64,000 bases of DNA from an uncultured Erythrobacter sp. GTDB taxonomy: Bacteria > Pseudomonadota > Alphaproteobacteria > Sphingomonadales > Sphingomonadaceae. The notes below the pieces were generated by a model. That model did no database searches and was not told where the DNA came from. It saw only the letters and a list, made by a program, of their open reading frames with translations. Position numbers and translations under genes: made by a program. Where the stretch lies: contig CANLVN010000002.1 of assembly GCA_947494705.1 (NCBI GenBank), positions 806,001-870,000 on the forward strand. Direction: 5' to 3'. This document shows positions 1-64,000 of the stretch, one piece after another. Each line of letters begins with the position of its first letter. Position 1 is the first letter of the stretch.

Positions 1-1
1 T

Positions 2-433
2 GTTGATATCGTTCAAGGGTCATTTCTACTCATCAAGCGCGAGTTCTGGAATGAGCTTGGCGGCTTCGACCTCGAATTCTTCATGTTCGGCGAAGAAGCG
101 GACTTGGCCGCTCGCGCTCGTGGATTTGGAGCCGATCCAGTAATGACGCCGGAAGCCACGATTATTCACTACGGTGGGCGCAGCACCAAGCAATTCTCGA
201 AGCGGATAATCTACGTGATCGGAGGCCGCGTCGGATTGATAAGACGCCATTTCAAAGGTTTCTGGCGTCCGGTGGGTGTAGGGCTAATGGTGTTCTGGGT
301 GTGGTGGCGCGCGAAGGCTTATAAATTCGGGTCTATCCTATTTCCCAAACTCGAGGAGCAAGGTAGCGAGTGGCAGATAGCCTGGGAGCAGCGCGAAAAG
401 TGGATCAAAGGCCCCCCACGCACCTTCCTTTGA
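2..433 (+). CDS. glycosyltransferase family 2, C-terminal part (partial, 5' end outside window)
   Basis: The reading frame is open from base 2 and ends at the TGA at 431-433, so the gene starts before the window. The track ORF at 83 is only an internal Met. The visible peptide has the late GT2 signature: a variant of the GGFDE-x-FFMYGED box (GGFDLEFFMFGEE), then DLAARAR and an IIHYGG motif. These are typical of rhamnosyl-transferase-like GT2 enzymes that add a sugar from a nucleotide donor to a lipid-linked or growing glycan on the cytoplasmic face. A hydrophobic, Trp-rich segment (GVGLMVFWVWW) lies near the C-terminus. It converges on the next gene with a 10-base gap. It is the only plus-strand sugar gene at this edge and may belong to a separate operon of the same polysaccharide locus. 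The acceptor is unknown. Confidence 0.8.
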   Translation, partial: VDIVQGSFLLIKREFWNELGGFDLEFFMFGEEADLAARARGFGADPVMTPEATIIHYGGRSTKQFSKRIIYVIGGRVGLIRRHFKGFWRPVGVGLMVFWVWWRAKAYKFGSILFPKLEEQGSEWQIAWEQREKWIKGPPRTFL

Positions 434-443
434 TCGGTCTGCA

Positions 444-1325
444 TCAGCCGGTTTGACGCGCTCCGGTATCGCGCACCCAGACCGGCGTCTTCCCGCGCGC
501 TTTGTTCCAGCGGAATTGCACCAGCGCAGCGGTTTTCATCGCGAGGTATATCGCCACGTCGAATACGCTTGCGCCGTTCTGCAATGCGGTGCGAAGATTA
601 CCGGGACGGTTGATCTTGGTATTGTGCGGGCTCGGGTAGAGCGCAAGCACCTGCTCGCTGCCGATCCGGCGGCGGGCCTCGATCCTGATCTGGTCGCGCA
701 GGGTGCGCGGCGGGGAGACGGTGAAGTGTACCGGATTACCGTCGACATCCTTGGCAACATTGCGCCGCTCGTCATAGGAAAAGCGCGTACGAACCCATGT
801 GTCATCCGCAAATGTAGGCGGGATTTCTCCCATTCTTTCAAGCCCTGCGGCGGAAAGGCCGAACACGCCCGAGCCCACGAGGCGATCGGTCACGTAAGGC
901 TGCGTCATCCAGACGCGGTAATAGGCCCGCACCCAGAAGTCGGAGCGCGATACGTCCATGTCGAGCGCCGGCGATGCGGCCATCACGCCAGGCTGCCTTA
1001 ACGCGTCCGAAGTCGCCTTCAACGCGTGGTAGGAGCACCGCAGGTCGGCATCGAGGAAGAAACGCGGCGTGCATTTTGCGATGCGATTGGCCTCGTTCAT
1101 CGCGATCACCTTTGACCCTGGCGGCAGATCTAGAACCGTCGCGAACGGGGCTAGCTGCCGTGCGATCTCGACCGTGCGATCCGTGCAGCCATTAGCGGCG
1201 ACTATGATCTCCGGCGGGTTGTCGGCCGGAGCGTCGGCCAGCAGCGTCTTTAGACATCGCCCGATGACCGCTTCTTCGTTATGGGCGGGGATGACAACCG
1301 AGAATTCGGGGGTTGGTGCCACCAT
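444..1325 (-). CDS. glycosyltransferase family 2
   Basis: A 293-residue GT-A enzyme. The N-terminus (FSVVIPAHNEEAVIGRC) is the classical GT2 nucleotide-binding start. It is followed by IIVAANGCTDRT and the metal-binding DxD-type motif FLDADLRC at about residue 100, and then by a late ADDTWVRTRF segment. The start is the ATG at 1325, one base after the stop codon of the UDP-xylose synthase gene. The longer track ORF to 1529 only runs antiparallel-frame into that gene and has no GT sequence. Tight coupling to the upstream epimerase suggests it uses a sugar nucleotide made in this cluster, possibly UDP-xylose or a product of it, but donor and acceptor cannot be read from the sequence. No membrane anchor is obvious. 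Confidence 0.85.
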   Translation of the reverse strand: MVAPTPEFSVVIPAHNEEAVIGRCLKTLLADAPADNPPEIIVAANGCTDRTVEIARQLAPFATVLDLPPGSKVIAMNEANRIAKCTPRFFLDADLRCSYHALKATSDALRQPGVMAASPALDMDVSRSDFWVRAYYRVWMTQPYVTDRLVGSGVFGLSAAGLERMGEIPPTFADDTWVRTRFSYDERRNVAKDVDGNPVHFTVSPPRTLRDQIRIEARRRIGSEQVLALYPSPHNTKINRPGNLRTALQNGASVFDVAIYLAMKTAALVQFRWNKARGKTPVWVRDTGARQTG

Positions 1326-1326
1326 A

Positions 1327-2283
1327 CTAGGCCTCGGCTTTGAGCAATCCGTCGAAATATTCGATGGTCTTGGCCAATCCTTCGCGCAGTGGTGTTCGCG
1401 GGGCCCAGTCATCGAGCTTGACCTGCGCCAGCGAAATGTCCGGTCGGCGTTGCTTTGGATCGTCCTGCGGTAGATCGTGGAAAGCGATTTCCGATTTCGA
1501 ACCGATGATGTCGAGCACCGTCTCGGCAAGCTCCAGCATCGAGAATTCGCCGGGATTGCCGAGGTTCATCGGTCCGGTGAAGCCGTGCTCGGTCGCCATA
1601 AACTTGACGAAGCCGTCGATCAGGTCGTCGACATAGCAGAAACTGCGCGTCTGCTTGCCGTCGCCGAAGATCGTGATGTCTTCCCCACGCAATGCCTGCA
1701 TGATGAAGTTCGACACAACGCGCCCGTCCTGCGGATGCATTCGCGGACCGTAGGTGTTGAAGATACGGACCACCTTGATGTCGAGGTCGTGCTGGCGATG
1801 ATAGTCGAAGAAAAGCGTCTCCGCGCACCGCTTGCCCTCGTCATAGCAGGAGCGCGGGCCGATCGGATTGACGTTGCCCCAATAGCTTTCGGGCTGCGGG
1901 TGGACGTCCGGATCACCATAGACCTCGCTGGTCGATGCCTGAAAGATGCGGGCGCCCACGCGCTTGGCCAGGCCCAGCATGTTTATTGCGCCGTGAACGC
2001 TCGTCTTCGTCGTTTGCACCGGATCGCGCTGATAATGGATCGGAGAGGCGGGGCAAGCGAGATTGTAGATCTCGCCCACCTCGACGTAGAGCGGGAACGT
2101 GACGTCGTGGCGCATCAGCTCGAATTGCGGATGGCCGATCAGGTGGACGATATTATCGCGCGTGCCGGTGTAGAAATTGTCGACGCACAGGACATTGTTG
2201 CCCTCGGCAATCAGTCTGTCGCAAAGATGCGAACCGAGAAATCCAGCACCGCCGGTAACAAGAACGGCCTTGCGTCCATACAT
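1327..2283 (-). CDS. UDP-glucuronate decarboxylase / UDP-xylose synthase (NAD-dependent SDR epimerase family)
   Basis: An extended SDR enzyme of 318 residues with the Rossmann motif [11 protein letters not shown], the [18 protein letters not shown] segment typical of UXS, the STSEVYGDP motif and the catalytic YDEGK (YxxxK). This matches bacterial and plant UDP-xylose synthases, which oxidise UDP-glucuronate at C4 and decarboxylate it with tightly bound NAD. The start is taken as the ATG at 2283, because AGGAG lies nine bases upstream. The track Met at 2292 directly abuts the Shine-Dalgarno and cannot be used well. It is first of a pair with the GT2 gene (1-base gap). UDP-glucuronate must come from a UDP-glucose dehydrogenase here or elsewhere; the dehydrogenase at 9985-11250 is one candidate. 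Confidence 0.9.
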
Positions 2284-2391
2284 CGAGTGCATCTCCTAAT
2301 GTGGGTCCGCGCCCGTCTTCGGCAAATGGCGGCACGGCTGTATTCGGGAAAGATCGGATGGGCGCCCCTAGAGGTGTTCAGGGCAGTCGGG

Positions 2392-4605
2392 TCAATCCGT
2401 GTCACCACCATACTGGTAATACTGGTACTGATAGGCGTAGTCCGATCCAGCCTCAAGCGCGCGATACTTCGTAAGCACGGCACCGATCACGTTGGCGCCG
2501 ACATGCTGCAGTCGTTTCAAAGCTGTGCGGGCCTGTGCAAAGCTGGTGCGGTTGGCTTCGATTACGAAGATCGTCGCATCGACGCACTGGGCGATCTCCG
2601 GGGCATCGGCCAAGCCCAGAACGGGCGGGGAGTCGATTAGGATGATCGAATATTCCTTGCGCTGCTCTTCGATGAAATCCTCGAAGCGACGCGAGGAAAG
2701 CAGTTCGACCGGATTGGGAGGGATGCCGGCCACCGAGAGGATCTGGAGATTTTCGTGAACACCCTCAATGATGGCTTCTTCGAGCGGAGCATGACCGAGC
2801 AGGACTTCGGTGATGCCGACATCGCGGCGGTCGATGTCGAGAAGCTTGACGATCGACGGCTTGCGAAGATCGGAATCGATCAGCAGCGTGCGACGCCCGA
2901 GCCGCGCGAACAGTTCGGCAAGGATGAGGGCAGTGGTCGACTTGCCTTCCGATGCTTGGCTGCTGGTCAGCTGGACAACGGCACCATCCCGCGGAACCGC
3001 AAAGTCGATGGTCGATCGGATCGAGGCATAAGCTTCCATCAACGAACTGAACTGGTTGGCCTCCTGCCGGTCGATATCGTCCGACTTGACGTGCGGCGTG
3101 AGGCCGAGAACAGGCAGTCCGAGCCGCTCGTCGATATCCTCGGTCCGGCGGAACTGGTCGACGAAGATCTCGCGAAGCAATGCAAGGCCACCTGCAAGCG
3201 CGATCGAGAGCACCAGCGCAATAAGCATGTTGCGGGCGATGTTCGGTGAAACTGGGGAACGTGGCACGACGGCACTGTCGAGAATGGTGATCGCGCCACT
3301 CTGCACGTTTGCTGCGGTGCTGATCGAATTGAAGCGGACAAGGAGGCTTTCAAGCTGCGTCCGCAGCGCCTCTGCTTCGCGCTCGAGGCCCGCATATTCG
3401 ATGGTCTTGTCCTGCTCGACCAGTGCTTCGCCGGTAACCGAGTTGAGCTCGCCGGAAAGCGCCGCTTCCTGGTTGCGCGCGATCACATACTCGCTGCGAA
3501 TGGTCGACTTTATGTCGCGGCCGATCTGTTCGATCTGCGCGTCGATCTGTTCGATGCGCGAGAGGATTTCCTGTATTTCGGGGAATTGGTCGTTGTAGCG
3601 TTGGCGCAGATTGGTCAGCTGGCCGGCAAGCTCGGCGCGCTGCTGGATCAGGCCCTGTATCGCCGAATTGTTCTGGACTTCGGGCAGTTGCGAAGCAGGG
3701 AGGTTGGAAACCGAGCGCCATTTCTGCTCCGCAGCGATGCGTGCGGCGCGAGCTTGTGCAACCGTCTGGTTAATGCTTGAAAGATTGGAGCCGATGATCG
3801 TCTGGCCGTTATTCTCCTCGTCGGAGCCAACCGTTCCCGGCGTGACGATGCCGACACTGCGGGCATAATCGTTGGCTGCCCGCTCGGCTTGATCGAGTTG
3901 AGCACGCACATCCTCGATCTGTTCGGTCAGATATTCGCGCGCATAGCTGTTGCTCTCAACGTTGCGGCGCGTATCGGATTGTTGGAAGGCCTCGGCGTAG
4001 GCATTCGTGACTTCCGCAGCGAGCACCGGATCTTTCGATTGGAAATTGATCGCAATGATCTGGCTGTTGATCGGCACTTCCGCGCTTACCCGCTCCTGAA
4101 GTGCGGTTATCGCCATGCGCATCTTATCCTGGTTCCATTCCTCGTCGCTGCGCTGCGGAGGTCGGCTCTCGTCGATGTCGGAGCCAAGCAAAGCATTACG
4201 CGTGCCCAGATTGAGATCGTTGGCGACCACCTCGGCAAGGTTGCGACTCTCGATCACCGTACCCTGCGTTTCCATGAAAAGGTCGATTTCGTTGGACGAT
4301 GCGATCGGCGTCGATACGTCCTGCCCTTCCACGATGTAATTGCCCCAGGGCTGGATCCTCACCGTGGCCGTTGCTTCGTAGATCGGTGTGGTGAGCAAGG
4401 TTATGATCAGTCCGACCAGCAGCGAGGCCAGGATTGTGCCTCCAATCAGCCAGCGCTGACGGAACAAGGCACCTCGCAGCCATGCCGTGTCGATCTGGAA
4501 CCCGGCAGGTTGCTGCGGCTCGACCACATCGCCCGGCATGTAACGGTCGACCCACAAATCGCGCCCGGAAAGATCATTCGAGTGTGTAATGGAGCGTTCG
4601 TTCAT
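2392..4605 (-). CDS. Wzc-type polysaccharide co-polymerase with bacterial tyrosine kinase domain
   Basis: 737 residues. A short cytoplasmic N-terminus, a membrane helix near residues 55-76 (WLIGGTILASLLVGLIITLL) and a Wzz/chain-length domain come first. A long coiled-coil periplasmic region follows, then a second helix near 470 (MLIALVLSIALAGGLALL). The C-terminal BY-kinase has Walker A SSQASEGKST, Walker A' LLIDSDLRKP and Walker B IILIDSPPV. The tail YAYQYQYYQYGG is the Tyr cluster that such kinases autophosphorylate. The family sets polymer length and couples Wzy polymerisation to Wza export through cycles of phosphorylation. Walker A has SQASEGK where many homologues have SxxPGEGK. It lies 33 bases downstream of the wza-like gene on the same strand. 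Confidence 0.93.
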   Translation of the reverse strand: MNERSITHSNDLSGRDLWVDRYMPGDVVEPQQPAGFQIDTAWLRGALFRQRWLIGGTILASLLVGLIITLLTTPIYEATATVRIQPWGNYIVEGQDVSTPIASSNEIDLFMETQGTVIESRNLAEVVANDLNLGTRNALLGSDIDESRPPQRSDEEWNQDKMRMAITALQERVSAEVPINSQIIAINFQSKDPVLAAEVTNAYAEAFQQSDTRRNVESNSYAREYLTEQIEDVRAQLDQAERAANDYARSVGIVTPGTVGSDEENNGQTIIGSNLSSINQTVAQARAARIAAEQKWRSVSNLPASQLPEVQNNSAIQGLIQQRAELAGQLTNLRQRYNDQFPEIQEILSRIEQIDAQIEQIGRDIKSTIRSEYVIARNQEAALSGELNSVTGEALVEQDKTIEYAGLEREAEALRTQLESLLVRFNSISTAANVQSGAITILDSAVVPRSPVSPNIARNMLIALVLSIALAGGLALLREIFVDQFRRTEDIDERLGLPVLGLTPHVKSDDIDRQEANQFSSLMEAYASIRSTIDFAVPRDGAVVQLTSSQASEGKSTTALILAELFARLGRRTLLIDSDLRKPSIVKLLDIDRRDVGITEVLLGHAPLEEAIIEGVHENLQILSVAGIPPNPVELLSSRRFEDFIEEQRKEYSIILIDSPPVLGLADAPEIAQCVDATIFVIEANRTSFAQARTALKRLQHVGANVIGAVLTKYRALEAGSDYAYQYQYYQYGGDTD

Positions 4606-4638
4606 GACTTTATCGAGAGGGTCGCCTTCTGGGCCGGA

Positions 4639-5379
4639 TCAATTGTTATCGTCGATCAAATTAATACCGGCCGAGGCGAAGACGCCAAATGCCGGAAGGG
4701 CGGTTAGGAAGTCCTGCCAGAAAACCGACATGCCATCGGTGCCCACGACCACCCGGTCCCCAGGCTCGAGGATTGGGTCAAGCATCGTGCCCTGACTGAC
4801 TTGAGAATAGTCGAACTTCGCCACCGAAATCCCATTCGCGGTCTCGCGGAATACGGCGACCTGGTCACGTTTTGCTGTACGCGAGGTGCCACCGCCCATG
4901 GCGATAGCGGCAGAAAGCCTTGCCCCGGGCTGGAATGCATAGACACCGGGATCTTCCACCGCACCTTCGACGGTTACGAGATGCGAGGCATATTCGTTGA
5001 CGTTGACCGAGACCATCGGCTGACGAAGTCCGGCAGCAGTCAATCGGCGAGCGACGTCCTGTTCGAACTGCGCAGCGGTCATCCCGGCAGCCTGGATCGA
5101 GCCGAGCATTGGCAACGACACGTCGCCACCCACGCCGATGCGCACGTTCTGGAGGCTGAAATCGGGTTCACGGAACACGTTGACCGAAATCTGGTCCGAT
5201 GGGCGCATCAGATAGGTGTTGGAGCGCGTGACCGAGTAGCCTCTCTGGCCAAGGTCGGTGCGCGGGGTCGAGGCGGCGGGCCCGATGACCGGTTCAGGGG
5301 TCGATGCACACGCCCCCAATGACATGGCTACTAAAGCACAGATACCGAACTTGAAATCGCCAGCTTTGGTCAAGATCAC
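4639..5379 (-). CDS. polysaccharide export outer-membrane lipoprotein (Wza/GumB/OPX family)
   Basis: A lipoprotein signal (FGICALVAMSLGACAS) gives a Cys+1 anchor. The Poly_export domain follows with YLMRPSDQISVNVFREPDFS, then a SLBB-like domain (VTVEGAVEDPGVYAFQPGARL). The family forms the outer-membrane channel that receives polymer from Wzc. About 245 residues is short compared with E. coli Wza and close to GumB-like OPX proteins. Three starts are possible: ATG 5391 (no Shine-Dalgarno), GTG 5379 (GGAGGG about 4-5 bases upstream) and TTG 5373 (same SD, about 10 bases). I use GTG 5379. A hairpin-forming leader lies directly upstream. Confidence 0.9.
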   Translation of the reverse strand: MILTKAGDFKFGICALVAMSLGACASTPEPVIGPAASTPRTDLGQRGYSVTRSNTYLMRPSDQISVNVFREPDFSLQNVRIGVGGDVSLPMLGSIQAAGMTAAQFEQDVARRLTAAGLRQPMVSVNVNEYASHLVTVEGAVEDPGVYAFQPGARLSAAIAMGGGTSRTAKRDQVAVFRETANGISVAKFDYSQVSQGTMLDPILEPGDRVVVGTDGMSVFWQDFLTALPAFGVFASAGINLIDDNN

Positions 5380-5400
5380 GGGTCCCTCCATTATTGAGCA

Positions 5401-5452
5401 AAGACGCGTAGCCCCTTAGATGCGGCAGCGCAACACGCTTTGCCCGCGTCTT
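5401..5452 (-). promoter_or_regulatory. hairpin in the 5' leader of the wza-like gene
   Basis: AAGACGCG at 5401-5408 and CGCGTCTT at 5445-5452 form a perfect 8-bp inverted repeat. A smaller AGCG-CAACA-CGCT hairpin sits inside it. It ends only 22 bases before the likely GTG start of the export gene, so it would fold in the untranslated leader. Its function is not known; translational or antitermination control is possible. Confidence 0.35.
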
Positions 5453-5642
5453 GGACGCCCCTAGTCAAACTGGGACAGAGCGCGCTTTGCATGCGGTAAA
5501 GCTTTGTGCAATCGCCAATTTCCGATTCAACCGAAGCGGTGCAAACTAGGGCAATTGCTTCTTCAGCGGTGGATACTTGCGCCCCAGAAGGAAGGAAGTA
5601 TTTCCTGGGTTTCGCAATGCCACAGCAGCAAGGATTACGCAG

Positions 5643-6188
5643 ATGGAGCACCACATCTCGACGCTCAGCGCCGCAGCGGTTGGTTTCTACGCCATGGTTC
5701 TGCTTGCCTGCGCCTTTGCGGCCTTATCGGCTTCTCATAAGCTTCAGCCGCGCTGGCACCTAGTGGTTTGGTCTTTGCTTGTCGTATTGTTCGGCATTCT
5801 CATGATTTCCCGGCTGACAGGTCTCGAGGAGGGTTTCAGGGAGTCGTTCCGGGAAACGATGCGCTCGAGCGGCAAATATAGCGGCCGACGTTCGGTCCAG
5901 GGGATTGCAATGTCGGCCTTACTAATAGCCTTCTTCGGCTTGGGCATTTTCGCATTCGCGCGGATTTCCCGCGTGATACGGGGCCGCCGAGACCGTTTGG
6001 TGGTAATGGCACTGTGCGCTGGATCTGTGATGGTCGTGCTCGTATCGTTACGGCTCGTCTCGCTGCATATGATCGACCGGGCGCTCTACGGCCCGCTCAA
6101 GCTGAACTGGATTGCTGATGCAGGCAGTTCCCTGCTGATCATTGGGGCGGCCGTCTTCTATGTGAAAAGGATCGGGGGCCGGTCTTAA
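5643..6188 (+). CDS. hypothetical multi-pass membrane protein
   Basis: 181 residues with about five hydrophobic helices (AAVGFYAMVLLACAFAAL, VVWSLLVVLFGILMI, MSALLIAFFGLGIFAF, VMALCAGSVMVVLVSL, SSLLIIGAAVFYV). No catalytic motif or known domain is recognised. The start is the ATG at 5643 with AAGGA nine bases upstream, not the track start at 5577. It is transcribed against the surrounding exopolysaccharide genes. Its 3' end overlaps the 3' end of wecB by four bases, and it diverges from the wza-like gene. The small basic/acidic loop between helices 2 and 3 (GLEEGFRESFRETMRSSGK) is probably cytoplasmic. A role in the polysaccharide locus is only suggested by position. Confidence 0.7.
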   Translation: MEHHISTLSAAAVGFYAMVLLACAFAALSASHKLQPRWHLVVWSLLVVLFGILMISRLTGLEEGFRESFRETMRSSGKYSGRRSVQGIAMSALLIAFFGLGIFAFARISRVIRGRRDRLVVMALCAGSVMVVLVSLRLVSLHMIDRALYGPLKLNWIADAGSSLLIIGAAVFYVKRIGGRS

Positions 6189-7324
6189 TCGTGGAGCAGA
6201 TGCGCATCGGCTATCAGGGCTGCGATGCGCTTTGCTGCCATGCCGTCGCCATACGGATTGTGCGCTTGTGCCATCGCTTTATAGGTCGATTCATCGTCCA
6301 GTAAGTGGCTGGTTTCACGTATAATTCGGTCCTTGTCGGCTCCCACGAGCAGTGCCGTTCCCGCCGCCACGCCCTCGGGCCGCTCGGTGGTATCGCGCAT
6401 CACCAGAACCGGCTTGCCCAGGCTCGGCGCTTCTTCCTGGATGCCGCCTGAATCCGTCAGCACGAGATCGCTCGCCTCCATCATCGCGACGAAGTTGAGG
6501 TAGTCGAGCGGTTCGATCAGGGCGACGTTGGCATTGTCCTGCAAGGCTGGCCGCATCACTTCAGCGACGTTGGGATTGGGGTGCATCGGGTAGATGATCG
6601 CAACGTCGTCGCGGGCGGCGAGCTGCGTCAGCGCGGCTGCGATCTGGTGCATTCCCTCGCCGAAATTCTCGCGCCGGTGCGCGGTGACGGCGATAATCCG
6701 TTTGCCCTCAAAGCGTTGTTTCAGCGGGGCAATTGCCGGAGCGAGCGCAGGGTTCGCGGCCAGTTTCGCGCGCACCGAAAGCAAGGCGTCGATGACCGTG
6801 TTGCCCGTGACATGGATTGCGCGCTCGGCGACATTCTCCGCGCGCAGGGCTCTTGCGGCTTCCTCGGTCGGGGCGAAGTGCAGGTCCGAGACGACACCTG
6901 TGACCTTGCGGTTCACCTCTTCGGGCCAGGGCGCATAGATGTCGCCGCTGCGCAATCCTGCTTCAACGTGGCCGACGGGTATTCGCCTGAAATAGCAGGC
7001 TAATGTCGCCATCATCGTGGTCAGCGTGTCGCCATGGACAAGCACACGGTCAGGCTTCTCTGCATCGAGCGCTTCGCCGAAACGAGTGATGATGCGCGCC
7101 GAAAGCGCATCGAGGCTCTGGCCGGGCTGCATCAGGTCGAGGTCGATGTCGGGCGAGATTCCCGCGATATCGAGAACCTGGTCGAGCATCTCGCGGTGCT
7201 GCGCGGTGACTGCGACCCGCGTGTCGAATCCGCCATGCTCTTGCAGGGCGCGGACCACGGGAAACATCTTGATCGCTTCGGGCCGGGTTCCGAAAGTGAC
7301 CAGAATCCGCGGATTTCGGCTCAT
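6185..7324 (-). CDS. wecB: UDP-N-acetylglucosamine 2-epimerase (non-hydrolysing)
   Basis: 379 residues with a GT-B-like fold. Visible family motifs are TFGTRPEAIKMFPV at the N-terminus, TAQHREMLDQVL, VHGDTLTTM, GHVEAGLRSGD, TAHRRENFGEG and the late LTDSGGIQEEAPSLGKPVLVMRDTTERPE. It converts UDP-GlcNAc to UDP-ManNAc in the cytoplasm. The ATG overlaps the stop of the wecC-type dehydrogenase gene (ATGA), so the two enzymes are translationally coupled and together give UDP-ManNAcA for the polymer. Length and motifs are normal for the family. Confidence 0.95.
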   Translation of the reverse strand: MSRNPRILVTFGTRPEAIKMFPVVRALQEHGGFDTRVAVTAQHREMLDQVLDIAGISPDIDLDLMQPGQSLDALSARIITRFGEALDAEKPDRVLVHGDTLTTMMATLACYFRRIPVGHVEAGLRSGDIYAPWPEEVNRKVTGVVSDLHFAPTEEAARALRAENVAERAIHVTGNTVIDALLSVRAKLAANPALAPAIAPLKQRFEGKRIIAVTAHRRENFGEGMHQIAAALTQLAARDDVAIIYPMHPNPNVAEVMRPALQDNANVALIEPLDYLNFVAMMEASDLVLTDSGGIQEEAPSLGKPVLVMRDTTERPEGVAAGTALLVGADKDRIIRETSHLLDDESTYKAMAQAHNPYGDGMAAKRIAALIADAHLLHD

Positions 7325-8622
7325 TTTTTCAGCATTCCGCGCGTGTCGAACACGAGCTTGCCCGCAAGGTCGGCGGGCAGGAGGTGTTTGAAGGCGGTGT
7401 GATCGACCAGCACGACGATGACTTCGGCGGTTTGCAGCGCTTCGTCAAGTTCGACCAGCTGCGCGCCAGAACCGGCAAAACCGGCAGGCAATTCAGTGGC
7501 ATACGGCTCGACCACCATGATCCGCGAGCCGCGCGTTTTCGCAAGGCTCAGTGCGATCTCCATCGCCGGGCTTTCGCGGAAGTCGTCGATGTCGGGCTTG
7601 AAGGCGAGGCCAAGCAGCGCGACCTTTCCGGGCACCGCATCGAGCAACGCGCGCACGCGGCGTTCGGTGTATACAGCCTTGAAATCGTTGACTTCTCGCG
7701 CAGTGCGAATGAGGTTTGCCGCCTTCGGAGAGGAGGCGACGAGGAACCACGGATCGACTGCGATGCAATGCCCACCGACACCCGGGCCCGGCTGGAGGAT
7801 ATTGACCCTAGGATGGCGGTTGGCGAGCGCGATCACGTCCCACACATCGACGCCGAGATCGTCGGCTATCACGCTCAATTCATTGGCAAAAGCGATGTTG
7901 ACGTCGCGGTACGAGTTCTCGGTCAGCTTGACCGTTTCGGCAATGCGGCAATTGGTCGTGAGGCAGTCGCCCTCGACAAAGCTCTTGTACAACGCTCCGG
8001 CGCGGCTCGCGCAGGCCGGGGTGATGCCGCCGATCACGCGGTCGTTCTGTACCAGTTCGCGGACGATCTTGCCCGGCAAAACCCTTTCAGGACAATAGGC
8101 TAGCGCGATATCGCCCGGCTCCTGCGAGCCGTAGACGGGCAGTTTCAGGTCGGGGCGCAGCTCGGCGATGATCTGCGCAACGCGCTCGGTCGTGCCCACC
8201 GGTGAGGTGCTCTCGACTATGACGCAGGCACCCGGCTGGACCTGTGGTGCGATGGCGCGTGCAGCGCTTTCTACATAGCTGATATCCGGGGTTTTTTCCT
8301 CGGTCAGTGGGGTCGGCACGGCGATCATGTAGAAGTGCGCGCTGGGCACTTCGAGCGACGCGGTGAGCTTGCCACTGTCGGAAGCCTCGCGCACCAGCCG
8401 GTCGAGATCCTTTTCCTCGATATGGATGCCGCCGGCATTGACGGTTTCGACAACCTTTTCAGACACATCCACGCCGCAGACATCCCAACCGTAACTGGCC
8501 AGGACAGCGGCGGTGGGAAGGCCGATATAGCCAAGCCCGATGACCGCGACCTGATGATCGGGCGCGGGCTGGACATTGGCGGCCGGGCCAATCGCCGTTG
8601 ATGTGTCGAAAGGGGCGTTCAT
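7321..8622 (-). CDS. wecC: UDP-N-acetyl-D-mannosamine dehydrogenase (UDP-glucose/GDP-mannose dehydrogenase superfamily)
   Basis: 433 residues. An N-terminal NAD-binding domain (VAVIGLGYIGLPTAAVLASYGW) precedes VPTPLTEEKTPDISYVESA, the SPVGTTERV motif and YCPERVLPGKIVREL. The catalytic-Cys region is VNILQPGPGVGGHCIAVDPWFL, and the C-terminal domain contains LLGLAFKPDIDDFRESPAMEI. The PGVGGHCIAVDPWF form of the active site is typical of UDP-ManNAc/UDP-GlcNAc dehydrogenases rather than UDP-glucose dehydrogenase. It oxidises UDP-ManNAc to UDP-ManNAcA with 2 NAD+. I start at the ATG at 8622, with GAGGA about ten bases upstream. The track start at 8658 lacks a ribosome site. It is followed directly by wecB. 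Confidence 0.92.
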   Translation of the reverse strand: MNAPFDTSTAIGPAANVQPAPDHQVAVIGLGYIGLPTAAVLASYGWDVCGVDVSEKVVETVNAGGIHIEEKDLDRLVREASDSGKLTASLEVPSAHFYMIAVPTPLTEEKTPDISYVESAARAIAPQVQPGACVIVESTSPVGTTERVAQIIAELRPDLKLPVYGSQEPGDIALAYCPERVLPGKIVRELVQNDRVIGGITPACASRAGALYKSFVEGDCLTTNCRIAETVKLTENSYRDVNIAFANELSVIADDLGVDVWDVIALANRHPRVNILQPGPGVGGHCIAVDPWFLVASSPKAANLIRTAREVNDFKAVYTERRVRALLDAVPGKVALLGLAFKPDIDDFRESPAMEIALSLAKTRGSRIMVVEPYATELPAGFAGSGAQLVELDEALQTAEVIVVLVDHTAFKHLLPADLAGKLVFDTRGMLKK

Positions 8623-8752
8623 ATGGCTTAAATCCTCGGCTTTTCGCGTCGAGGACATGGCCGCAAAGGGGTAAACATCGCGTTAGGCTTGATGCGATTT
8701 TCGCAGTCTTACCAAAAGGGGGCTAACGCGACCTAAAAGGTATTGAACGCGC

Positions 8753-9988
8753 TCAAGGGAGATCGAGCGCCTGTTTGTAGGCGGTCAGCAGCGGGTCGAT
8801 CTGGTGCTGCCAGTTGAGCTTGGTCACCACACGTTCGCGACCAAATTCGCCCATCCGCGATCGCCTCTCCGGATCGTCGACCAGCTCGCAAATCTTGTCC
8901 GCCATGTCGATCGGATCGTTCGGCTTTGCGTATAGCGAAGCCTCGCGGGCGGAGAATTTTCCCTCGGTAACGTCGAACTGCACCATCGCCTTGCCCAGCG
9001 ACATGTATTCCATGATCTTGTTCATCGTCGACTTGTCGTTCATCGCGTTCACCCGGTCGGGATTGACGCCGATATCCATGGTCGAGAGAACTTCGAACAG
9101 GTCCTTGTCCGGCGCGCGGCCGGTGAAGGTGATGAAGTCGGCGAGGTCGCGCCTGGCGGTCATCGCCTTGAGGTCGTCGAGCGCGGGTCCGCCGCCGACC
9201 AGCACGAACTGGATATCCTCGCGCCGCTTTTCGCGCACGATGTGCTCGACCGCGTCGATCAGCAGGTCGATGCCTTCCTGCTCGCCCATCACGCCGACAT
9301 AGCCGACCATGTGATCGCGGCCCTTCTTCCAGTCGGGGACCGGAGCGACCAGCTTTAGCTTCGACAGGTCGGGGCCGGAGCGCACGACATGCACGCAGCT
9401 CGCTTGCATTCCGCCGCGCTCAACCGCGATCCTCTTGTAGCTTTCATTGGTCGCGATCGAGACGTCGGCGAACTTGAATGTCAGCTTTTCGAACAGGCGC
9501 ATCAGGTCCCAGAAAAAGCCGCGTTTCTCGAACTTCGCCTCGTAGAGCTCGGGATTGATGTCGTGGTGGTCGAAGATGTATTTCACGCCCAGCAGCTTGA
9601 ACGGCGCGGCGACGAGGAAGATCAGGTCGGGCGGGTTGCAACCATGGATCACGTCGATCCGGCGTTTGAAGAAGATCTTCCACGCCAGCACCGTTTCCCA
9701 GAACAGCGCGGCGCCATATTCGGCGAGAAAGCCGAGCGCGCCCTTGGCCTCCAGCGGAAGCGGATGACGGTGGATCTCGATGCCGTCGATGACCTCGAAG
9801 CGGCTTTCGTGCCCCTTGCCGGTTGGACAGATGATCGAGATATGCGCACCGGCTGCCTTGAGCGTGCGCGCTTCCTGCCAGACACGGCGGTCGAAGGGCA
9901 GGGGAAGGTTCTCGACCACGATCAGGGCGTGCTTGCCCTTGAGCGGTTCGCCTTCGATCGTCGCTGGAATACCCTCCTCCGCGCTCAC
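8753..9988 (-). CDS. glycosyltransferase family 4 (GT-B)
   Basis: 411 residues. The N-terminus has the WbuB-like HALIVVENLPLPFDRRVWQEARTL motif, which places it in the GT4 group that builds lipid-linked O-antigen or exopolysaccharide units. IIDVIHGCNPPDLIFLVA-type and VRSGPDLSKL segments follow. The donor-binding domain has VGYVGVMGEQEGIDLL, FVLVGGGPALDDL, FTGRAPDKDLFEVL and a late NKIMEYMSLGKAMVQFD. The start is the GTG at 9988, overlapping the stop of the upstream dehydrogenase gene (GTGA). The longer track ORF is a frame shadow of that gene. It adds a sugar from a nucleotide donor, probably one made in this locus. The gap to wecC is about 130 bases. Confidence 0.88.
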   Translation of the reverse strand: MSAEEGIPATIEGEPLKGKHALIVVENLPLPFDRRVWQEARTLKAAGAHISIICPTGKGHESRFEVIDGIEIHRHPLPLEAKGALGFLAEYGAALFWETVLAWKIFFKRRIDVIHGCNPPDLIFLVAAPFKLLGVKYIFDHHDINPELYEAKFEKRGFFWDLMRLFEKLTFKFADVSIATNESYKRIAVERGGMQASCVHVVRSGPDLSKLKLVAPVPDWKKGRDHMVGYVGVMGEQEGIDLLIDAVEHIVREKRREDIQFVLVGGGPALDDLKAMTARRDLADFITFTGRAPDKDLFEVLSTMDIGVNPDRVNAMNDKSTMNKIMEYMSLGKAMVQFDVTEGKFSAREASLYAKPNDPIDMADKICELVDDPERRSRMGEFGRERVVTKLNWQHQIDPLLTAYKQALDLP

Positions 9989-11250
9989 GGAATCGCGCTC
10001 ACATCCACGACATTCGCCCCGTCGAGAGAAAGCGTGTCGATCAGCCTGTTGGTCGCGATGACGAGCGCGTAGTCGCCGCTTTCCGCCGTCTCCTTGGTCA
10101 CGAGCAGGTCGTCGATCCGCGGCAGCCACGCGGTGGCATAGCCAAGGTTCTGGCCGACGAGGTTCTCCGGATCGATCTGCGGGTCGTAGACATCGAGTTG
10201 GAAACCGCCTTCGAGCAGCTTGCGCGCCATGTCGACCGCCGGGCTTTCGCGCATGTCGTCGGTTTCCATCTTGAAGGCGAGGCCGACCAGCAGCACCTTT
10301 GCCCCGCGCGGGAGGCCGGCGGTGGCTTTGAGGAACTGGTGGTGCTTGTGCGCTTCGTTCGAGCGGATGAGCGAATCCACCAAATGCGTCGCCGAACCTG
10401 TGTCGGCGGCGATATATTGCAGGGCGCGCACGTCCTTGGGCAGGCACGACCCGCCGAATGCGCCGCCGGGGCGGGTGTAATAGGCCGACAGGTTGAGCTT
10501 GGTGTCGCTCTTGAAGATCGCGTGGACATCGCGCGCGGAGATATCGAGGTTCTGGCAAACCCGACCGATCTCGTTGGCGAAGGCGACCTTCACCGCGTGC
10601 CAGCTGTTATCGACGAACTTCGTGATTTCCGCTTCGCGCAGGCCAACCTCGAAGACCGGCGCCTCGATCCCTTCGTGCAGCGCGTGCATGTTGGGCGAGG
10701 ACTTTCCGCCCAGCGTTCCGATCACGATCTTGGGTGGGGCGAAATAGTCGGCGATGGCGCTCGCTTCGCGCAGGAATTCGGGATTGTAGACCAGCTCGAC
10801 AAGATCGGATGCCGTGTCGCCCAAGGCATCTTCGATGATCGGCCAGATGATGTTCTCGCACGTGCCCGGCCGCATGGTCGAACGGTAGGCGAGGGTCAGT
10901 GGCTTTGCGCGACCCGGCTTGAGAGCGGCGGCGATATTCTTGGTCACCTGGACGATGAAACGCATGTCATGCGCGCCGTCCACTCCGCTAGGCGTGCCGA
11001 CGCACACGATGGCGAGGTCGCAATCGTCCAGCTCGTCGGTCAGCTCCGCCACCGCGCTGATCCGCCCGGCCTCGCGCGCTTCGGCGATCATGTCGTCGAG
11101 GCCCGGCTCGTAGACTGGAGCGCGCCCGCTATTGAGCGCTTCGACCTTGGCTTCGCTGACGTCGATGCCGACCACCGTATGGCCCTGGCTGGCGATGCAA
11201 CCCGCAGCAGTCGAACCGACGTAGCCGAGGCCAAAAATGGCGATTTTCAT
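9985..11250 (-). CDS. nucleotide-sugar dehydrogenase, GDP-mannose 6-dehydrogenase (AlgD)-like
   Basis: 421 residues in the UDP-glucose/GDP-mannose dehydrogenase superfamily. Motifs in order: KIAIFGLGYVGSTAAGCIA (NAD site), AYRSTMRPGTCENI, YNPEFLREASAIADY, and the active site YYTRPGGAFGGSCLPKDVRAL with catalytic Cys. LLVGLAFKMETDDMRESPAVD follows. The YYxRPGxAFGGSCLPKDVRAL form is that of GDP-mannose dehydrogenases such as AlgD, so the product may be GDP-mannuronate. UDP-glucose 6-dehydrogenase, which would feed the UDP-xylose synthase here, is the alternative. The start is the ATG at 11250, not the 11739 shadow. It is first in the strand order and overlaps the GT4 gene by four bases. Confidence 0.88.
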   Translation of the reverse strand: MKIAIFGLGYVGSTAAGCIASQGHTVVGIDVSEAKVEALNSGRAPVYEPGLDDMIAEAREAGRISAVAELTDELDDCDLAIVCVGTPSGVDGAHDMRFIVQVTKNIAAALKPGRAKPLTLAYRSTMRPGTCENIIWPIIEDALGDTASDLVELVYNPEFLREASAIADYFAPPKIVIGTLGGKSSPNMHALHEGIEAPVFEVGLREAEITKFVDNSWHAVKVAFANEIGRVCQNLDISARDVHAIFKSDTKLNLSAYYTRPGGAFGGSCLPKDVRALQYIAADTGSATHLVDSLIRSNEAHKHHQFLKATAGLPRGAKVLLVGLAFKMETDDMRESPAVDMARKLLEGGFQLDVYDPQIDPENLVGQNLGYATAWLPRIDDLLVTKETAESGDYALVIATNRLIDTLSLDGANVVDVSAIP

Positions 11251-11413
11251 GTATTTCGGTTCCCGTTGCGTTGCCTTGGGCGGGTAGGGGAAGGCGCGTA
11301 GCAATGCCCCCTGACTGTTGCAACGCACAATCGGGGTGAGCCGTTTCGCCGCCCCCTTGCAAGCCTGTTGCGGTCGCGCCAGAAGGTCGCGCAAACAAGG
11401 GAGAGATGCGAAT

Positions 11414-12502
11414 ATGAGCAACGCCGCCAACGGTCCGCTGACCGGTCTGAAAGTCGTCGAATTTGCAGGGATCGGACCGGGGCCGCATGTTGCCATGCTG
11501 CTCGCCGATCTGGGCGCGGAAGTGGTGCGCATCGACCGGCCCGGTGGCGGCGTGATGAACCCGGTGGTCGAGCGCGCACGACACCGCGTGACGGTCGACC
11601 TCAAGTCCGAAGAGGGCAAGGCGTTCTGCCGCGACGCAACGAGCAAGGCCGACGTGCTGATCGAAGGGCTGCGTCCGGGCGTCATGGAACGTCTGGGGCT
11701 GGGTCCGGACGAATTGCTCGAAGCCAATCCGCGCCTCATCTATGCGCGCATGACCGGCTGGGGGCAGGACGGACCGCTTGCCAAGGCGGCGGGTCACGAC
11801 ATCAACTATATCGCGATCACCGGCGCGCTCGACGCGATCGGCAAGCCGGGCGAACCCGCGATTCCGCCGCAGAACCTCGTCGGCGATTTCGGCGGTGGGT
11901 CGATGTATTGCGCCTTCGGCATCATGGCGGCGCTGTACGAGCGCGAGCGGTCGGGCAAGGGGCAGGTCGTCGACGCGGCCATCGTCGATGGCGTGACCAG
12001 CCTGATGAGCTTTTTCTACGGCCAGCCCAAGGGCGCAATCCGCACGACCGAGCGGGGCAAGGGCCTGCTGGGTGGGGGCGCGCATTTCTACCAGTGCTAT
12101 GAGTGCAAGGACGGCAAGGAAATCTCGCTCGGTTCGATCGAGCCGCAATTCTACGCCGAACTGGTGGCGCGCGCCGGACTTCCCGAAGATGTCGCGACCA
12201 CGCAGATGGACCCGTCGAAATGGGAAGAGAACAAGGAAAAGCTCGCCGCCCTGTTCAAGACCAAGACGCAAGCGGAATGGAACGAACTGCTCGAAGGCAC
12301 CGATGTCTGCTACGGCCCGGTCCTCGGCCTCGACGAGGTGCGCGAGCATCCGCACATGAAGGCACGCGACGCCTATGTGGAGCATGACGGCAACTGGCAT
12401 CCCGCGCCTGCGCCGCGATTCGACCGCACGCCCGGTATCGTGCGTTCGAGCGCGGATGACGGGGACAAGATCGTGGCGGGGTGGAGTTCCGCGAGCGACT
12501 AG
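11414..12502 (+). CDS. CaiB/BaiF family acyl-CoA racemase/transferase (alpha-methylacyl-CoA racemase-like)
   Basis: 362 residues of the family III CoA-transferase fold. The sequence has GLKVVEFAGIGPGPHVAMLLADLGAEVVRID, the GLRPGVMERLGLGPDEL segment, MTGWGQDGPLAKAAGHDINYIAITGAL with the racemase His, and NLVGDFGGGSM with the paired Asp. These are the catalytic features of alpha-methylacyl-CoA racemases, which epimerise 2-methyl-branched acyl-CoA thioesters in branched-chain lipid or sterol breakdown. The start is the ATG at 11414, with AAGGGAGA about eight bases upstream. The track start at 11318 lies in the leader. It diverges from the nucleotide-sugar dehydrogenase and is functionally unrelated to the polysaccharide genes. 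Confidence 0.88.
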   Translation: MSNAANGPLTGLKVVEFAGIGPGPHVAMLLADLGAEVVRIDRPGGGVMNPVVERARHRVTVDLKSEEGKAFCRDATSKADVLIEGLRPGVMERLGLGPDELLEANPRLIYARMTGWGQDGPLAKAAGHDINYIAITGALDAIGKPGEPAIPPQNLVGDFGGGSMYCAFGIMAALYERERSGKGQVVDAAIVDGVTSLMSFFYGQPKGAIRTTERGKGLLGGGAHFYQCYECKDGKEISLGSIEPQFYAELVARAGLPEDVATTQMDPSKWEENKEKLAALFKTKTQAEWNELLEGTDVCYGPVLGLDEVREHPHMKARDAYVEHDGNWHPAPAPRFDRTPGIVRSSADDGDKIVAGWSSASD

Positions 12503-12568
12503 GCACACAGGCGGGGCGGATTGCCGCTATTCTTGCAAAAAAAGCACCGGTTCCGGAAAGACCTCGCG

Positions 12569-12591
12569 TCTCACGCATTGTTAGCGTGAGA
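12569..12591 (+). promoter_or_regulatory. perfect stem-loop abutting the exoD-like start codon
   Basis: TCTCACGC (12569-12576), a 7-base loop ATTGTTA, and GCGTGAGA (12584-12591) form a perfect 8-bp inverted repeat. Its last base is the A of the start ATG. It covers the place where a Shine-Dalgarno would be, and no strong SD is otherwise visible. It could be a regulator operator or an RNA structure limiting translation. Confidence 0.45.
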
Positions 12592-13226
12592 TGGCTGAGG
12601 ACAACACCAAGGATGCTGAATCGATCGGCGACGTCGTCGACGGGCTCGACGAGCTTGCCGACGAGGTCGACGAGGAAGTCTGCTTCGGCGACGTCCTTGA
12701 AAAGTTCGGCTCGCGCAGTTTCGCGCCGGTGATGATGGTCCTCGCCCTGACCGAACTCAGCCCCATAGGCGCCATACCGAGCGTGCCGACGCTCCTTGCC
12801 TTGGGCATTCTCCTGATCGCTTCGCAAATGCTGTTCGGGCGTGAGCATATCTGGGTGCCCGGCTGGATCGAGAAGCGCAGCGTGTCGAAGGGCAAGATGC
12901 ACAAGGCGACCGACAAGATGGACGGGATCGCAAACTGGCTGGACAGCTGGTCGGGCAGCCGGCTTGAAGTCCTGACGAAGGGGCCTGCCATTCAGGCCGC
13001 GGCGCTGCTGATCATGATCCTGTGCGTTTTCGTCGCGCCGCTCGAAGTGCTGCCGTGGGCAAGCGCCGGGCCGATGCTGGCGATTTCGATCATTTGCCTG
13101 GCGCTGATCGTGCGCGACGGGCTGGTTATGCTGATTGCGTGGCTGATCGCATTGGGAGCGATTTCCGGGGCGGTCTATTATGCCATTTCCTCTGGCCTGA
13201 GCTTGGCCGACTTCAACCCGCTATAA
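12591..13226 (+). CDS. ExoD family membrane protein
   Basis: 211 residues. An acidic cytoplasmic N-terminus (GDVVDGLDELADEVDEEV) is followed by LTELSPIGAIPSVPTLLALGILLIASQMLFGREHIWVPGW, the conserved ExoD core. Three further hydrophobic helices lie near the C-terminus (AAALLIMILCVFVAPLEVL, MLAISIICLALIV, LVMLIAWLIALGAISGAV). ExoD proteins are inner-membrane proteins first linked to exopolysaccharide production in Rhizobium; their biochemical role is unknown. A hairpin abuts its start. It converges with the exporter operon, leaving only six bases between the two stop codons. Confidence 0.85.
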   Translation: MAEDNTKDAESIGDVVDGLDELADEVDEEVCFGDVLEKFGSRSFAPVMMVLALTELSPIGAIPSVPTLLALGILLIASQMLFGREHIWVPGWIEKRSVSKGKMHKATDKMDGIANWLDSWSGSRLEVLTKGPAIQAAALLIMILCVFVAPLEVLPWASAGPMLAISIICLALIVRDGLVMLIAWLIALGAISGAVYYAISSGLSLADFNPL

Positions 13227-13232
13227 GCTGCG

Positions 13233-14681
13233 TCACGGCGCGGTTTCGTCGGCTTGTTCGACGGAACGCTCGCTCAACGCTCCACCGCCGAGTGCCTGCC
13301 ACAGCAGCACGCGCGCGCGGCTTGCCCGGCCCATGGCCAGCGCCGCGCGTTCGGATGCTCCATCGGCTGCGCGGCGCGCTTCGAGCACTTCGAGGAAATT
13401 GGTCAGACCGGCGCGGAAGCGGTCATTCGCGAGGTTTGCGGCGCGTTCGAGCTGATCGCGTTCGCGGACCGCCAGCCTTGCCTCTTCATCTGCGGCGGCA
13501 ATCAGGCCGTAACCCGCTTCGGCATCGCCGAGCGCGGTGAAAACAGCGCCGCGATAGGCCTGAAAGGCAATCCGCTTGTTCGCCGCAGCATTGTCGATCT
13601 GTGCGCCGACCCGGCCGAAATCGACCAGCGGCCCGGCGACCCCGGCGGCGAGCGATCCGATGATCGAGTCCTCGTCGAGAAAGTCACCGATATCGAATGA
13701 CAGCAATCCGAGCACTGCCGACAAGGTCAGGCTCGGAAAGCGCGACCGTGCGGCAGCGGCGAGTTCGGCATCGGTAGCGGCAAGCTCGGCTGCGGCGGCG
13801 ACAACGTCGGGCCGGTTGGCGAGCAATTCCGAAGGCAGGCTCGCAGGCGAAGGCGGTGGAGTGAGGACCGGATGGGCAAGACCGAGCATCTTGCGCACCT
13901 CACCGGCGCTTTCACCCGTGAGCGTGACCAGCCGCCCGACGATGCGCACCCTCTCGCTTTCCAGCGCGGCAAGGCGCGAGCGCGACTGGCTGGCCTGCGC
14001 CTCGGCCCGGACGCGGTCGAAACCCGGAGCGATCCCGGCTTCCTCGCGCGTGCGGCCCAGGTCGGCAAGGCGCGTGGCGGCTTCGATGTCGCTGGAGATA
14101 GCGGCACTGCGGTCCTGCAATGTGCGCCAGTCGATCACGCTTCCCGCTATCTCGGCAAGCAGCGCGTTGCGCACCGACGCGGCAGAGGCATCGGCGGCGT
14201 CGATGCGGGCGATGGCGGCGCGTTCCTGCGCGCGCAGGCGACCGAACAGGTCCACGTCCCAGCTCGCGGTCAGGTTGGCGCCGTAGCGGACCTGCTCGGT
14301 CTCGATCTGCGCGGCGAAGGGATTGTCGCTGCCGAACTGGTTGGGGTTGGTACGGGTGCCGGTGACGCTCGCATCGTAGCCGATTGCAGGCAGGCGCTCG
14401 GCCCCTGCGCCGCGCGCGCGGGCACGGGCAGCGTCGATCCGGGCGAGCGCTTCGAGCAGGGTCGGTCCGCCGGTGAGTGCCGCTTCGGACAAGGCGGTGA
14501 AAGCAGGATCTCCGCCGGGCAGAAGCGCGGCGACGTCCATCACCACCTCGCGTTCGGGGGCATACAGGAAAGCCGCGGGCAGTTGCGGCGTCGGCGTCGC
14601 GATTTCGGGCGGGGGTCCGGCGACGCAGGCCGCGAGGCTGGCGGTGGACGCGAGCAACAGCAGGCGAGAGGGAACGCGCAT
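13233..14681 (-). CDS. RND/ABC-type efflux outer-membrane factor lipoprotein (NodT/TolC family)
   Basis: 482 residues. A lipoprotein signal peptide (LLLLASTASLAACVAG) precedes two OEP repeats. Features include AGAERLPAIGYDASVTGTRTNPNQF, LTASWDVDLFGRLRAQERAA and the second-half counterpart AGVAGPLVDFGRVGAQIDNAAANKRIAFQAYRGAV. Such proteins form trimeric outer-membrane channels that dock with a periplasmic adaptor. The start is the ATG at 14681, four bases after the adaptor gene's stop. The track start at 14834 lies inside that gene. It is the last gene of a permease-ATPase-adaptor-channel operon, so it probably serves that exporter. Confidence 0.9.
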   Translation of the reverse strand: MRVPSRLLLLASTASLAACVAGPPPEIATPTPQLPAAFLYAPEREVVMDVAALLPGGDPAFTALSEAALTGGPTLLEALARIDAARARARGAGAERLPAIGYDASVTGTRTNPNQFGSDNPFAAQIETEQVRYGANLTASWDVDLFGRLRAQERAAIARIDAADASAASVRNALLAEIAGSVIDWRTLQDRSAAISSDIEAATRLADLGRTREEAGIAPGFDRVRAEAQASQSRSRLAALESERVRIVGRLVTLTGESAGEVRKMLGLAHPVLTPPPSPASLPSELLANRPDVVAAAAELAATDAELAAAARSRFPSLTLSAVLGLLSFDIGDFLDEDSIIGSLAAGVAGPLVDFGRVGAQIDNAAANKRIAFQAYRGAVFTALGDAEAGYGLIAAADEEARLAVRERDQLERAANLANDRFRAGLTNFLEVLEARRAADGASERAALAMGRASRARVLLWQALGGGALSERSVEQADETAP

Positions 14682-14685
14682 CGGC

Positions 14686-15711
14686 TTATTCCCCCTCATC
14701 CGTCGCGCCATCGGATGACCTGTCGGCCGGGGTTTCGGCGGCGGGGATGAAGGCATCGATCTGCTGGCCGACGCGGAAGACCTCGGCCTTGGTGGTGTTG
14801 GGCAGCTCGTAGATGATCTGCAGCACGCGCACATCGACCCGCTCTGCGGCCGTGTTGGTCAACTGGCGTTTGGGAACGACCAGCGGTTCGACCCTCACGA
14901 AGCTGGCCTTGACCTGGATGTCGGCTGCCCCGCGCGGCGAGACGGTGGCGGGCGCGCCCAGCCTTACGCGCGCCGCCTCGTTTTCGTCGATATCGACGCG
15001 CACGTGCAGTGGGTTGGTCTCGCCCATCTGGATCAGCGGAGGCGCATTGCCGCCGCCCTGCGTTGCGACGAATTCGCCGGGCCGAATGTTCACCGCCAGG
15101 ATTTCGCCGGCAATCGGTGCGCGCACGGTCAGGCGACCGAGTTCGGTGCGCGCGCTCGATGCACGGGCCTGCGCCGCGTCGAGCCGTGCGCGGGCGAGCC
15201 GCAGACGGGCGGCAGCGGTCTCGGCCTCGCCTTCGGCACGGATCACTTCGGAGCGGCTGACCGCAGCGGGGTCCTCGATGCTCTGGTACAGCGCCAACTG
15301 GGCGCGGGCGGTTTCGAGCGAGGTGCGCGCTTCGACGATAGCGGCGCGCGCCTCGCCGACCGAAGCATCGGCCTCGCGCAGGGTCGAGCGCACTGCGCGC
15401 TCGTCGACGGTGAAGAGCGGTTGCCCCTTTTCCACCCGGTCGCCCGGTTGCACGCGCAGGTCGGTGACGAGGCCCGATAGCGCCGAGCCGATGTCGATCA
15501 CCTCGCTCGCCGGTTCGACGATACCCGAGCCTGCGACCCGCGCCGAATTGGCCAGTTCGCCGGTCGCCTTGGGCGGTTCCTGGTCGGGCTCGCTCACTTC
15601 GCGATTGGGCAGGTCACTGAAAATGTAGAGCGCCGCCAGGACAAGCCCGACAAGCGCGATCACCGGCAGGACCTGGCGCGAGAAACTGATATTCGAAGGG
15701 AGCAGGGCCAT
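14686..15711 (-). CDS. HlyD/DevB-like periplasmic adaptor protein
   Basis: 341 residues. One N-terminal membrane helix (LPVIALVGLVLAALYIF) is followed by a biotinyl-lipoyl half (VAGSGIVEPASEVIDIGSALSGLVTDL), an alpha-helical hairpin rich in Ala, Arg and Glu, the second lipoyl half (RAPIAGEILAVNIRPGEFV) and a beta-barrel domain. This is the membrane-fusion layout of ABC exporters such as DevB. It would bridge the FtsX-like permease and the outer-membrane factor. The start is the ATG at 15711 with a GAGG six bases upstream. It lies ten bases after the ATPase gene. Confidence 0.9.
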   Translation of the reverse strand: MALLPSNISFSRQVLPVIALVGLVLAALYIFSDLPNREVSEPDQEPPKATGELANSARVAGSGIVEPASEVIDIGSALSGLVTDLRVQPGDRVEKGQPLFTVDERAVRSTLREADASVGEARAAIVEARTSLETARAQLALYQSIEDPAAVSRSEVIRAEGEAETAAARLRLARARLDAAQARASSARTELGRLTVRAPIAGEILAVNIRPGEFVATQGGGNAPPLIQMGETNPLHVRVDIDENEAARVRLGAPATVSPRGAADIQVKASFVRVEPLVVPKRQLTNTAAERVDVRVLQIIYELPNTTKAEVFRVGQQIDAFIPAAETPADRSSDGATDEGE

Positions 15712-15721
15712 GGAAAACCTC

Positions 15722-16468
15722 TCAGTGTCCGTCGGGCATTTCGGTGCCGTCATGGGTGACGCGGCCATCCTCGAGCACGAGGATGCGGTCCGCGAGATCG
15801 AAGATGCGGTTGTCGTGAGTAACGATGATGCAGGCGCGGTCTTCTGCCACTGCGACTTCGCGCAGCAGGTCCATGACCTTGCGCCCCGAATTGGCGTCGA
15901 GCGCAGCGGTCGGCTCGTCGCAGACCACGAGACGCGGTTCGTGGACCAGCGCGCGGGCGATGGCGACGCGTTGCTGCTGGCCGCCCGATAGCTGGTTGGG
16001 CAGCTTGTCGGCCTGATCGCCGATATTGAGCGCCTCCAGCAATTCCTTCGCTTTCTCGCGCGCCGCGTCGATGTCCATCCCTTGCGCGATCAGCGGGACA
16101 GCCGCGTTGGCCGCGGCGTCGATCGAGGGGATGAGATTGTACTGCTGGAAGATGAAACCGATATTGTTCAGCCTGAAATTGACCAGCTCGCTGTCCGAAA
16201 GGCCATAGATGTCGGTGCCGAACACCTTCACCTCGCCATCGGTCGGCCACAGGATCCCGCACATGATAGAGATCAGCGTCGTCTTGCCCGACCCGCTCTC
16301 GCCCACGACATAGGTCATCTCGCCAGATTTGATGTCGGCGTCGATGCCGTGAAGCACGCGGATCGTGGTCTGGCCCGCCTTGAAATCGCGGGTGATGCCG
16401 CGAGCGGAGATTGCGCTGTCGCCCTTGCGGGTTGCCGCGATGCTGTCGGGTGCCTCGTTCTCGCTCAT
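15722..16468 (-). CDS. ABC transporter ATP-binding protein (DevA/LolD/MacB type)
   Basis: 248 residues, a single nucleotide-binding domain. Walker A is [10 protein letters not shown], the Q-loop region is [15 protein letters not shown], the signature is [15 protein letters not shown], Walker B is [12 protein letters not shown] and the H-loop is IIVTHDNRI. The sequence is typical of ATPases that drive mechanotransmission exporters (LolD, MacB, DevA) acting on periplasmic or outer-leaflet substrates. The N-terminal 25 residues ([18 protein letters not shown]) are an extra hydrophilic tail. It sits four bases after the permease gene. Confidence 0.93.
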
Positions 16469-16472
16469 CGCA

Positions 16473-17609
16473 TCACCTGAACACCGCCGCAGGCTCGGTG
16501 CGCATCACGCTGCGCAGGCCCAGCCAGCCGGTCATGACGAGGATGACGACCACGGCGACCACGCTGATGAGCGGGATCTGCCATGGGATGTAGAACCCCT
16601 TGAAAGTGGGCACGCCGGAAAAACCGTAGATGAACAGCACGGTGCCGATCACGCCCAGCGCATAACCGATCGACCCGACCAGCGCGGCCTGCGCGCTGAC
16701 CATCTGCACGATCTTGCCATTGGTCACGCCGATCGCTTTCAACGCGCCGAACTGCTTGATGTTGTCGCGGATGAACAGGCTGAAGGTCAGGCCGACAATC
16801 GCCACGCCGACGACGAAGCCCAGAACCACCGTGATCCCGAAATTGGTCGGGATGCCGGTATTCTGGATGATGAAGTCGATACCCGACTGCGCGAAATCTT
16901 CACGCGGGAGGGCTTTCAGGCCGGTCTCTTCCTCGATGCGCGCGGCAACGCCCTGGGGCGTTTCGCCCTCGCTCACCCCGGCCAGAACGAAAGAGAGGCG
17001 GTTGCGCGTTCCGGGGACGAAGTTCAGCGCGTTGGAATATTTTGTGTAGAGCGTGACCTGGCTCGTGAAGCTGGGAATCGCATCCGCCACCCCGCGAATG
17101 ACGGCGCGCTGGTCGTTGAGTTCGAGCCGCTGTCCGATGGGGTCGGTCCCGTCCTCGAACATGTTGGTTACGCCGACATCGTCGATAACCACCGTATCCG
17201 GGCGCGAGAGGACATTCTTCGACCCTTCGGCCATGTTGCGCGGCATCCCGATCAGCGTCGCATCGTCGACCCCGATGATCGCCACCCCTTCGAGGTCGCC
17301 CGTGCTGGTGCGAACCGAAGCGGAGGCTCGCAGATGCGGCACCGCCCATTCGACCCCGCGCACGCTGCGCACTTCGTCGAGGGCGGTGGAGGGCATTTCG
17401 TATTTGACATCGGTGGTGCGGCTGACCGGGTCCATCACCCAGATCTGCGCCTCGGGCGCGTTATAGACGCCGCTCGCCCCGCGCTCGATCAGGTTGACGA
17501 AGATCGTCAGCTGCTGGGTTATCAGCAAGGTCGAGAACGCGATCCCGAACAGCAGCCCGTAGAACTTCTGCTTGTCGCCGGTGAGCATTCGGATGGCGAT
17601 CCAGAGCAT
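16473..17609 (-). CDS. ABC transporter permease, DevC/FtsX-like
   Basis: 378 residues. One N-terminal helix (KFYGLLFGIAFSTLLITQQL) is followed by a large periplasmic MacB-type domain and three C-terminal helices (FGITVVLGFVVGVAIVGLTFSLFI, AALVGSIGYALGVIGTVLFIY, LISVVAVVVILVMTGWLGL). This is the four-helix FtsX topology of mechanotransmission exporters. The ATG at 17609 is preferred; the track start at 17666 lies in the operator region. As first gene of the four-gene operon it faces a TetR regulator across 96 bases with two operator-like repeats, so it is probably repressed by that protein. The substrate is not readable; glycolipids or toxic compounds are transported by relatives. Confidence 0.9.
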   Translation of the reverse strand: MLWIAIRMLTGDKQKFYGLLFGIAFSTLLITQQLTIFVNLIERGASGVYNAPEAQIWVMDPVSRTTDVKYEMPSTALDEVRSVRGVEWAVPHLRASASVRTSTGDLEGVAIIGVDDATLIGMPRNMAEGSKNVLSRPDTVVIDDVGVTNMFEDGTDPIGQRLELNDQRAVIRGVADAIPSFTSQVTLYTKYSNALNFVPGTRNRLSFVLAGVSEGETPQGVAARIEEETGLKALPREDFAQSGIDFIIQNTGIPTNFGITVVLGFVVGVAIVGLTFSLFIRDNIKQFGALKAIGVTNGKIVQMVSAQAALVGSIGYALGVIGTVLFIYGFSGVPTFKGFYIPWQIPLISVVAVVVILVMTGWLGLRSVMRTEPAAVFR

Positions 17610-17670
17610 GCGCGAAGGGGACCTTTGCCGACGGATGGGGTTGCGAATCGGAGGGCGACAGCCCAATATT

Positions 17671-17702
17671 GAACGGTGTCGTTTAAATGAACGGAGCCGT
17701 TC
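17671..17702. promoter_or_regulatory. two TetR-operator-like inverted repeats in the divergent promoter region
   Basis: TGAACGG-AG-CCGTTCA (core 17689-17702) is a perfect inverted repeat. An imperfect copy, TGAACGG-TG-TCGTTTA (core 17671-17684), lies exactly 18 bases upstream. The spacing puts both on one face of the helix within about two turns. The perfect copy contains GGAG, the probable Shine-Dalgarno of the tetR gene, so the repressor would act on both directions. Assignment to this regulator is inference from position. Confidence 0.7.
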
Positions 17703-17705
17703 AGT

Positions 17706-18350
17706 TTGTCAATTGGGAATTCATCGCAGCGAAAAAAACGGCTTGGTCGGCCCACCGACGAGGCCAAGCGCGCAGCGATCATAGGGGCCGCTTCCCGGCT
17801 GTTCTTCGATGAGGGGTTCGCGGCAACCTCGATCGAGCAGGTCGCCGCCGATGCGAATGTCTCCAAGGTCACGATCTACAATCAGTTTGGCGACAAGCGG
17901 GGCCTTTTCGCAGCAGCGGTCACGCGCGAATGCGAGAAGATGCGCGGGCATTTCAGCCTCGACGAAATGCCGCCCGGGACGATCCGCGAACGGCTCACCG
18001 TGATTGCGCAGGCGATGTTCGACTTCCTGTCGCGGCCCGAAATGATACAGTTCGAACGGCGCATAGCCGCCGAAACCGAGCATGAACCTGCGATCGGCGA
18101 GGCTTTCCTCAAGGCCGGCCCGTGGCGGATGAAGAGCGCCTTCAGCGCCTATCTCGAACATGCATCGGCCCGAGGGGAACTGCGCATTGAGGACCCCGTT
18201 CTCGCCGCCGAACAATTCGTCTCCCTGTCAAAGGGAATGGGCGACCTCGAACGCAGGTTCGGGGTTACGCCCAGCGATGCGGACAACCAGCGGCGCATAG
18301 CGGGCGCGGTGGACGTCTTCCTTGCAGCCTACGGCGTGCAGGACACGTAG
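17706..18350 (+). CDS. TetR/AcrR family transcriptional regulator
   Basis: 214 residues. The N-terminal helix-turn-helix reads [42 protein letters not shown], a clear TetR_N domain. It is followed by a TetR_C_7/AefR-like ligand domain ([17 protein letters not shown]...). The start is TTG at 17706 with GGAG nine bases upstream; no ATG or GTG lies between it and the HTH. The gene is divergent from the ABC exporter operon, and two operator-like repeats fill the gap. The likely role is repression of the exporter and of itself, relieved by a small-molecule ligand. Confidence 0.9.
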
Positions 18351-18463
18351 TTGTCTGCAACGACCCGGTTGCGCGCGATGCGCAGCTTGTTCGCAGCGAC
18401 GCATTAGCTTGCCATTCATTCGCCCGTGCCTACATTGGCCGGTCGAGAAAGGACTCAATCCCG

Positions 18464-20464
<2,001 letters not shown>

Positions 20465-20487
20465 CCAACACGACAAGACACGTGAAA

Positions 20488-20523
20488 CGGGCGGAGAAGC
20501 GCATAATCGCGCTTCTCCGCCCG
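20488..20523 (+). terminator. hairpin terminator after ftsH
   Basis: CGGGCGGAGAAGCGC (20488-20502), loop ATAATC, and GCGCTTCTCCGCCCG (20509-20523) form a perfect 15-bp stem 24 bases after the ftsH stop. It is followed by ATTTCGTC, a weak T tract. This is the strongest hairpin in the window. Confidence 0.75.
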
Positions 20524-20594
20524 ATTTCGTCTATCTGGAACATTAGAGGAACATTGTGCGTCGGGAAGTGTTGGTGTGGTAAAGGAGACTACCC

Positions 20595-20825
20595 ATGAAC
20601 GATACCGCCAACTCCCGCCCCAAGGCTGATCCCGCCGGCAATGCCGAGAAGAAGCCCGAAAACTGGACGACCGGCGAAGAGCCGATGACCGGCGCGCAGG
20701 CCAGCTACCTCAAGACCCTGTGCGAGGAAGCCGGAACGCCTGATGAATTCGACACGGAACTCACGAAGGCGGAAGCCTCGCTGAAGATCGACGAGTTGCA
20801 GGACGCGACAGGGCGCGGCGAATAG
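20595..20825 (+). CDS. DUF3072 family small protein
   Basis: 76 residues. The C-terminal half (EPMTGAQASYLKTLCEEAGTPDEFDTELTKAEASLKIDELQ) is the conserved DUF3072 core. The N-terminus is charged and probably disordered. A textbook AAGGAG lies seven bases before the ATG. The function of DUF3072 is unknown; the helical, Lys/Glu-rich sequence suggests a small soluble protein. It stands alone between the ftsH terminator and a converging gene. Confidence 0.85.
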   Translation: MNDTANSRPKADPAGNAEKKPENWTTGEEPMTGAQASYLKTLCEEAGTPDEFDTELTKAEASLKIDELQDATGRGE

Positions 20826-20849
20826 CCAGCCGCGTTAACGGCAATCCGA

Positions 20850-21983
20850 CTAGAACGCGCCGAGCAATATAAGCGCCTGGAAGAAGAGCCCGATCACGAT
20901 CCAGATGAACGCGCTCACGGCGAAAAGCCGCCAGATCGCCGAAAAGCGGGAAAGGTCGTAGGTGTAGCGCAGCTGTTTGTAGACGTGGATCGGGGGCACG
21001 AAAACGAGCAGCAAGGCCGCGATCCAACCCCAGCTTGGTACCAGCACGAAGAGCGAGGCGGTGATGAAGAGCAGCGACATGAAGCTGAGCGAGTAGGTGA
21101 CGAAGATCGCGTGGTCATACGCCTTGAACCGGCGTTTCCATGCGAAGATCAGCCACACGAAGGGGATCGAAAGCGGGATGAGGAGCCAACTGAACTTATA
21201 CCCGTTGGCTTGCAGCTTGTAGAGCATTAACCCCGGATTATCTTTCCACTTCTTGATGATACCCTTGTCGATGGCCTCGACACCGGTGATGTTGGCGTTG
21301 AAGCCGTCATTCTCCCTGATGGCGATGGGAAAGCTGTCTTCTTCGAGCTCCTCATTCGCCGCAGCGTCAGTCTCAGGAGTTATCGTGCCGACGGCGGCTA
21401 GGCCGGTCTGCTGGTCGCGAAGCTCGGTCTGCCGTTCCTCCAGCCTCGCTCTTTCCTCCGGTGCCAGGTCCGCTCCTTCGAGTTCCCTGTCGACCTCTTC
21501 GAGCGCAGCGTCCACCCGCTCGGCCTGATCGTCGACGGCCTGCTCGAACTGCGCAGGGCTAAGGCCGCCCAGGTCGCTTGGCACGGTCAGTCCGACCATC
21601 TGGAACACGGCGAACATCGCGAAGACGGTGAACAGGAACATCGCCATCGGGCTGACGAACTTGGCGCGCTCGCCGTCGATATAGCGGCGCGTAAGCTGGC
21701 CCGGCTTGAACAACAGGAGCGGCAGGGTCGACCAGAACTTGCCGTCGAGATGCAGGACGCCGTGAAGCAGGTCATGGCCGATGGCGGCAAGAGACCGGTG
21801 GACATGCCGCTTTTGCCCGCATTCGGGGCAATAGGTGCTGGCGACGGTTGCGCCGCAATTGGCGCATTCCTGGGGCTCGAAATGACCGGCATCACCGGCA
21901 TTCTTGCCGTTGTCGCGCTCGACAGCGCGGCCCGCCAGCGCGCCCTCGATCGCTCCGCCTATTCCTTCGGCAATCTCGTTCAT
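20850..21983 (-). CDS. DUF3667-type zinc-ribbon membrane protein
   Basis: 377 residues. An N-terminal four-Cys zinc ribbon (CANCGATVASTYCPECGQ) is followed by the DUF3667 core HDLLHGVLHLDGKFWSTLPLLLFKPGQLTRRYIDGERAKFVSPMAMFLF. A long acidic/coiled insert (QAERVDAALEEVDRELEGADL) comes next. Four C-terminal membrane helices end the protein. The family has no established function. The insert of about 90 residues between helix 1 and the C-terminal helices is predicted to lie on one side of the membrane and is unlike the membrane parts in composition. GGGGAC lies seven bases before the ATG. It converges on the DUF3072 gene. Confidence 0.85.
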   Translation of the reverse strand: MNEIAEGIGGAIEGALAGRAVERDNGKNAGDAGHFEPQECANCGATVASTYCPECGQKRHVHRSLAAIGHDLLHGVLHLDGKFWSTLPLLLFKPGQLTRRYIDGERAKFVSPMAMFLFTVFAMFAVFQMVGLTVPSDLGGLSPAQFEQAVDDQAERVDAALEEVDRELEGADLAPEERARLEERQTELRDQQTGLAAVGTITPETDAAANEELEEDSFPIAIRENDGFNANITGVEAIDKGIIKKWKDNPGLMLYKLQANGYKFSWLLIPLSIPFVWLIFAWKRRFKAYDHAIFVTYSLSFMSLLFITASLFVLVPSWGWIAALLLVFVPPIHVYKQLRYTYDLSRFSAIWRLFAVSAFIWIVIGLFFQALILLGAF

Positions 21984-22042
21984 CGCGGCCGTCCCCTGTC
22001 GTGCTGCGGTGCACTATAGGGCTTGGATGCCATCGCGCAAAG

Positions 22043-22789
22043 TTACCCCTTGGCGAGTTTGCGCTCGATTGCGGTCCAGAGCTGGGCAAAAGCGCGAGCA
22101 GCCGGGGAGCGCGGAGCGAAAGCGCCGACCGGCTTGCGTTCCACCGCGCATTGCTCGATCGCGCTGGCCAAGGGCACGACGGGCCACTTCGGATTGGCTT
22201 CGCGCACTTGCTTATGCAGGTTACGGCGCATGTCGATCATCGACAGGACCGGCAGGATCGGCGGGTGGCCTTTCCCGCTCCCACGCACTTCCTCGACAAC
22301 GAGATCCAGAGCGCGAGCCGATAGCGGGGAGGGCGGCAGCGGCACGATCACCACATCGGCGGCGCGCATCACCTGCTGGCTCACCTCGTTCAACACAGGC
22401 GGGCAATCGAAGATGATCCGCTCATAATCCTTGCGCAGCGTCTGGGTCAGTTTGTCCAGCCGCTTCTTCTTGCCGATCCGGTCGAATTGCCGGTCTAGAG
22501 TACGGATGCTTTCGTCGGCGGGCAGGAGGTGAAGGTTGTCGTAATCGGTTTTCTGCACCAGCTTGGCGGGATCGCGATCGCGGTCGAAAACGCTCTGTGC
22601 CGTGCGCTTTCTCCTAGGCTCGACGCCAAGCAGGAACCCGGAACCGTTGGCCGGGTCGAGATCCCATAGCAGGGTTTCGCGCCGCGAGATGTTCGACGCG
22701 CACCAGGCAAGGTTTACCGCAAAGGTCGTCTTTCCGACCCCGCCCTTGACGCTGTAGACTGCAATCGACGCCATTGCGCTAGCGCTCAC
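22043..22789 (-). CDS. ParA-like P-loop ATPase (orphan)
   Basis: 248 residues. The deviant Walker A KGGVGKTTFAVN lies near residue 15, Walker A' is LLWDLDPANGSG and the switch-like segment is ERIIFDCPPVLNE. These are ParA/MinD-superfamily hallmarks, in which ATP-dependent dimers bind DNA or membrane to position cargo. No ParB gene or clear parS lies nearby, so it is not a simple partition pair. The track GTG at 22789 sits one base after GGGAGA. The ATG at 22774 (MASIAVYSVKGG) is about 14 bases from the same SD. Either start keeps the P-loop. Cargo is unknown; chromosome segregation is not implied. Confidence 0.85.
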   Translation of the reverse strand: MSASAMASIAVYSVKGGVGKTTFAVNLAWCASNISRRETLLWDLDPANGSGFLLGVEPRRKRTAQSVFDRDRDPAKLVQKTDYDNLHLLPADESIRTLDRQFDRIGKKKRLDKLTQTLRKDYERIIFDCPPVLNEVSQQVMRAADVVIVPLPPSPLSARALDLVVEEVRGSGKGHPPILPVLSMIDMRRNLHKQVREANPKWPVVPLASAIEQCAVERKPVGAFAPRSPAARAFAQLWTAIERKLAKG

Positions 22790-22922
22790 TCTCCCTTGTG
22801 TGACGCCTTGGTCACAGGATATTTTGTTACCTGCTCGCCGCGTAATCGCAAGGCAGCGCGCGCGAGTGTAACAATCCTGTCACGTCACCCGATTCTGTCA
22901 TAGGCATAGAGCGCAAATACGA

Positions 22923-22949
22923 AAAAGGCCGCCAATCAGGCGGCCTTTT
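22923..22949 (-). terminator. rho-independent terminator after rpoZ
   Basis: AAAAGGCCGCC-AATCA-GGCGGCCTTTT is a perfect 11-bp stem. Read on the minus strand it ends in GGCCTTTTTCG, a good T tract. It lies about 40 bases past the rpoZ stop. A smaller GGGAC-AGTTT-GTCCC hairpin sits between (22956-22970). Confidence 0.85.
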
Positions 22950-22986
22950 CATTTCGGGACAGTTTGTCCCAATCGTTGGAAGTCGA

Positions 22987-23331
22987 TCAACCGTCGTAAT
23001 CGGCGCCGATCGAGGTCGAGCGGGTCGGTGCGCTTGCGGTGATGCGCAGTGCCTCTGCCGACTGGCTCAGTGAACCGATTTCATCGGCGTCGTCTTCGTC
23101 GTCGGGCAGGATCTTCTGCAGGTTGGTGACCAGCGATTCCTGCAGTTCCTTGGGCTTGACCGTCTGTTCGGCGATCTCGCGCAGGGCGACGACAGGGTTC
23201 TTGTCACGGTCGCGGTCGACGGTCAGTTCGCTGCCACCGGAGATTTCGCGCGCACGCTGTGCGGCGAGCAATACGAGGTCGAAGCGGTTGGGAACCTTGT
23301 CGACGCAATCTTCAACGGTAACGCGTGCCAT
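22987..23331 (-). CDS. rpoZ: DNA-directed RNA polymerase omega subunit
   Basis: 114 residues. [30 protein letters not shown] followed by [16 protein letters not shown] is the omega signature. The subunit helps assemble beta' with the rest of RNA polymerase. The start is the ATG at 23331; the much longer track ORF (406 aa) is a shadow upstream. The C-terminal 40 residues ([21 protein letters not shown]) are acidic and extend beyond the E. coli core, as in other alphaproteobacteria. It is divergent from the phospholipase-D-like gene and is followed by a strong terminator. Confidence 0.95.
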
Positions 23332-23439
23332 CCTGGGCGATCCTTGCAAAACAGTTTGTCGGGAAGACACCCACCTAGGGAACCGACCCTCGCTAGTCAA
23401 GAAAATGCAACCAAACGCGCTTCCGTTGGTATCATTCCC

Positions 23440-24672
23440 GTGACTTCCAAAAACAAGCCAGAATGGTCGAAGCCCTATAGCGACCCCGAGCCCTTCGAGG
23501 TCTCGGCGCACGGGCATACATTCACATTTTACCCCAAGGGGGCGGACCGGCTCGAAGCTCTGATCGACCTGATCGGCTGGGCCAAGGAAACGCTCGACTG
23601 CTTCTGGTTCCTCTACGACGAAGACGAGACGGGAAAGCGGGTGCTCGACGCGCTCACCCAGGCGGTAAAGCGCGGTGTGAAAGTACGGCTCTATATCGAC
23701 GCCTTCGGAAGCGGCGCCGAGCCGGAATTCTTCAAGCCATTCGAGGAAGCCGGAGGAACCTTCGCGCGTTTCCAGGCCCAGAAGTCGAAGCGTTTCCTGA
23801 TCCGCAACCACCAGAAGATGGCAATCGCCGACAACGAGCGCGTGATGGCGGGCGGGTTCAACATCTCCGACCACTATTTCGCACCGCCGTCCGAGAACGG
23901 TTGGAACGATCTGGGCGTGCACATCACCGGGCCGTTGGTCCAGCGATATACCGACTGGTACAAGTGCATCCACGAATGGGTCAGTTCGGACGGGTCGGAG
24001 TTCCGCCGGATCCGCGAGATGGTGCGTGACTGGGACCCGGGCGATGGCCCGGTCCGCCTGATCATGGGTGGGCCGACTTCGGTCACCAGCGCGTGGGCGC
24101 GGGCTTTCAAGCGCGATCTCGCGGCAGCCGAACGGATCGACGTGGTGACCGCCTATTTCTCCCCACCGCGCAGCGTGCGACGGGTGCTGCGACGGGCCGC
24201 GACGCATAAGAATCTGCGGATGATCCTCGCCAGCAAGTCCGACTTCGAGATAACGGTGCTCGCCGCGCGACTACACTACAAGCGGTTGCTGCGTGCCGGC
24301 ACGAAACTGTTCGAGTATCAGCCCAGCAAGCTGCACATGAAATTGTACGTTCTCGACGATGTCTGCCATTTCGGCAGCGGCAATCTCGACATGCGTTCGG
24401 TGCGGCTAAATCTCGAAGTCATGGTCCGGGTCGAGGATGCCGAAATGGCCGAAAAGCTGCGGGGCCTGATGGATCACATGGAGGAGCGCAGCCGCCCGAT
24501 CGACAAGACGTGGTACAAGCAATATGCAGGCATCACCGACAAGGCCCGCTGGCTTGTCAGTTCCTTCATGCTCCGCTTCCTCGACTACAAGCTCAGCCGC
24601 GAGTTCAATCTCGGCCCCTCGAAGCTCAAGAATGCCAGCCTCTCCCACAAAGGCGAGAAAGCCGACAACTAG
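23440..24672 (+). CDS. phospholipase D superfamily protein, cardiolipin synthase-like
   Basis: 410 residues from the GTG at 23440. Two HKD motifs are intact: HQKMAIAD in [24 protein letters not shown] and HMKLYVLD followed by [13 protein letters not shown]. These are the paired catalytic sites of the PLD fold. The GGxNIxD and GSxNxDxRSxxLN contexts are those of cardiolipin synthases, which condense two phosphatidylglycerols. Unlike ClsA, it has no N-terminal membrane helices, so it may be peripheral, or may act on another phosphodiester. The track ATG at 23344 would add a low-complexity tail lying over the rpoZ promoter region. No strong SD is visible before either start. Confidence 0.85.
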
Positions 24673-24678
24673 CGCTGG

Positions 24679-26196
24679 CTACTCCTCTACGTTCCAGCTC
24701 GAGTAGTCGCGCATGTTGGGCGAGGTGAACTTGGTGATCTCGCTCTGGAAGTGGAGCGGGACATTGCCGGTCGAACCGTGGCGCTGCTTCGCAACGATCA
24801 GCGTCGCCTTGTTCTTCACCTCGAGATACTCGGCCTCCCACTGCGCATACTTTTCCTGAACATCGATGCTGCTCGACCCGTCGGGGTTGGGCATGTCGGG
24901 GCGCACGGCTTCCTTGTAATAGTCGGCGCGGTAGATGAACCAGACCATGTCGGCGTCCTGCTCGATAGAGCCGGATTCGCGCAGGTCGGAGAGCATCGGC
25001 TTCTTGTCGTCGCGCTGCTCGACCGCACGGCTTAGCTGCGAGAGTGCGATTACCGGCACGCTCAATTCCTTGGCGAGCGTTTTCAGTCCGCGGCTGATTT
25101 CCGAAATCTCGTTGACGCGGTTGTCGTTGGCGCGGCCCGATCCTTGCAGCAGCTGCAGGTAGTCGACCACGATCAGGCCGATATCGTGCCGCCGCTTCAA
25201 TCGCCGCGCGCGGGTGCGCAGCCCGCCGATGGTGAGCGCCGGCGTGTCGTCGATGTATAGGGGCAGTTCGGAAAGGCGCTGGCTGGCGAAGCTCAGCTTC
25301 TGGAAATCGTCGCGGGTGAGCGTACCCGAACGCAGCGCTTCGGAAGACACTTCGGATTGTTCGGCAAGGATACGCGTCGCGAGCTGGTCGGCGCTCATTT
25401 CGAGGCTGAAAAAGGCGGTCGGCGCGCCGTAATTGTGCTCGCCTCCGTCGCGTTGCCACCTCAGGTGTTCCTCGGCGCAGTTGAAGGCGATGTTGGTCGC
25501 AAGCGAGGTCTTGCCCATGCCGGGCCGCCCGGCGAGGATGATAAGGTCGGATTCGTGAAGACCGGCGGTCTTGCTGTCGATGGTTTCGAGGCCGGTCGTC
25601 TTGCCAGACAGTCCGCCGCCCGAATTCATCGCCGCTTCGACCATCTTGATCGCGGTCAGCGACGCTTCCCGGAAGGTCGAGGCCTCGTTGCCGCTCGCCG
25701 CGCCTTCGGCCACGCGGAACAGGTCCGCCTCGGCCTGACTGATGCGATCCATCGGGTCGGTTTCTTCCGAGGTGTCGAGCGCCCCTTCGACGAGGCCTCG
25801 CCCGACGCTCACCAATTCGCGCAACAGCGCAAGGTCGTAGATCTGCTGCGCCAGTTCGCGCGGGGCCAGAAGCCCGGCGCCGTTTGCGGTCAGCTGCGCC
25901 AGGTATTTCGGTCCGCCCAGCTCCTTGAGCGCCTCGTCCGCCTCGAAATGCGGGCGCAATGTCACCGGCGAGGCGGTGGCGTTGCGCTCAATCATCTTGA
26001 GGATCCGGTCGAAGATTCGCTCGTGCAGCGGCTCGAAGAAGTGATCGGGCCGGATCGGGGTCTGCAATTCCTCGATCACGCGGTTGTCGATCAGGACAGC
26101 ACCCAGGAACGCCGCCTCGGCTTCAAGGTTCGAGGGAAGCTTGCGCGCGGTGTCGGTCGAGTTTTCGACGAGAGAGAGTGCAGTGGGTTCGGACAT
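24679..26196 (-). CDS. dnaB: replicative DNA helicase DnaB
   Basis: 505 residues. The DnaB_N domain has KLPSNLEAEAAFLGAVLIDNRVIEEL and HFFEPLHERIFDRI. The RecA-like helicase domain has Walker A LAGRPGMGKTSLATNIA, then FFSLEMSADQLATRIL, Walker B GLIVVDYLQLL, VIALSQLSRAVEQR and LRESGSIEQDADMV. The hexamer unwinds DNA at the fork. The start is the ATG at 26196, with a leader of 13 codons dropped from the track ORF. Length is normal and no intein is present. It converges with the phospholipase-D-like gene and is divergent from UPF0262. Confidence 0.97.
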   Translation of the reverse strand: MSEPTALSLVENSTDTARKLPSNLEAEAAFLGAVLIDNRVIEELQTPIRPDHFFEPLHERIFDRILKMIERNATASPVTLRPHFEADEALKELGGPKYLAQLTANGAGLLAPRELAQQIYDLALLRELVSVGRGLVEGALDTSEETDPMDRISQAEADLFRVAEGAASGNEASTFREASLTAIKMVEAAMNSGGGLSGKTTGLETIDSKTAGLHESDLIILAGRPGMGKTSLATNIAFNCAEEHLRWQRDGGEHNYGAPTAFFSLEMSADQLATRILAEQSEVSSEALRSGTLTRDDFQKLSFASQRLSELPLYIDDTPALTIGGLRTRARRLKRRHDIGLIVVDYLQLLQGSGRANDNRVNEISEISRGLKTLAKELSVPVIALSQLSRAVEQRDDKKPMLSDLRESGSIEQDADMVWFIYRADYYKEAVRPDMPNPDGSSSIDVQEKYAQWEAEYLEVKNKATLIVAKQRHGSTGNVPLHFQSEITKFTSPNMRDYSSWNVEE

Positions 26197-26332
26197 TGGC
26201 CCTAGATGCGCCCGTCCTGCCATCCGACGCAAGCGCTAGAAGCATCTATTTTCGGTTCAGCCATTGTGGATTGCGGGGATGGAATGTCGAAATGCTTGAA
26301 ACCTGCCCCCTGCATCTGCGAAGGCAACGCCG

Positions 26333-26839
26333 ATGACAGCCCCGCCAACCGATTCCGCGAACGCGCATCGCATTGCCCACATCGAGCTCGATGAAGAGAC
26401 GATCCTGTGGCGCAATGCCGATGTCGAACAGGAACGGCGCGTCGCGATCTACGATCTGATCGAGGAAAACACCTTCAAGCCGGTTCGCAGCGCCGAGCGC
26501 GGGGCGAAGGGCCCATACCGGTTGAAGCTGGCGGTGCGAGACGGTCGGCTGGCGATGGAAATTGCCGACGACGATGGCGCGGAGCTGGAAACGCTCCTCA
26601 TCGGCCTTGCGCGCTTCCGCCGACCGATCCGCGAATATTTCGCGATCTGCGACAGCTATTACCAGGCGATCCGCAAGGCGACTCCGGCAGAGATCGAGAC
26701 GATCGACATGGCCCGGCGCGGCATTCACAACGATGCTGCAGAATTGCTGGTCGAGCGGCTTGAGGGGAAGGTTGAAACCGACTTTGCCACCGCGCGGCGG
26801 CTCTTCACGCTCATCTGCGTCCTGCATATCAAAGGCTGA
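26333..26839 (+). CDS. UPF0262 family protein
   Basis: 168 residues matching the alphaproteobacterial UPF0262 family. Visible segments are RIAHIELDEETILWRNADVEQERRVAIYDLIEEN, GPYRLKLAVRDGRLAMEI, RRPIREYFAICDSYYQAIR and MARRGIHNDAAELL. The family is soluble and of unknown function, and is common next to cell-division or nucleotide genes in alphaproteobacteria. It is the first of a three-gene run: six bases separate it from the GH25-like gene, which overlaps cdd. The start ATG at 26333 follows GAAGGCAACGCCG, a weak ribosome site. Confidence 0.85.
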   Translation: MTAPPTDSANAHRIAHIELDEETILWRNADVEQERRVAIYDLIEENTFKPVRSAERGAKGPYRLKLAVRDGRLAMEIADDDGAELETLLIGLARFRRPIREYFAICDSYYQAIRKATPAEIETIDMARRGIHNDAAELLVERLEGKVETDFATARRLFTLICVLHIKG

Positions 26840-26845
26840 TCCGTA

Positions 26846-27571
26846 ATGGCGCGCCGGGGGCGAAAGCGAAGCCGCAGCAACGGCAGGGTCGGGCGTTGGC
26901 TCGTGCGGCTGGTCGCAGTCGTGACGCTGGTCGCTATCGTCTTTGCGGTCTGGCTTTGGTGGGACATGCGCAGCTGGCGCCCCGACCCTTCGCTTTATCC
27001 CGAACAAGGGGCGGTGGTGCCAACCCAGCCGCATTACACCAACCTCGTGACGCTCAAGGCGGTTGGCGCGCAATTCGCCTATCTGCGCCTTGCGCCCGAT
27101 CCGCGTTCGCCGGACGAGGATTTCGGCGACCGATATTCGCGCGCGCTCGAAGCGGGCATCCCGGTCGGGGTGCTCCTGCCCTTCGACCCGTGCATTCCCG
27201 CCGATCCGCAAAGCGCGCTATTCGTCCAGATGGTCCCGCGCAACGATGCGCTTATGCGGCCTGCGATCGAGCTTTCGCACACTGCCGCAACCTGCGCTTC
27301 CGAGGTGAGCGATGCGGCTGTCGAGAGTGAGTTGCTTATCCTCATCAACCAGGTCGAGCGTCATGCCGGCAAACCTGTCATCCTCAAGCTATCGCGCGAA
27401 TTCGAAGACGAATATGGCACCGCGCGCACCACGGCGCGCGACCTGTGGCTGGAGCGCGACCGGGCGCGGCCCGATTACGCCGGGCGGCCCTGGCTGCTAT
27501 GGAGCGCGAACAGTCAACGTGTGACCGAAGCGAGCGAGGAGCCGCTGGAATGGGTGGTGGTGCAGAAATGA
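26846..27571 (+). CDS. GH25-like (lysozyme-fold) membrane-anchored protein, probably catalytically inactive
   Basis: 241 residues. A basic N-terminus and one membrane helix (WLVRLVAVVTLVAIVFAVWLWW) place the rest in the periplasm. The soluble part follows the GH25 muramidase layout: AQFAYLRLAPDPRSPDEDFGDRYSRALEAGIPVGVLLPF matches the FxYIKATEG...D..F..N...A..AGI.VGAYHFF stretch of the family. However, the N-terminal GVDVSxxQG Asp is missing. The catalytic DxE region reads PAIELSH without Asp-x-Glu. It may bind peptidoglycan without cleaving it. The family assignment is by pattern and is moderate. It is translationally coupled to cdd (ATGA). Confidence 0.65.
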   Translation: MARRGRKRSRSNGRVGRWLVRLVAVVTLVAIVFAVWLWWDMRSWRPDPSLYPEQGAVVPTQPHYTNLVTLKAVGAQFAYLRLAPDPRSPDEDFGDRYSRALEAGIPVGVLLPFDPCIPADPQSALFVQMVPRNDALMRPAIELSHTAATCASEVSDAAVESELLILINQVERHAGKPVILKLSREFEDEYGTARTTARDLWLERDRARPDYAGRPWLLWSANSQRVTEASEEPLEWVVVQK

Positions 27572-27990
27572 GCGTAAGCGAGAAGCAATTGATCGAAGCC
27601 GCGCGTGTGGCGCAAGGCAATGCCTATGCCCCCTATTCGGATTACCGTGTCGGCGCGGCGCTGTTGTTCGAAGACGGTGTCATCGTCACTGGCGCCAATG
27701 TCGAGAATGCAAGCTACGGCCTGTCTCTGTGTGCGGAAACCAACGCAGTTTCGAACGCGATGAATGCGGGGCGGCGCGGCGGTCTGGTCGGCGTTGCGGT
27801 AGTAGGGCCTCAGGACAAGGGCGACGGCGCACCGATCACTCCGTGCGGACGATGCCGACAGGTCCTCAACGAACTGGCTGCGCTGGGCGGAACCGACCCG
27901 GAGATTGCGTGCGTCGGTCAGGACGAAGTGCGCCGGGTCAAGCTGTCGGCGCTGCTCCCGCATGCTTTCGGGCCGGATCACCTGGACTAG
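27568..27990 (+). CDS. cdd: cytidine deaminase
   Basis: 140 residues, the short tetrameric type. It has AYAPYSDYRVGAALLFEDG, GANVENASYGLSLCAETNAVSNAM with the zinc Cys and proton-shuttle Glu, and TPCGRCRQVLNEL with the other two zinc Cys. It deaminates cytidine and deoxycytidine to uridines for pyrimidine salvage. The ATG at 27568 overlaps the stop of the GH25-like gene; the track start at 27445 is inside that gene. The residue after the catalytic Glu is Thr, where many enzymes of this type have Arg or Gln. Confidence 0.93.
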   Translation: MSVSEKQLIEAARVAQGNAYAPYSDYRVGAALLFEDGVIVTGANVENASYGLSLCAETNAVSNAMNAGRRGGLVGVAVVGPQDKGDGAPITPCGRCRQVLNELAALGGTDPEIACVGQDEVRRVKLSALLPHAFGPDHLD

Positions 27991-28090
27991 TCACGCCAAT
28001 GGCATCGCGCTGCGGTATTCGGCGTGGTGGCTTGCCAAGGCACAAAACAACGCCCTGTCCGTTGCAGATGTAACAACAAGGAGACGGGCC

Positions 28091-28609
28091 ATTTTTGTAG
28101 AAGCTTCCTTTCCGGACGCAATCCTTCGTGGACTCATCCTCGCGGCGGTCGCGCTGTTCTGGATGGTCCTTCTCATTCGACTGAACGGGCTTCAGACGCT
28201 TTCGAAGATGACAAATATCGACTTTGTCGCGACGATTGCCTTCGGCTCGCTGATCGCCGGTGCTTCGCAGGCGACCGAATGGACCGGATTTGTGCAGGCG
28301 CTTGCGGCAAATGCCGGGCTGCTCGGGCTTCAGGCGATTATCCTGACGGTCAGGAAACACTCGAAAACGGTCAGTACGGCGCTTGGCAATGAGCCATGCC
28401 TGATCATGAGGAACGGTGAGTTCCAGCGTGACGCGATGATGGCCAATGGTGTCAGGCGTGAAGACGTGATCGCCAAGCTGCGCGAGGCGAACGTCCTGCA
28501 ATTATCGGAAGTGCGAGCAGCTATCCTCGAGACGACGGGCGATGTGTCGGTGCTTCATGGCGAGGCCGAGCTCGACAAGATCCTGCTCGAAGACGTGCGC
28601 GGGACTTAG
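28091..28609 (+). CDS. DUF421/YetF family membrane protein (probable ATT start)
   Basis: About 172 residues. Two to three membrane helices (AILRGLILAAVALFWMVLLIRL, FVATIAFGSLIAGA, ALAANAGLLGLQAIIL) are followed by the cytoplasmic YetF domain (NEPCLIMRNGEFQRDAMMANGVRREDVIAKLREANV). This is the DUF421 layout; the family is inner-membrane and of unknown function. No ATG, GTG or TTG lies between residue 20 of the track ORF and the first helix. A perfect AAGGAGAC sits five bases before an in-frame ATT at 28091, which gives (M)FVEASFPD, the usual DUF421 N-terminus. ATG 27962 would add about 43 non-conserved residues overlapping cdd. Confidence 0.75.
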   Translation: MFVEASFPDAILRGLILAAVALFWMVLLIRLNGLQTLSKMTNIDFVATIAFGSLIAGASQATEWTGFVQALAANAGLLGLQAIILTVRKHSKTVSTALGNEPCLIMRNGEFQRDAMMANGVRREDVIAKLREANVLQLSEVRAAILETTGDVSVLHGEAELDKILLEDVRGT

Positions 28610-28616
28610 CCCGCCC

Positions 28617-29756
28617 CTATTTCTCCGCCGTTTCCAACCATTCCAGCAACGCTGCGAGGCAGTCGCGAGCGAGCAGTTTGCAGCGTTCGGGCGACCAGCC
28701 CTGTTCGGGCTCGGGAAACTCCGCAAGATCCTTGTACGGCATTTCCAGCGTCATCGCGCAGGCGCCGAAGCGTTCGGCGACCTGATTGGTCGAGATCGCC
28801 AGGTTGGCCTTGCCCGCCGGAGTGACGGGATAGCCCAGCTTGGTCTGGAAATCCGGCGTGCGGCGGTCGAGGATGCGCTGGTAGCGGTAGAATTGCTCGC
28901 CCTGTTCGTCGGTCCAGCTCGGGATGCCTTCAAACCCGGCGAGGAAAACCGCCGGAATCGCTTCATCGCCATGGACGTCCATCGCGTAATCGACGCCGAT
29001 TTCGTCCATCTTCGCACGGATGGCGAGGACTTCGGGTGACTTTTCGGCACTCGGCTCGGCCCATTCGCGGTTGAGGTTGGTGCCGACCGCATTGGTGCGC
29101 AAATGGCCGCGTCGCGAGCCATCGGGGTTGCAGTTGGGCACGATGTGCAGGCGGCAATGCTTGCGCAGGCCACGCGCAATCGGATCACCCGGATCGGTCA
29201 GGCATTCGAGCGCGCCTTCCATCCACCATTCAGCCTGCGTCTCACCGGGATGCTGGCGCGCGTAGAACCAGACCTTTTTGTCGCCTTCCCCCATCTCCAG
29301 CATGTCGAGCGGCTGGCCGTCGAGCGTGGTGGTGAGGCGAACGAGGTCGACGCCTTCACATGCAGCAGCCTCCGCGACGAGATCGTGGTGCCGTTCCATC
29401 GAATAGGGCGCGAAATAGGCGAACCACGCGGTCGGCGCGGCGGGCATATACCGGATCGTCAGCGTGCCGTTGTCTTCATCCTTGTCGAAGGAAGACGCCG
29501 CGCGCGCCCAGTATTCGCGATCCTCGGAGACGCATGCGTCGTAGTCGGGCCAGCCGCCGGGATAGGCGCTGTCGTTCAGGCCCGTGATCTTTAGCGTGAC
29601 TTCTTCTCCCATCGCGCCGGTCACCCGGAAGTGAAACCACTGCGCGAATTCGCTCATGTGGTCCTTCGGGATGGCGAGGCGCGCTGTTCGTCCGTCGATC
29701 GACAGCACTTCGATATTGCCGCTGTCGAAGCCGGCGTCGATGGCGATTTGGGTCAT
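28617..29756 (-). CDS. M14 zinc carboxypeptidase, cytosolic-carboxypeptidase-like
   Basis: 379 residues. An N-terminal beta-sandwich domain of about 110 residues ([24 protein letters not shown]) precedes the M14 peptidase. The zinc motif is [13 protein letters not shown] (HxxE), and the later DVHGDE His with a terminal catalytic Glu region ([10 protein letters not shown]) completes the set. This architecture is that of bacterial CCP6-like enzymes related to tubulin deglutamylases. It has no signal peptide and so is cytoplasmic. Substrates in bacteria are unknown. The start is the ATG at 29756, overlapping the stop of the lipoprotein gene (ATGA coupling). It converges on the DUF421 gene with a seven-base gap. 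Confidence 0.88.
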
Positions 29757-30376
29757 TGGGTTTCCTGAAGTTCGTCCGCTGGAATGGTTATGGTCTCGCC
29801 ATTGCCACCGGGGAAGTCGCGGAACAAGGCCGCAGACAGCGCGCGTGCGCTGGCGTCCACATCGGCCAGCGGGCTGTCGGCGGAAATTGCCTGCGTGGCG
29901 CGGCCTTCCCACAGGCTGGCCCCGTTCGCGCCCGAAATACGCACCGAAAGCTCGCTCACCGCGCTGGGCGGGCTTTTCCCGCCGCCAAGGTCGATACCAA
30001 CACCCAGTCCGACGCCGCTACCATAGCTGCCCGTACCCGCGCCGACGCCGACATTGACCGGTCCACGCGAACGCGCCGCGGCGATGGGCTCGCGCGACGT
30101 GCGCACGGTCGCGACCTGGATGCCCGGCCCTTCCTGCCGCACCAGCGTATAGCCAAGACCGCGCAACTCGTTCTGGATCGCGGTGGCAAAGGCGGCCTTG
30201 GCGTTCTGGTTCGAAAGTTCCTCGGGGAAGTAGATCACGATCGGACCCTGGCCGAGCGCAGAGCGATCTTCGGCGACGAAGCGGGTGACCTCGACCGGGC
30301 CGGTAAAGGCGCTGGTGCAACCGGCAAGGGCGGTAGCGGTCAACAGGATTGCGAATGAGCGTGGGATCGTGAGCAT
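29753..30376 (-). CDS. DUF4136-like lipoprotein
   Basis: 207 residues. A lipoprotein signal ([16 protein letters not shown]) gives an anchored Cys. The mature part has [23 protein letters not shown], a Gly-rich stretch ([24 protein letters not shown]) and ends in [16 protein letters not shown]. The last motif recurs in the lipoprotein at 61505-62173 (FTDFPGSNGETVRI), so the two are probable paralogues. DUF4136 proteins are envelope lipoproteins without known function. The start is the ATG at 30376, with GAGG about ten bases upstream. The stop overlaps the next gene by four bases. Confidence 0.72.
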
Positions 30377-30517
30377 GATATTCTTTCCTCTCGGTTTTCC
30401 CATACAGGCGCGCATTGTCCGGGGCAAAAACATAAGTTGGCGACGGCCTTAACTGGCGATCATGGGCGTTGGATAGCTAAACGGTTTGAAAAGGGATTTG
30501 GTTTACGCCCGTGTCCC

Positions 30518-31564
30518 ATGAATATTGCAACCCGACTTCCTGCCAAGCCTTGCGTCCTGGTGACGGGCGGCGCGGGCTATATCGGCAGCCACGCGGTGCT
30601 GGCCCTTCTCGATGCGGGCTGGCCCGTGGCGGTGATCGACAATCTGTCGACCGGTTTTCGCTTTGCAGTTCCCGAAGGCGTGCCGCTTTACGTGGGCGAT
30701 ATCGAGGATACCACGCTGCTCGAACGCATCTTCGCAGAGCACGAAGTCGCCGCGATCATGCATTTCGCTGGCTCGATCGTGGTGCCTGAAAGCGTTGCCG
30801 ACCCGCTGAAATATTACCACAACAACACCGCCAAGAGCCGTTCGCTGCTCGACGCGGCGGTGAAGGCTGGCGTGCCGCATTTCATATTCTCCTCCACCGC
30901 AGCGACCTATGGGATGCCGGAGGCGGGTGCGGTGAGCGAAGAGACGCCGCAAGTGCCGATCAACCCTTATGGCTGGTCGAAGCTGATGACCGAGCAGATG
31001 CTGGTCGACACCGCCGCTGCGCACCGCATCAATTTCTGCGCGCTGCGCTACTTCAACGTGGCGGGCGCCGACCCGCAGGCGCGCACGGGCCAGTCGACGG
31101 CGGGGGCGACGCATCTCATCAAGGTCGCGCTCGAAGCGGCATTGGGCAAGCGCGACCATGTCGGCGTTTTCGGCACCGACTATGAAACAACCGACGGGAC
31201 GGGGGTGCGCGACTATATTCATGTCAGCGACCTTGCCCAGGCGCACGTGCTGGCGCTCGAAGCGCTCATCGACAAGCCTGAGCGCTCCTTGCGCATGAAT
31301 TGCGGTTACGGGCGCGGCTTTTCCGTTCTCGAAGTGCTCGACGCCGTCGACCGCGTGACGAAACAAAAGATCGAGCGCCGGATGGAGCCGCGCCGCCCCG
31401 GCGATCCCGGAATGCTGATCTCAGACCCCTCGTTGATCCGCGCGACGCTTGACTGGCAGCCGCAATATGACGATCTCGACACCATCGTTACTCACGCTCT
31501 GGCATGGGAGCGCAAACTGGCGCAGCTTCGCGAGAAGGTTGACTTCAACCGATTCGCTGCTTAA
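30518..31564 (+). CDS. galE: UDP-glucose 4-epimerase
   Basis: 348 residues of the extended SDR family. [23 protein letters not shown] binds NAD. DNLSTGFRFAV, IMHFAGSIVVPESV, FSSTAATYGMPE (catalytic Ser/Thr) and NPYGWSKLMTEQML (YxxxK) complete the epimerase core, followed by YFNVAGADP. It interconverts UDP-glucose and UDP-galactose and so supplies galactosyl donor for surface polysaccharides. The start is the ATG at 30518, directly before a normal-length N-terminus; the track start at 30437 lies in the leader. It is not linked to the sugar cluster at the window's left end. Confidence 0.92.
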   Translation: MNIATRLPAKPCVLVTGGAGYIGSHAVLALLDAGWPVAVIDNLSTGFRFAVPEGVPLYVGDIEDTTLLERIFAEHEVAAIMHFAGSIVVPESVADPLKYYHNNTAKSRSLLDAAVKAGVPHFIFSSTAATYGMPEAGAVSEETPQVPINPYGWSKLMTEQMLVDTAAAHRINFCALRYFNVAGADPQARTGQSTAGATHLIKVALEAALGKRDHVGVFGTDYETTDGTGVRDYIHVSDLAQAHVLALEALIDKPERSLRMNCGYGRGFSVLEVLDAVDRVTKQKIERRMEPRRPGDPGMLISDPSLIRATLDWQPQYDDLDTIVTHALAWERKLAQLREKVDFNRFAA

Positions 31565-31631
31565 GCGCGCGCCTTGAATTTCCGGCATCGGGGACTATCT
31601 CCGATGCCTGTTTTATTTTCGGGAAAATGTC

Positions 31632-31757
31632 ATGAAGATCCGCAACAGCCTCAAGTCGCTGAAGAACCGCCATCGCGATTGCCGCGTCATTCGCCGTCGC
31701 GGGCGCACCTATGTCATCAACAAGACCAACCGTCGTTTCAAGGCCCGCCAGGGTTAA
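31632..31757 (+). CDS. rpmJ: 50S ribosomal protein L36, zinc-free (type B) form
   Basis: 41 residues, below the ORF-track limit: [20 protein letters not shown] then [21 protein letters not shown]. The sequence is L36 of the YkgO type found in many proteobacteria. It lacks the C-x2-C...C-x4-H zinc ligands of the classical form and keeps one Cys at position 17. It completes the large ribosomal subunit near the L11/23S contact. GGGAAAATGTC precedes the ATG. A strong hairpin follows, so it is probably monocistronic. Confidence 0.93.
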
Positions 31758-31801
31758 GTAACGATGTGGCCGGTCGCTCGGGTGAGTGACCGACGAAAGC
31801 A

Positions 31802-31831
31802 GCGGCCCGCCTCCACCGGAGCGCGGGCCGC
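31802..31831 (+). terminator. rho-independent terminator after rpmJ
   Basis: GCGGCCCGC-CTCC-ACC-GGAG-C-GCGGGCCGC forms a stem of 13 pairs with one bulged C. It is followed by AGCCTTTTGG. It lies 45 bases after the rpmJ stop and just before the HAD gene. It overlaps the upstream part of the track ORF that starts at 31786, which argues against that start. Confidence 0.8.
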
Positions 31832-31869
31832 AGCCTTTTGGGCGACAGGTAACGTTCGGAGTTGGTGAT

Positions 31870-32472
31870 TTGGACAAGGCAGTGGTTTTCGATGTCGGGC
31901 GCGTGCTGTTCCACTGGCAATTGCGCGCGTTGTTCGAAAAGCTGATCGAGGATCGTGAGGAGCTTGACTGGTTCCTTGCCAACGTCGTCACCGAGGAATG
32001 GCATTTCCAGCACGATCGTGGCGTCCCGCTGGCGCAGATGCTGCCTGAGCGGCTGGCGAAATATCCCGACCAGGCGCTGCGTATCGCCGCCTATGCCGCG
32101 CGATTCAACGAAACCTGTTACGCTCCGATGGAAGGCGTGCACGAATTGGTCGGCCGGCTTCATGGCCGGGGCGTGCCGCTGTTCTGCCTCACCAATTACG
32201 GCGACGAACTGTTCGCGCAATTTCGCGCCAGCGAGCCGATTTTCGACCTGTTCGAGGATATCATCGTGTCCGGCACCGAGCGTATCGCCAAGCCAGACCC
32301 GCGAATTTACGAGATCGTCGAGAAGCGCAGCGGGCGCGATGGTGCGGCATTGTTCTTTACCGATGACAATCCGACGAATGTCGAAGCCGCCAAGGCGCGC
32401 GACTGGGACGCGCACCTGTTCACCAACGCCGGAGCGCTGGAGGCACAGCTTACGGCGGCGGGCCTACTCTAG
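31870..32472 (+). CDS. HAD-superfamily hydrolase
   Basis: 200 residues. Motif I is VVFDVGRVLFHW, motif II is CLTNYGDE (a Thr/Ser after LTN), motif III is the AKPDPRIYE Lys and motif IV is FFTDDNPTNVEAA. The cap is helical (C1), so small phosphorylated metabolites or haloacids are plausible substrates. Motif I has Arg where phosphatases often have Gly (DVGRVL). The start is TTG at 31870, with GGAG eight bases upstream; this gives a normal-length protein. The track GTG at 31786 would put 28 non-conserved residues over the rpmJ terminator. Confidence 0.87.
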   Translation: MDKAVVFDVGRVLFHWQLRALFEKLIEDREELDWFLANVVTEEWHFQHDRGVPLAQMLPERLAKYPDQALRIAAYAARFNETCYAPMEGVHELVGRLHGRGVPLFCLTNYGDELFAQFRASEPIFDLFEDIIVSGTERIAKPDPRIYEIVEKRSGRDGAALFFTDDNPTNVEAAKARDWDAHLFTNAGALEAQLTAAGLL

Positions 32473-32487
32473 ATCAACAAAGAAAAA

Positions 32488-32524
32488 CCCCCAGCCGCGC
32501 TCCGCAAGGAGGCGCTGCCGGGGG
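32488..32524 (-). terminator. imperfect GC-rich hairpin with T tract on the minus strand
   Basis: CCCCCAGCCGCGCTCC-GCAA-GGAGGCGCTGCCGGGGG pairs imperfectly. Read on the minus strand it ends in GGGGGTTTTTCTTTG. It lies downstream of the secreted-protein gene at 32608 and opposite the end of the HAD gene, so it may serve both genes. Confidence 0.6.
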
Positions 32525-32562
32525 CTGGACAGTTGGCCCGCGTCTAGCACGGGCGGGTTGAC

Positions 32563-32599
32563 CGAAAGCGCTGCGGGGAGAGGTTTTGCAGCGCTTTCG
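32563..32599 (-). repeat. perfect 12-bp inverted repeat after the CC_3452-like gene
   Basis: CGAAAGCGCTGC (32563-32574) and GCAGCGCTTTCG (32588-32599) are exact reverse complements with a 13-base loop, nine bases past the stop codon of the minus-strand gene. No T tract follows. With the next hairpin it makes a tandem pair. Confidence 0.6.
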
Positions 32600-32607
32600 A
32601 GAAAAGG

Positions 32608-32949
32608 TCAGTTACCGTTGCAGCGGGCAATCTGCTTGGCTTCGAGCGCTTCGCCATCGGCGCGGAACTCGGTGATTTCGCCCATTTCACGGGCGAGGCC
32701 ACGGCAGATGCGGGCAGGGCGTGACGAGCCCTTGTTGGCGACGCAGGTCGTGCCCTTGCATGCCCAGGCGATGCCGCCAGCGATGGCACGATCGTCTTCG
32801 GCCGGCTGCGCGAGGGTCGCGGTGTAGTACGGCGCGTTTTGCGCGGCGAGCGGCGCGGTCGAGGTCGCAAGGCCGAAAGAGGCGGCGGTGTAGACGAGCG
32901 CCGACGCGAAGATGGCGATACGGCTGGCGGTACGAACGGAGAGGGTCAT
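32608..32949 (-). CDS. small secreted protein, Caulobacter CC_3452-like
   Basis: 113 residues. A signal peptide (MTLSVRTASRIAIFASALVYTAASFGLATSTAPLAA) ends near AAQ. The mature part is YYTATLAQPAEDDRAIAGGIAWACKGTTCVANKGSSRPARICRGLAREMGE with a C-terminal RCNGN. Two of its four Cys lie in WACKGTTC, and the others may form a second disulfide. I recall this pattern from sphingomonad and Caulobacter proteins annotated as CC_3452 family; the function is unknown. The start is the ATG at 32949, not 33000. It diverges from the HxlR gene over a region with a 24-base near-palindrome. Confidence 0.75.
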   Translation of the reverse strand: MTLSVRTASRIAIFASALVYTAASFGLATSTAPLAAQNAPYYTATLAQPAEDDRAIAGGIAWACKGTTCVANKGSSRPARICRGLAREMGEITEFRADGEALEAKQIARCNGN

Positions 32950-33044
32950 CACAGGTGTTCCTTTCGGTGGAGGGGCCCGAATTTGGGTTTTGCGATGCAA
33001 GGCTTCGGAACGAAACCAGTTGCGAATCGCTACCTATGATACTA

Positions 33045-33068
33045 AGTTTTAAGTTGCAACTAAAAACT
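33045..33068. promoter_or_regulatory. 24-bp near-perfect palindrome between CC_3452-like and hxlR genes
   Basis: AGTTTTAAGTTG|CAACTAAAAACT is symmetrical except for one mismatched pair. The sequence is much richer in A and T than its surroundings and has a TATGAT (-10-like) hexamer just upstream at 33035. Its length and symmetry suit a dimeric winged-helix regulator such as the adjacent HxlR protein. The link is inferred. Confidence 0.55.
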
Positions 33069-33163
33069 GAAAACTTTTCGCGACATTTTAGCGCTTCGAA
33101 ACGTGTCGATTTTGCGATTGGCCGACAATGCGTTAGATAGGTTGCAGTGAGAGGACTGAAAGT

Positions 33164-33715
33164 ATGGGCGACATCAGAGAACCACTGCGCGAATTGATCG
33201 AATGCGGCCTGCCGCAGGCACTCGAAGTCATGGGCGAACGCTGGTCGTTCATGATCCTGCGGGCGAGCTTCAACGGTCTCAAGCATTTCGAGGAATTCCT
33301 CACCGAACTCGGTATCGCGCGGAACATTCTCTCCAATCGCCTCGCCAAGCTGGTGGAGCACGGCATCCTCAAGCGTGAGCCGTGTGCCGACGACCGGCGC
33401 AAGATCGAATATCGCCTTACGGCCAAGGGTTTCGACCTGCTTCCCGCCATGCTGGCGCTGCGCCAGTGGGGGCAGAAATACGGCACAGAGATGGTCGAGA
33501 ACCCTGTGCTGGTCGACGAAAGCGACCGCTTGCCCATTGGTCCGATCTCCATCCTGTCGCACGACGGACGTGTCCTGGGTCACGAAGATCTTCTGCTCGT
33601 GCGGCGCGAAGACCTCGGCAAACGTGTCGACGGATCGGTCGCAACCCCGGGAAGCGGAACCAACCTGGGCGATGTGGTCGATATCGAGGCCGCGAAGAAA
33701 GTCGCCGCTGGCTGA
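33164..33715 (+). CDS. HxlR family transcriptional regulator
   Basis: 183 residues. The winged helix reads CGLPQALEVMGERWSFMILRASFNGLKHFEEFLTELGIARNILSNRLAKLVEHGILKREP with the beta-wing DDRRKIEYRLTAKG, a typical HxlR domain. The C-terminal 60 residues (ISILSHDGRVLGHEDLLLVRREDLGKRV) extend past the minimal domain and could form a small ligand or dimer element. The single Cys (EC) before the DNA-binding helices matches redox-sensing HxlR members, but sensing is not shown. GAGG lies nine bases before the ATG. The upstream palindrome is a candidate operator for self-control. Confidence 0.88.
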   Translation: MGDIREPLRELIECGLPQALEVMGERWSFMILRASFNGLKHFEEFLTELGIARNILSNRLAKLVEHGILKREPCADDRRKIEYRLTAKGFDLLPAMLALRQWGQKYGTEMVENPVLVDESDRLPIGPISILSHDGRVLGHEDLLLVRREDLGKRVDGSVATPGSGTNLGDVVDIEAAKKVAAG

Positions 33716-34046
33716 TTCGACGCCGCTCACCACCCCCGATGGACGCTATATCGTCGTGCGCGGACGGCTGTGGCGCGCGAGCAATCCTGCGCTATCCGAA
33801 TCCGAGCGCCAGCGTCATGTCGGCGAACTGATGGATGCAAGGCGCGCTGTCGGGGAAGCCCGGCGCAACGACGATGAAGCCGCAGAAAAAGCCGCTCGTG
33901 CCCGCGTCCACGCCGCGAAACTGGCGCTGGGCGAACGGGGGCCGGTGTGGTGGGACGATGGCGCGCCAGACGAAAACCGAAAATTGGTGAGGAATTCGAC
34001 CTACGCCGACTGGTGGCGGGACGATGGGGGCTGTAGCGAGGCCTGA
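33672..34046 (+). CDS. conserved small protein of unknown function, overlapping hxlR
   Basis: Up to 124 residues. The conserved part begins at [24 protein letters not shown] and includes [44 protein letters not shown] and TYADWW. I recognise the pattern from other alphaproteobacteria ([11 protein letters not shown] near the C-terminus) but know no function. The only ATG, at 33672, would overlap hxlR by 44 bases. The natural start may instead be the in-frame CTG at 33708, overlapping by eight bases. It ends two bases before recQ. The Trp-rich C-terminus has no membrane helix. Confidence 0.65.
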
Positions 34047-34048
34047 CC

Positions 34049-35842
34049 ATGGCCGACACCGTCTCCCCCGACATCCACGAGATCCTTCGCCGCACATTCG
34101 GCTTTGCGGGCTTTCGCGGTCAGCAGGAGGCGGTCATCGACCGCATCATGGCGGGGCAGAACACGCTCGCGCTGATGCCCACGGGGGCGGGAAAGTCGCT
34201 GTGCTACCAGATACCGGCTATCGCCCGGCCCGGCACCGCTATCGTCGTTTCGCCGCTGATCGCGCTCATGCACGACCAGATCCGCGCGGCGCGGGCGGTG
34301 GGCATTCGCGCGGCTTCGATGACCAGTGCCGATATGGACAAGGCCGAAACAGCAGAGGCGTTACGGCGGGGCGAGCTCGACCTGCTTTATGTCGCGCCCG
34401 AGCGGGTCAACACGACCGCCTTCCAGTCGCTGCTGACCGCCGCCGACATCTCGCTATTCGCCATCGACGAAGCGCATTGCGTTTCGGAATGGGGCCACGA
34501 TTTCCGCCCGGACTACCGCGAACTGCGCCCCATGCTCGACCATTTCGGCGATGTCCCGCGCCTCGCGCTGACTGCGACCGCCGACGAGGTGACGCGTGCC
34601 GATATCCTGAGGCAATTGGGCATTCCGGACGAGGGCCTCATCAAGGCCGGGTTCGACCGCCCCAACATCCGCTACACCATCTCCGCCCGCAACAGCGTCG
34701 GCAGGCAGATCGCCGAACTGATCGAGCGGCTGCCCGGTGCAGGCATCGTCTACGCGCCGAGCCGCAAGGGCGCTGAGGACCTGGCCGAAAAGCTGCGCGC
34801 AACCGGCAGGCCCGTCGGTGCCTATCACGCTGGGCTGCCGCCCGAGCAACGCGCTGCGACGCAGTCGGAGTTCGTCCGCTCCGAGGACATGGTGATCGTC
34901 GCGACCATCGCGTTCGGCATGGGAATCGACAAACCCGACGTGCGCTTTGTCATCCACGCCGGCCTGCCCAAGTCGATCGAGGCCTATTACCAGGAGACGG
35001 GCCGCGCCGGACGTGATGGCGATCCGGCACAGGCGCACATGTTCTGGAGCGCGGCCGATTTCTCCAAGGCGAGGCAATGGCTCGGCGATGTCGAAGAGCA
35101 CCGCTTGCCCGCCGAACGCGCACGCCTGAATTCACTTGCGGCTCTGGTCGAGAGCGCTGGGTGCCGCCGCGCGATCCTGCTTAGGCATTTCGGCGAGGAC
35201 CCACCCAAAAGCTGCGGCAATTGCGACAATTGCCTCGATCCCCCCAAGGTTCTCGACGTGACGACGCTCGCACAGAAAATCCTCTCGGCTGTGTATCGCA
35301 CCGGCCAGAGCTTCGGCATGGGGCATGTCGAGAAAGTCCTGCTGGGCCGCGACGATGATCGCGTGAGCCAGCGTGGGCACGACAAACTGTCTGTCTTCGG
35401 TATCGTAGAGGGCGAGGACGCAGGCCTGTTGCGCCCGACGATGCGGTATCTGAGCGCGCATGCCATGCTGGTGAACACCGAGCATGGCGGTCTCGCTCTG
35501 GGCCCCGAAGCGCGCGACGTGCTGAAGGGGGATCGCGCCGTGGCGATCGCCGAACCGCCCAAGAAGAAGCCGCGCCGCGGACGCTCGGGAAGTGGCGGTG
35601 CTGTCCCCAATCCGGTTGGTGACCCGCTATTCGAGGCCCTGCGTTCGAAACGCGCTGCATTGGCCAAAGAGAATGGCGTGCCCGCCTACATCATCTTCCA
35701 CGACAGCGTCCTGCGCGCCATCGCCGCCGACCGCCCCGGCACGCTTGCCCGGATGGGCGGCATCCAGGGTGTTGGCGAGAAAAAGCTGGAGACCTGGGGC
35801 GGGGCGTTTCTCGAGGTCGTGCAGGAGTTCGAGGCTCAGTAG
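34049..35842 (+). CDS. recQ: ATP-dependent DNA helicase RecQ
   Basis: 597 residues. The SF2 helicase core has [17 protein letters not shown] (motif I), [19 protein letters not shown] (motif II, DEAH, and the aromatic loop), [13 protein letters not shown] and [35 protein letters not shown] (motifs V-VI). The RecQ-C zinc site reads [24 protein letters not shown]. An HRDC domain ends the protein ([28 protein letters not shown]). It unwinds DNA 3' to 5' in recombination and repair. Its ATG lies two bases after the small upstream gene. Its stop overlaps the serpin gene's stop by seven bases. Confidence 0.96.
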
Positions 35843-37047
35843 CCCTCGGCCTGCGCGGGCGTGTAGGCCTGCGGATCGGCGATGCGACCCAGGAACAGCA
35901 TCGCGTCGGTGTCGAGGTCGCGCAGCACCACGATGAAAGGCCGGTCGACGACGAAGGGCACCGCACTGCGCGTATCGGGCGGCGGTGCGCTGGTCCGGCG
36001 AATGGTGACCACGGTCACCGCCGCGGCCCGCGTTCCGGAGTCGAATATCTGGAGCTTCGCAAGCTGCTTGGCTCCGCCGATATAGAGGTTGCGCGCTCCG
36101 CTCGCGCCGATCCCTGAGAGATCCGCACAGCTTCTGTCGAACGGTAGCGTCAGGCCCAGCGACTGAAGCGGTGCGATCAGATCGAAATCGGTGTCGATTT
36201 CGAAGCGGGGCAGCTCCATATCGACCAACTGTGGCCGGGTATCGGAAAGAAGCGCCCCGAAATCTTCGATGGTTTCGAGATCGGGGGCGCTTTCCATCAC
36301 CCGGCGGCGTTCGGGCATGATGATGTCCATGGCGTAGCGCTCGTCCCGGTAGGGCAGCCGAACCGCACGCCATCCGTCGCGATCGATCGTGCGCAATTCC
36401 ATGCGCTCCTGCATCAGGCGGAAATCGCGATCCGTTCCGTCCCCGAACAGGAAGGGCTTTTCTTCCCAGTCCTCGAACTTCGTCGCCCAATCGCCGTCGA
36501 AAAAGATCGCGTTGGTAACCAACAGTGCAAGGTCGGAGCTGATGTCGGAAGGGCTTACTACCTCGGGGATCAGGCCGTCGGTATTCTCTTCAGCCCACGC
36601 ATTGATCTTGCGCACCGCCTCGTCTGGCTGGTTCTTGTCGATCGGTTCGGCCCCCGCTGCGTATTGCCGCTGGGCGGCATCGACGAAGGCAGGGCGGATG
36701 GAGAATTGCCGGTCGACCCAGAGACGGCTCGCAAGACGCAGCTCAACACCCTCGCCATCGCGAATATAGTCGCCGGGCGAGCGGGGCGGCGGGAGCACAT
36801 CTGCGAGCTGCTGCGCGGTTTCACCCTTGGCTCCGAGAGAGACAATCCCAAATGCGTAATCGACGCTCAGCGGAGAAAAGAACACGTTGGCGGCCGGACC
36901 TGCTTGCGCGTCCAGTACCGGCAGCAACTCTGCCGCTCCCGAAGGGTTCGCTCCCACCGGTCCATCACCCGGCGTATCGTCGGCGGGCCTGCTGGCGCAG
37001 GCGGTCAGGCAAAGCGCGGTGAAGACGCAGATCAGGCGGTGAAACAT
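35836..37047 (-). CDS. serpin family serine-protease inhibitor, predicted lipoprotein
   Basis: 403 residues. A lipoprotein signal ([16 protein letters not shown]) anchors it, probably to the outer membrane facing the periplasm. The serpin core is clear: [82 protein letters not shown], and the ending [30 protein letters not shown]. The reactive loop lies near residues 338-362. Its hinge is [12 protein letters not shown], with small residues at P12-P9 and Gly-Thr at P15-P14. That fits an inhibitory serpin. Bacterial serpins are known but uncommon. The target protease is unknown. Confidence 0.88.
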
Positions 37048-37110
37048 GGGCCAGGTCCTTGAGACATCATTCTTTTCAAAACCGTCCCGGCTCTGCCCGG
37101 TTCCTTCGCT

Positions 37111-37824
37111 CTAGGCGTCGACCGCTTCGAGCAGTTCGACCGATTCGCGCGTTGCCGGCATTGCGTCGTCGGGGCGGTAGGACGTGTTCAGCTTTTTCGC
37201 GAGGTCGCGGGTGAGCAGCGCATTGAGCGCATTGCCCAGCGCGGGTCGCTTCGCGCTGAGTTTGTGCAGCTTGTCGGAGTCCCACTCGATATACCGAACA
37301 CCCTCGGGTGCAACGGTGGTGGCCGACGTCTTGCGTTTGAGGACGAAGGCGACCTCGCCCACGAAATTGCCCTCGGGCAGGCGAAAGCGTCCGCCCTTCT
37401 TCTCAACCGAGATGATACCCTCGAAGACATAGAACAGCGTGCTCGAAGGGGCATCTTCGAGCGTCAGGACCGTGCCTTCGGGATCGCTCGCGACTTGCCA
37501 TTTGGCCAGCGTAAGAAGCCGTCGGAACTGACCGGGCGTCAGTGTCTCAAAGGCGTCGTACAGCCGTTTCTCGTCTTCCGATAAACGAAAGGTGGTGCGT
37601 TCCAGCGCGATCTGGCCGAGCACCCAGAAATTGATGAGAACGAAAAGCACGCTGGTGAAAATCGGGTCCCACAAAGGCCCGGTCGGAAGCAGGAAATAAT
37701 AAGCGATGTAGACGAGAGTCGAAAGCACGATGAGCACGCGCAGGCGCAACTCGTCGCGGATGCCGTAGGCGATCAGGAGCAATCCTGCGGCCAGGTATAT
37801 CAAGAAGGAGTGCCATTCGATCAT
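37111..37824 (-). CDS. Popeye-like membrane protein with a cyclic-nucleotide-binding-fold domain
   Basis: 237 residues. Three N-terminal membrane helices (FLIYLAAGLLLIAYGI, VLIVLSTLVYIAYYFLL, FTSVLFVLINFWVLGQIAL) precede a cytoplasmic beta-roll: LFYVFEGIISVEKKGGRFRLPEGNFVGEVAFVLKRKTSATTVAPEGVRYIEWDSDKL. This layout and the LYDAFETLTPGQFRRLL linker match Popeye-domain proteins, best known from animal muscle. The cNMP phosphate-binding cassette is not the canonical CAP form (FxGExAxxxxxxRxAT); FVGEVAFVLKRKTSATTV is close to it. A cAMP-type sensor role is inferred. The ATG adjoins the YifB gene's stop codon, with which it shares a base. Confidence 0.78.
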   Translation of the reverse strand: MIEWHSFLIYLAAGLLLIAYGIRDELRLRVLIVLSTLVYIAYYFLLPTGPLWDPIFTSVLFVLINFWVLGQIALERTTFRLSEDEKRLYDAFETLTPGQFRRLLTLAKWQVASDPEGTVLTLEDAPSSTLFYVFEGIISVEKKGGRFRLPEGNFVGEVAFVLKRKTSATTVAPEGVRYIEWDSDKLHKLSAKRPALGNALNALLTRDLAKKLNTSYRPDDAMPATRESVELLEAVDA

Positions 37825-39317
37825 TACCGGCCGACCATCTGCCGATAAGATAGCGCCTCCGCAACATGAACACGTCCAACATGGTCCGATCCGGCCAGGT
37901 CTGCGACGGTTCGTGCCACGCGCAGGACGCGGGTATAGCCGCGAGCGGACAGGCGGAGCTTTTCGGCGGCTCTCATCAGCAGCGCGCGGCCTTCCTCATC
38001 AGGCGCGGCATGCGATTCGAGCGGATCGCCTTCCAGCTCTGCGTTGCACCGAACGCCTCGTTGCGATGACAAGGCGCGCGCCGCCGCGACGCGCGCCGCC
38101 ACTTCGGCGCTGCCCTCGGCAGGCGGGGGCAGGGCCATGTCCATCGCGCTGACTGCGCCGACCTGCACGTGCAGGTCGATCCGATCGAGCAGCGGGCCGG
38201 ACAGCCGATTCTGATAATCGCCGACACAGCGTGGATAGCGATTGCACTGGTCCATCGGCTCGCCCGCATGGCCACACCGACACGGGTTCATCGCCGCGAT
38301 CAACTGCACCCGTGCCGGGAAAGTGACGTGCGCATTGGCGCGCGCGACATCGACCTGTCCGGTTTCGAGCGGCTGGCGCAGCGAATCGAGCACCGGGCGT
38401 TGGAACTCGGGCAGTTCGTCGAGGAACAGCACACCGAGATGCGCAAGGCTGACTTCGCCGGGACGCACCTTCAATCCGCCCCCAGTCAGCGCCGCCATGC
38501 TCGCCGAATGGTGCGGCGCGCGAAAGGGTCTGGCGCGGCTGATCCGGCCCGATTCGAGCATTCCGGCAACCGATTGCACCATCGACACTTCGAGCGCCTC
38601 GGATGGCGTCAAATCTGGCAGGATGCCCGGCAGGCAGGATGCGAGCAGGCTCTTGCCCGATCCCGGTGGCCCGACCATCAGGAGGTTGTGCCCACCCGCC
38701 GCGGCGATTTCGAGTGCGCGCTTGGCGGTTTCCTGGCCCTTCACCTGCTTGAGATCGGCGGCGGGCGGTGGATTCTCGACTTCGCCGCGCTCCGGCTCGC
38801 CCAGAACCTGCGTGCCCTTGAGATGGGCGAGCAGTCCGGCAAGGTCGCGCGGGGCGAGCACGGGGACTCCGCTTGCCCATTTGGCTTCGGAGCCTTGAGC
38901 GGCCGGACAGATCAGCCCGGCTTCCTCACCGCTGGCGTATAGCGCCGCGATCAGCACGCCGGGGGAAGGCACGACCCGCCCGTCGAGCGACAATTCGCCC
39001 ACCGCGATCCAGTCGTTGAGTTGCTCTGCATCGGTCACGCCCATCGCCGCCAGCAGCGCAAGTGCAATAGGCAAGTCGTAATGCGAGCCGTCCTTGGGCA
39101 GGTCGGCAGGCGAGAGGTTGATGGTGATCCGCTTCGGCGGAAGCGCGAGGCCCATCGCCGAAAGCGCGGCCTGAACCCGCTCGCGGCTTTCGCTCACGGC
39201 CTTGTCCGGCAAACCGACGATCGAAAAGCGCGGAAGGCCCGGCGCGACCTGGCATTGGACTTCCACGCCGCGCGCTTCGAGCCCCAGATATGCAACAGTT
39301 CGGATGAGTGCGACCAA
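37824..39317 (-). CDS. YifB/ComM family Mg-chelatase-like AAA ATPase
   Basis: 497 residues. The N-terminal ChlI-like domain has RTVAYLGLEARGVEVQCQVAPGLPRFSIVGLPDKAVSESRERV. The AAA+ domain has Walker A MVGPPGSGKSLLASCLPGILP and Walker B GVLFLDELPEFQ, and the C-terminal Mg_chelatase part has MNPCRCG and RIDLHVQV. ComM from this family helps branch migration during natural transformation. The start is TTG at 39317, with AGGGG eight bases upstream. The track ATG at 39401 precedes a divergent leader. That ribosome site can pair with upstream CCCCT in a hairpin, so translation may be limited. It shares one base with the Popeye-like gene. Confidence 0.9.
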   Translation of the reverse strand: MVALIRTVAYLGLEARGVEVQCQVAPGLPRFSIVGLPDKAVSESRERVQAALSAMGLALPPKRITINLSPADLPKDGSHYDLPIALALLAAMGVTDAEQLNDWIAVGELSLDGRVVPSPGVLIAALYASGEEAGLICPAAQGSEAKWASGVPVLAPRDLAGLLAHLKGTQVLGEPERGEVENPPPAADLKQVKGQETAKRALEIAAAGGHNLLMVGPPGSGKSLLASCLPGILPDLTPSEALEVSMVQSVAGMLESGRISRARPFRAPHHSASMAALTGGGLKVRPGEVSLAHLGVLFLDELPEFQRPVLDSLRQPLETGQVDVARANAHVTFPARVQLIAAMNPCRCGHAGEPMDQCNRYPRCVGDYQNRLSGPLLDRIDLHVQVGAVSAMDMALPPPAEGSAEVAARVAAARALSSQRGVRCNAELEGDPLESHAAPDEEGRALLMRAAEKLRLSARGYTRVLRVARTVADLAGSDHVGRVHVAEALSYRQMVGR

Positions 39318-39325
39318 CCCGAAAT

Positions 39326-39343
39326 CCCCTGTATTTATAGGGG
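39326..39343 (-). promoter_or_regulatory. hairpin covering the yifB Shine-Dalgarno
   Basis: On the minus strand GCCCCT-ATAAATAC-AGGGGA forms a five-bp stem (plus bases 39326-39330 with 39339-39343). Its 3' arm, AGGGG, is the Shine-Dalgarno eight bases before the TTG start. An AU-rich eight-base loop completes it. Confidence 0.4.
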
Positions 39344-39419
39344 CGTCCCGTCCCCATGATTTTGCGCACAAGTGCATGGTAAAAGACAGTTTGTCGACCA
39401 CCTAGGCACGGGTCCTAAA

Positions 39420-39450
39420 GGATTTTGCAAGCATAAAACTTCGCAAATCC
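39420..39450 (+). repeat. imperfect inverted repeat upstream of the secreted ClpP-like gene
   Basis: GGATTTTGCAAG and CTTCGCAAATCC pair over GGATTT, GC and AAG with two single-base bulges around a CATAAAA loop. It sits about 30 bases before the ATG at 39479, between the divergent yifB and the ClpP-fold gene, and may be an operator or a leader hairpin. Confidence 0.35.
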
Positions 39451-39478
39451 TGAACCCGCTAAACCTATTCCCGGTGGC

Positions 39479-40516
39479 ATGAACCGAATTGCCGCCTTCC
39501 TAGCCGCTCTGTTCACGATCGGTCAGCTTGCTGTTGCGGGTAGCCCTGCCGTGGCGCAAGTCGCAGGCGAGCGCCATGCAGGCTTTAGGACAGTGGCGGT
39601 CGAAAGCTGGGTCGAGGAATGGGACCCGGTCTCGCGCCGCTGGGTGAAGGTTGCCGAGGACGAGGCTCCTTCCGGTTGGGCGCAGCACCCCCTCCCGACC
39701 ATCACCACCACCATCATGGACGGCGAGGTAATCGCTCGGGACCGTGGCGATGCGCGTGAAGCCGCGCGGTTCGCCGTTCCTTCGGCGCAACGCTCGCAGG
39801 ATGAGAAGCTCGCGCAGTACGGGCCGTTCATCGTGACCGGCCAGACAATCGCCGCGATGGTCGGGCCGACCGACAGCCATTCGCCGCACCACTTCGCCGC
39901 GATGCTGCGCGATTTCCCCCAAGTGGCGAGGCTCGACATGATCGAAGCGCCCGGCACCACCAACGATCTGGCCAACCTTGAGCTGGGCCGCATGATTCGC
40001 GCCTCCGGCATCGCGACCCATGTGCCAAGCGATGGTTCGGTTCGCTCGGGCGCTGTCGAGCTTTTCCTTGCAGGCGCCACCCGCACACTGGAGAAGGGAG
40101 CGCAATTTGCAGTCCACTCCTGGCTCGACAATCACGGGCGCGAGGCGGACGACTTTGCCGAGGATCATCCCGCCCACCGCCTCTATCTCGACTATTATGT
40201 CGAAATGGGCATGAGCGAGGAGCGCGCGCGGGCCTTTTACAGCATGACCAATTCGGTCCCGCATTCGGGTGCCCTGTGGCTGCGGGCCGAAGACATGCGT
40301 CCCTGGATCGCACCCGAGCGGGAGACGCTGCACGTGGCCTCGCGCATGATGGAGGATCGCCTGATTGAGGCCGACGCGATGTGGGACGAACTCGCAATCC
40401 GCTCGGACCGGGCCTTCATTGCGGCGCAGCCGGTGCTGGCCTATGGCGATCTGGACGACGTTTTCCTTGCTCAGCTCGACCTGTCGCGGCTTGACTCACG
40501 CATGGCGTTCCCATAG
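39479..40516 (+). CDS. secreted protein with a ClpP/SppA-like fold, possible serine hydrolase
   Basis: 345 residues. A cleavable signal peptide (RIAAFLAALFTIGQLAVAGSPAVAQ) exports it. The middle follows the ClpP/crotonase pattern: FPQVARLDMIEAPGTTNDLANLELGRMIRASGIATHVPSDGSVRSGAVELFLAGATRTLEKGAQFAVHSW. It has a Ser in RSGAVELFLAG where family members have the catalytic Ser (CASACxLxFLAG), and a candidate His in VHSW. The catalytic Asp may be in the following DNHGREADD/DYYVEMGM part. No known pathway neighbours exist. It may be a periplasmic protease or a degenerate relative. The family call is by fold-pattern only. Confidence 0.65.
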   Translation: MNRIAAFLAALFTIGQLAVAGSPAVAQVAGERHAGFRTVAVESWVEEWDPVSRRWVKVAEDEAPSGWAQHPLPTITTTIMDGEVIARDRGDAREAARFAVPSAQRSQDEKLAQYGPFIVTGQTIAAMVGPTDSHSPHHFAAMLRDFPQVARLDMIEAPGTTNDLANLELGRMIRASGIATHVPSDGSVRSGAVELFLAGATRTLEKGAQFAVHSWLDNHGREADDFAEDHPAHRLYLDYYVEMGMSEERARAFYSMTNSVPHSGALWLRAEDMRPWIAPERETLHVASRMMEDRLIEADAMWDELAIRSDRAFIAAQPVLAYGDLDDVFLAQLDLSRLDSRMAFP

Positions 40517-40627
40517 ATGCGCGCGCCTGATCCGGGCGCTTTGACGAGCGGCCACACCCATGGTCGCCGCCGCGTATAGCCCAAACGGTTTCGCGCGAAG
40601 GCGCCGATTGAATTACTCGAGGACGAT

Positions 40628-40762
40628 ATGAAGCGGACTTTCCAGCCAAGCAATCTCGTGCGCGCCCGTCGCCACGGTTTCTTCGCACGCAAGGCGACCC
40701 CCGGCGGTCGCAAGGTCATTCGTGCACGCCGCAAGCGTGGCCGCAAGAACCTGACTGCGTAA
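40628..40762 (+). CDS. rpmH: 50S ribosomal protein L34
   Basis: 44 residues, too short for the track: [20 protein letters not shown] then [24 protein letters not shown]. The sequence is a full-length L34. GAGGA lies four bases before the ATG at 40628. It heads the conserved rpmH-rnpA-yidD-yidC-engB run. About 40 bases separate it from rnpA, with GC-rich spacer CCGGACCCGCGCTTTCGGGCGCGG. Confidence 0.95.
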
Positions 40763-40803
40763 GCCGGACCCGCGCTTTCGGGCGCGGTCGAGGCATTGAC
40801 CAT

Positions 40804-41253
40804 ATGGGTCGCGTGATGCGGGCTCCCATCGGGGGCCCGTTTCGCGTATCTGCTGCTCTCACGATGCTTACCACCCTGACCAAGCGCGCGGACTTTCTTG
40901 CCGCCAATAAAGGCCTGCGCAATGCCAAGCCGGGCTTTGTCCTGCTGACCCGGCCCAATGGCGGTGAGGGTGTGCGCTTTGGCATCACCGTTACCAAGAA
41001 GATCGGCAATGCGGTGGTGCGCAACCGGATGAAACGGCGTTTTCGCGAATTGCTGCGGGCGGCGCTTCCCGAACAGGGTCTGGCCGATCACGATCACGTG
41101 CTGATCGGACGGACCGGCGGGGTGGAGCGCGATTTTTCCCGCATGTCCGAAGAGCTCGGCGCGGCACTCGCCCGCGCTGCCGAGAGTAAGGGCGACAGCG
41201 CCCGCGGGCGCCGGCCGCGCAAGGGTAATCGCGGCGGAAATCGCGGCAAATGA
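40804..41253 (+). CDS. rnpA: ribonuclease P protein component
   Basis: 149 residues (129 from the Met at 40864). The RNR core [27 protein letters not shown] is intact, and it binds RNase P RNA to mature tRNA 5' ends. Upstream is [27 protein letters not shown]. The C-terminus is a basic extension ([18 protein letters not shown]). The ATG at 40804 has GAGG ten bases upstream. The ATG at 40864 matches usual family length better but has no clear SD. The stop overlaps the yidD ATG (ATGA). Confidence 0.93.
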
Positions 41254-41459
41254 AGTACATCCTCATCTGGATCGCGCGCGGATGGCAGCTCGGCCCTTCG
41301 TTGATCCTGCCGCCCACCTGCCGATTTTCGCCCTCCTGCAGCCAGTACGCGATAGAGGCGCTGCGCAAATATGGTGCGCTCAAGGGTGGATGGCTCGCGA
41401 TAAAGCGTATAGGGCGCTGCCATCCGTGGGGAGGGCATGGCCACGATCCGGTTCCTTGA
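41250..41459 (+). CDS. yidD: membrane protein insertion efficiency factor YidD
   Basis: 69 residues. [67 protein letters not shown] contains the conserved CRFxPSCSxYAxEA and RCHPWxxxGxDPVP boxes. The family sits at the inner face of the membrane and aids YidC-dependent insertion. It overlaps rnpA by four bases. A 70-base spacer separates it from yidC. Confidence 0.95.
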
Positions 41460-41529
41460 AAGGGGTTGGACGCAGGCGGTGTCGCACCTACATAATACAC
41501 TTCAGAATCAGAACACCTAGGGCTTAGTC

Positions 41530-43329
41530 TTGGACAACCAGCGCAATATCCTGCTCGCCGTCGTGCTTTCCGGCCTGCTGATCCTCGGATGGGATTTCGG
41601 CATGCGGTATTTCTACCCGCAGCCCGATGAGCCCGCGCCCAGCGAAGTTATCGCAGGCACCGCCGAAGCGCCAAGTCCGCAGGACGTGGCTGCGGAAGGG
41701 GCTGCGGAAGGGACTGTCAGTGCGGACAGCGACCTCGGCGAAGCCAGAGCAGCAACCGGCCCGGTCGACCTCGACACTGCGCTGGCCAGCGGCAATCGCG
41801 TCGCCATCGACGCCCCGCGCGTGTCCGGCTCGATCAATCTCGTGGGCGCACGCATCGACGACATCACGCTCACCGATTACGACGAGACCACCGCGAAGGA
41901 CAGCCCGCCGGTCCGCCTCTTCGCCCCCGAACGCACCGATGCGCAACATTTCGCAGAATTCGGCTTCGTGGTGGGTGGCGAGCGCATTTCGAGCCGCGCG
42001 ATCTGGCAGGCCGATGGTGATCGGCTGACGCCCGAGACCCCGGTCACGCTGACCCGGACCGACGCGAACGGCATCACCTACAAGGTTCGCTTCGCGATCG
42101 ACGACAATTACATGATTACCGCAGAACAGACCGTCGAGAATGCGGGTGGAAACGCGACGATCGTCCAGCCTTTCGCCTATATCAAGCGTACCAGCGCGAC
42201 CGCGTCTCCCGACCAGTTCATCGCCCATGCCGGTCCGACCGGAGTTTTCGATGGCTCGCTGTTCGATCCGCATTCCTATGAAGAACTGGCCGAGCTTGGA
42301 CGCGAAATGCCCACCGGGCCTGCAGCCTGGCTGGGCTTCACCGACAATTACTGGGCCTCCGCGCTCGTCCCCGGCGCGGGCGCGACCGACGCGGCGGGCT
42401 GGCGCTCCTTGGGCGACGAACTGTTCCGCGCGGACGTGATCTACGACAGCGCGACCGTCCCCGCGGGCGGCACGCTTACCCAATCGACACAGCTTTTCGC
42501 TGGCGCCAAGGAAAGCGTCATCCTCGACCAGTATGAGGATGCCGGCATTCCCTATTTCGGCAAGGTCATCAGCTGGGGCTGGTTCGAATGGTTCGAAAAG
42601 CCGCTTCTGTGGCTGCTGCGTACGTTCAACGGGCTCGTCATGAATTTCGGCGTGGCGATCATCATGCTGACCATCGTGGTGCGTGGCCTGATGTTCCCGG
42701 TCGCGCAGAAAGGCTTTGCCTCGATGGCGTCGATGAAGGCGATCCAGCCGAAGATGAAGGCGATCCAGGAACGCTACAAGGACGACAAACAGAAACAGCA
42801 GCAAAAGATCATGGAGCTGTACAAGGAGGAGAAGGTCAATCCGGTCGCCGGGTGCCTGCCCATGCTCCTGCAGATCCCGATCTTCTTCGCGCTCTACAAG
42901 GTGCTGATCCTGTCAATCGAGATGCGGCACGAACCGTTCCTTTACATCAAGGACCTGAGTGCGCCCGATCCGGCGACGATCCTGAATGCTTTCGGGCTGC
43001 TTCCTTATGAAGTGCCCGGCTTCCTGGGCATTGGCGTGCTTGCCGTGATGCTGGGTGTGACGATGTGGCTTACCTTCAGGCTCAACCCGTCGACGATGGA
43101 CCCGATGCAGCAGCAGATTTTCAACATCATGCCTTGGATCCTCATGTTCGTGATGGCACCCTTTGCCGCCGGCCTCCTGCTGTACTGGGTAACGTCCAAC
43201 ATCCTGACGCTCGCTCAGCAAAGCTATCTCTATTCGCGCCACCCGCAATTGAAGGCGGCGGCGGAAAAGGAGAAGGCCGACGCCGCGAAGAAGAAGGCGC
43301 GCGAAGACGCGGAAAAGAGCAAAGCGTGA
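41530..43329 (+). CDS. yidC: membrane protein insertase YidC
   Basis: 599 residues. TM1 is NILLAVVLSGLLILGWDFGM, followed by a large periplasmic P1 domain. The conserved five-helix insertase core starts at FNGLVMNFGVAIIMLTIVVRGLMFPV. It contains the charged hairpin KAIQPKMKAIQERYKDDKQKQQQKIMELYKEEKVNPVAGCLPMLLQIPIFFALYKVL and a basic C-tail. It inserts and folds inner-membrane proteins alone or with Sec. The start is TTG at 41530, with AGGG about seven bases upstream. The P1 domain begins with an acidic linker (ADSDLGEARAATG). The stop overlaps the GTG of engB. Confidence 0.95.
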   Translation: MDNQRNILLAVVLSGLLILGWDFGMRYFYPQPDEPAPSEVIAGTAEAPSPQDVAAEGAAEGTVSADSDLGEARAATGPVDLDTALASGNRVAIDAPRVSGSINLVGARIDDITLTDYDETTAKDSPPVRLFAPERTDAQHFAEFGFVVGGERISSRAIWQADGDRLTPETPVTLTRTDANGITYKVRFAIDDNYMITAEQTVENAGGNATIVQPFAYIKRTSATASPDQFIAHAGPTGVFDGSLFDPHSYEELAELGREMPTGPAAWLGFTDNYWASALVPGAGATDAAGWRSLGDELFRADVIYDSATVPAGGTLTQSTQLFAGAKESVILDQYEDAGIPYFGKVISWGWFEWFEKPLLWLLRTFNGLVMNFGVAIIMLTIVVRGLMFPVAQKGFASMASMKAIQPKMKAIQERYKDDKQKQQQKIMELYKEEKVNPVAGCLPMLLQIPIFFALYKVLILSIEMRHEPFLYIKDLSAPDPATILNAFGLLPYEVPGFLGIGVLAVMLGVTMWLTFRLNPSTMDPMQQQIFNIMPWILMFVMAPFAAGLLLYWVTSNILTLAQQSYLYSRHPQLKAAAEKEKADAAKKKAREDAEKSKA

Positions 43330-44009
43330 CACCCGAGGAAGAGCGCGAACAGCAACGCCGCGAACGAGCGGCGACGCGCCTGTTTTCCGGGCGGGTCGAC
43401 TTCCTGCTCTCCGCGCCTCAGCTGAAGTTCCTGCCCGACCCGGTCTGCCCGGAAGTTGCCTTTTGCGGGCGCAGCAATGTCGGCAAGTCGAGCCTTCTCA
43501 ACGCGCTGACCGGGCGCAAGGCGATCGCCCGCGCTTCGGTCACGCCGGGCCGCACGCAGGAACTGAACTTCTTCGATGTCGGGGGCGAACCCGGCTCGCA
43601 GCCGTTACTGCGCCTCGTCGACATGCCGGGCTATGGCTTTGCCAAGGCGCCCGTGAAGGTGGTCGAACGCTGGAAGAACCTGGTCAAATCCTATCTGCGC
43701 GGTCGCCCCGTGCTCGCGCGCAACCTCGTACTGGTCGATAGCCGCCACGGGCTGAAAGATGTCGACCGCGAGATGATGAAGATGCTCGACGAAGCAGCCG
43801 TCGGCTATCGCATCGTCCTGACCAAGACCGACAAGATCAAGGCCAGCGAACTGGAGCGGGTCGCGAACCAGGTGGCCGAAGAAGCGAAGAAGCACGTCGC
43901 CGCCTATCCCGAGCTTCACCTCACCAGTGCCGAAAAAGGCATGGGGATCGAGGCGCTCAGGGCGGCCGTCGTCTCCGATGCGCTGGGCGAGGGATGGCTC
44001 GAGCGCTGA
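43326..44009 (+). CDS. engB: ribosome biogenesis GTPase EngB/YsxC
   Basis: 227 residues. G1 is FCGRSNVGKSSLLNAL, G2 is the TPGRTQELNFF threonine region, G3 is DMPGYGF, G4 is LTKTDKI and G5 is TSAEKGMG. The family acts in large-subunit assembly. An N-terminal charged extension (TPEEEREQQRRERAATRLF) precedes the G domain. The start is the GTG at 43326, overlapping the yidC stop (GTGA). The longer track ORF begins inside yidC. Confidence 0.94.
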   Translation: MTPEEEREQQRRERAATRLFSGRVDFLLSAPQLKFLPDPVCPEVAFCGRSNVGKSSLLNALTGRKAIARASVTPGRTQELNFFDVGGEPGSQPLLRLVDMPGYGFAKAPVKVVERWKNLVKSYLRGRPVLARNLVLVDSRHGLKDVDREMMKMLDEAAVGYRIVLTKTDKIKASELERVANQVAEEAKKHVAAYPELHLTSAEKGMGIEALRAAVVSDALGEGWLER

Positions 44010-44047
44010 GGTCGGGATAGTGCTGGCGTGCTTTTGGGCTAAGTGTC

Positions 44048-44470
44048 TTACGCCTGTTTCGCGAACAGTTGCCCCATGTCGGCAAATGCCTTGAACTCGA
44101 GCGCATTGCCCGATGGGTCGCGCAGGAACATCGTCGCCTGTTCGCCCGGCTTTCCCTTGAAGCGCACAGTCGGCTCGATCACGAAATCCGTCCCTGCCGC
44201 TTCGAGCTTCTGGGCAAGTGCCTTCCAAGCCTGCATGTCCAGCACCAGCCCGAAATGCGGGACGGGGACATCGTGCCCGTCGACGGGAGTGGCGACGCGG
44301 TCGCCGGCTTCACCGCTTCTATGCGCGACGATCTGGTGGCCGTGGAAATCGAAGTCGATCCAGTCCTCGGCGCTACGACCTTCGGTGCAGCCGAGCAGAT
44401 CGCCGTAAAAGGCGCGCGCGGCTTCAAGGTCGTGGACGGGAAAGGCGAGATGGAAGGGTGGCAGGGTCAT
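44048..44470 (-). CDS. VOC family protein (glyoxalase/bleomycin-resistance fold)
   Basis: 140 residues, two beta-alpha-beta-beta-beta modules. The first has [45 protein letters not shown] and the second has [59 protein letters not shown]. The metal ligands expected in active members (His in FHLAF, His in PHFGL, Glu in NALEF) are present, so a metal-dependent dioxygenase or isomerase is possible; the substrate is unknown. The start is the ATG at 44470, with 44482 (MNTCMTLPP) as an alternative. It converges with engB. Confidence 0.85.
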
Positions 44471-44715
44471 GCACGTATTCATGCCGCAAGCCCGCCGACA
44501 ACTCCACAATTTCCTACACGTGCCGGTTTTGCCATGCGACGGCTACCATGGACCGTGACACCGCCCTCAAGCAATTCGACCGCGCATTTCTCGCCCTGAT
44601 GTGCGAAAGCATTTGTCCCCCTGGACAGCGTTCCACCTGTTCCACCATTCAGCGTCGACACCGCAAGGATGAACGGATAGAGCGCTCGCCAGACGTCAGG
44701 TGGAACGGAAATCGC

Positions 44716-45375
44716 ATGAAGCTGATCATCGGCAACAAGAACTACTCGAGCTGGTCCCTGCGCGGATGGCTCGCCGCCAAGCAGTCGGGTCTCCACTTCG
44801 AGGAGATAACTGTGCCGATGCTCGGTGAGGAATGGGAACAGCGCAAGCAGGACGACCAGTTCCAGCCCTCGAGCGGCAAGGTTCCGATCCTGTGGGACGG
44901 AGACACCGTCATCTGGGACAGCCTCGCGATCATGGAGTACCTCGGCGACAAGGTCGGGCGCGAGCGCTTCTGGCCCAAGGACGAGGCCGCTCGCGGGATG
45001 GCCCGCGCGATGGTTGCCGAAATGCACTCCTCCTACGCCTCGCTGCGTGCAGAGATGCCGATGAACGTGCGTCGCCGCATCGAGATCCGCGACCTCTCCG
45101 ACCAGACCAAGAGCGAGATTGTGCGCATTCTCGGCCTGTGGGCTGAAGCCCGCGCCCGCCATGGCAGCGCGGGGCCATTCCTGTTCGGGACATTCGGGGC
45201 AGCCGACATCTTCTACGCACCCATCGTGTCGCGCTTCATCACCTACGGCATTGGCGTGCCGGGTTTCGCCCAGAGCTACATGCAGGCGATCTGGGAGCAC
45301 GACTGGATGGCGAAGTGGATCGCGGCTTCCGAAGAGGAGGAGTGGGTGATCGAACAGTACGAGAGCGTTCAGTGA
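44716..45375 (+). CDS. glutathione S-transferase family protein
   Basis: 219 residues. The thioredoxin-fold half has KLIIGNKNYSSWSLRGWLAAKQSGLHFEE with a likely catalytic Ser in NYSSWS, SSGKVPILWDGDTVIWDSLAIMEYLGDK (cis-Pro and the glutathione-binding DS motif), and a helical C-terminal half follows. Such enzymes conjugate or isomerise small electrophiles with glutathione. The start is the ATG at 44716; the track ORF starts 166 codons earlier in non-coding sequence. Its stop overlaps the GTG of the S1/P1-like gene. Confidence 0.9.
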   Translation: MKLIIGNKNYSSWSLRGWLAAKQSGLHFEEITVPMLGEEWEQRKQDDQFQPSSGKVPILWDGDTVIWDSLAIMEYLGDKVGRERFWPKDEAARGMARAMVAEMHSSYASLRAEMPMNVRRRIEIRDLSDQTKSEIVRILGLWAEARARHGSAGPFLFGTFGAADIFYAPIVSRFITYGIGVPGFAQSYMQAIWEHDWMAKWIAASEEEEWVIEQYESVQ

Positions 45376-46010
45376 GGCCGATCCTCTCCACCTTGGTGCT
45401 TCCGGTGCTGGGCGTGCTGGCAATGCTCGTTTCGGCTGTCCTGCCCGCTCCGGCGCAGGCCTGGGGCCTTTATGCGCATCGCAAGACCGCCGAAGTCGCA
45501 CAGGCCAACGTGTCGCCCGAGGTGCAGGCCAAAATCAGACGCCTGCTGCGCGCCGAAGCGTTGCTCGGTACACACGATTGCCCCCTGTCCAGCCTCGAAG
45601 ATGCCAGTGTCTGGCCCGATTGCGTGCGCCGCGACTATTGGCGCTGGGGCTATACGGCAGCGTGGCATTACCGCACGGCCCCGATCTGCGAGGCATACAA
45701 TGCGCGCGAGAACTGTCCCGGCGGCGCTTGCGTCACAGGTCAGATCGAACGCGCTGCTCTTGCAGGGAGAACACCTGCCGAGTGGGGTCGCGAAAGCTGG
45801 GCGATCAGCCGCGACTTCATCTACCCCACGGCCTTTGATCGCGAGGATGTCTGCTCCGCCGACCTGCCGGGCGAAGCCGCATTGACGCAGGAGGACATCG
45901 TGCGCGGCGTCCCGATAGCGAAACGCCGCGTACAACAGGCCGGTTTGCGTATCGCCGAACTGCTCGAAAGCGCATTCGCACCCGACCCCCTTCCAGAACA
46001 GGAACGCTGA
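45372..46010 (+). CDS. shortened S1/P1 nuclease family protein, probably inactive
   Basis: 212 residues. A signal peptide (LVLPVLGVLAMLVSAVLPAPAQA) would leave WGLYAHRKTAEVAQ as the mature N-terminus, the zinc-binding Trp-1 start of S1/P1 nucleases. ASVWPDCVRR and WHYRTAP match other ligands. The sequence then runs from CVTGQIERAALAGR straight to TPAEWGRESWAISRDFIYP. The usual intervening HFxGDxHQPLHxGxxxDxGGN segment, with most trinuclear zinc ligands, is absent. Full-length relatives are about 260-300 residues. The reading frame is intact across the joint. The start is the GTG at 45372, overlapping the GST stop; dapE follows with TGATG overlap. Confidence 0.75.
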   Translation: MRPILSTLVLPVLGVLAMLVSAVLPAPAQAWGLYAHRKTAEVAQANVSPEVQAKIRRLLRAEALLGTHDCPLSSLEDASVWPDCVRRDYWRWGYTAAWHYRTAPICEAYNARENCPGGACVTGQIERAALAGRTPAEWGRESWAISRDFIYPTAFDREDVCSADLPGEAALTQEDIVRGVPIAKRRVQQAGLRIAELLESAFAPDPLPEQER

Positions 46011-47149
46011 TGAGCCAGTCGCTCGACTACGCACGCCGGCTGATCGCCGAACCAAGCGTCACCCCCGCGACGGGATCGGTGTTCGATGCACTCGAAGCTA
46101 TGCTGGAGCCGCTGGGTTTCGACATCCACCGTTTCCGGCGCGGCGAGGGTGAAGAGGGCAGCGACGAAGCTCCGGTAGAGAACCTCTTCGCGATCCGTAG
46201 GGGACCCGAGGTATCGCGCCACCTGGCCTTTGCAGGGCATCTTGATGTGGTCCCCCCGGGCGAGGGGTGGGCCTCGGACCCGTTCGAGCCGACCCAGCGG
46301 GGCGAACTGCTTTACGGGCGGGGCGCGGTAGACATGAAGAGCGCCATCGCGTGCATGGTCGCCGCAGTCGCCGATGTGCCCCGCGACGCCGGCACGATCA
46401 GCTTCATCATCACGGGCGATGAGGAAGGCCCCGCGCTCCATGGTACTCGCGCGCTGATCGACTACATGCAATCCGAAGGCATCGCGCCCGACCTGTGCCT
46501 TGTCGGGGAGCCGACCAGTGTCGACCGGCTGGGCGACATGATGAAAATCGGACGGCGCGGTTCGGTCAATATCTGGCTCACGGTCGAAGGTACGCAAGGC
46601 CACGTCGCCTATCCGCATCTCGCCGATAACCCGATCCCCAAGCTGGTCGCGATGCTGGCCGAACTGGATGCATTGACGCTCGACACCGGCACCGACTGGT
46701 TCCAGCCCAGCAATCTCGAGATTACCGATATCGAAGTCGGCAACCGAGCGCACAACGTCATCCCGGCGGAGGCGAAAGCGCGCATTTCGATCCGCTTCAA
46801 CGACCTGCATTCCGGAGCCAGCCTGTCCGAGCGGATTGCCGCGATCGCCGAAGAGCATGGCGGTCGCGCGCTCCCCATCGTCAGCGGCGAGCCGTTTCTC
46901 ACCGAACCGGGAGCATTCTCGAACATGCTGGCCGACGCGATCGAAGCAGAAACCGGGCTGAAACCCGAGCAATCGACCACCGGCGGCACGTCGGATGCAC
47001 GGTTCCTGCGTAGCGTTTGCCCGGTAATCGAGTTCGGCCTATGCAACGCAACCATGCATAAACGCGACGAGGCAGTGGCCATACCCGACCTCGATGTGCT
47101 TACTCGCATATATAAGCGTGCGGCGCGGGGAGCGCTGGCGCTCGATTGA
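46010..47149 (+). CDS. dapE: succinyl-diaminopimelate desuccinylase
   Basis: 379 residues of M20 metallopeptidase type. LAFAGHLDVVPPGEGW (first zinc His/Asp), GRGAVDMKSAIACMV (bridging Asp), ITGDEEGPALHGT (catalytic Glu pair) and the late EFGLCNATMHKRDE His are present, and TTGGTSDARFL is typical of DapE. It hydrolyses N-succinyl-LL-diaminopimelate in lysine and peptidoglycan synthesis. The ATG shares a base with the upstream TGA. dapB lies about 3 kb away on the other strand. Confidence 0.94.
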   Translation: MSQSLDYARRLIAEPSVTPATGSVFDALEAMLEPLGFDIHRFRRGEGEEGSDEAPVENLFAIRRGPEVSRHLAFAGHLDVVPPGEGWASDPFEPTQRGELLYGRGAVDMKSAIACMVAAVADVPRDAGTISFIITGDEEGPALHGTRALIDYMQSEGIAPDLCLVGEPTSVDRLGDMMKIGRRGSVNIWLTVEGTQGHVAYPHLADNPIPKLVAMLAELDALTLDTGTDWFQPSNLEITDIEVGNRAHNVIPAEAKARISIRFNDLHSGASLSERIAAIAEEHGGRALPIVSGEPFLTEPGAFSNMLADAIEAETGLKPEQSTTGGTSDARFLRSVCPVIEFGLCNATMHKRDEAVAIPDLDVLTRIYKRAARGALALD

Positions 47150-47162
47150 GGGATCGACACAC

Positions 47163-48419
47163 ATGAAAGCCTGGTTTGCAATTCCCCTGTGGCAGCGCGT
47201 CATAGCCGCGCTCATCCTGGGCATCATCGTCGGCTACCTGTGGGGACCGGGCGCCGAAAGCATCAAGATCATCGGCGACATCTTCATCGCCTTCATCAAG
47301 ATGCTCGTCGTCCCGCTCATCTTCTTCAGCCTGGTCGCAGGCGTCGCAAGCATCGGCGACCTGAAGAAGCTCGGCAGTGTTGGCTGGCGCGCGCTCTTGC
47401 TATTCGTGGTGACTGGTCAGCTGGCGGTGTGGCTCGGCCTTGCCATCGGCACCTTCGTTCAGCCGGGGTCGGGTCTCGATACCAGTGGCATGGACATCGA
47501 CGCCGCGGCGCTTGAACGCGCGCAGGCACGTCAGGATACGGGCGTCACGATCGAGCAGATGGTGCTCGAAATGGTGCCGTCCAGCCCGATTCAGGTGATG
47601 GCAGACGTCAACGTCCTGCCGCTCATTATCTTCTCGCTGTTGATCGGGATCGGTATCCTGATGGCGAAGGAAGAGGGCGAACCGGTCCTCAAGATCTTCG
47701 ATAGCGGCAGCGTCGTCATGCAGAAGGTGACGATGATCGTGATGGAATTGACCCCGTTCGGCGTCTTTGCACTGATGGCCTGGGTCGCCGGCACACTCGG
47801 GCTGGAGGCGTTGCAGGCTCTGGGGGTCGTGGTCCTGCTCAACTATATCGGATGCTTCCTGATCATCGGCCTGATCTATGGCGGGATGATCAAGTTCCTT
47901 GCCAAGCTGCCCGTGATCGATTTCTTCCGCGGCATCGTCGACGCGATGGCGGTGAGCTATTCGACCGCCAGCTCCAACGCGACCTTGCCCGTCACCTTGC
48001 GCTGTGCGGAGCGGAACCTTGGCGTGTCGAATTCGGTGGCGGCCTTCGTCATCAGCCTTGGCGCGACCATCAACATGAACGGCACGGCAATGTATCTGGG
48101 GCTTGCGACCCTGTTCGGCGCGCAGGTCTTCGGTATCGACCTGACGTGGAGCGACTACTTCCTGATCTCGATCCTCGGCACGCTGGGTGCAATTGGCGCA
48201 GCCGGCATTCCGGGCGCGGGACTCATCATGATGGTTCTGGTCTTCGGCGCGGTCGGCGTGCCTCTGGAAACCATCGCGCTGGTCGCAGGCATCGACCGCA
48301 TCATGGATATGATGCGCACCACCACCAATGTCAGCGGAGACGCGGCGGTGGCGACGACGGTGGCAGCGATGACGGGCGAGCTCGACCGAGCAGAGATGAT
48401 CTCGGCGGACGACGTGTAG
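47163..48419 (+). CDS. dicarboxylate/amino acid:cation symporter (DAACS family)
   Basis: 418 residues with eight or more membrane helices and re-entrant loops. The conserved transport motifs SYSTASSNATLPVT, NMNGTAMYLGLA and GAAGIPGAGLIM are those of glutamate/aspartate and C4-dicarboxylate symporters. FIKMLVVPLIFFSLVAGV is in the first half. Substrate specificity (Asp/Glu, serine or succinate) cannot be told. GAGGGA lies nine bases before the ATG at 47163, 14 bases after dapE, so the two may be cotranscribed. Confidence 0.92.
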   Translation: MKAWFAIPLWQRVIAALILGIIVGYLWGPGAESIKIIGDIFIAFIKMLVVPLIFFSLVAGVASIGDLKKLGSVGWRALLLFVVTGQLAVWLGLAIGTFVQPGSGLDTSGMDIDAAALERAQARQDTGVTIEQMVLEMVPSSPIQVMADVNVLPLIIFSLLIGIGILMAKEEGEPVLKIFDSGSVVMQKVTMIVMELTPFGVFALMAWVAGTLGLEALQALGVVVLLNYIGCFLIIGLIYGGMIKFLAKLPVIDFFRGIVDAMAVSYSTASSNATLPVTLRCAERNLGVSNSVAAFVISLGATINMNGTAMYLGLATLFGAQVFGIDLTWSDYFLISILGTLGAIGAAGIPGAGLIMMVLVFGAVGVPLETIALVAGIDRIMDMMRTTTNVSGDAAVATTVAAMTGELDRAEMISADDV

Positions 48420-48428
48420 GGAGCACAG

Positions 48429-48827
48429 ATGACCCTGGACTGTTTGTGCGGTGGCGTTCGCATAACTGCCAACGCCAAGCCCGACTTTGCCCACGAGTGC
48501 AATTGCACGCTTTGCAGGAAGAGCGGCGCACGCTGGGCCTATCTGCATCCGGGCGAAGTCGAGGTCTCCGGCACCACGATCTCCTATCGACGTACGGACA
48601 AGGCAGTGCCAGGAGCAGAGGTTCACTCCTGCCCATGCTGCTCGACAACGACCCACTTCGTCCTGACCGAGGAGGCCATCGCCAAGCACGGCAACAGCGT
48701 CATGGGCCTCAACATCAACCTCGCGGAGCCCGACGAACTCGAGGGCATTGAATTACGATACCCGGATGGCCGTGGGTGGGACGGAGTAGGTGAGTTCGGT
48801 TATTTGAGGGAAGCCAGGACGCTCTAG
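48429..48827 (+). CDS. GFA (CENP-V) family zinc protein
   Basis: 132 residues. The zinc-binding Cys are in LDCLCGGVRI, ECNCTLCRKSG and HSCPCCSTTTHF, the glutathione-dependent formaldehyde-activating fold (Mss4-like). Members are mostly of unknown function despite the name; formaldehyde activity is disputed. GGGAG lies five bases before the ATG, nine bases after the transporter gene. It converges on the next lipoprotein, with a four-base stop overlap. Confidence 0.85.
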   Translation: MTLDCLCGGVRITANAKPDFAHECNCTLCRKSGARWAYLHPGEVEVSGTTISYRRTDKAVPGAEVHSCPCCSTTTHFVLTEEAIAKHGNSVMGLNINLAEPDELEGIELRYPDGRGWDGVGEFGYLREARTL

Positions 48828-49243
48828 TCGGCGACGTCGTCCTCGAGATACTCAACCGGGACGAACTCGCCCAGGCCGCATCCCGCGCCCTGTCGCACAG
48901 TGCCTCCGGTCTGTTCGAGGACGTAGATGATCTCCTGCTTGCACAATTGGTTGAGAGAGGTGCGGTAGGAAAAGGCTTCCTCGAAGCCGAGGCCGCCGCA
49001 CCGGTTCGGCAATACACTGCGATAAGTCTTGCCGCCTTGCATCTCGAAATCGATCACCTGGTCGCTGCGCACATGGGTCTCGCGGATCTGGTTGGTACGC
49101 AGGCAGTTTTCGGCCTCTCCCACGACCGTGACCGCCGGACCGGCAAGGGCAGGATCGGCGCGGGTTTCTCCATCCATCGGGGCGCAGGCGCTGGCGGTCA
49201 GAGCGCTCAGGGCGACAATGGCTACGGGGGCGATGCGGGTCAT
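48824..49243 (-). CDS. conserved lipoprotein, DUF6491-like
   Basis: 139 residues. The signal VAIVALSALTASACAP ends in a lipobox Cys. The mature part has CLRTNQIRETHVRSDQVIDFEMQGGKTYRSVLPNRCGGLGFEEAFSYRTSLNQLCKQE and CGLGEFVPVEYL, with three further Cys. The pattern matches DUF6491 proteins (C...IR...V.D...I.F...L...C.GL...F.Y....C) as I remember them; the function is unknown. The start is the ATG at 49243; the track ORF to 49579 is a shadow of nth. Confidence 0.75.
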   Translation of the reverse strand: MTRIAPVAIVALSALTASACAPMDGETRADPALAGPAVTVVGEAENCLRTNQIRETHVRSDQVIDFEMQGGKTYRSVLPNRCGGLGFEEAFSYRTSLNQLCKQEIIYVLEQTGGTVRQGAGCGLGEFVPVEYLEDDVAD

Positions 49244-49308
49244 GTGACGTCTCCTCTTACGCCAATTCAACGCAGTATAGCGCAAATAGTGCCCTGATCC
49301 CGCCCGGC

Positions 49309-49959
49309 TCACCGCCCCTTCGGCTTCTCCAGCACCTTCTTCCTGAAGCTGCACAAATCCACCACCGGACACCGCCAGCACTCCGGCGTCCGCGCCTTGC
49401 AGATATAGCGCCCATGCAGGATCAGCCAGTGATGCGCATGCAGGCGGAAGGGCTGGGGAACGCGTTTTTCCAGTTTCGCCTCGACCTGTTCGGGCGTCTT
49501 GCCCTTCGCCAGCCCCGTGCGGTTGCCAACGCGCAGGATGTGGGTGTCGACCGCAAAGGTCTCTTGCCGGAACCAGCAATTGAGCACGACATTCGCAGTC
49601 TTGCGACCCACACCGGGCAGCCGCACGAGGTCCTCGCGCGTGTCCGGAACCTCGCCGCCATACTCATCGACCAGCAGCTGCGAGAGAGCGATGACGTTCT
49701 TCGCCTTGGAGTTGAACAGGCCGATGGTCTTGATGTGCTCGACCAGCCCGTCATGCCCCAGATCGAGCATTTGTTGCGGCGTCTCCACTTTTGCGAACAG
49801 CGACCGCGTCGCCTTGTTCACGCCCACGTCGGTCGCTTGCGCCGACAGAGCCACGGCCACGACGAGCTGATAGGCATTGCCGTATTCGAGTTCGGTCTCA
49901 GGCTCGGGGTTGTCCTCGGCCAAACGCCGGAAGAACTCGAAAATCTGATCCTTGGTCAT
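49309..49959 (-). CDS. nth: endonuclease III
   Basis: 216 residues. The helix-hairpin-helix LVRLPGVGRKTANVVLN carries the catalytic Lys, the downstream FAVDTHILRVGNRTGLA carries the catalytic Asp, and CKARTPECWRCPVVDLC binds the [4Fe-4S] cluster. It removes oxidised pyrimidines and nicks AP sites in base excision repair. The start ATG at 49959 lies nine bases after the dapB stop, on the same strand, so the two are probably cotranscribed. Confidence 0.95.
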   Translation of the reverse strand: MTKDQIFEFFRRLAEDNPEPETELEYGNAYQLVVAVALSAQATDVGVNKATRSLFAKVETPQQMLDLGHDGLVEHIKTIGLFNSKAKNVIALSQLLVDEYGGEVPDTREDLVRLPGVGRKTANVVLNCWFRQETFAVDTHILRVGNRTGLAKGKTPEQVEAKLEKRVPQPFRLHAHHWLILHGRYICKARTPECWRCPVVDLCSFRKKVLEKPKGR

Positions 49960-49968
49960 GGATGGGGA

Positions 49969-50697
49969 TCACAGGCCCAGCACGTCGTTCATCGAATACC
50001 GGCCTGCATCCTTGCCGATCAGCCACTCCGCGCCGCGCACCGCTCCGCGGGCGAAGATCATGCGGTTTTCGGCCGAGTGCGACAGGGTGATGCGCTCTTC
50101 TTCGCCCGCAAGGATCACCGAATGTTCGCCGGCTACGGTTCCGCCGCGCAGGGCCGCGAAGCCGATCGCGCCTTCGGACCGCGCGCCCGTATGTCCGTCG
50201 CGTCCGCTTTCGCGGTTCGCGTCCAGGTCAATCCCGCGTCCGGCCGCCGCCGCTTCGCCAAGCAGCTTGGCAGTGCCCGACGGCGCATCGACTTTCATCC
50301 GGTGGTGCATTTCCAGCACCTCGATATCCCAGTCAGACCCAAGCCGCGTCGCCGCCTCACGCACGAGAGCGGCGAGCAAGGTTACGCCGAGCGATGTGTT
50401 GCCAGTCTGAAGCACGGGAACGGTCTTGGCCGCCTCCTCGATCATCGCGAAATGCGACGCTTCGAGCCCGGTCGTGCCGATCAGGATCGGAATGCCGGCG
50501 GACGTCGCCGCATCGAGGTTCTCCTCCAGTGCGTCGGGTGCTGAGAAGTCGACGATGACGTCACACCCGCTCACCAATGTGCCCGGAGAATCGCCCATGT
50601 CGACACCTGCGGCCATGCGATGCCCTGCGGCCTCGATCGCCCTGGCGAGCGCCCGTCCCATGCGGCCCATGTGACCAATTACTGCGAAGTCTGCCAT
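49969..50697 (-). CDS. dapB: 4-hydroxy-tetrahydrodipicolinate reductase
   Basis: 242 residues. The Rossmann half reads FAVIGHMGRMGRALARAIEAAGH and ILIGTTGLEASH. The substrate-binding half has EMHHRMKVDAPSGTAKLL with the catalytic His pair and Lys. It reduces hydroxy-tetrahydrodipicolinate with NAD(P)H in lysine and diaminopimelate synthesis. It precedes nth and is divergent from the sirtuin gene across 35 bases, too little for two full separate promoters. With dapE it gives the window two steps of the same pathway. Confidence 0.94.
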   Translation of the reverse strand: MADFAVIGHMGRMGRALARAIEAAGHRMAAGVDMGDSPGTLVSGCDVIVDFSAPDALEENLDAATSAGIPILIGTTGLEASHFAMIEEAAKTVPVLQTGNTSLGVTLLAALVREAATRLGSDWDIEVLEMHHRMKVDAPSGTAKLLGEAAAAGRGIDLDANRESGRDGHTGARSEGAIGFAALRGGTVAGEHSVILAGEEERITLSHSAENRMIFARGAVRGAEWLIGKDAGRYSMNDVLGL

Positions 50698-50732
50698 TGC
50701 GTCCCTTGTCTGCCCTGTGTTTCAAGGTGTTC

Positions 50733-51434
50733 ATGGCAGAGTTCGAGAGCATCGTCATCCTGACAGGAGCAGGAATTTCCGCAGAGAGCGGCATCGATAC
50801 GTTTCGCGATGCCGGTGGATTGTGGGAGCGCCACCGGATCGAGGACGTGGCGACGCCCGAAGGCTTTGCCCGCGATCCCGATCTCGTGCTCGGCTTCTAC
50901 GATTCGCGGCGCGAGGCACTCGCCAAGGTCGAACCCAACCCGGCGCACCGCGCGCTGGCACGGCTCGAACGCGAGTTCCCGGGCGACCTGTTGCTTGTCA
51001 CGCAGAATGTCGACGATCTTCACAAACGTGCGGGCAGTTCGGAAGTCCTGCACATGCATGGCGAGTTGCTGAGCGCGCTGTGCACATCTTGCGAGATGCG
51101 CACGCCCTTCGATGCGACCATGTCGAACCGCCCTCCATGCCCGGTCTGCCAGGCACCGACCCTGCGCCCCGATGTCGTATGGTTCGGGGAGATGCCCTAC
51201 CAGATGGATCGCATCTACGCGGCCCTGGGCAAATGCGACCTGTTCGTCAGCATCGGGACGTCGGGTGCAGTCTATCCCGCAGCAGGTTTCGTGCAGGAAG
51301 CGCGGCTGGCGGGTGCGGCGACGCTCGAACTGAATCTTGAGCCTAGCGAGGGCTCGCACTTCTTTGCCGAATCGCGCCACGGCCCGGCGGGACAATTGGT
51401 GCCGGAATGGGTCGAGGAAGTGCTCGCAGGGTAG
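50733..51434 (+). CDS. cobB: NAD-dependent protein deacylase (sirtuin, CobB type)
   Basis: 233 residues. ILTGAGISAESGIDTFRDAGGLW binds NAD, TQNVDDLHKRAG has the Asn-Asp pair, HMHGEL has the catalytic His, CTSCEMR and CPVCQAP hold zinc, and IGTSGAVYPAAG closes the pocket. The FYDSRREAL segment contains the Tyr-x-x-Arg signature of SIRT5/CobB-like enzymes that also remove succinyl or malonyl groups. It resets acyl-lysine on metabolic enzymes. The start is the ATG at 50733, not 50577. Confidence 0.94.
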   Translation: MAEFESIVILTGAGISAESGIDTFRDAGGLWERHRIEDVATPEGFARDPDLVLGFYDSRREALAKVEPNPAHRALARLEREFPGDLLLVTQNVDDLHKRAGSSEVLHMHGELLSALCTSCEMRTPFDATMSNRPPCPVCQAPTLRPDVVWFGEMPYQMDRIYAALGKCDLFVSIGTSGAVYPAAGFVQEARLAGAATLELNLEPSEGSHFFAESRHGPAGQLVPEWVEEVLAG

Positions 51435-51457
51435 GCCGCGGCCCTGACCCGATCACC

Positions 51458-51862
51458 TCAATTCGGCGCCTCGATCGCCCACATGCCGATTGCGAGGCAG
51501 AAGCTTGCAAAGCCCATGGCGGAGGCAATCAGGCGCAATTGCTGACGCTCGATCGGCGAAGCGGAATGCGCCTCCACACGCGACTGGACTGCGCAGCCCT
51601 TTTTCTGGGCTGCCCAGAAGATGAAGATGCCGATCATTATGAAAAGCGTCGCGATCGCCCGCGGAATCCAGAACGGCTCCAGCTTTCCGAACAGGGCGTT
51701 GAAGCCAAGGCCGATGCCGACCGAGGCAAGGCCGGTGCGCATCCAACCGGCGAATGTCCGCTCGTTGGCCATCAGGGTGCGGTCTTCGGCCCAGTCTGTG
51801 CGATCCTGCGCGAGGTCGGTGCGTTCTTCGGCGAGATCGTTGGAAGATTTGTCGTCAGCCAT
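51458..51862 (-). CDS. DUF202 family membrane protein
   Basis: 134 residues. A charged N-terminus with repeats of the type LAxxRTD-x-AxxRT (LAEERTDLAQDRTDWAEDRT) leads into the DUF202 signature LMANERTFAGWMRTGLASVGIGLGF. Three membrane helices follow. Function is unknown; relatives include yeast Vtc1-like and YidH proteins. Its ATG lies eight bases inside the ThiF-like gene, so it is translationally coupled to it. Confidence 0.88.
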   Translation of the reverse strand: MADDKSSNDLAEERTDLAQDRTDWAEDRTLMANERTFAGWMRTGLASVGIGLGFNALFGKLEPFWIPRAIATLFIMIGIFIFWAAQKKGCAVQSRVEAHSASPIERQQLRLIASAMGFASFCLAIGMWAIEAPN

Positions 51863-52631
51863 CGTTCGTCCCGCAACCCTTGCAGGCCGGGTCCTTTGCT
51901 ATCGTGAGTGTCCGCATACCCGGATTCATTCCGTCGAGAATATGCAGCTTGCCCCACATGGGATCGCCGAACCGGCTGGCACCGGTGAGCAACACGCGCA
52001 CCGCCTGCAATGCGGCAAAACTGCCGGCCCATCCTGCCATCGCACCGAGCATCCCGTCTTCAGCGCAGGTGTCGCAGTCTTCCGCGTCGAATGCATCTCC
52101 GACAAAGCAGCGGTAGCATGGCTGACCTGCAAGATGCCCGGCGAAGGCGCCCACCTGGCCCTGGAACCGACCGACCGCAGCGGAGAGAAGCGGCGTGCGT
52201 TCCGCCACGCAGGCATCGGAGACCGCAAGACGTGTGGCGAAATTGTCGGTCCCGTCGAGAACCAGGTCTGCGCCCGCGATTCGGTCGCCCGCGGTTTCCG
52301 GAGTGATGCGGGTGTCGCTGATCTCGATCTGCAGCGCTTCATCGAAATTGGCGAGCCAGCGACGGGCGCTGGTTGCCTTGCCGTGCCCGACATCGCGGGT
52401 GGTGAAGATGGTCTGGCGCTGGAGGTTGGAGACATCGACCACATCGTCATCGACCAGCGTCAGGCGACCGATTCCGGCAGCTGCGAGATATTGCAGCGCG
52501 GGTGAGCCGATACCGCCAAGGCCTATGACGGCGACATGCTTGCCCGCGAGCGCAACCTGACCGGCGCCTCCGATCTCTGGCAGCACGATGTGGCGCGCAA
52601 AGCGATCGAGGCGGGCGGGCGAAAGGCTCAC
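51855..52631 (-). CDS. ThiF/MoeB/HesA family adenylyltransferase (E1-like)
   Basis: 258 residues. LSPARLDRFARHIVLPEIGGAGQVALAGKHVAVIGLGGIGSPALQYLAAAGIGRLTLVDDDVVDVSNLQRQ is the ATP-binding Rossmann core, with DGTDNFATRLAVSDAC and zinc Cys in PCYRC and CKGCG. It activates the C-terminal glycine of a ubiquitin-like sulfur carrier (MoaD or ThiS). No rhodanese domain or carrier gene lies nearby, so thiamine or molybdopterin use is undecided. The start is the GTG at 52631, overlapping the DUF983 gene's stop (GTGA). Confidence 0.9.
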   Translation of the reverse strand: MSLSPARLDRFARHIVLPEIGGAGQVALAGKHVAVIGLGGIGSPALQYLAAAGIGRLTLVDDDVVDVSNLQRQTIFTTRDVGHGKATSARRWLANFDEALQIEISDTRITPETAGDRIAGADLVLDGTDNFATRLAVSDACVAERTPLLSAAVGRFQGQVGAFAGHLAGQPCYRCFVGDAFDAEDCDTCAEDGMLGAMAGWAGSFAALQAVRVLLTGASRFGDPMWGKLHILDGMNPGMRTLTIAKDPACKGCGTNDG

Positions 52632-53056
52632 GGTTCGTCGGGACTTTCGACGGCACGACGCTCCTGAACGAAGGCGCCGATGCCCCACCACCACAGGAAC
52701 GCGATCACGCCGCCTTTGACCGGCTGGAGCATGGCGATGAGCATTGCGACCGCGACCGGCAGGATGATTGCCAGCGTCAGCCACGCGGACAGGCCGAACG
52801 TGCCGATCATCGCGATAACGACCGGGGCGAGCAGGTGGCCGACCACGAAGATGCCGATATAGGCGGGGAAATCGTCGGCCTGCTGGACCGACCAGTCCTG
52901 CTTGCAAGAAGCGCAGGTGTCGACGGGCTTGAGCCATGCGCGGAACAGCCGGGCCTCGCCGCAACGCGGGCAGGTGCAGCGAACGCCCCTGACGAGCGCT
53001 TGCGCGGCGCTTGCGGGCAGGTCGAACTGTTGTGCGGAAGTCTGTGGTTCACCCAT
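52628..53056 (-). CDS. DUF983 family membrane protein
   Basis: 142 residues. The four-Cys N-terminus (CTCPRCGEARLFRAWLKPVDTCASCKQDW) is followed by ADDFPAYIGIFVVGHLLAPVVIAMI and a second helix pair, the DUF983 layout. A zinc or metal ribbon on the cytoplasmic side is likely. The family is linked by neighbours to cytochrome c oxidase genes in many alphaproteobacteria, but none is here. The start is the ATG at 53056. It heads the coupled DUF983-ThiF-DUF202 unit. Confidence 0.85.
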   Translation of the reverse strand: MGEPQTSAQQFDLPASAAQALVRGVRCTCPRCGEARLFRAWLKPVDTCASCKQDWSVQQADDFPAYIGIFVVGHLLAPVVIAMIGTFGLSAWLTLAIILPVAVAMLIAMLQPVKGGVIAFLWWWGIGAFVQERRAVESPDEP

Positions 53057-53088
53057 GGAGAAGCTGTTGGCAGCATGTGCACAGCCTG

Positions 53089-53116
53089 TCGACAGCCTTG
53101 TGGGCAAGGCTGTCGA
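53089..53116 (-). terminator. 12-bp perfect hairpin after dnaA
   Basis: TCGACAGCCTTG-TGGG-CAAGGCTGTCGA is a perfect 12-bp stem with a four-base loop, 37 bases past the dnaA stop. It lacks a T tract. The 9-base direct repeat AAGCTGTTG flanks the area (53061 and 53119 regions). It could be an intrinsic terminator or a protein site. Confidence 0.5.
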
Positions 53117-53152
53117 TCAAGCTGTTGAAACGGTGCGTAAGGAGAGTGGAGA

Positions 53153-54556
53153 TCAGCTCTCGAGCTGACGCAGCAGGCTGCGCACATCGCCGTCCATATC
53201 GGCATCGCGCTGGCGCAGGTCCTCGATCAGGCGAACCGCGTGGATAACCGTCGAATGGTCGCGCCCGCCGAACTTGCGTCCGATTTCCGGGTAGGAGCGC
53301 GGGGTCAGGACCTTTGACAGGTACATCGCCACCTGACGCGGGCGAACCACTGCGCGCGCACGCCGCTTGGAGGACATTTCCGACCGATCGATACGGTAGA
53401 ACTGGCAGACTGTGCGCTGGATCTCGTCGATCGTGATCCGGCGACGGTTGGCCGAAAGGATATCGGTGAGCTGCTCCTCTGCGAGTTGCAGCGACACTTC
53501 CTGACCTGTCAGCTGGGCATAGGCGATCAGCTTGTTGAGGCCGCCGACCAGCTCGCGGATATTGCGCGTGATGGTGCGGGCGAGGAAGTCGATGACGTCC
53601 TCTGGAACCGAAAGCGGTGCAAAGCGCGACAGCTTCGATTCGAGGATCTTCTTGCGCAGTTCGATGTCGGCGGCCTGGATATCGGCAACCAGACCCATCG
53701 ACAGGCGCGAGAGCAGGCGCGGTTCGACACCGTCGAGCGCCTGAGGCGCGCGGTCGGCGGCAAAGACCAGTCGCTTGCCTTCGGCCAGCAGCGCGTCGAT
53801 CGTGTAGAGCAGCTCTTCCTGCGCAGACGCCTTGCCGATGATGAACTGGATGTCGTCCACCAGCAGCAGGTCGAAGCTGCGCAGGCGCGCCTTGAACTCG
53901 ATCATCTGGTTGGCTTTGAGCGCCTGGACGAATTCGACCATGAAGCGCTCGGCCGAGCAGTAGAAGATGCGGGCGCGCGGATGCGCCTGCAGGAAAGCGT
54001 GGCCGATGGCGTGCAGAAGGTGCGTCTTGCCCTGTCCGGTCGCAGCCTTGAGATAAAGGGGCGAGAATTGCGGCTGTTCGGTCGCGGCCATGCGCTGTGC
54101 GGCGTTGCAGGCCAGCACGTTGGCTTCGCCAGTGACAAAGGCGGCAAAGGTCAGCGACGGGTCGAGGCCGACGCTCGACGTGAAACCGGCGTCGCCGATC
54201 GTGCCGGCAGCAACCGCAATCGCGCTCGCACCGTCATTGGCCGGACGGCGACCGTCGTCGATGCGAAGCTCGGGCAGCTGGCGGCGGCCCGGGTGCACCT
54301 GGATGTTCACGCGGCGCACGTCGCTGCGCATGATCTTCCATGCGAGCTGCAGCCGGTCGTGGAAGCGATCCTTGACCCAGTTGGCCGAAAATTCAGTGGG
54401 GAGGAACAGGTCGAGAGTGCCCGATTCCTTGTTGATGCTGCCAACCTGGATCGGCTTGATCCACTGGCTGTGCAATTGATGGCCGAGATCTTTTCTGAGC
54501 CCCTGGCTGATATCGGCCCAGTCCGCCGCCAGGTTCACTGCTTCTGCATCTTCCAT
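53153..54556 (-). CDS. dnaA: chromosomal replication initiator DnaA
   Basis: 467 residues. Domain I (DWADISQGLRKDLGHQLHSQWIKP), a short linker, and the AAA+ domain III with FSPLYLKAATGQGKTHLLHAIG and Walker B LLLVDDIQFI. Domain IV has the DnaA signature RPRQVAMYLSKVLTPRSYPEIGRKFGGRDHSTVIHAV. It binds TTATNCACA boxes and opens oriC. The P-loop is AATGQGKT, with Ala where the textbook GGVGLGKT has Gly, a form I associate with sphingomonads. The start is the ATG at 54556, with AGGA nine bases upstream. The ATG at 54610 is an alternative. dnaN is not adjacent. Confidence 0.95.
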   Translation of the reverse strand: MEDAEAVNLAADWADISQGLRKDLGHQLHSQWIKPIQVGSINKESGTLDLFLPTEFSANWVKDRFHDRLQLAWKIMRSDVRRVNIQVHPGRRQLPELRIDDGRRPANDGASAIAVAAGTIGDAGFTSSVGLDPSLTFAAFVTGEANVLACNAAQRMAATEQPQFSPLYLKAATGQGKTHLLHAIGHAFLQAHPRARIFYCSAERFMVEFVQALKANQMIEFKARLRSFDLLLVDDIQFIIGKASAQEELLYTIDALLAEGKRLVFAADRAPQALDGVEPRLLSRLSMGLVADIQAADIELRKKILESKLSRFAPLSVPEDVIDFLARTITRNIRELVGGLNKLIAYAQLTGQEVSLQLAEEQLTDILSANRRRITIDEIQRTVCQFYRIDRSEMSSKRRARAVVRPRQVAMYLSKVLTPRSYPEIGRKFGGRDHSTVIHAVRLIEDLRQRDADMDGDVRSLLRQLES

Positions 54557-54876
54557 TAAGTCATCATCCTGACGGCGCGTTGTCCGCGCCTTATTGTCTT
54601 TGTGCAACATTGAAACCCCACTACTCTCCTGGCTTCGGAATCGATGTTCCGAAGGGCGACTGAACAATGCGGCAGAGGTCAGTTCACCCACCCACGAAAA
54701 GCGTTCCGCGAGGTGCCCCCTGGCTGCTGAAATGTGTGACCTTCAAGCTGTCCCGTCCCGAAGGTGTCTCTTTTAAAGGCTCGAATGAGATCGAGTGCAA
54801 GGCGGGAAATGCAATAAAACCGAAATAATGTTGTTGACTTGCCGCTAGCCCGCAGACTTGCGTTCAAGTCGTTGAA

Positions 54877-54891
54877 TTAATACATTTTTAA
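54877..54891. promoter_or_regulatory. perfect CtrA-consensus site TTAA-N7-TTAA
   Basis: TTAATACATTTTTAA matches the Caulobacter CtrA consensus exactly. It lies 321 bases before the dnaA ATG and 165 bases after the rpsT stop. Binding by this strain's CtrA is inferred from the motif. Confidence 0.6.
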
Positions 54892-54965
54892 TGATTTTCG
54901 CGCGCGAATCGTAGGGATTCCTGACATTCCGCAGGCTGCCAATTGTTGCATCGGTCGCAAATGAA

Positions 54966-54993
54966 AAGGGCCGCGCCAATCGGCACGGCCCTT
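54966..54993 (-). terminator. rho-independent terminator after rpsT
   Basis: On the minus strand AAGGGCCG-TGCC-GATT-GGCG-CGGCCCTTTTC forms an 8-bp outer stem plus three inner pairs and ends in CCCTTTTCATTT. It lies 63 bases after the rpsT stop. Confidence 0.7.
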
Positions 54994-55000
54994 ATCCACA
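54992..55000 (+). promoter_or_regulatory. perfect DnaA box TTATCCACA
   Basis: TTATCCACA is the exact high-affinity DnaA box. It overlaps the outer arm of the rpsT terminator by two bases. A single box here suggests DnaA autoregulation or chance rather than an origin. Confidence 0.5.
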
Positions 55001-55055
55001 ATCGCTTAGCGAAACTACTTAGGAAACGCTCACCGGTCGGTCAGCGAACAGCGAA

Positions 55056-55316
55056 TCAGAGCGCTGCGACTCGCTTCGACAAGCGCGACTTTTTCCGCGC
55101 CACGGTGTTCTTGTGCATCACGCCACGGGCCACGCCGCGGTCGAGTTCGGGCTTGGCAGCCTCGAGAGCAGCCTTGGCGGCTTCCTTGTCACCGGCTTCG
55201 ACAGCGGTCTCGACCTTTTTGACGTGGCTGCGGATGCGGCTCATGCGCGCGCCGTTCACTTCGGCACGGGCGTTGTTGCGACGGATGCGTTTGCGGGCTT
55301 GCGGCGAATTGGCCAT
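55056..55316 (-). CDS. rpsT: 30S ribosomal protein S20
   Basis: 86 residues. [85 protein letters not shown] is a complete S20, a helical 16S rRNA binder of the small subunit. It lies between mutM and dnaA on the same strand, a common alphaproteobacterial order. It has its own terminator and presumably its own promoter in the 158 bases after mutM. Confidence 0.96.
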
Positions 55317-55474
55317 ATCTGTGTCTATCTCGCGTCTGTGGATCGCCGCGATGCCGCGGTCGAAATTTCTTGGGTTTGTTAGAATCTGATGGTCGTGGGC
55401 GATTCACCGCCCGAAAGCGCGCCACATAAGCGGCAGGGCCCGCCGGGTCAAGGATTTGCTTGGCCCTGGCGTCG

Positions 55475-56290
55475 TCACTTCTGACAGCGTGGACAATACC
55501 AGGTGCTGCGCCCGCCTTGGACGATCCGCTTTATTACGCCGCCATCGGAGCGCCTACAGGCTTCGCCCGTGCGGCCATAGACATCGAAGCGTGTCGCGAA
55601 GTATCCCAATTCTCCATCGGGAGCAGCGTAATCGCGCAGCGTCGACCCGCCGTCCCTGATCGACGCCTCCAGTACGTTCTTGATGGCCGGGACAAGCCGT
55701 TTCAGTTGCGGCTTGGTCACCTTTCCCGCCTGTTTGGTCGGACGGATGCCGGACCGCCATAGAGCCTCGCACACATAGATATTGCCAAGTCCGGCGACGA
55801 TCCGCTGGTCCAGGAGGCACAGCTTGATGCTCTGCGTCTTACCTTTAAGCGCTGCCTTGAGGTGTTCGGGTGTGAGGTCGGGTCCAAGGGGTTCCGGGCC
55901 CAGTGCGGCGAATTGCGGCCATCGCTCCAGCTCATCTGTCGTGACCATGTCGACCGAGCCGAAGCGGCGCGGGTCGCACAAGGCGAAACGGTGACCGCCC
56001 GCTTCGATCAGCAGATGGTCGTGCCGGTCCGGTAGGTCGGGGTCGATCCGCCAGCGTCCGCTCATCCCGAGATGGAAGATGACCGTCGCATCGCGATCAA
56101 GGTGGATCAGACCGTATTTGGCGCGCCGCGAAAGCCCGGAAACACGAGCTCCGGTCATCACCTGCACCAGTTCAGGCGGGAAGGGGCGGCGCAGATCAGC
56201 GCGGTTCAGGACCACGCGATCTATGCGTTCGCCGTCGAGAAACTTCGCTAGTCCCCGGACCGTTGTTTCGACTTCAGGCAATTCAGGCAT
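55475..56290 (-). CDS. mutM: formamidopyrimidine-DNA glycosylase
   Basis: 271 residues starting at the catalytic PELPEVET (Pro after Met removal), followed by GLAKFLDGERIDRVV. The helix-two-turn-helix is LKGKTQSIKLCLLDQRIVAGLGNIYVCEALW. The zinc finger is CRRSDGGVIKRIVQGGRSTWYCPRCQK. It excises 8-oxoguanine and formamidopyrimidines and nicks the strand. The start is the ATG at 56290; the track start at 56326 adds a leader that overlaps the ubiE promoter. It is divergent from ubiE. Confidence 0.95.
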   Translation of the reverse strand: MPELPEVETTVRGLAKFLDGERIDRVVLNRADLRRPFPPELVQVMTGARVSGLSRRAKYGLIHLDRDATVIFHLGMSGRWRIDPDLPDRHDHLLIEAGGHRFALCDPRRFGSVDMVTTDELERWPQFAALGPEPLGPDLTPEHLKAALKGKTQSIKLCLLDQRIVAGLGNIYVCEALWRSGIRPTKQAGKVTKPQLKRLVPAIKNVLEASIRDGGSTLRDYAAPDGELGYFATRFDVYGRTGEACRRSDGGVIKRIVQGGRSTWYCPRCQK

Positions 56291-56346
56291 CGCAACGCGC
56301 TCTAACACCCTTTCCGCGTCGCACAATTCAATCTAGGGCAACTCGC

Positions 56347-57102
56347 ATGAGCGAACCAAACGACGACACCGTCTCCTTCGGCTACGAGAACGTCAGTCCC
56401 GAGGAAAAGACCCGCCGCGTAGGCGAGGTCTTCACCAGCGTGGCGCAGAAATACGACGTGATGAACGACGCGATGAGCCTCGGCATGCATCGCGGGTGGA
56501 AGGACAGGTTCGTGCGTCGGGTCAAGCCGCAGCCGGGCGAGAACATTCTCGACATGGCGGGTGGCACGGGCGACATCGCGTTCCGGATGGCCGATCGCGG
56601 TGCCAATATCACGGTTGCCGATATCAACCAGGAAATGCTCGACGTTGGCGCACAGCGCGCCATGGAGCGCGACGAGAGCGAAGAGGCAGGCAGCCTCGTC
56701 TTTACCCGGCAAAACGCCGAAGAGGTCGATTTCGCGAGCAATTCCTTCGATGCCTATACGATCGTGTTCGGCATCCGCAACGTGACCTTCAAGGACAAGG
56801 CGCTCGCGGAAGCGCATCGAGTCCTGCGTCCGGGTGGACGGTTCTACTGCATGGAATTCTCGACCACCCAGTGGTCGGGTTTCCGCGAAATATACGATGT
56901 CTATTCCGACCAGCTTCTCCCACGCATGGGACAGATGATTGCCGGCGATGCCGACAGCTATCGCTACCTGGTCGAATCGATCCGCAAGTTTCCCAAGATG
57001 GCCGAATTCGAGAGCATGATCGCCAAGACTGGCTTCGTGAACACGAAGGTCGAAAGCATTCTTGGCGGCGCAGTGGCCATCCACTCGGGCTGGAAAATCT
57101 AG
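56347..57102 (+). CDS. ubiE: demethylmenaquinone/2-polyprenyl-benzoquinol methyltransferase
   Basis: 251 residues. VFTSVAQKYDVMNDAMSLGMHRGWKDRF and ILDMAGGTGDIAFRMADRG (SAM motif I) mark UbiE/COQ5, followed by VVFGIRNVTFKDKALAEAHRVLRPGGRFYCMEFSTT. It C-methylates the ubiquinone ring. In an organism with UbiB next door, ubiquinone is the likely product. The start is the ATG at 56347, with AGGG eight bases upstream. Five bases separate it from ubiB. Confidence 0.94.
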   Translation: MSEPNDDTVSFGYENVSPEEKTRRVGEVFTSVAQKYDVMNDAMSLGMHRGWKDRFVRRVKPQPGENILDMAGGTGDIAFRMADRGANITVADINQEMLDVGAQRAMERDESEEAGSLVFTRQNAEEVDFASNSFDAYTIVFGIRNVTFKDKALAEAHRVLRPGGRFYCMEFSTTQWSGFREIYDVYSDQLLPRMGQMIAGDADSYRYLVESIRKFPKMAEFESMIAKTGFVNTKVESILGGAVAIHSGWKI

Positions 57103-57107
57103 GGCTC

Positions 57108-58667
57108 ATGCCAAGGCCAGCAACGCATCTTTTCCGACTCGCGCGATGGGGCATCACCCTTGCCCGTCGGCGTGCGCTTGTCGGGATAGAGGACGACCCC
57201 AATGCGCCTGCGCAGGTCAGGCGGCTGGCCAGGCTCGCCCGGATCGCGACCCTTACTTCGAAGAGGGGCGAGCGCGATTACGCCGGAGCCTTCCGTGCGA
57301 TCGGGCCTGCGGCGATCAAGCTTGGCCAGTCCCTAGCCACTCGACCGGACCTCGTCGGCGATGAGGCCGCTTACAATCTGCTGAGCTTGCAGGACGACTT
57401 GCCACCGGTGGACTTCAACACGATCCGCAAGGCGATCGAGGCAAGCTTCGACCAGCCGCTCGAATCGCTGTTCGCCGAAATCGACCCCGTTCCTGTCGGT
57501 GCCGCTTCGATCGCTCAGGTTCACCGCGCGACGACCATAGACGGGCGGCAAGTCGCGGTAAAAGTCCTGCGCCCCGGCATACGCGAGAAATTCGCACGCG
57601 ACATCCAGACCTATGAATGGGCCGCTGCGCATGTCGAGGCTATGGGCGGTGAGGCCAGCCGACTGCGCCCGCGCCTGACCATCGCCAACTTCAAGCGGTG
57701 GAGCAATTCCGAACTCGACCTGCGGCGCGAGGCTGCCTCAGCCAGCGAATTGGCCGAGGAAATGTCAGGCGTGGGCGGCTATCGCATCCCGGCCATCGAC
57801 TGGGACCGCACAAATGGGCGCGTGCTTACCATCGAGTGGGTCGATGGGATTAAGATCGCCAACCGGGAACAGCTGATCGCTGCCGGTCACGATCTGGAAA
57901 AACTCGCCGAATGCCTGGTCATCAGCTTCCTGACGCAGGCGATTAGCGCGGGCTTCTTCCACGCCGACATGCATCAGGGAAACCTGTTCGTCGAAAGCGA
58001 CGGGACCATCGTTGCCATCGATTTCGGCATCATGGGGCGCATCGACCGGCGTGCGCGACAGTGGCTCGCGGAAATCCTCTACGGCCTGACGACGGGCAAC
58101 TACCAGCGCGTCGCCGAGATCCATTTCGAGGCGCAATATGTGCCCAGCTATCATTCTGTCGGCGAATTCGCGACTGCCCTGCGCGCGGTTGGCGAGCCGA
58201 TGCGCGGCAAGCCTGTGAAGGAACTCAGCGTCGGGCAGATGCTCGACGGGCTGTTCGCGATTACGCGCGATTTCGACATGCAGACCCAGCCACACCTGCT
58301 GCTGCTGCAAAAGACGATGGTGATGGTCGAGGGTATCGCGACCCAGCTTAATCCCGACATCAACATGTGGGACACCGCAGCGCCCTATGTGCGCAGCTGG
58401 ATTCGTGACGAGCTGGGGCCCGAGGCCGCCGTTGCCGACCGTATCAAGGAAGACACCGAGACACTGTTCCGCCTGCCCGGCCTGATCCGGCGGCTGGAAG
58501 AGAAGTTCCCGCCCAAGGGCGGTGCACCCGAACCTGCGCCGCTTCCTGAAATCAAGCTGATGACCGACCGGCGCGAAGGCTCCGGCGGAGGCTGGCTAGG
58601 CTATTTCGTCGCCGGACTGCTGGGTGCCGGTGCGGTCTACGGGGCCGGGCTCGCAGGCCTGATCTAG
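57108..58667 (+). CDS. ubiB: UbiB family protein (ubiquinone biosynthesis, ABC1/ADCK-like kinase fold)
   Basis: 519 residues. FRAIGPAAIKLGQSLATRPDLV carries the family KxGQ motif, which replaces the usual kinase P-loop. The ATP-binding Lys lies in VAVKVLRPGI, then come FFHADMHQGNLFVES (catalytic loop) and IVAIDFGIMGR (DFG-like). A C-terminal membrane helix pair (GWLGYFVAGLLGAGAVYGAGLAGL) anchors it. UbiB is needed for ubiquinone synthesis, probably by extracting membrane quinone precursors with ATP. The start is the ATG at 57108. It is cotranscribed with ubiE. Confidence 0.94.
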   Translation: MPRPATHLFRLARWGITLARRRALVGIEDDPNAPAQVRRLARLARIATLTSKRGERDYAGAFRAIGPAAIKLGQSLATRPDLVGDEAAYNLLSLQDDLPPVDFNTIRKAIEASFDQPLESLFAEIDPVPVGAASIAQVHRATTIDGRQVAVKVLRPGIREKFARDIQTYEWAAAHVEAMGGEASRLRPRLTIANFKRWSNSELDLRREAASASELAEEMSGVGGYRIPAIDWDRTNGRVLTIEWVDGIKIANREQLIAAGHDLEKLAECLVISFLTQAISAGFFHADMHQGNLFVESDGTIVAIDFGIMGRIDRRARQWLAEILYGLTTGNYQRVAEIHFEAQYVPSYHSVGEFATALRAVGEPMRGKPVKELSVGQMLDGLFAITRDFDMQTQPHLLLLQKTMVMVEGIATQLNPDINMWDTAAPYVRSWIRDELGPEAAVADRIKEDTETLFRLPGLIRRLEEKFPPKGGAPEPAPLPEIKLMTDRREGSGGGWLGYFVAGLLGAGAVYGAGLAGLI

Positions 58668-59062
58668 AAGGTCGAGGACCTCAGTGTAGAGCGGGGCAGC
58701 ACCCGGCTCGCGACCAATGCAACAATGACAGTCAGCGCTTCGACCGCCATCGGGCCGTACCAACCGTCATAGGGTCCATCGACGAACAGGCTGATCGCGC
58801 GCACGATGAAAGTGATGCCGAGCAGCGCGACGGCAATCAGCAAGACATCACCCCTGCGCCGCCACGCGCCGAACAGGAGCGCGCCGCCCGCGACCCAGAA
58901 ATAGGCGGTGAAGTCGGCGCGCAGGCTCGACAGGCCCTGGTTGCCGACCGCTTCGAGACCGAAATCCGGTCCCATCGTCACCGGGTTGGTGAGGAAGCCG
59001 AAGCCGACTCCGACAAGGGCGATCCCCAGCAAAATCAGCGTAAGGCGCAAAAACAAGATCAT
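58664..59062 (-). CDS. DUF4345-like membrane protein
   Basis: About 132 residues with four helices (FLRLTLILLGIALVGVGFGFL, AYFWVAGGALLFGAW, VLLIAVALLGITFIVRAI, MAVEALTVIVALVASRVL). The NPVTMGPDFGLEAVGNQGLSSLRADFTAYFWVAGGA stretch matches the short DUF4345 pattern; the function is unknown. Two starts are possible: ATG 59062 (GAAGGG eight bases upstream, used here) and ATG 59068 (only two bases after it). It converges on ubiB with a four-base stop overlap and is divergent from coaBC. Confidence 0.78.
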   Translation of the reverse strand: MILFLRLTLILLGIALVGVGFGFLTNPVTMGPDFGLEAVGNQGLSSLRADFTAYFWVAGGALLFGAWRRRGDVLLIAVALLGITFIVRAISLFVDGPYDGWYGPMAVEALTVIVALVASRVLPRSTLRSSTF

Positions 59063-59225
59063 CTTCATTTCCCTTCTCTCGTTTCGCCTTATGCAGAGCC
59101 GACCGGCTAAGGACAATCTTAACCATCCTGTCGCAAGGCAAACCCGGGCTTGGCGCGCAACGGGCGGACCGCTAGGAAGGGCCTAAGCGCCTGAACCCAC
59201 GCGCGCAGCAAGGAGTGAAGCGGGA

Positions 59226-60923
59226 ATGAGTTCGAAAGGACCGAAGATCCTTTTGGTCGTGGGCGGCGGGATCGCGGCCTACAAGTCCTGCGAGCTCGTG
59301 CGCCTCATCCGCAAGGGCGGCGGTGATGTCACTTGCGTCGTGACCAAGGGCGGGCAGCAATTCGTCACCCCCATGTCGCTCGCCGCGCTCAGCGAAAACC
59401 AGGTCTATACCAGCCTCTTCGATCTCAAGAACGAGGTCGAGATGGGGCATATCGAATTATCGCGTGAGGCCGACCTCATCGTCGTGTGCCCCGCTACGGC
59501 CGACCTGATGGCGAAGATGGCCGCGGGGATTGCCGACGATCTTGCGACCACACTGATCCTCGCGACGAACAAGCCGGTGATGGCCGTGCCTGCGATGAAC
59601 GTGAAGATGTGGGAGCACGAATCGACGCAGCGCAATGTCGAATGGCTGAAAGATGCAGGCGTTACCGTCATGCACCCCGACGAGGGCTCTATGGCTTGCG
59701 GCGAATTCGGCTACGGTCGTCTGCCCGAACCACACGCCATCTGGCGCGAAATCGCTGCGCATTTCGACATCGAGGTCGAGGACGAAGCCCCTGCGCCGGT
59801 CGCGGCCAACGATCCTGCCGAAATCGAGGCGATCGAACCCGAAGACGAAAGCTCTTCGAGCGGCGGCGGTCTGGGCGGATTGCTTTCCCGCATTATTCCG
59901 CGGTCGACCGACAAACGCAGCGCCGAAGAGATCGAAGCGGAACTCGATGCACTCGGCGAAGAGGAAATGCCCGAAGACTTCGATGCGGAGCAGTTCGAAG
60001 AGGAAGACATCGAGTTCAATCCCGATTTCGAAGGCTCGCCGCTTGCCACGAAGGGCAAGGGCAAGGCAGCACCGCCGATCGATCCCGATGCGCTCAATCA
60101 CGAGGTGGACGACAGGCGCCTTGCTCCCGAAGCATTGCCCGAGGATGACGAAGCGCCCGCGAAACAATCCGCCAAAGCCGCTGCCAAACAGGCAGCTCCT
60201 TCAAAGGCAGAAGCGATCGAGGCAGACGAGGAGGAGGTCGTCGCGGCCAGCGTCGATTCTTCCTACAGGCCGCTCGAAGGTCGCAAGGTGCTGGTGACGG
60301 CTGGGCCCACGTGGGAATCGATCGATCCCGTTCGCTACATCGCCAACCGCTCCAGCGGGAAACAGGGTTTTGCCATCGCCGCCGCCGCCGCCGCATTGGG
60401 GGCAGAGGTTACGCTGGTCGCAGGGCCGGTCGCGCTCAAGACCCCGGCGGGATGCAAGCGCATCGATGTCGAAAGCGCCGAGGAAATGTCGAGCGCAGTG
60501 AAACGCGCCATGCCGGTCGACGCAGCGGTAATGGTCGCGGCGGTCGCAGACTGGCGGCCCAAGGAATATCGTGACGAGAAGATCAAAAAGCGCGGCTCGG
60601 CTCCGCCAGCGCTTATGCTCACCGAAAACCCCGACATCCTCACCAATGTCGCCGCCGGCAGCAACCGGCCCGAACTCGTCATCGGCTTTGCCGCAGAGAC
60701 CGAGAACGTGATCGACAACGCCAAGAAAAAGCGCAAGCGCAAGGCCTGCGACTGGATCGTCGCCAACGACGTGTCGGGCGATGTGATGGGGGGAGATGCC
60801 AATTCGGTCCACATCGTCACCGGTGACGGGGTCGAGAGCCTCGAGAAAATGCCCAAAGGCGACGTCGCCATGGCGCTGGTCGAGCGGCTGGCGAACACGC
60901 TTCAGGCCGAGGCAGCCGAGTGA
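59226..60923 (+). CDS. coaBC: bifunctional phosphopantothenoylcysteine decarboxylase / phosphopantothenate-cysteine ligase with an unusual acidic linker
   Basis: 565 residues. The CoaC half (about 1-181) has [26 protein letters not shown] with active-site His75, PAMNVKMW and [16 protein letters not shown] with Cys158. The CoaB half (about 348-565) has [47 protein letters not shown] and [11 protein letters not shown]. It makes 4'-phosphopantetheine from phosphopantothenate. Between them lies a low-complexity, mainly acidic stretch (residues 182-347, for example [14 protein letters not shown]) where E. coli has almost none. Usual length is about 400 residues. AGGAG precedes the ATG. The dut GTG overlaps the stop. 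Confidence 0.95.
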
Positions 60924-61405
60924 GTTCTGACAGTCAGGGAGCAGGCGGCAGCGCGTCGGTGAACGTCGAAGTCAAAAGGCTCGCACATGGGGAAGGCCTG
61001 CCTTTGCCTGCCTACGCCACGCACGGCGCGGCCGGCATGGACGTTGTCAGCGCAGAAGACGTGACGATCGCCCCGGGCGCGCGCCATCCCGTCGCGACAG
61101 GTCTGTCTGTGGCAATACCCCAAGGCTATGAAATCCAGGTGCGTCCGCGCTCGGGCCTTGCCTTCAAACACGGCATCACCGTCCCGAATACTCCGGGAAC
61201 GATCGATTCCGATTATCGCGGTGAATTGAAAGTGCTGCTCATCAATCACGGCGATGAGGATTTTGCTATCGCTCGCGGCGATCGCATCGCGCAACTCGTG
61301 CTAGCTCCCGTGGTGCAAGCGGCTTGGGTCCAGGTTGATGAACTGGATACCACGGCGCGGGGCGAGGGCGGCTTCGGTTCGACCGGCGGGCATTCCCGGC
61401 TCTAG
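60920..61405 (+). CDS. dut: dUTP diphosphatase
   Basis: 161 residues, trimeric type. Motif 1 is AGMDVVSA, motif 2 is [12 protein letters not shown], motif 3 is [16 protein letters not shown], motif 4 is [13 protein letters not shown] and motif 5 is [12 protein letters not shown]. It hydrolyses dUTP to dUMP, keeping uracil out of DNA. The start is the GTG at 60920, overlapping coaBC (GTGA). A bidirectional-looking hairpin follows the stop. Confidence 0.95.
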
Positions 61406-61437
61406 GCTTTAAGCCGCTATCAGCTTTCCAGAATCAG

Positions 61438-61470
61438 AGAGGGCGGCGCTGATCCCTTGCGCCGCCCTCT
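61438..61470. terminator. 12-bp hairpin between dut and the converging lipoprotein gene
   Basis: AGAGGGCGGCGC (61438-61449) and GCGCCGCCCTCT (61459-61470) are exact complements with a nine-base loop. It lies between two converging stops (61405 and 61505) and may terminate both. T tracts are short on either side. Confidence 0.65.
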
Positions 61471-61504
61471 TCCCGTCCAGCGGGTGATTGGTGGATGCTC
61501 TCCC

Positions 61505-62173
61505 TTAGTCGAGATCCCTGATCGTCGTTTCGTCCTCGCGGATCGTGATGCGAACGGTTTCACCGTTGCTGCCCGGGAAGTCGGTGAACATGGCATCGAC
61601 CAGGTTCGGCACCAACCCTTGCAGGCGGTTCGAGCGGGAAACGGCCTGAGCCTGCCCTTCGAACAGGCGCTCACCGGTCGCGGTGTTGTCGATCTTCAGG
61701 TCGATCTCGGAGGTGTAGACCGTGTAGCTGCGTACATCGGGACCGCCGAGCCACGGATCGTAGAAGCCGAAGGCATAGGCGCGGCGATAGCCGAACCCGC
61801 CGAACCGACCCCACGGGTGGAAGAACGGATCGCGCGCAAAGCCGGTCGAGCGGACGCGTTCGCGGCCATTGTCGACGCCGTAATCGAAGCGGACCAACAG
61901 GTCGGCCGTTTCGGGAGAAGCGGCGCGGGCATAGCCCAGCTCAGCCATCTCGCCGGCGACTTCATCGGCGTAAAGCGCGAATTCCAGCCCGCCAGCCAGT
62001 TCCGGATCGTCGGCGACGACCGCGAAGGTCTGACCCTGGGGTGCGGGCAATTGTGTCTGAAAGCGTGAGACGTCCGCGCTGAAGGACGGCGCACAGGCAG
62101 CAAGTCCGAGCGCGAGCCCGCCAGCAACGGCGAGGCGCTTGATCTGCGCGAACGAGGTGGATTGCGAGGTCAT
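61505..62173 (-). CDS. DUF4136 family lipoprotein
   Basis: 222 residues. The signal LAVAGGLALGLAACAPS ends in a lipobox Cys. The mature part has FAVVADDPELAGGLEFALYADEVAGEMAELGYARAASPETADLLVRFDYGVDNGRER, the DUF4136 core, then a Tyr/Gly/Phe-rich stretch (FHPWGRFGGFGYRRAYAFGFYDPWLGG). It ends in AMFTDFPGSNGETVRITI, as in the lipoprotein at 29753. The function is unknown; it is probably in the outer membrane. The start is the ATG at 62173, with AAGGA eight bases upstream, rather than 62188. Confidence 0.85.
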   Translation of the reverse strand: MTSQSTSFAQIKRLAVAGGLALGLAACAPSFSADVSRFQTQLPAPQGQTFAVVADDPELAGGLEFALYADEVAGEMAELGYARAASPETADLLVRFDYGVDNGRERVRSTGFARDPFFHPWGRFGGFGYRRAYAFGFYDPWLGGPDVRSYTVYTSEIDLKIDNTATGERLFEGQAQAVSRSNRLQGLVPNLVDAMFTDFPGSNGETVRITIREDETTIRDLD

Positions 62174-62421
62174 GTTCGAGTCCTTCATGGCATAATCTTC
62201 ATAATATCACCAGCGCCATCCTCCCAACAGGGGGCACGGCGCGACAATGTCCATCAGCGACATCGGGCCAAGTCGATCTGGTAAGAAATGGGCGATCCCG
62301 GACGAAATCGGATTGCGCGTACGGCAACATCCGGTCCGTGATCATGACGTGCGACCTGTCACTGAACGCTGCCACAATACACAACGGGGCTGAACCGAAT
62401 TTGAACAGCGATGAGAAGAGG
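62174..62421. other. intergenic region without a recognised gene
   Basis: About 250 bases between the DUF4136 lipoprotein and trpS, both on the minus strand. It must hold the lipoprotein promoter. The ORF entering it from trpS on the plus strand is an antisense shadow. No hairpin with a T tract, repeat or tRNA was seen. Confidence 0.5.
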
Positions 62422-63441
62422 TTAGCCGCGCACCAGCCCCAGAGCCTTGTAGACCGCGTCGAGCGTCGGAATCCCGCGCTCGCGCGCTTGCGCCGCCCCG
62501 CGAGCGAGAATCGCATCCAGCGCTTCCTCGTCGCCCTTAAGCTCCACGAAGCGAGCGTTGATCGGGGCAAGCGTCTCGACCAGCAACTCGCCGAGCGCAG
62601 GTTTGAAAGCGCCGAATCCCTGCCCGCCATGTTCGGCCAGCACTTGTGCAGAGGTCTTGCCCGATAGGGCGGCGTAGATGCCGACGAGGTTCCTCGCCTC
62701 CGCGCGCTCCTCCAGCCCCTCTTCTTCCGAAGGCAGCGGCTCGGGGTCGGTCTTGGCCTTCTTGACCTTCTTCATGATCGTGTCGGCATCGTCGGTAAGG
62801 CTGATGCGGCTCATGTCGCTGGGGTCGGACTTCGACATCTTCGCGGTCCCGTCGCGCAGGGACATGATCCGGGCAGCGGCGGGGGGGATGTAAGGTTCGG
62901 GCAGCGTGAACAGCGGTGCGTCCTCGGCGCAGAAGTCGTTGTTGAATTTCTGCGCGATGTCGCGAGCGAGTTCGAGGTGTTGCTTCTGGTCCTCACCGAC
63001 CGGCACATGCGTAGCCTGATAGAGCAGCACGTCAGCGGCCTGGAGGACGGGATAGGTGAATAGCGCGACCGACTGGCCTTCGCGGTTCTTGCCTGCCTTG
63101 TCCTTCCACTGCGTCATGCGGTTGAGCCAGCCCATCCGCGCCGTGCCGTTGAGCAGCCACTGCAGCTCGGCATGGGCGGGGACCTGCGCTTGGTTGAACA
63201 GGATGGTCCTGGCCGGATCGACGCCGCACGCGACCAGCGTCGCCACCATCTCGCGGGTATTGCGCGTCAATTCAGCGGGGTCGTGCGGCTGCGAGATCGC
63301 GTGCAGGTCGGCAAGGAAGATGAAACACTCCCCGCCAGCAGCGTTCGCTTCGTCCTGCAGCTTCACATAATTGACGATCGCGCCGAGATAGTTGCCGAGA
63401 TGAGGCTTTCCGGTGGGCTGGATGCCAGAGACGACGCGCAT
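62422..63441 (-). CDS. trpS: tryptophan-tRNA ligase
   Basis: 339 residues, class I. The HIGH-type motif is [14 protein letters not shown] and the signature loop is [15 protein letters not shown] (KMSKS). [10 protein letters not shown] and [18 protein letters not shown] lie between. It charges tRNA-Trp. The start is the ATG at 63441, one base after the murJ stop; the track start at 63537 is inside murJ. A short Lys/Glu-rich insert ([23 protein letters not shown]) follows KMSKS. Confidence 0.95.
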
Positions 63442-63442
63442 G

Positions 63443-64000
63443 TCAGTTTGCTTTCCTAGTGAGTGTCTTGATCCGCTGGCGGTCGATTGCGCCAATTGCG
63501 AAAGCGATGCCGAAATAGACCACCGCCGCCGCGCCAACGAGCGCCAGCAGCGCCCCGAGCCGCGCGAACAGGCCGGCGGAGTACCAGCCGGTTAGCAGGT
63601 CGGTCGTATAGAACAAGGCCGCACCCATGGCCGCGGCGGCTACGCCCTGCTTCGCAATACGCCACAACAGGACCGGTGGGATGAGATAATGGCCACGCTT
63701 TGCAAGCACCACCAGCAGGAAGCCGACATTGATCCACGCTCCGATCACGCTGGCGAAAGCGACGCCGACGACGCCGTAATCTGCAATCAGGAACAGGATC
63801 GAAGCCACGAACACGCCCAGCGAGATGAAGGCCGCGACCACCGGTGTGCGGGTGTCGGCCCGGGCATAGAAATTGGGCACCAGCACCTTGACCAGAACAT
63901 AGGCGGGCAGGCCCAGCACGAGCGCTGCTAGCACGTTCCCGGTCGAGGCAGCGTCGGCGAGGTCGAAGCGCCCGCCCTGGAAGATCATGGTCACGAACGC
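63443..64000 (-). CDS. murJ: lipid II flippase MurJ, C-terminal part (partial, 5' end outside window)
   Basis: About 186 residues remain, open to the window's end. [60 protein letters not shown] is the conserved middle of MurJ/MviN, with FYARxDTRTP typical. Further helices are [43 protein letters not shown] and [20 protein letters not shown]. MurJ flips the lipid-linked peptidoglycan precursor. It is followed by trpS with a one-base gap, so the two are cotranscribed. Confidence 0.93.

Follow-up and report, generated by a model that had tools for sequence, protein, structure and literature searches.

Upstream of dnaA in an uncultured Erythrobacter sp., we found a near-invariant octamer, CGATTCGC (54904..54911, minus strand), which holds the GANTC at 54906-54910 and fits the extended motif YGAKTCK. 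Its conservation suggests that this GANTC is probably a real control site, and the reading that we favour, at somewhat better than even confidence, is that the octamer could be a CcrM-methylated, GcrA-read element beside a conserved dnaA promoter, working without CtrA. The original prediction, made on the window (the whole stretch of DNA analysed, 64,000 nucleotides), had placed in this intergenic region a combined switch on dnaA, composed of a CtrA box, methylated GANTC sites and a DnaA box. The CcrM/GANTC part of that claim is backed by our analysis, as the 8-mer with the strongest conservation in the spacer holds a GANTC and the genome encodes both CcrM and GcrA. Neither the CtrA-like box nor the DnaA box is under visible selection among the spacers compared.

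The rpsT-dnaA spacer and its conserved octamer

The motif region was correctly placed between rpsT and dnaA, both of which lie on the minus strand with rpsT upstream of dnaA. The rpsT gene (30S ribosomal protein S20; 55056..55316, minus strand) is recognised from its open reading frame and from homologues in 146 of 151 relatives. For dnaA (53153..54610, minus strand), the likeliest start of the open reading frame is the ATG at 54610 (MLHKDNKARTTRR...), the alternative being 54556 (MEDAEAV...); the first is probably the true one, given that between the two ATGs the alignment of the relatives stays in frame, with a 3-base gap only. The relatives whose DnaA is 90-98% identical to that of the host are Erythrobacter, Qipengyuania, Altererythrobacter and allies. 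The spacer also holds the rpsT intrinsic terminator (54966..54993, minus strand), predicted by folding as a 12-bp stem followed by a T run and conserved in the alignment; with its flanks this stretch has a fold z of -5.3, and the dnaA 5' leader is no more stable than its shuffles (z = -0.4).

We located rpsT in genomes at four taxonomic levels, from the genus through the family and order to the class, and collected 244 rpsT-dnaA spacers from genus, family and order, 197 of them distinct: 151 from close relatives and 46 from more distant ones (22 from distant members of the same family, 24 from other families). An aligned set in the Erythrobacteraceae range comprised 150 spacers with DnaA at least 78% identical, for which the changes in each column were counted on the dnaA tree (spacer median 31 per column). 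All 150 aligned spacers carry a GANTC at the place of the octamer (147 GATTC, three GAGTC), and all 150 carry GAKTCG there. The eight columns have changed only 10 times in total, the lowest count among 261 eight-column windows, against 39 changes in the second-lowest independent window, which falls at the GTCAA element, and 21-63 changes for each of the columns flanking the octamer. Conservation in the octamer goes beyond the GANTC itself, since the CG and GC flanks are kept and the third base is restricted to G or T.

The motif YGAKTCK has been described as the extended form of GcrA-activated sites in Caulobacter, while in Brevundimonas there is only a slight flank preference around GANTC (PMC7987155). 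CGATTCG at 54905-54911 (minus strand) matches it, and YGAKTCK in the dnaA orientation is present in 151/151 spacers of close relatives, 21/22 of distant members of the same family and 23/24 of other families, compared with 37, 7 and 6.5 in shuffles and with 62, 9 and 10 in the reverse orientation. Two further copies lie at the end of rpsT: TGATTCG (55052..55058, minus strand), which includes the rpsT stop codon TGA and has a counterpart in 109 of the 151 close relatives, and, 15 bp before it in the last rpsT codons, CGAGTCG (55067..55073, minus strand), with a counterpart in 80. The other families of the order have YGAKTCGC copies mostly just after the rpsT stop, within the first 50 bases after the gene and mostly before the terminator, five times as pairs 22 bp apart (L086-L114). 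For the class we sampled 28 loci, one of them from the same family and 27 from other orders or families; YGAKTCK was near the rpsT stop (-45 to +110 nt) in only three, so that copies at the rpsT end look confined to this order. YGAKTCGC occurs at 320 places genome-wide, below its reversed control and with no over-representation; what makes the octamer notable is its conservation here, without a genome-wide excess of its sequence.

GANTC sites cluster more densely around the spacer than anywhere else in the window, with seven sites in 768 bp where the window density predicts about 1.0 (P about 1e-4, uncorrected for the choice of region). The original prediction had listed four positions, of which 54638, 54906 and 54916 are right and 55043 is wrong, the true site being at 55053; sites at 55068, 55382 and 55401 were missing from it. 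Over the window as a whole GANTC is depleted about four-fold (86 against 340 in shuffles), and among the 16 palindromes of its kind it is the commonest in the spacers. Depletion together with local density matches the pattern published for CcrM-bearing Alphaproteobacteria, where GANTC is under-represented genome-wide and over-represented between genes (PMC3973325). The GATTC ten bases from the conserved site (54916..54920) is present in 59 of 150 spacers, its columns having 9-33 changes, so the ten-base pairing of 54906 and 54916 is real in this genome and kept in only that minority of relatives. The GAATC in the dnaA 5' leader (54638..54642) is not conserved (34-45 changes per column).

A second GANTC, GAGTC in the relatives, lies 70 bp downstream of that in the octamer; it is kept in 132 of 150 spacers and lost here, where its place reads AAGTC (54836..54840, minus strand). 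Its GTCAA part has no changes at all and its GA 9-10, and two constraints seem to overlap at this place, judging from the column counts. GTCAA belongs to the GTCAA...TATTT element (54823..54838, minus strand; no changes in GTCAA, 1-4 per column in TATTT), which together with a T-rich element stands just upstream of the putative dnaA promoter; TATTT, the T tract and CTTGC, all downstream of the second GANTC place, show strong conservation, and distant Sphingomonadaceae have GTCAA...TATTT...CTTG as well. We infer a dnaA promoter of sigma-70 type in CTTGCAC (-35), a 17-bp spacer and TTTAAA (-10) (54772..54801, minus strand), with 0-5 changes in the CTTGC columns; a scan of the spacer with the strict sigma-70 consensus found no promoter. 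Transcription would start about 150-160 nt upstream of the dnaA start codon, and the octamer would lie about 100 bp upstream of the -35. In the distant Sphingomonadaceae (L235-L268), a GANTC with GA and TC kept and a varying middle base is found about 20-30 bp downstream of the putative dnaA -10, and a TGAC after GTCAA...TATTT forms TGTCA-N20-TGACA inverted repeats in several of them.

The CtrA-like box, the DnaA box and the replication origin

The sequence TTAATACATTTTTAA at 54877-54891 is, as predicted, an exact TTAA-N7-TTAA. It is the single copy in the window (0.02 expected in shuffles), and the 3.39 Mb genome holds six copies against 18 of a reversed control pattern. The chance of an exact box in this single 499-bp spacer is 0.6% by shuffling. 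Among the 197 distinct spacers, the window's own is the only one with the box, where shuffling predicts about 1.4, and in the 150 aligned spacers its TTAA arms have 28-66 changes per column on the dnaA tree, compared with the median of 31. We rejected it as a conserved site on account of this rarity and of its fast-changing arms; it is probably a chance match. CtrA half sites, TTAACCAT, were also considered and occur in the spacers close to shuffle level. The box resembles the CtrA-bound boxes of Alphaproteobacteria in being one exact consensus match in a genome that encodes a CtrA orthologue, and differs from them in being predicted from sequence and absent from 196 other spacers.

Shared TTAA-N7-TTAA sites can be recognised by such a pattern comparison, for example upstream of a gene for a TPP enzyme. 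There, between a gene for an MFS transporter and the TPP-enzyme gene, this genome and one relative (G054) have the pattern at the same place (L002 1501-1515, L272 1555-1569), and the 15-mer TTAAGACTTTCTTAA of this site recurs in several relatives. Elsewhere (L003 1501-1547), two TTAA-N7-TTAA boxes stand 32 bp apart with a half site between them, adjoining a transposase-like gene and a gene for a small membrane protein. Upstream of this genome's ccrM (L198 2684-2843), four GANTC sites lie within 160 bp together with a half site (2729), and it is more plausible that CtrA would act in this region than at dnaA.

The exact DnaA box, TTATCCACA, is likewise present on the plus strand at 54992-55000, where it shares two bases with the edge of the rpsT terminator stem. 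Shuffling gives a 0.2% chance of an exact box in this 499-bp spacer. Exact boxes occur in 5/151 close relatives and 0/46 others, boxes with one mismatch are about twice as frequent in the close set as in shuffles (18 against 9), and the columns of the box have 37-64 changes each on the dnaA tree. Given the few relatives that share it and its unconserved columns, we rejected the box as a conserved element or as part of an origin, and it too is probably a chance match.

The dnaA gene apparently lies away from the replication origin in this group. A published survey states that Sphingomonadales do not conserve a position of dnaA close to the origin (PMC8116508). The distance between hemE and dnaA is about 400 kb in this genome; in dnaA-rotated relatives it is about 450 kb. 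The original prediction had suggested a GC-skew check for an origin near dnaA. In one complete relative (G078), sampled GC skew, coarse and noisy, switches sign twice, first near hemE at a distance of about 450-600 kb from dnaA and then back near 2.1 Mb; for that relative, the pattern is consistent with an origin close to hemE. A scan for canonical boxes at hemE gave no clear DnaA-box cluster, only one or two boxes with one mismatch. The 20 kb around hemE in the same relative (L288, G078 440001-460000) contain 50 GANTC sites, compared with about 20 in most other samples of that genome, possibly an origin-proximal enrichment.

CcrM and GcrA as candidate regulators of dnaA

The genome encodes CcrM (64% identity over residues 8-354), GcrA (above the Pfam cut-off) and CtrA (76% identity to that of Caulobacter); the Caulobacter query sequences for CtrA and CcrM were approximate, and so are these two identities. 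In the mechanism that we propose, CcrM would methylate the GANTC of the octamer late in the cell cycle and a passing replication fork would leave the site hemimethylated. GcrA would read the methylated YGAKTCK and tune RNA polymerase at dnaA, so that dnaA expression would be tied to replication. CtrA and DnaA, acting at the motifs named in the original prediction, would have no conserved part in it. Such a mechanism is compatible with work in Caulobacter, where conserved GANTC sites predict direct control by CcrM (PMC3973325), and with the binding of GcrA orthologues to methylated GANTC (PMC3667746). It is of a known kind: conserved GANTC sites upstream of cell-cycle genes have been described, and for Caulobacter there is an earlier proposal that methylation controls dnaA. 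A limited literature search, which is not proof of absence, found no paper on the rpsT-dnaA spacer of sphingomonads.

The CcrM/GcrA promoters of Caulobacter crescentus (ctrA P1, mipZ, podJ, ftsN) share with our locus a conserved GANTC upstream of a cell-cycle gene, in YGAKTCK form, in a genome with CcrM and GcrA. Unlike them, the site here is a prediction from sequence, and some 100 bp separate it from the putative -35 downstream of it; the Caulobacter GcrA-activated class has its GANTC between -35 and -10 (PMC4287350). This distance weakens the GcrA reading, with the proviso that the octamer is put outside a promoter which was itself placed from conservation only. The loss of the second most conserved GANTC in this very genome also counts against the CcrM/GcrA reading. 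The dnaA promoter region of Caulobacter crescentus is similar in having a GANTC upstream of dnaA for which methylation control was proposed. There, however, the effect is reported as small or absent: promoter activity was not significantly changed by mutation of the putative methylation site (PMC3885167), and a small effect reported in other work is cited in PMC3973325. The octamer here differs in being near-invariant across a family.

The main rival to the CcrM/GcrA reading is that the octamer is the site of another DNA-binding protein, the GANTC in it being incidental or only modulating binding. Another reader protein is conceivable because the flanks and the third base are conserved beyond the GANTC: all eight bases are kept, with T as the third base in 147 of 150. 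The octamer is also far from the putative promoter, and the columns right after it are unconstrained, so that it is not part of a conserved -35/-10 pair. At the same time, it coincides with the published extended GcrA motif, and other GANTC sites of the spacers are conserved too, some with a free middle base; we regard a different protein as unlikely, while giving it serious consideration. The YGAKTCGC copies could instead have their function in RNA, for instance within a small RNA or the 3' end of rpsT, as their position just after the rpsT stop and mostly before the terminator in other families might suggest. A match to ar35, an Rfam family of small RNAs, covers the rpsT 3' end and terminator (54959-55076, minus strand) and is the sole Rfam match, but at 28 bits (E = 0.004) it falls below the cut-off of 45 and is probably due to chance. 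In Erythrobacteraceae and other Sphingomonadaceae, moreover, the conserved copy is located past the rpsT terminator, and the flanks of the octamer are without constraint; a role at the RNA level thus seems very improbable.

We consider it still harder to believe that CtrA, methylated GANTC and DnaA form one switch on dnaA, even as a species-specific gain. The three motifs are each exact matches, the genome has a CtrA orthologue, and the low shuffle chance of an exact CtrA box in this spacer could be held in favour of such a gain. Against it, the box in one spacer of 197 is at chance level, its arms and the DnaA-box columns are unconserved, dnaA apparently lies away from the origin (PMC8116508), and ctrA can be lost without a growth defect in Sphingomonas melonis (PMC8116508). 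The comparison of spacers that the original prediction proposed found the CtrA and DnaA motifs absent, or nearly so, in close relatives, an outcome which it had itself named as speaking against the switch. The case illustrates how, of three motifs found together between two genes, one can be a real signal and the other two can be there by chance.

For the CcrM/GcrA reading, one site retained in about 150 genomes offers a precise base to mutate (54906-54910), and with CtrA dispensable for growth in the one sphingomonad species studied, effects of methylation could be separated from those of CtrA. We tentatively hypothesise, as a doubtful but possible extension, that dnaA of the Sphingomonadales may be clocked directly by CcrM methylation and GcrA through an order-wide YGAKTCGC, without CtrA. 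If this were true, the link from methylation to dnaA that is disputed in Caulobacter would form the conserved core in a group able to dispense with CtrA.
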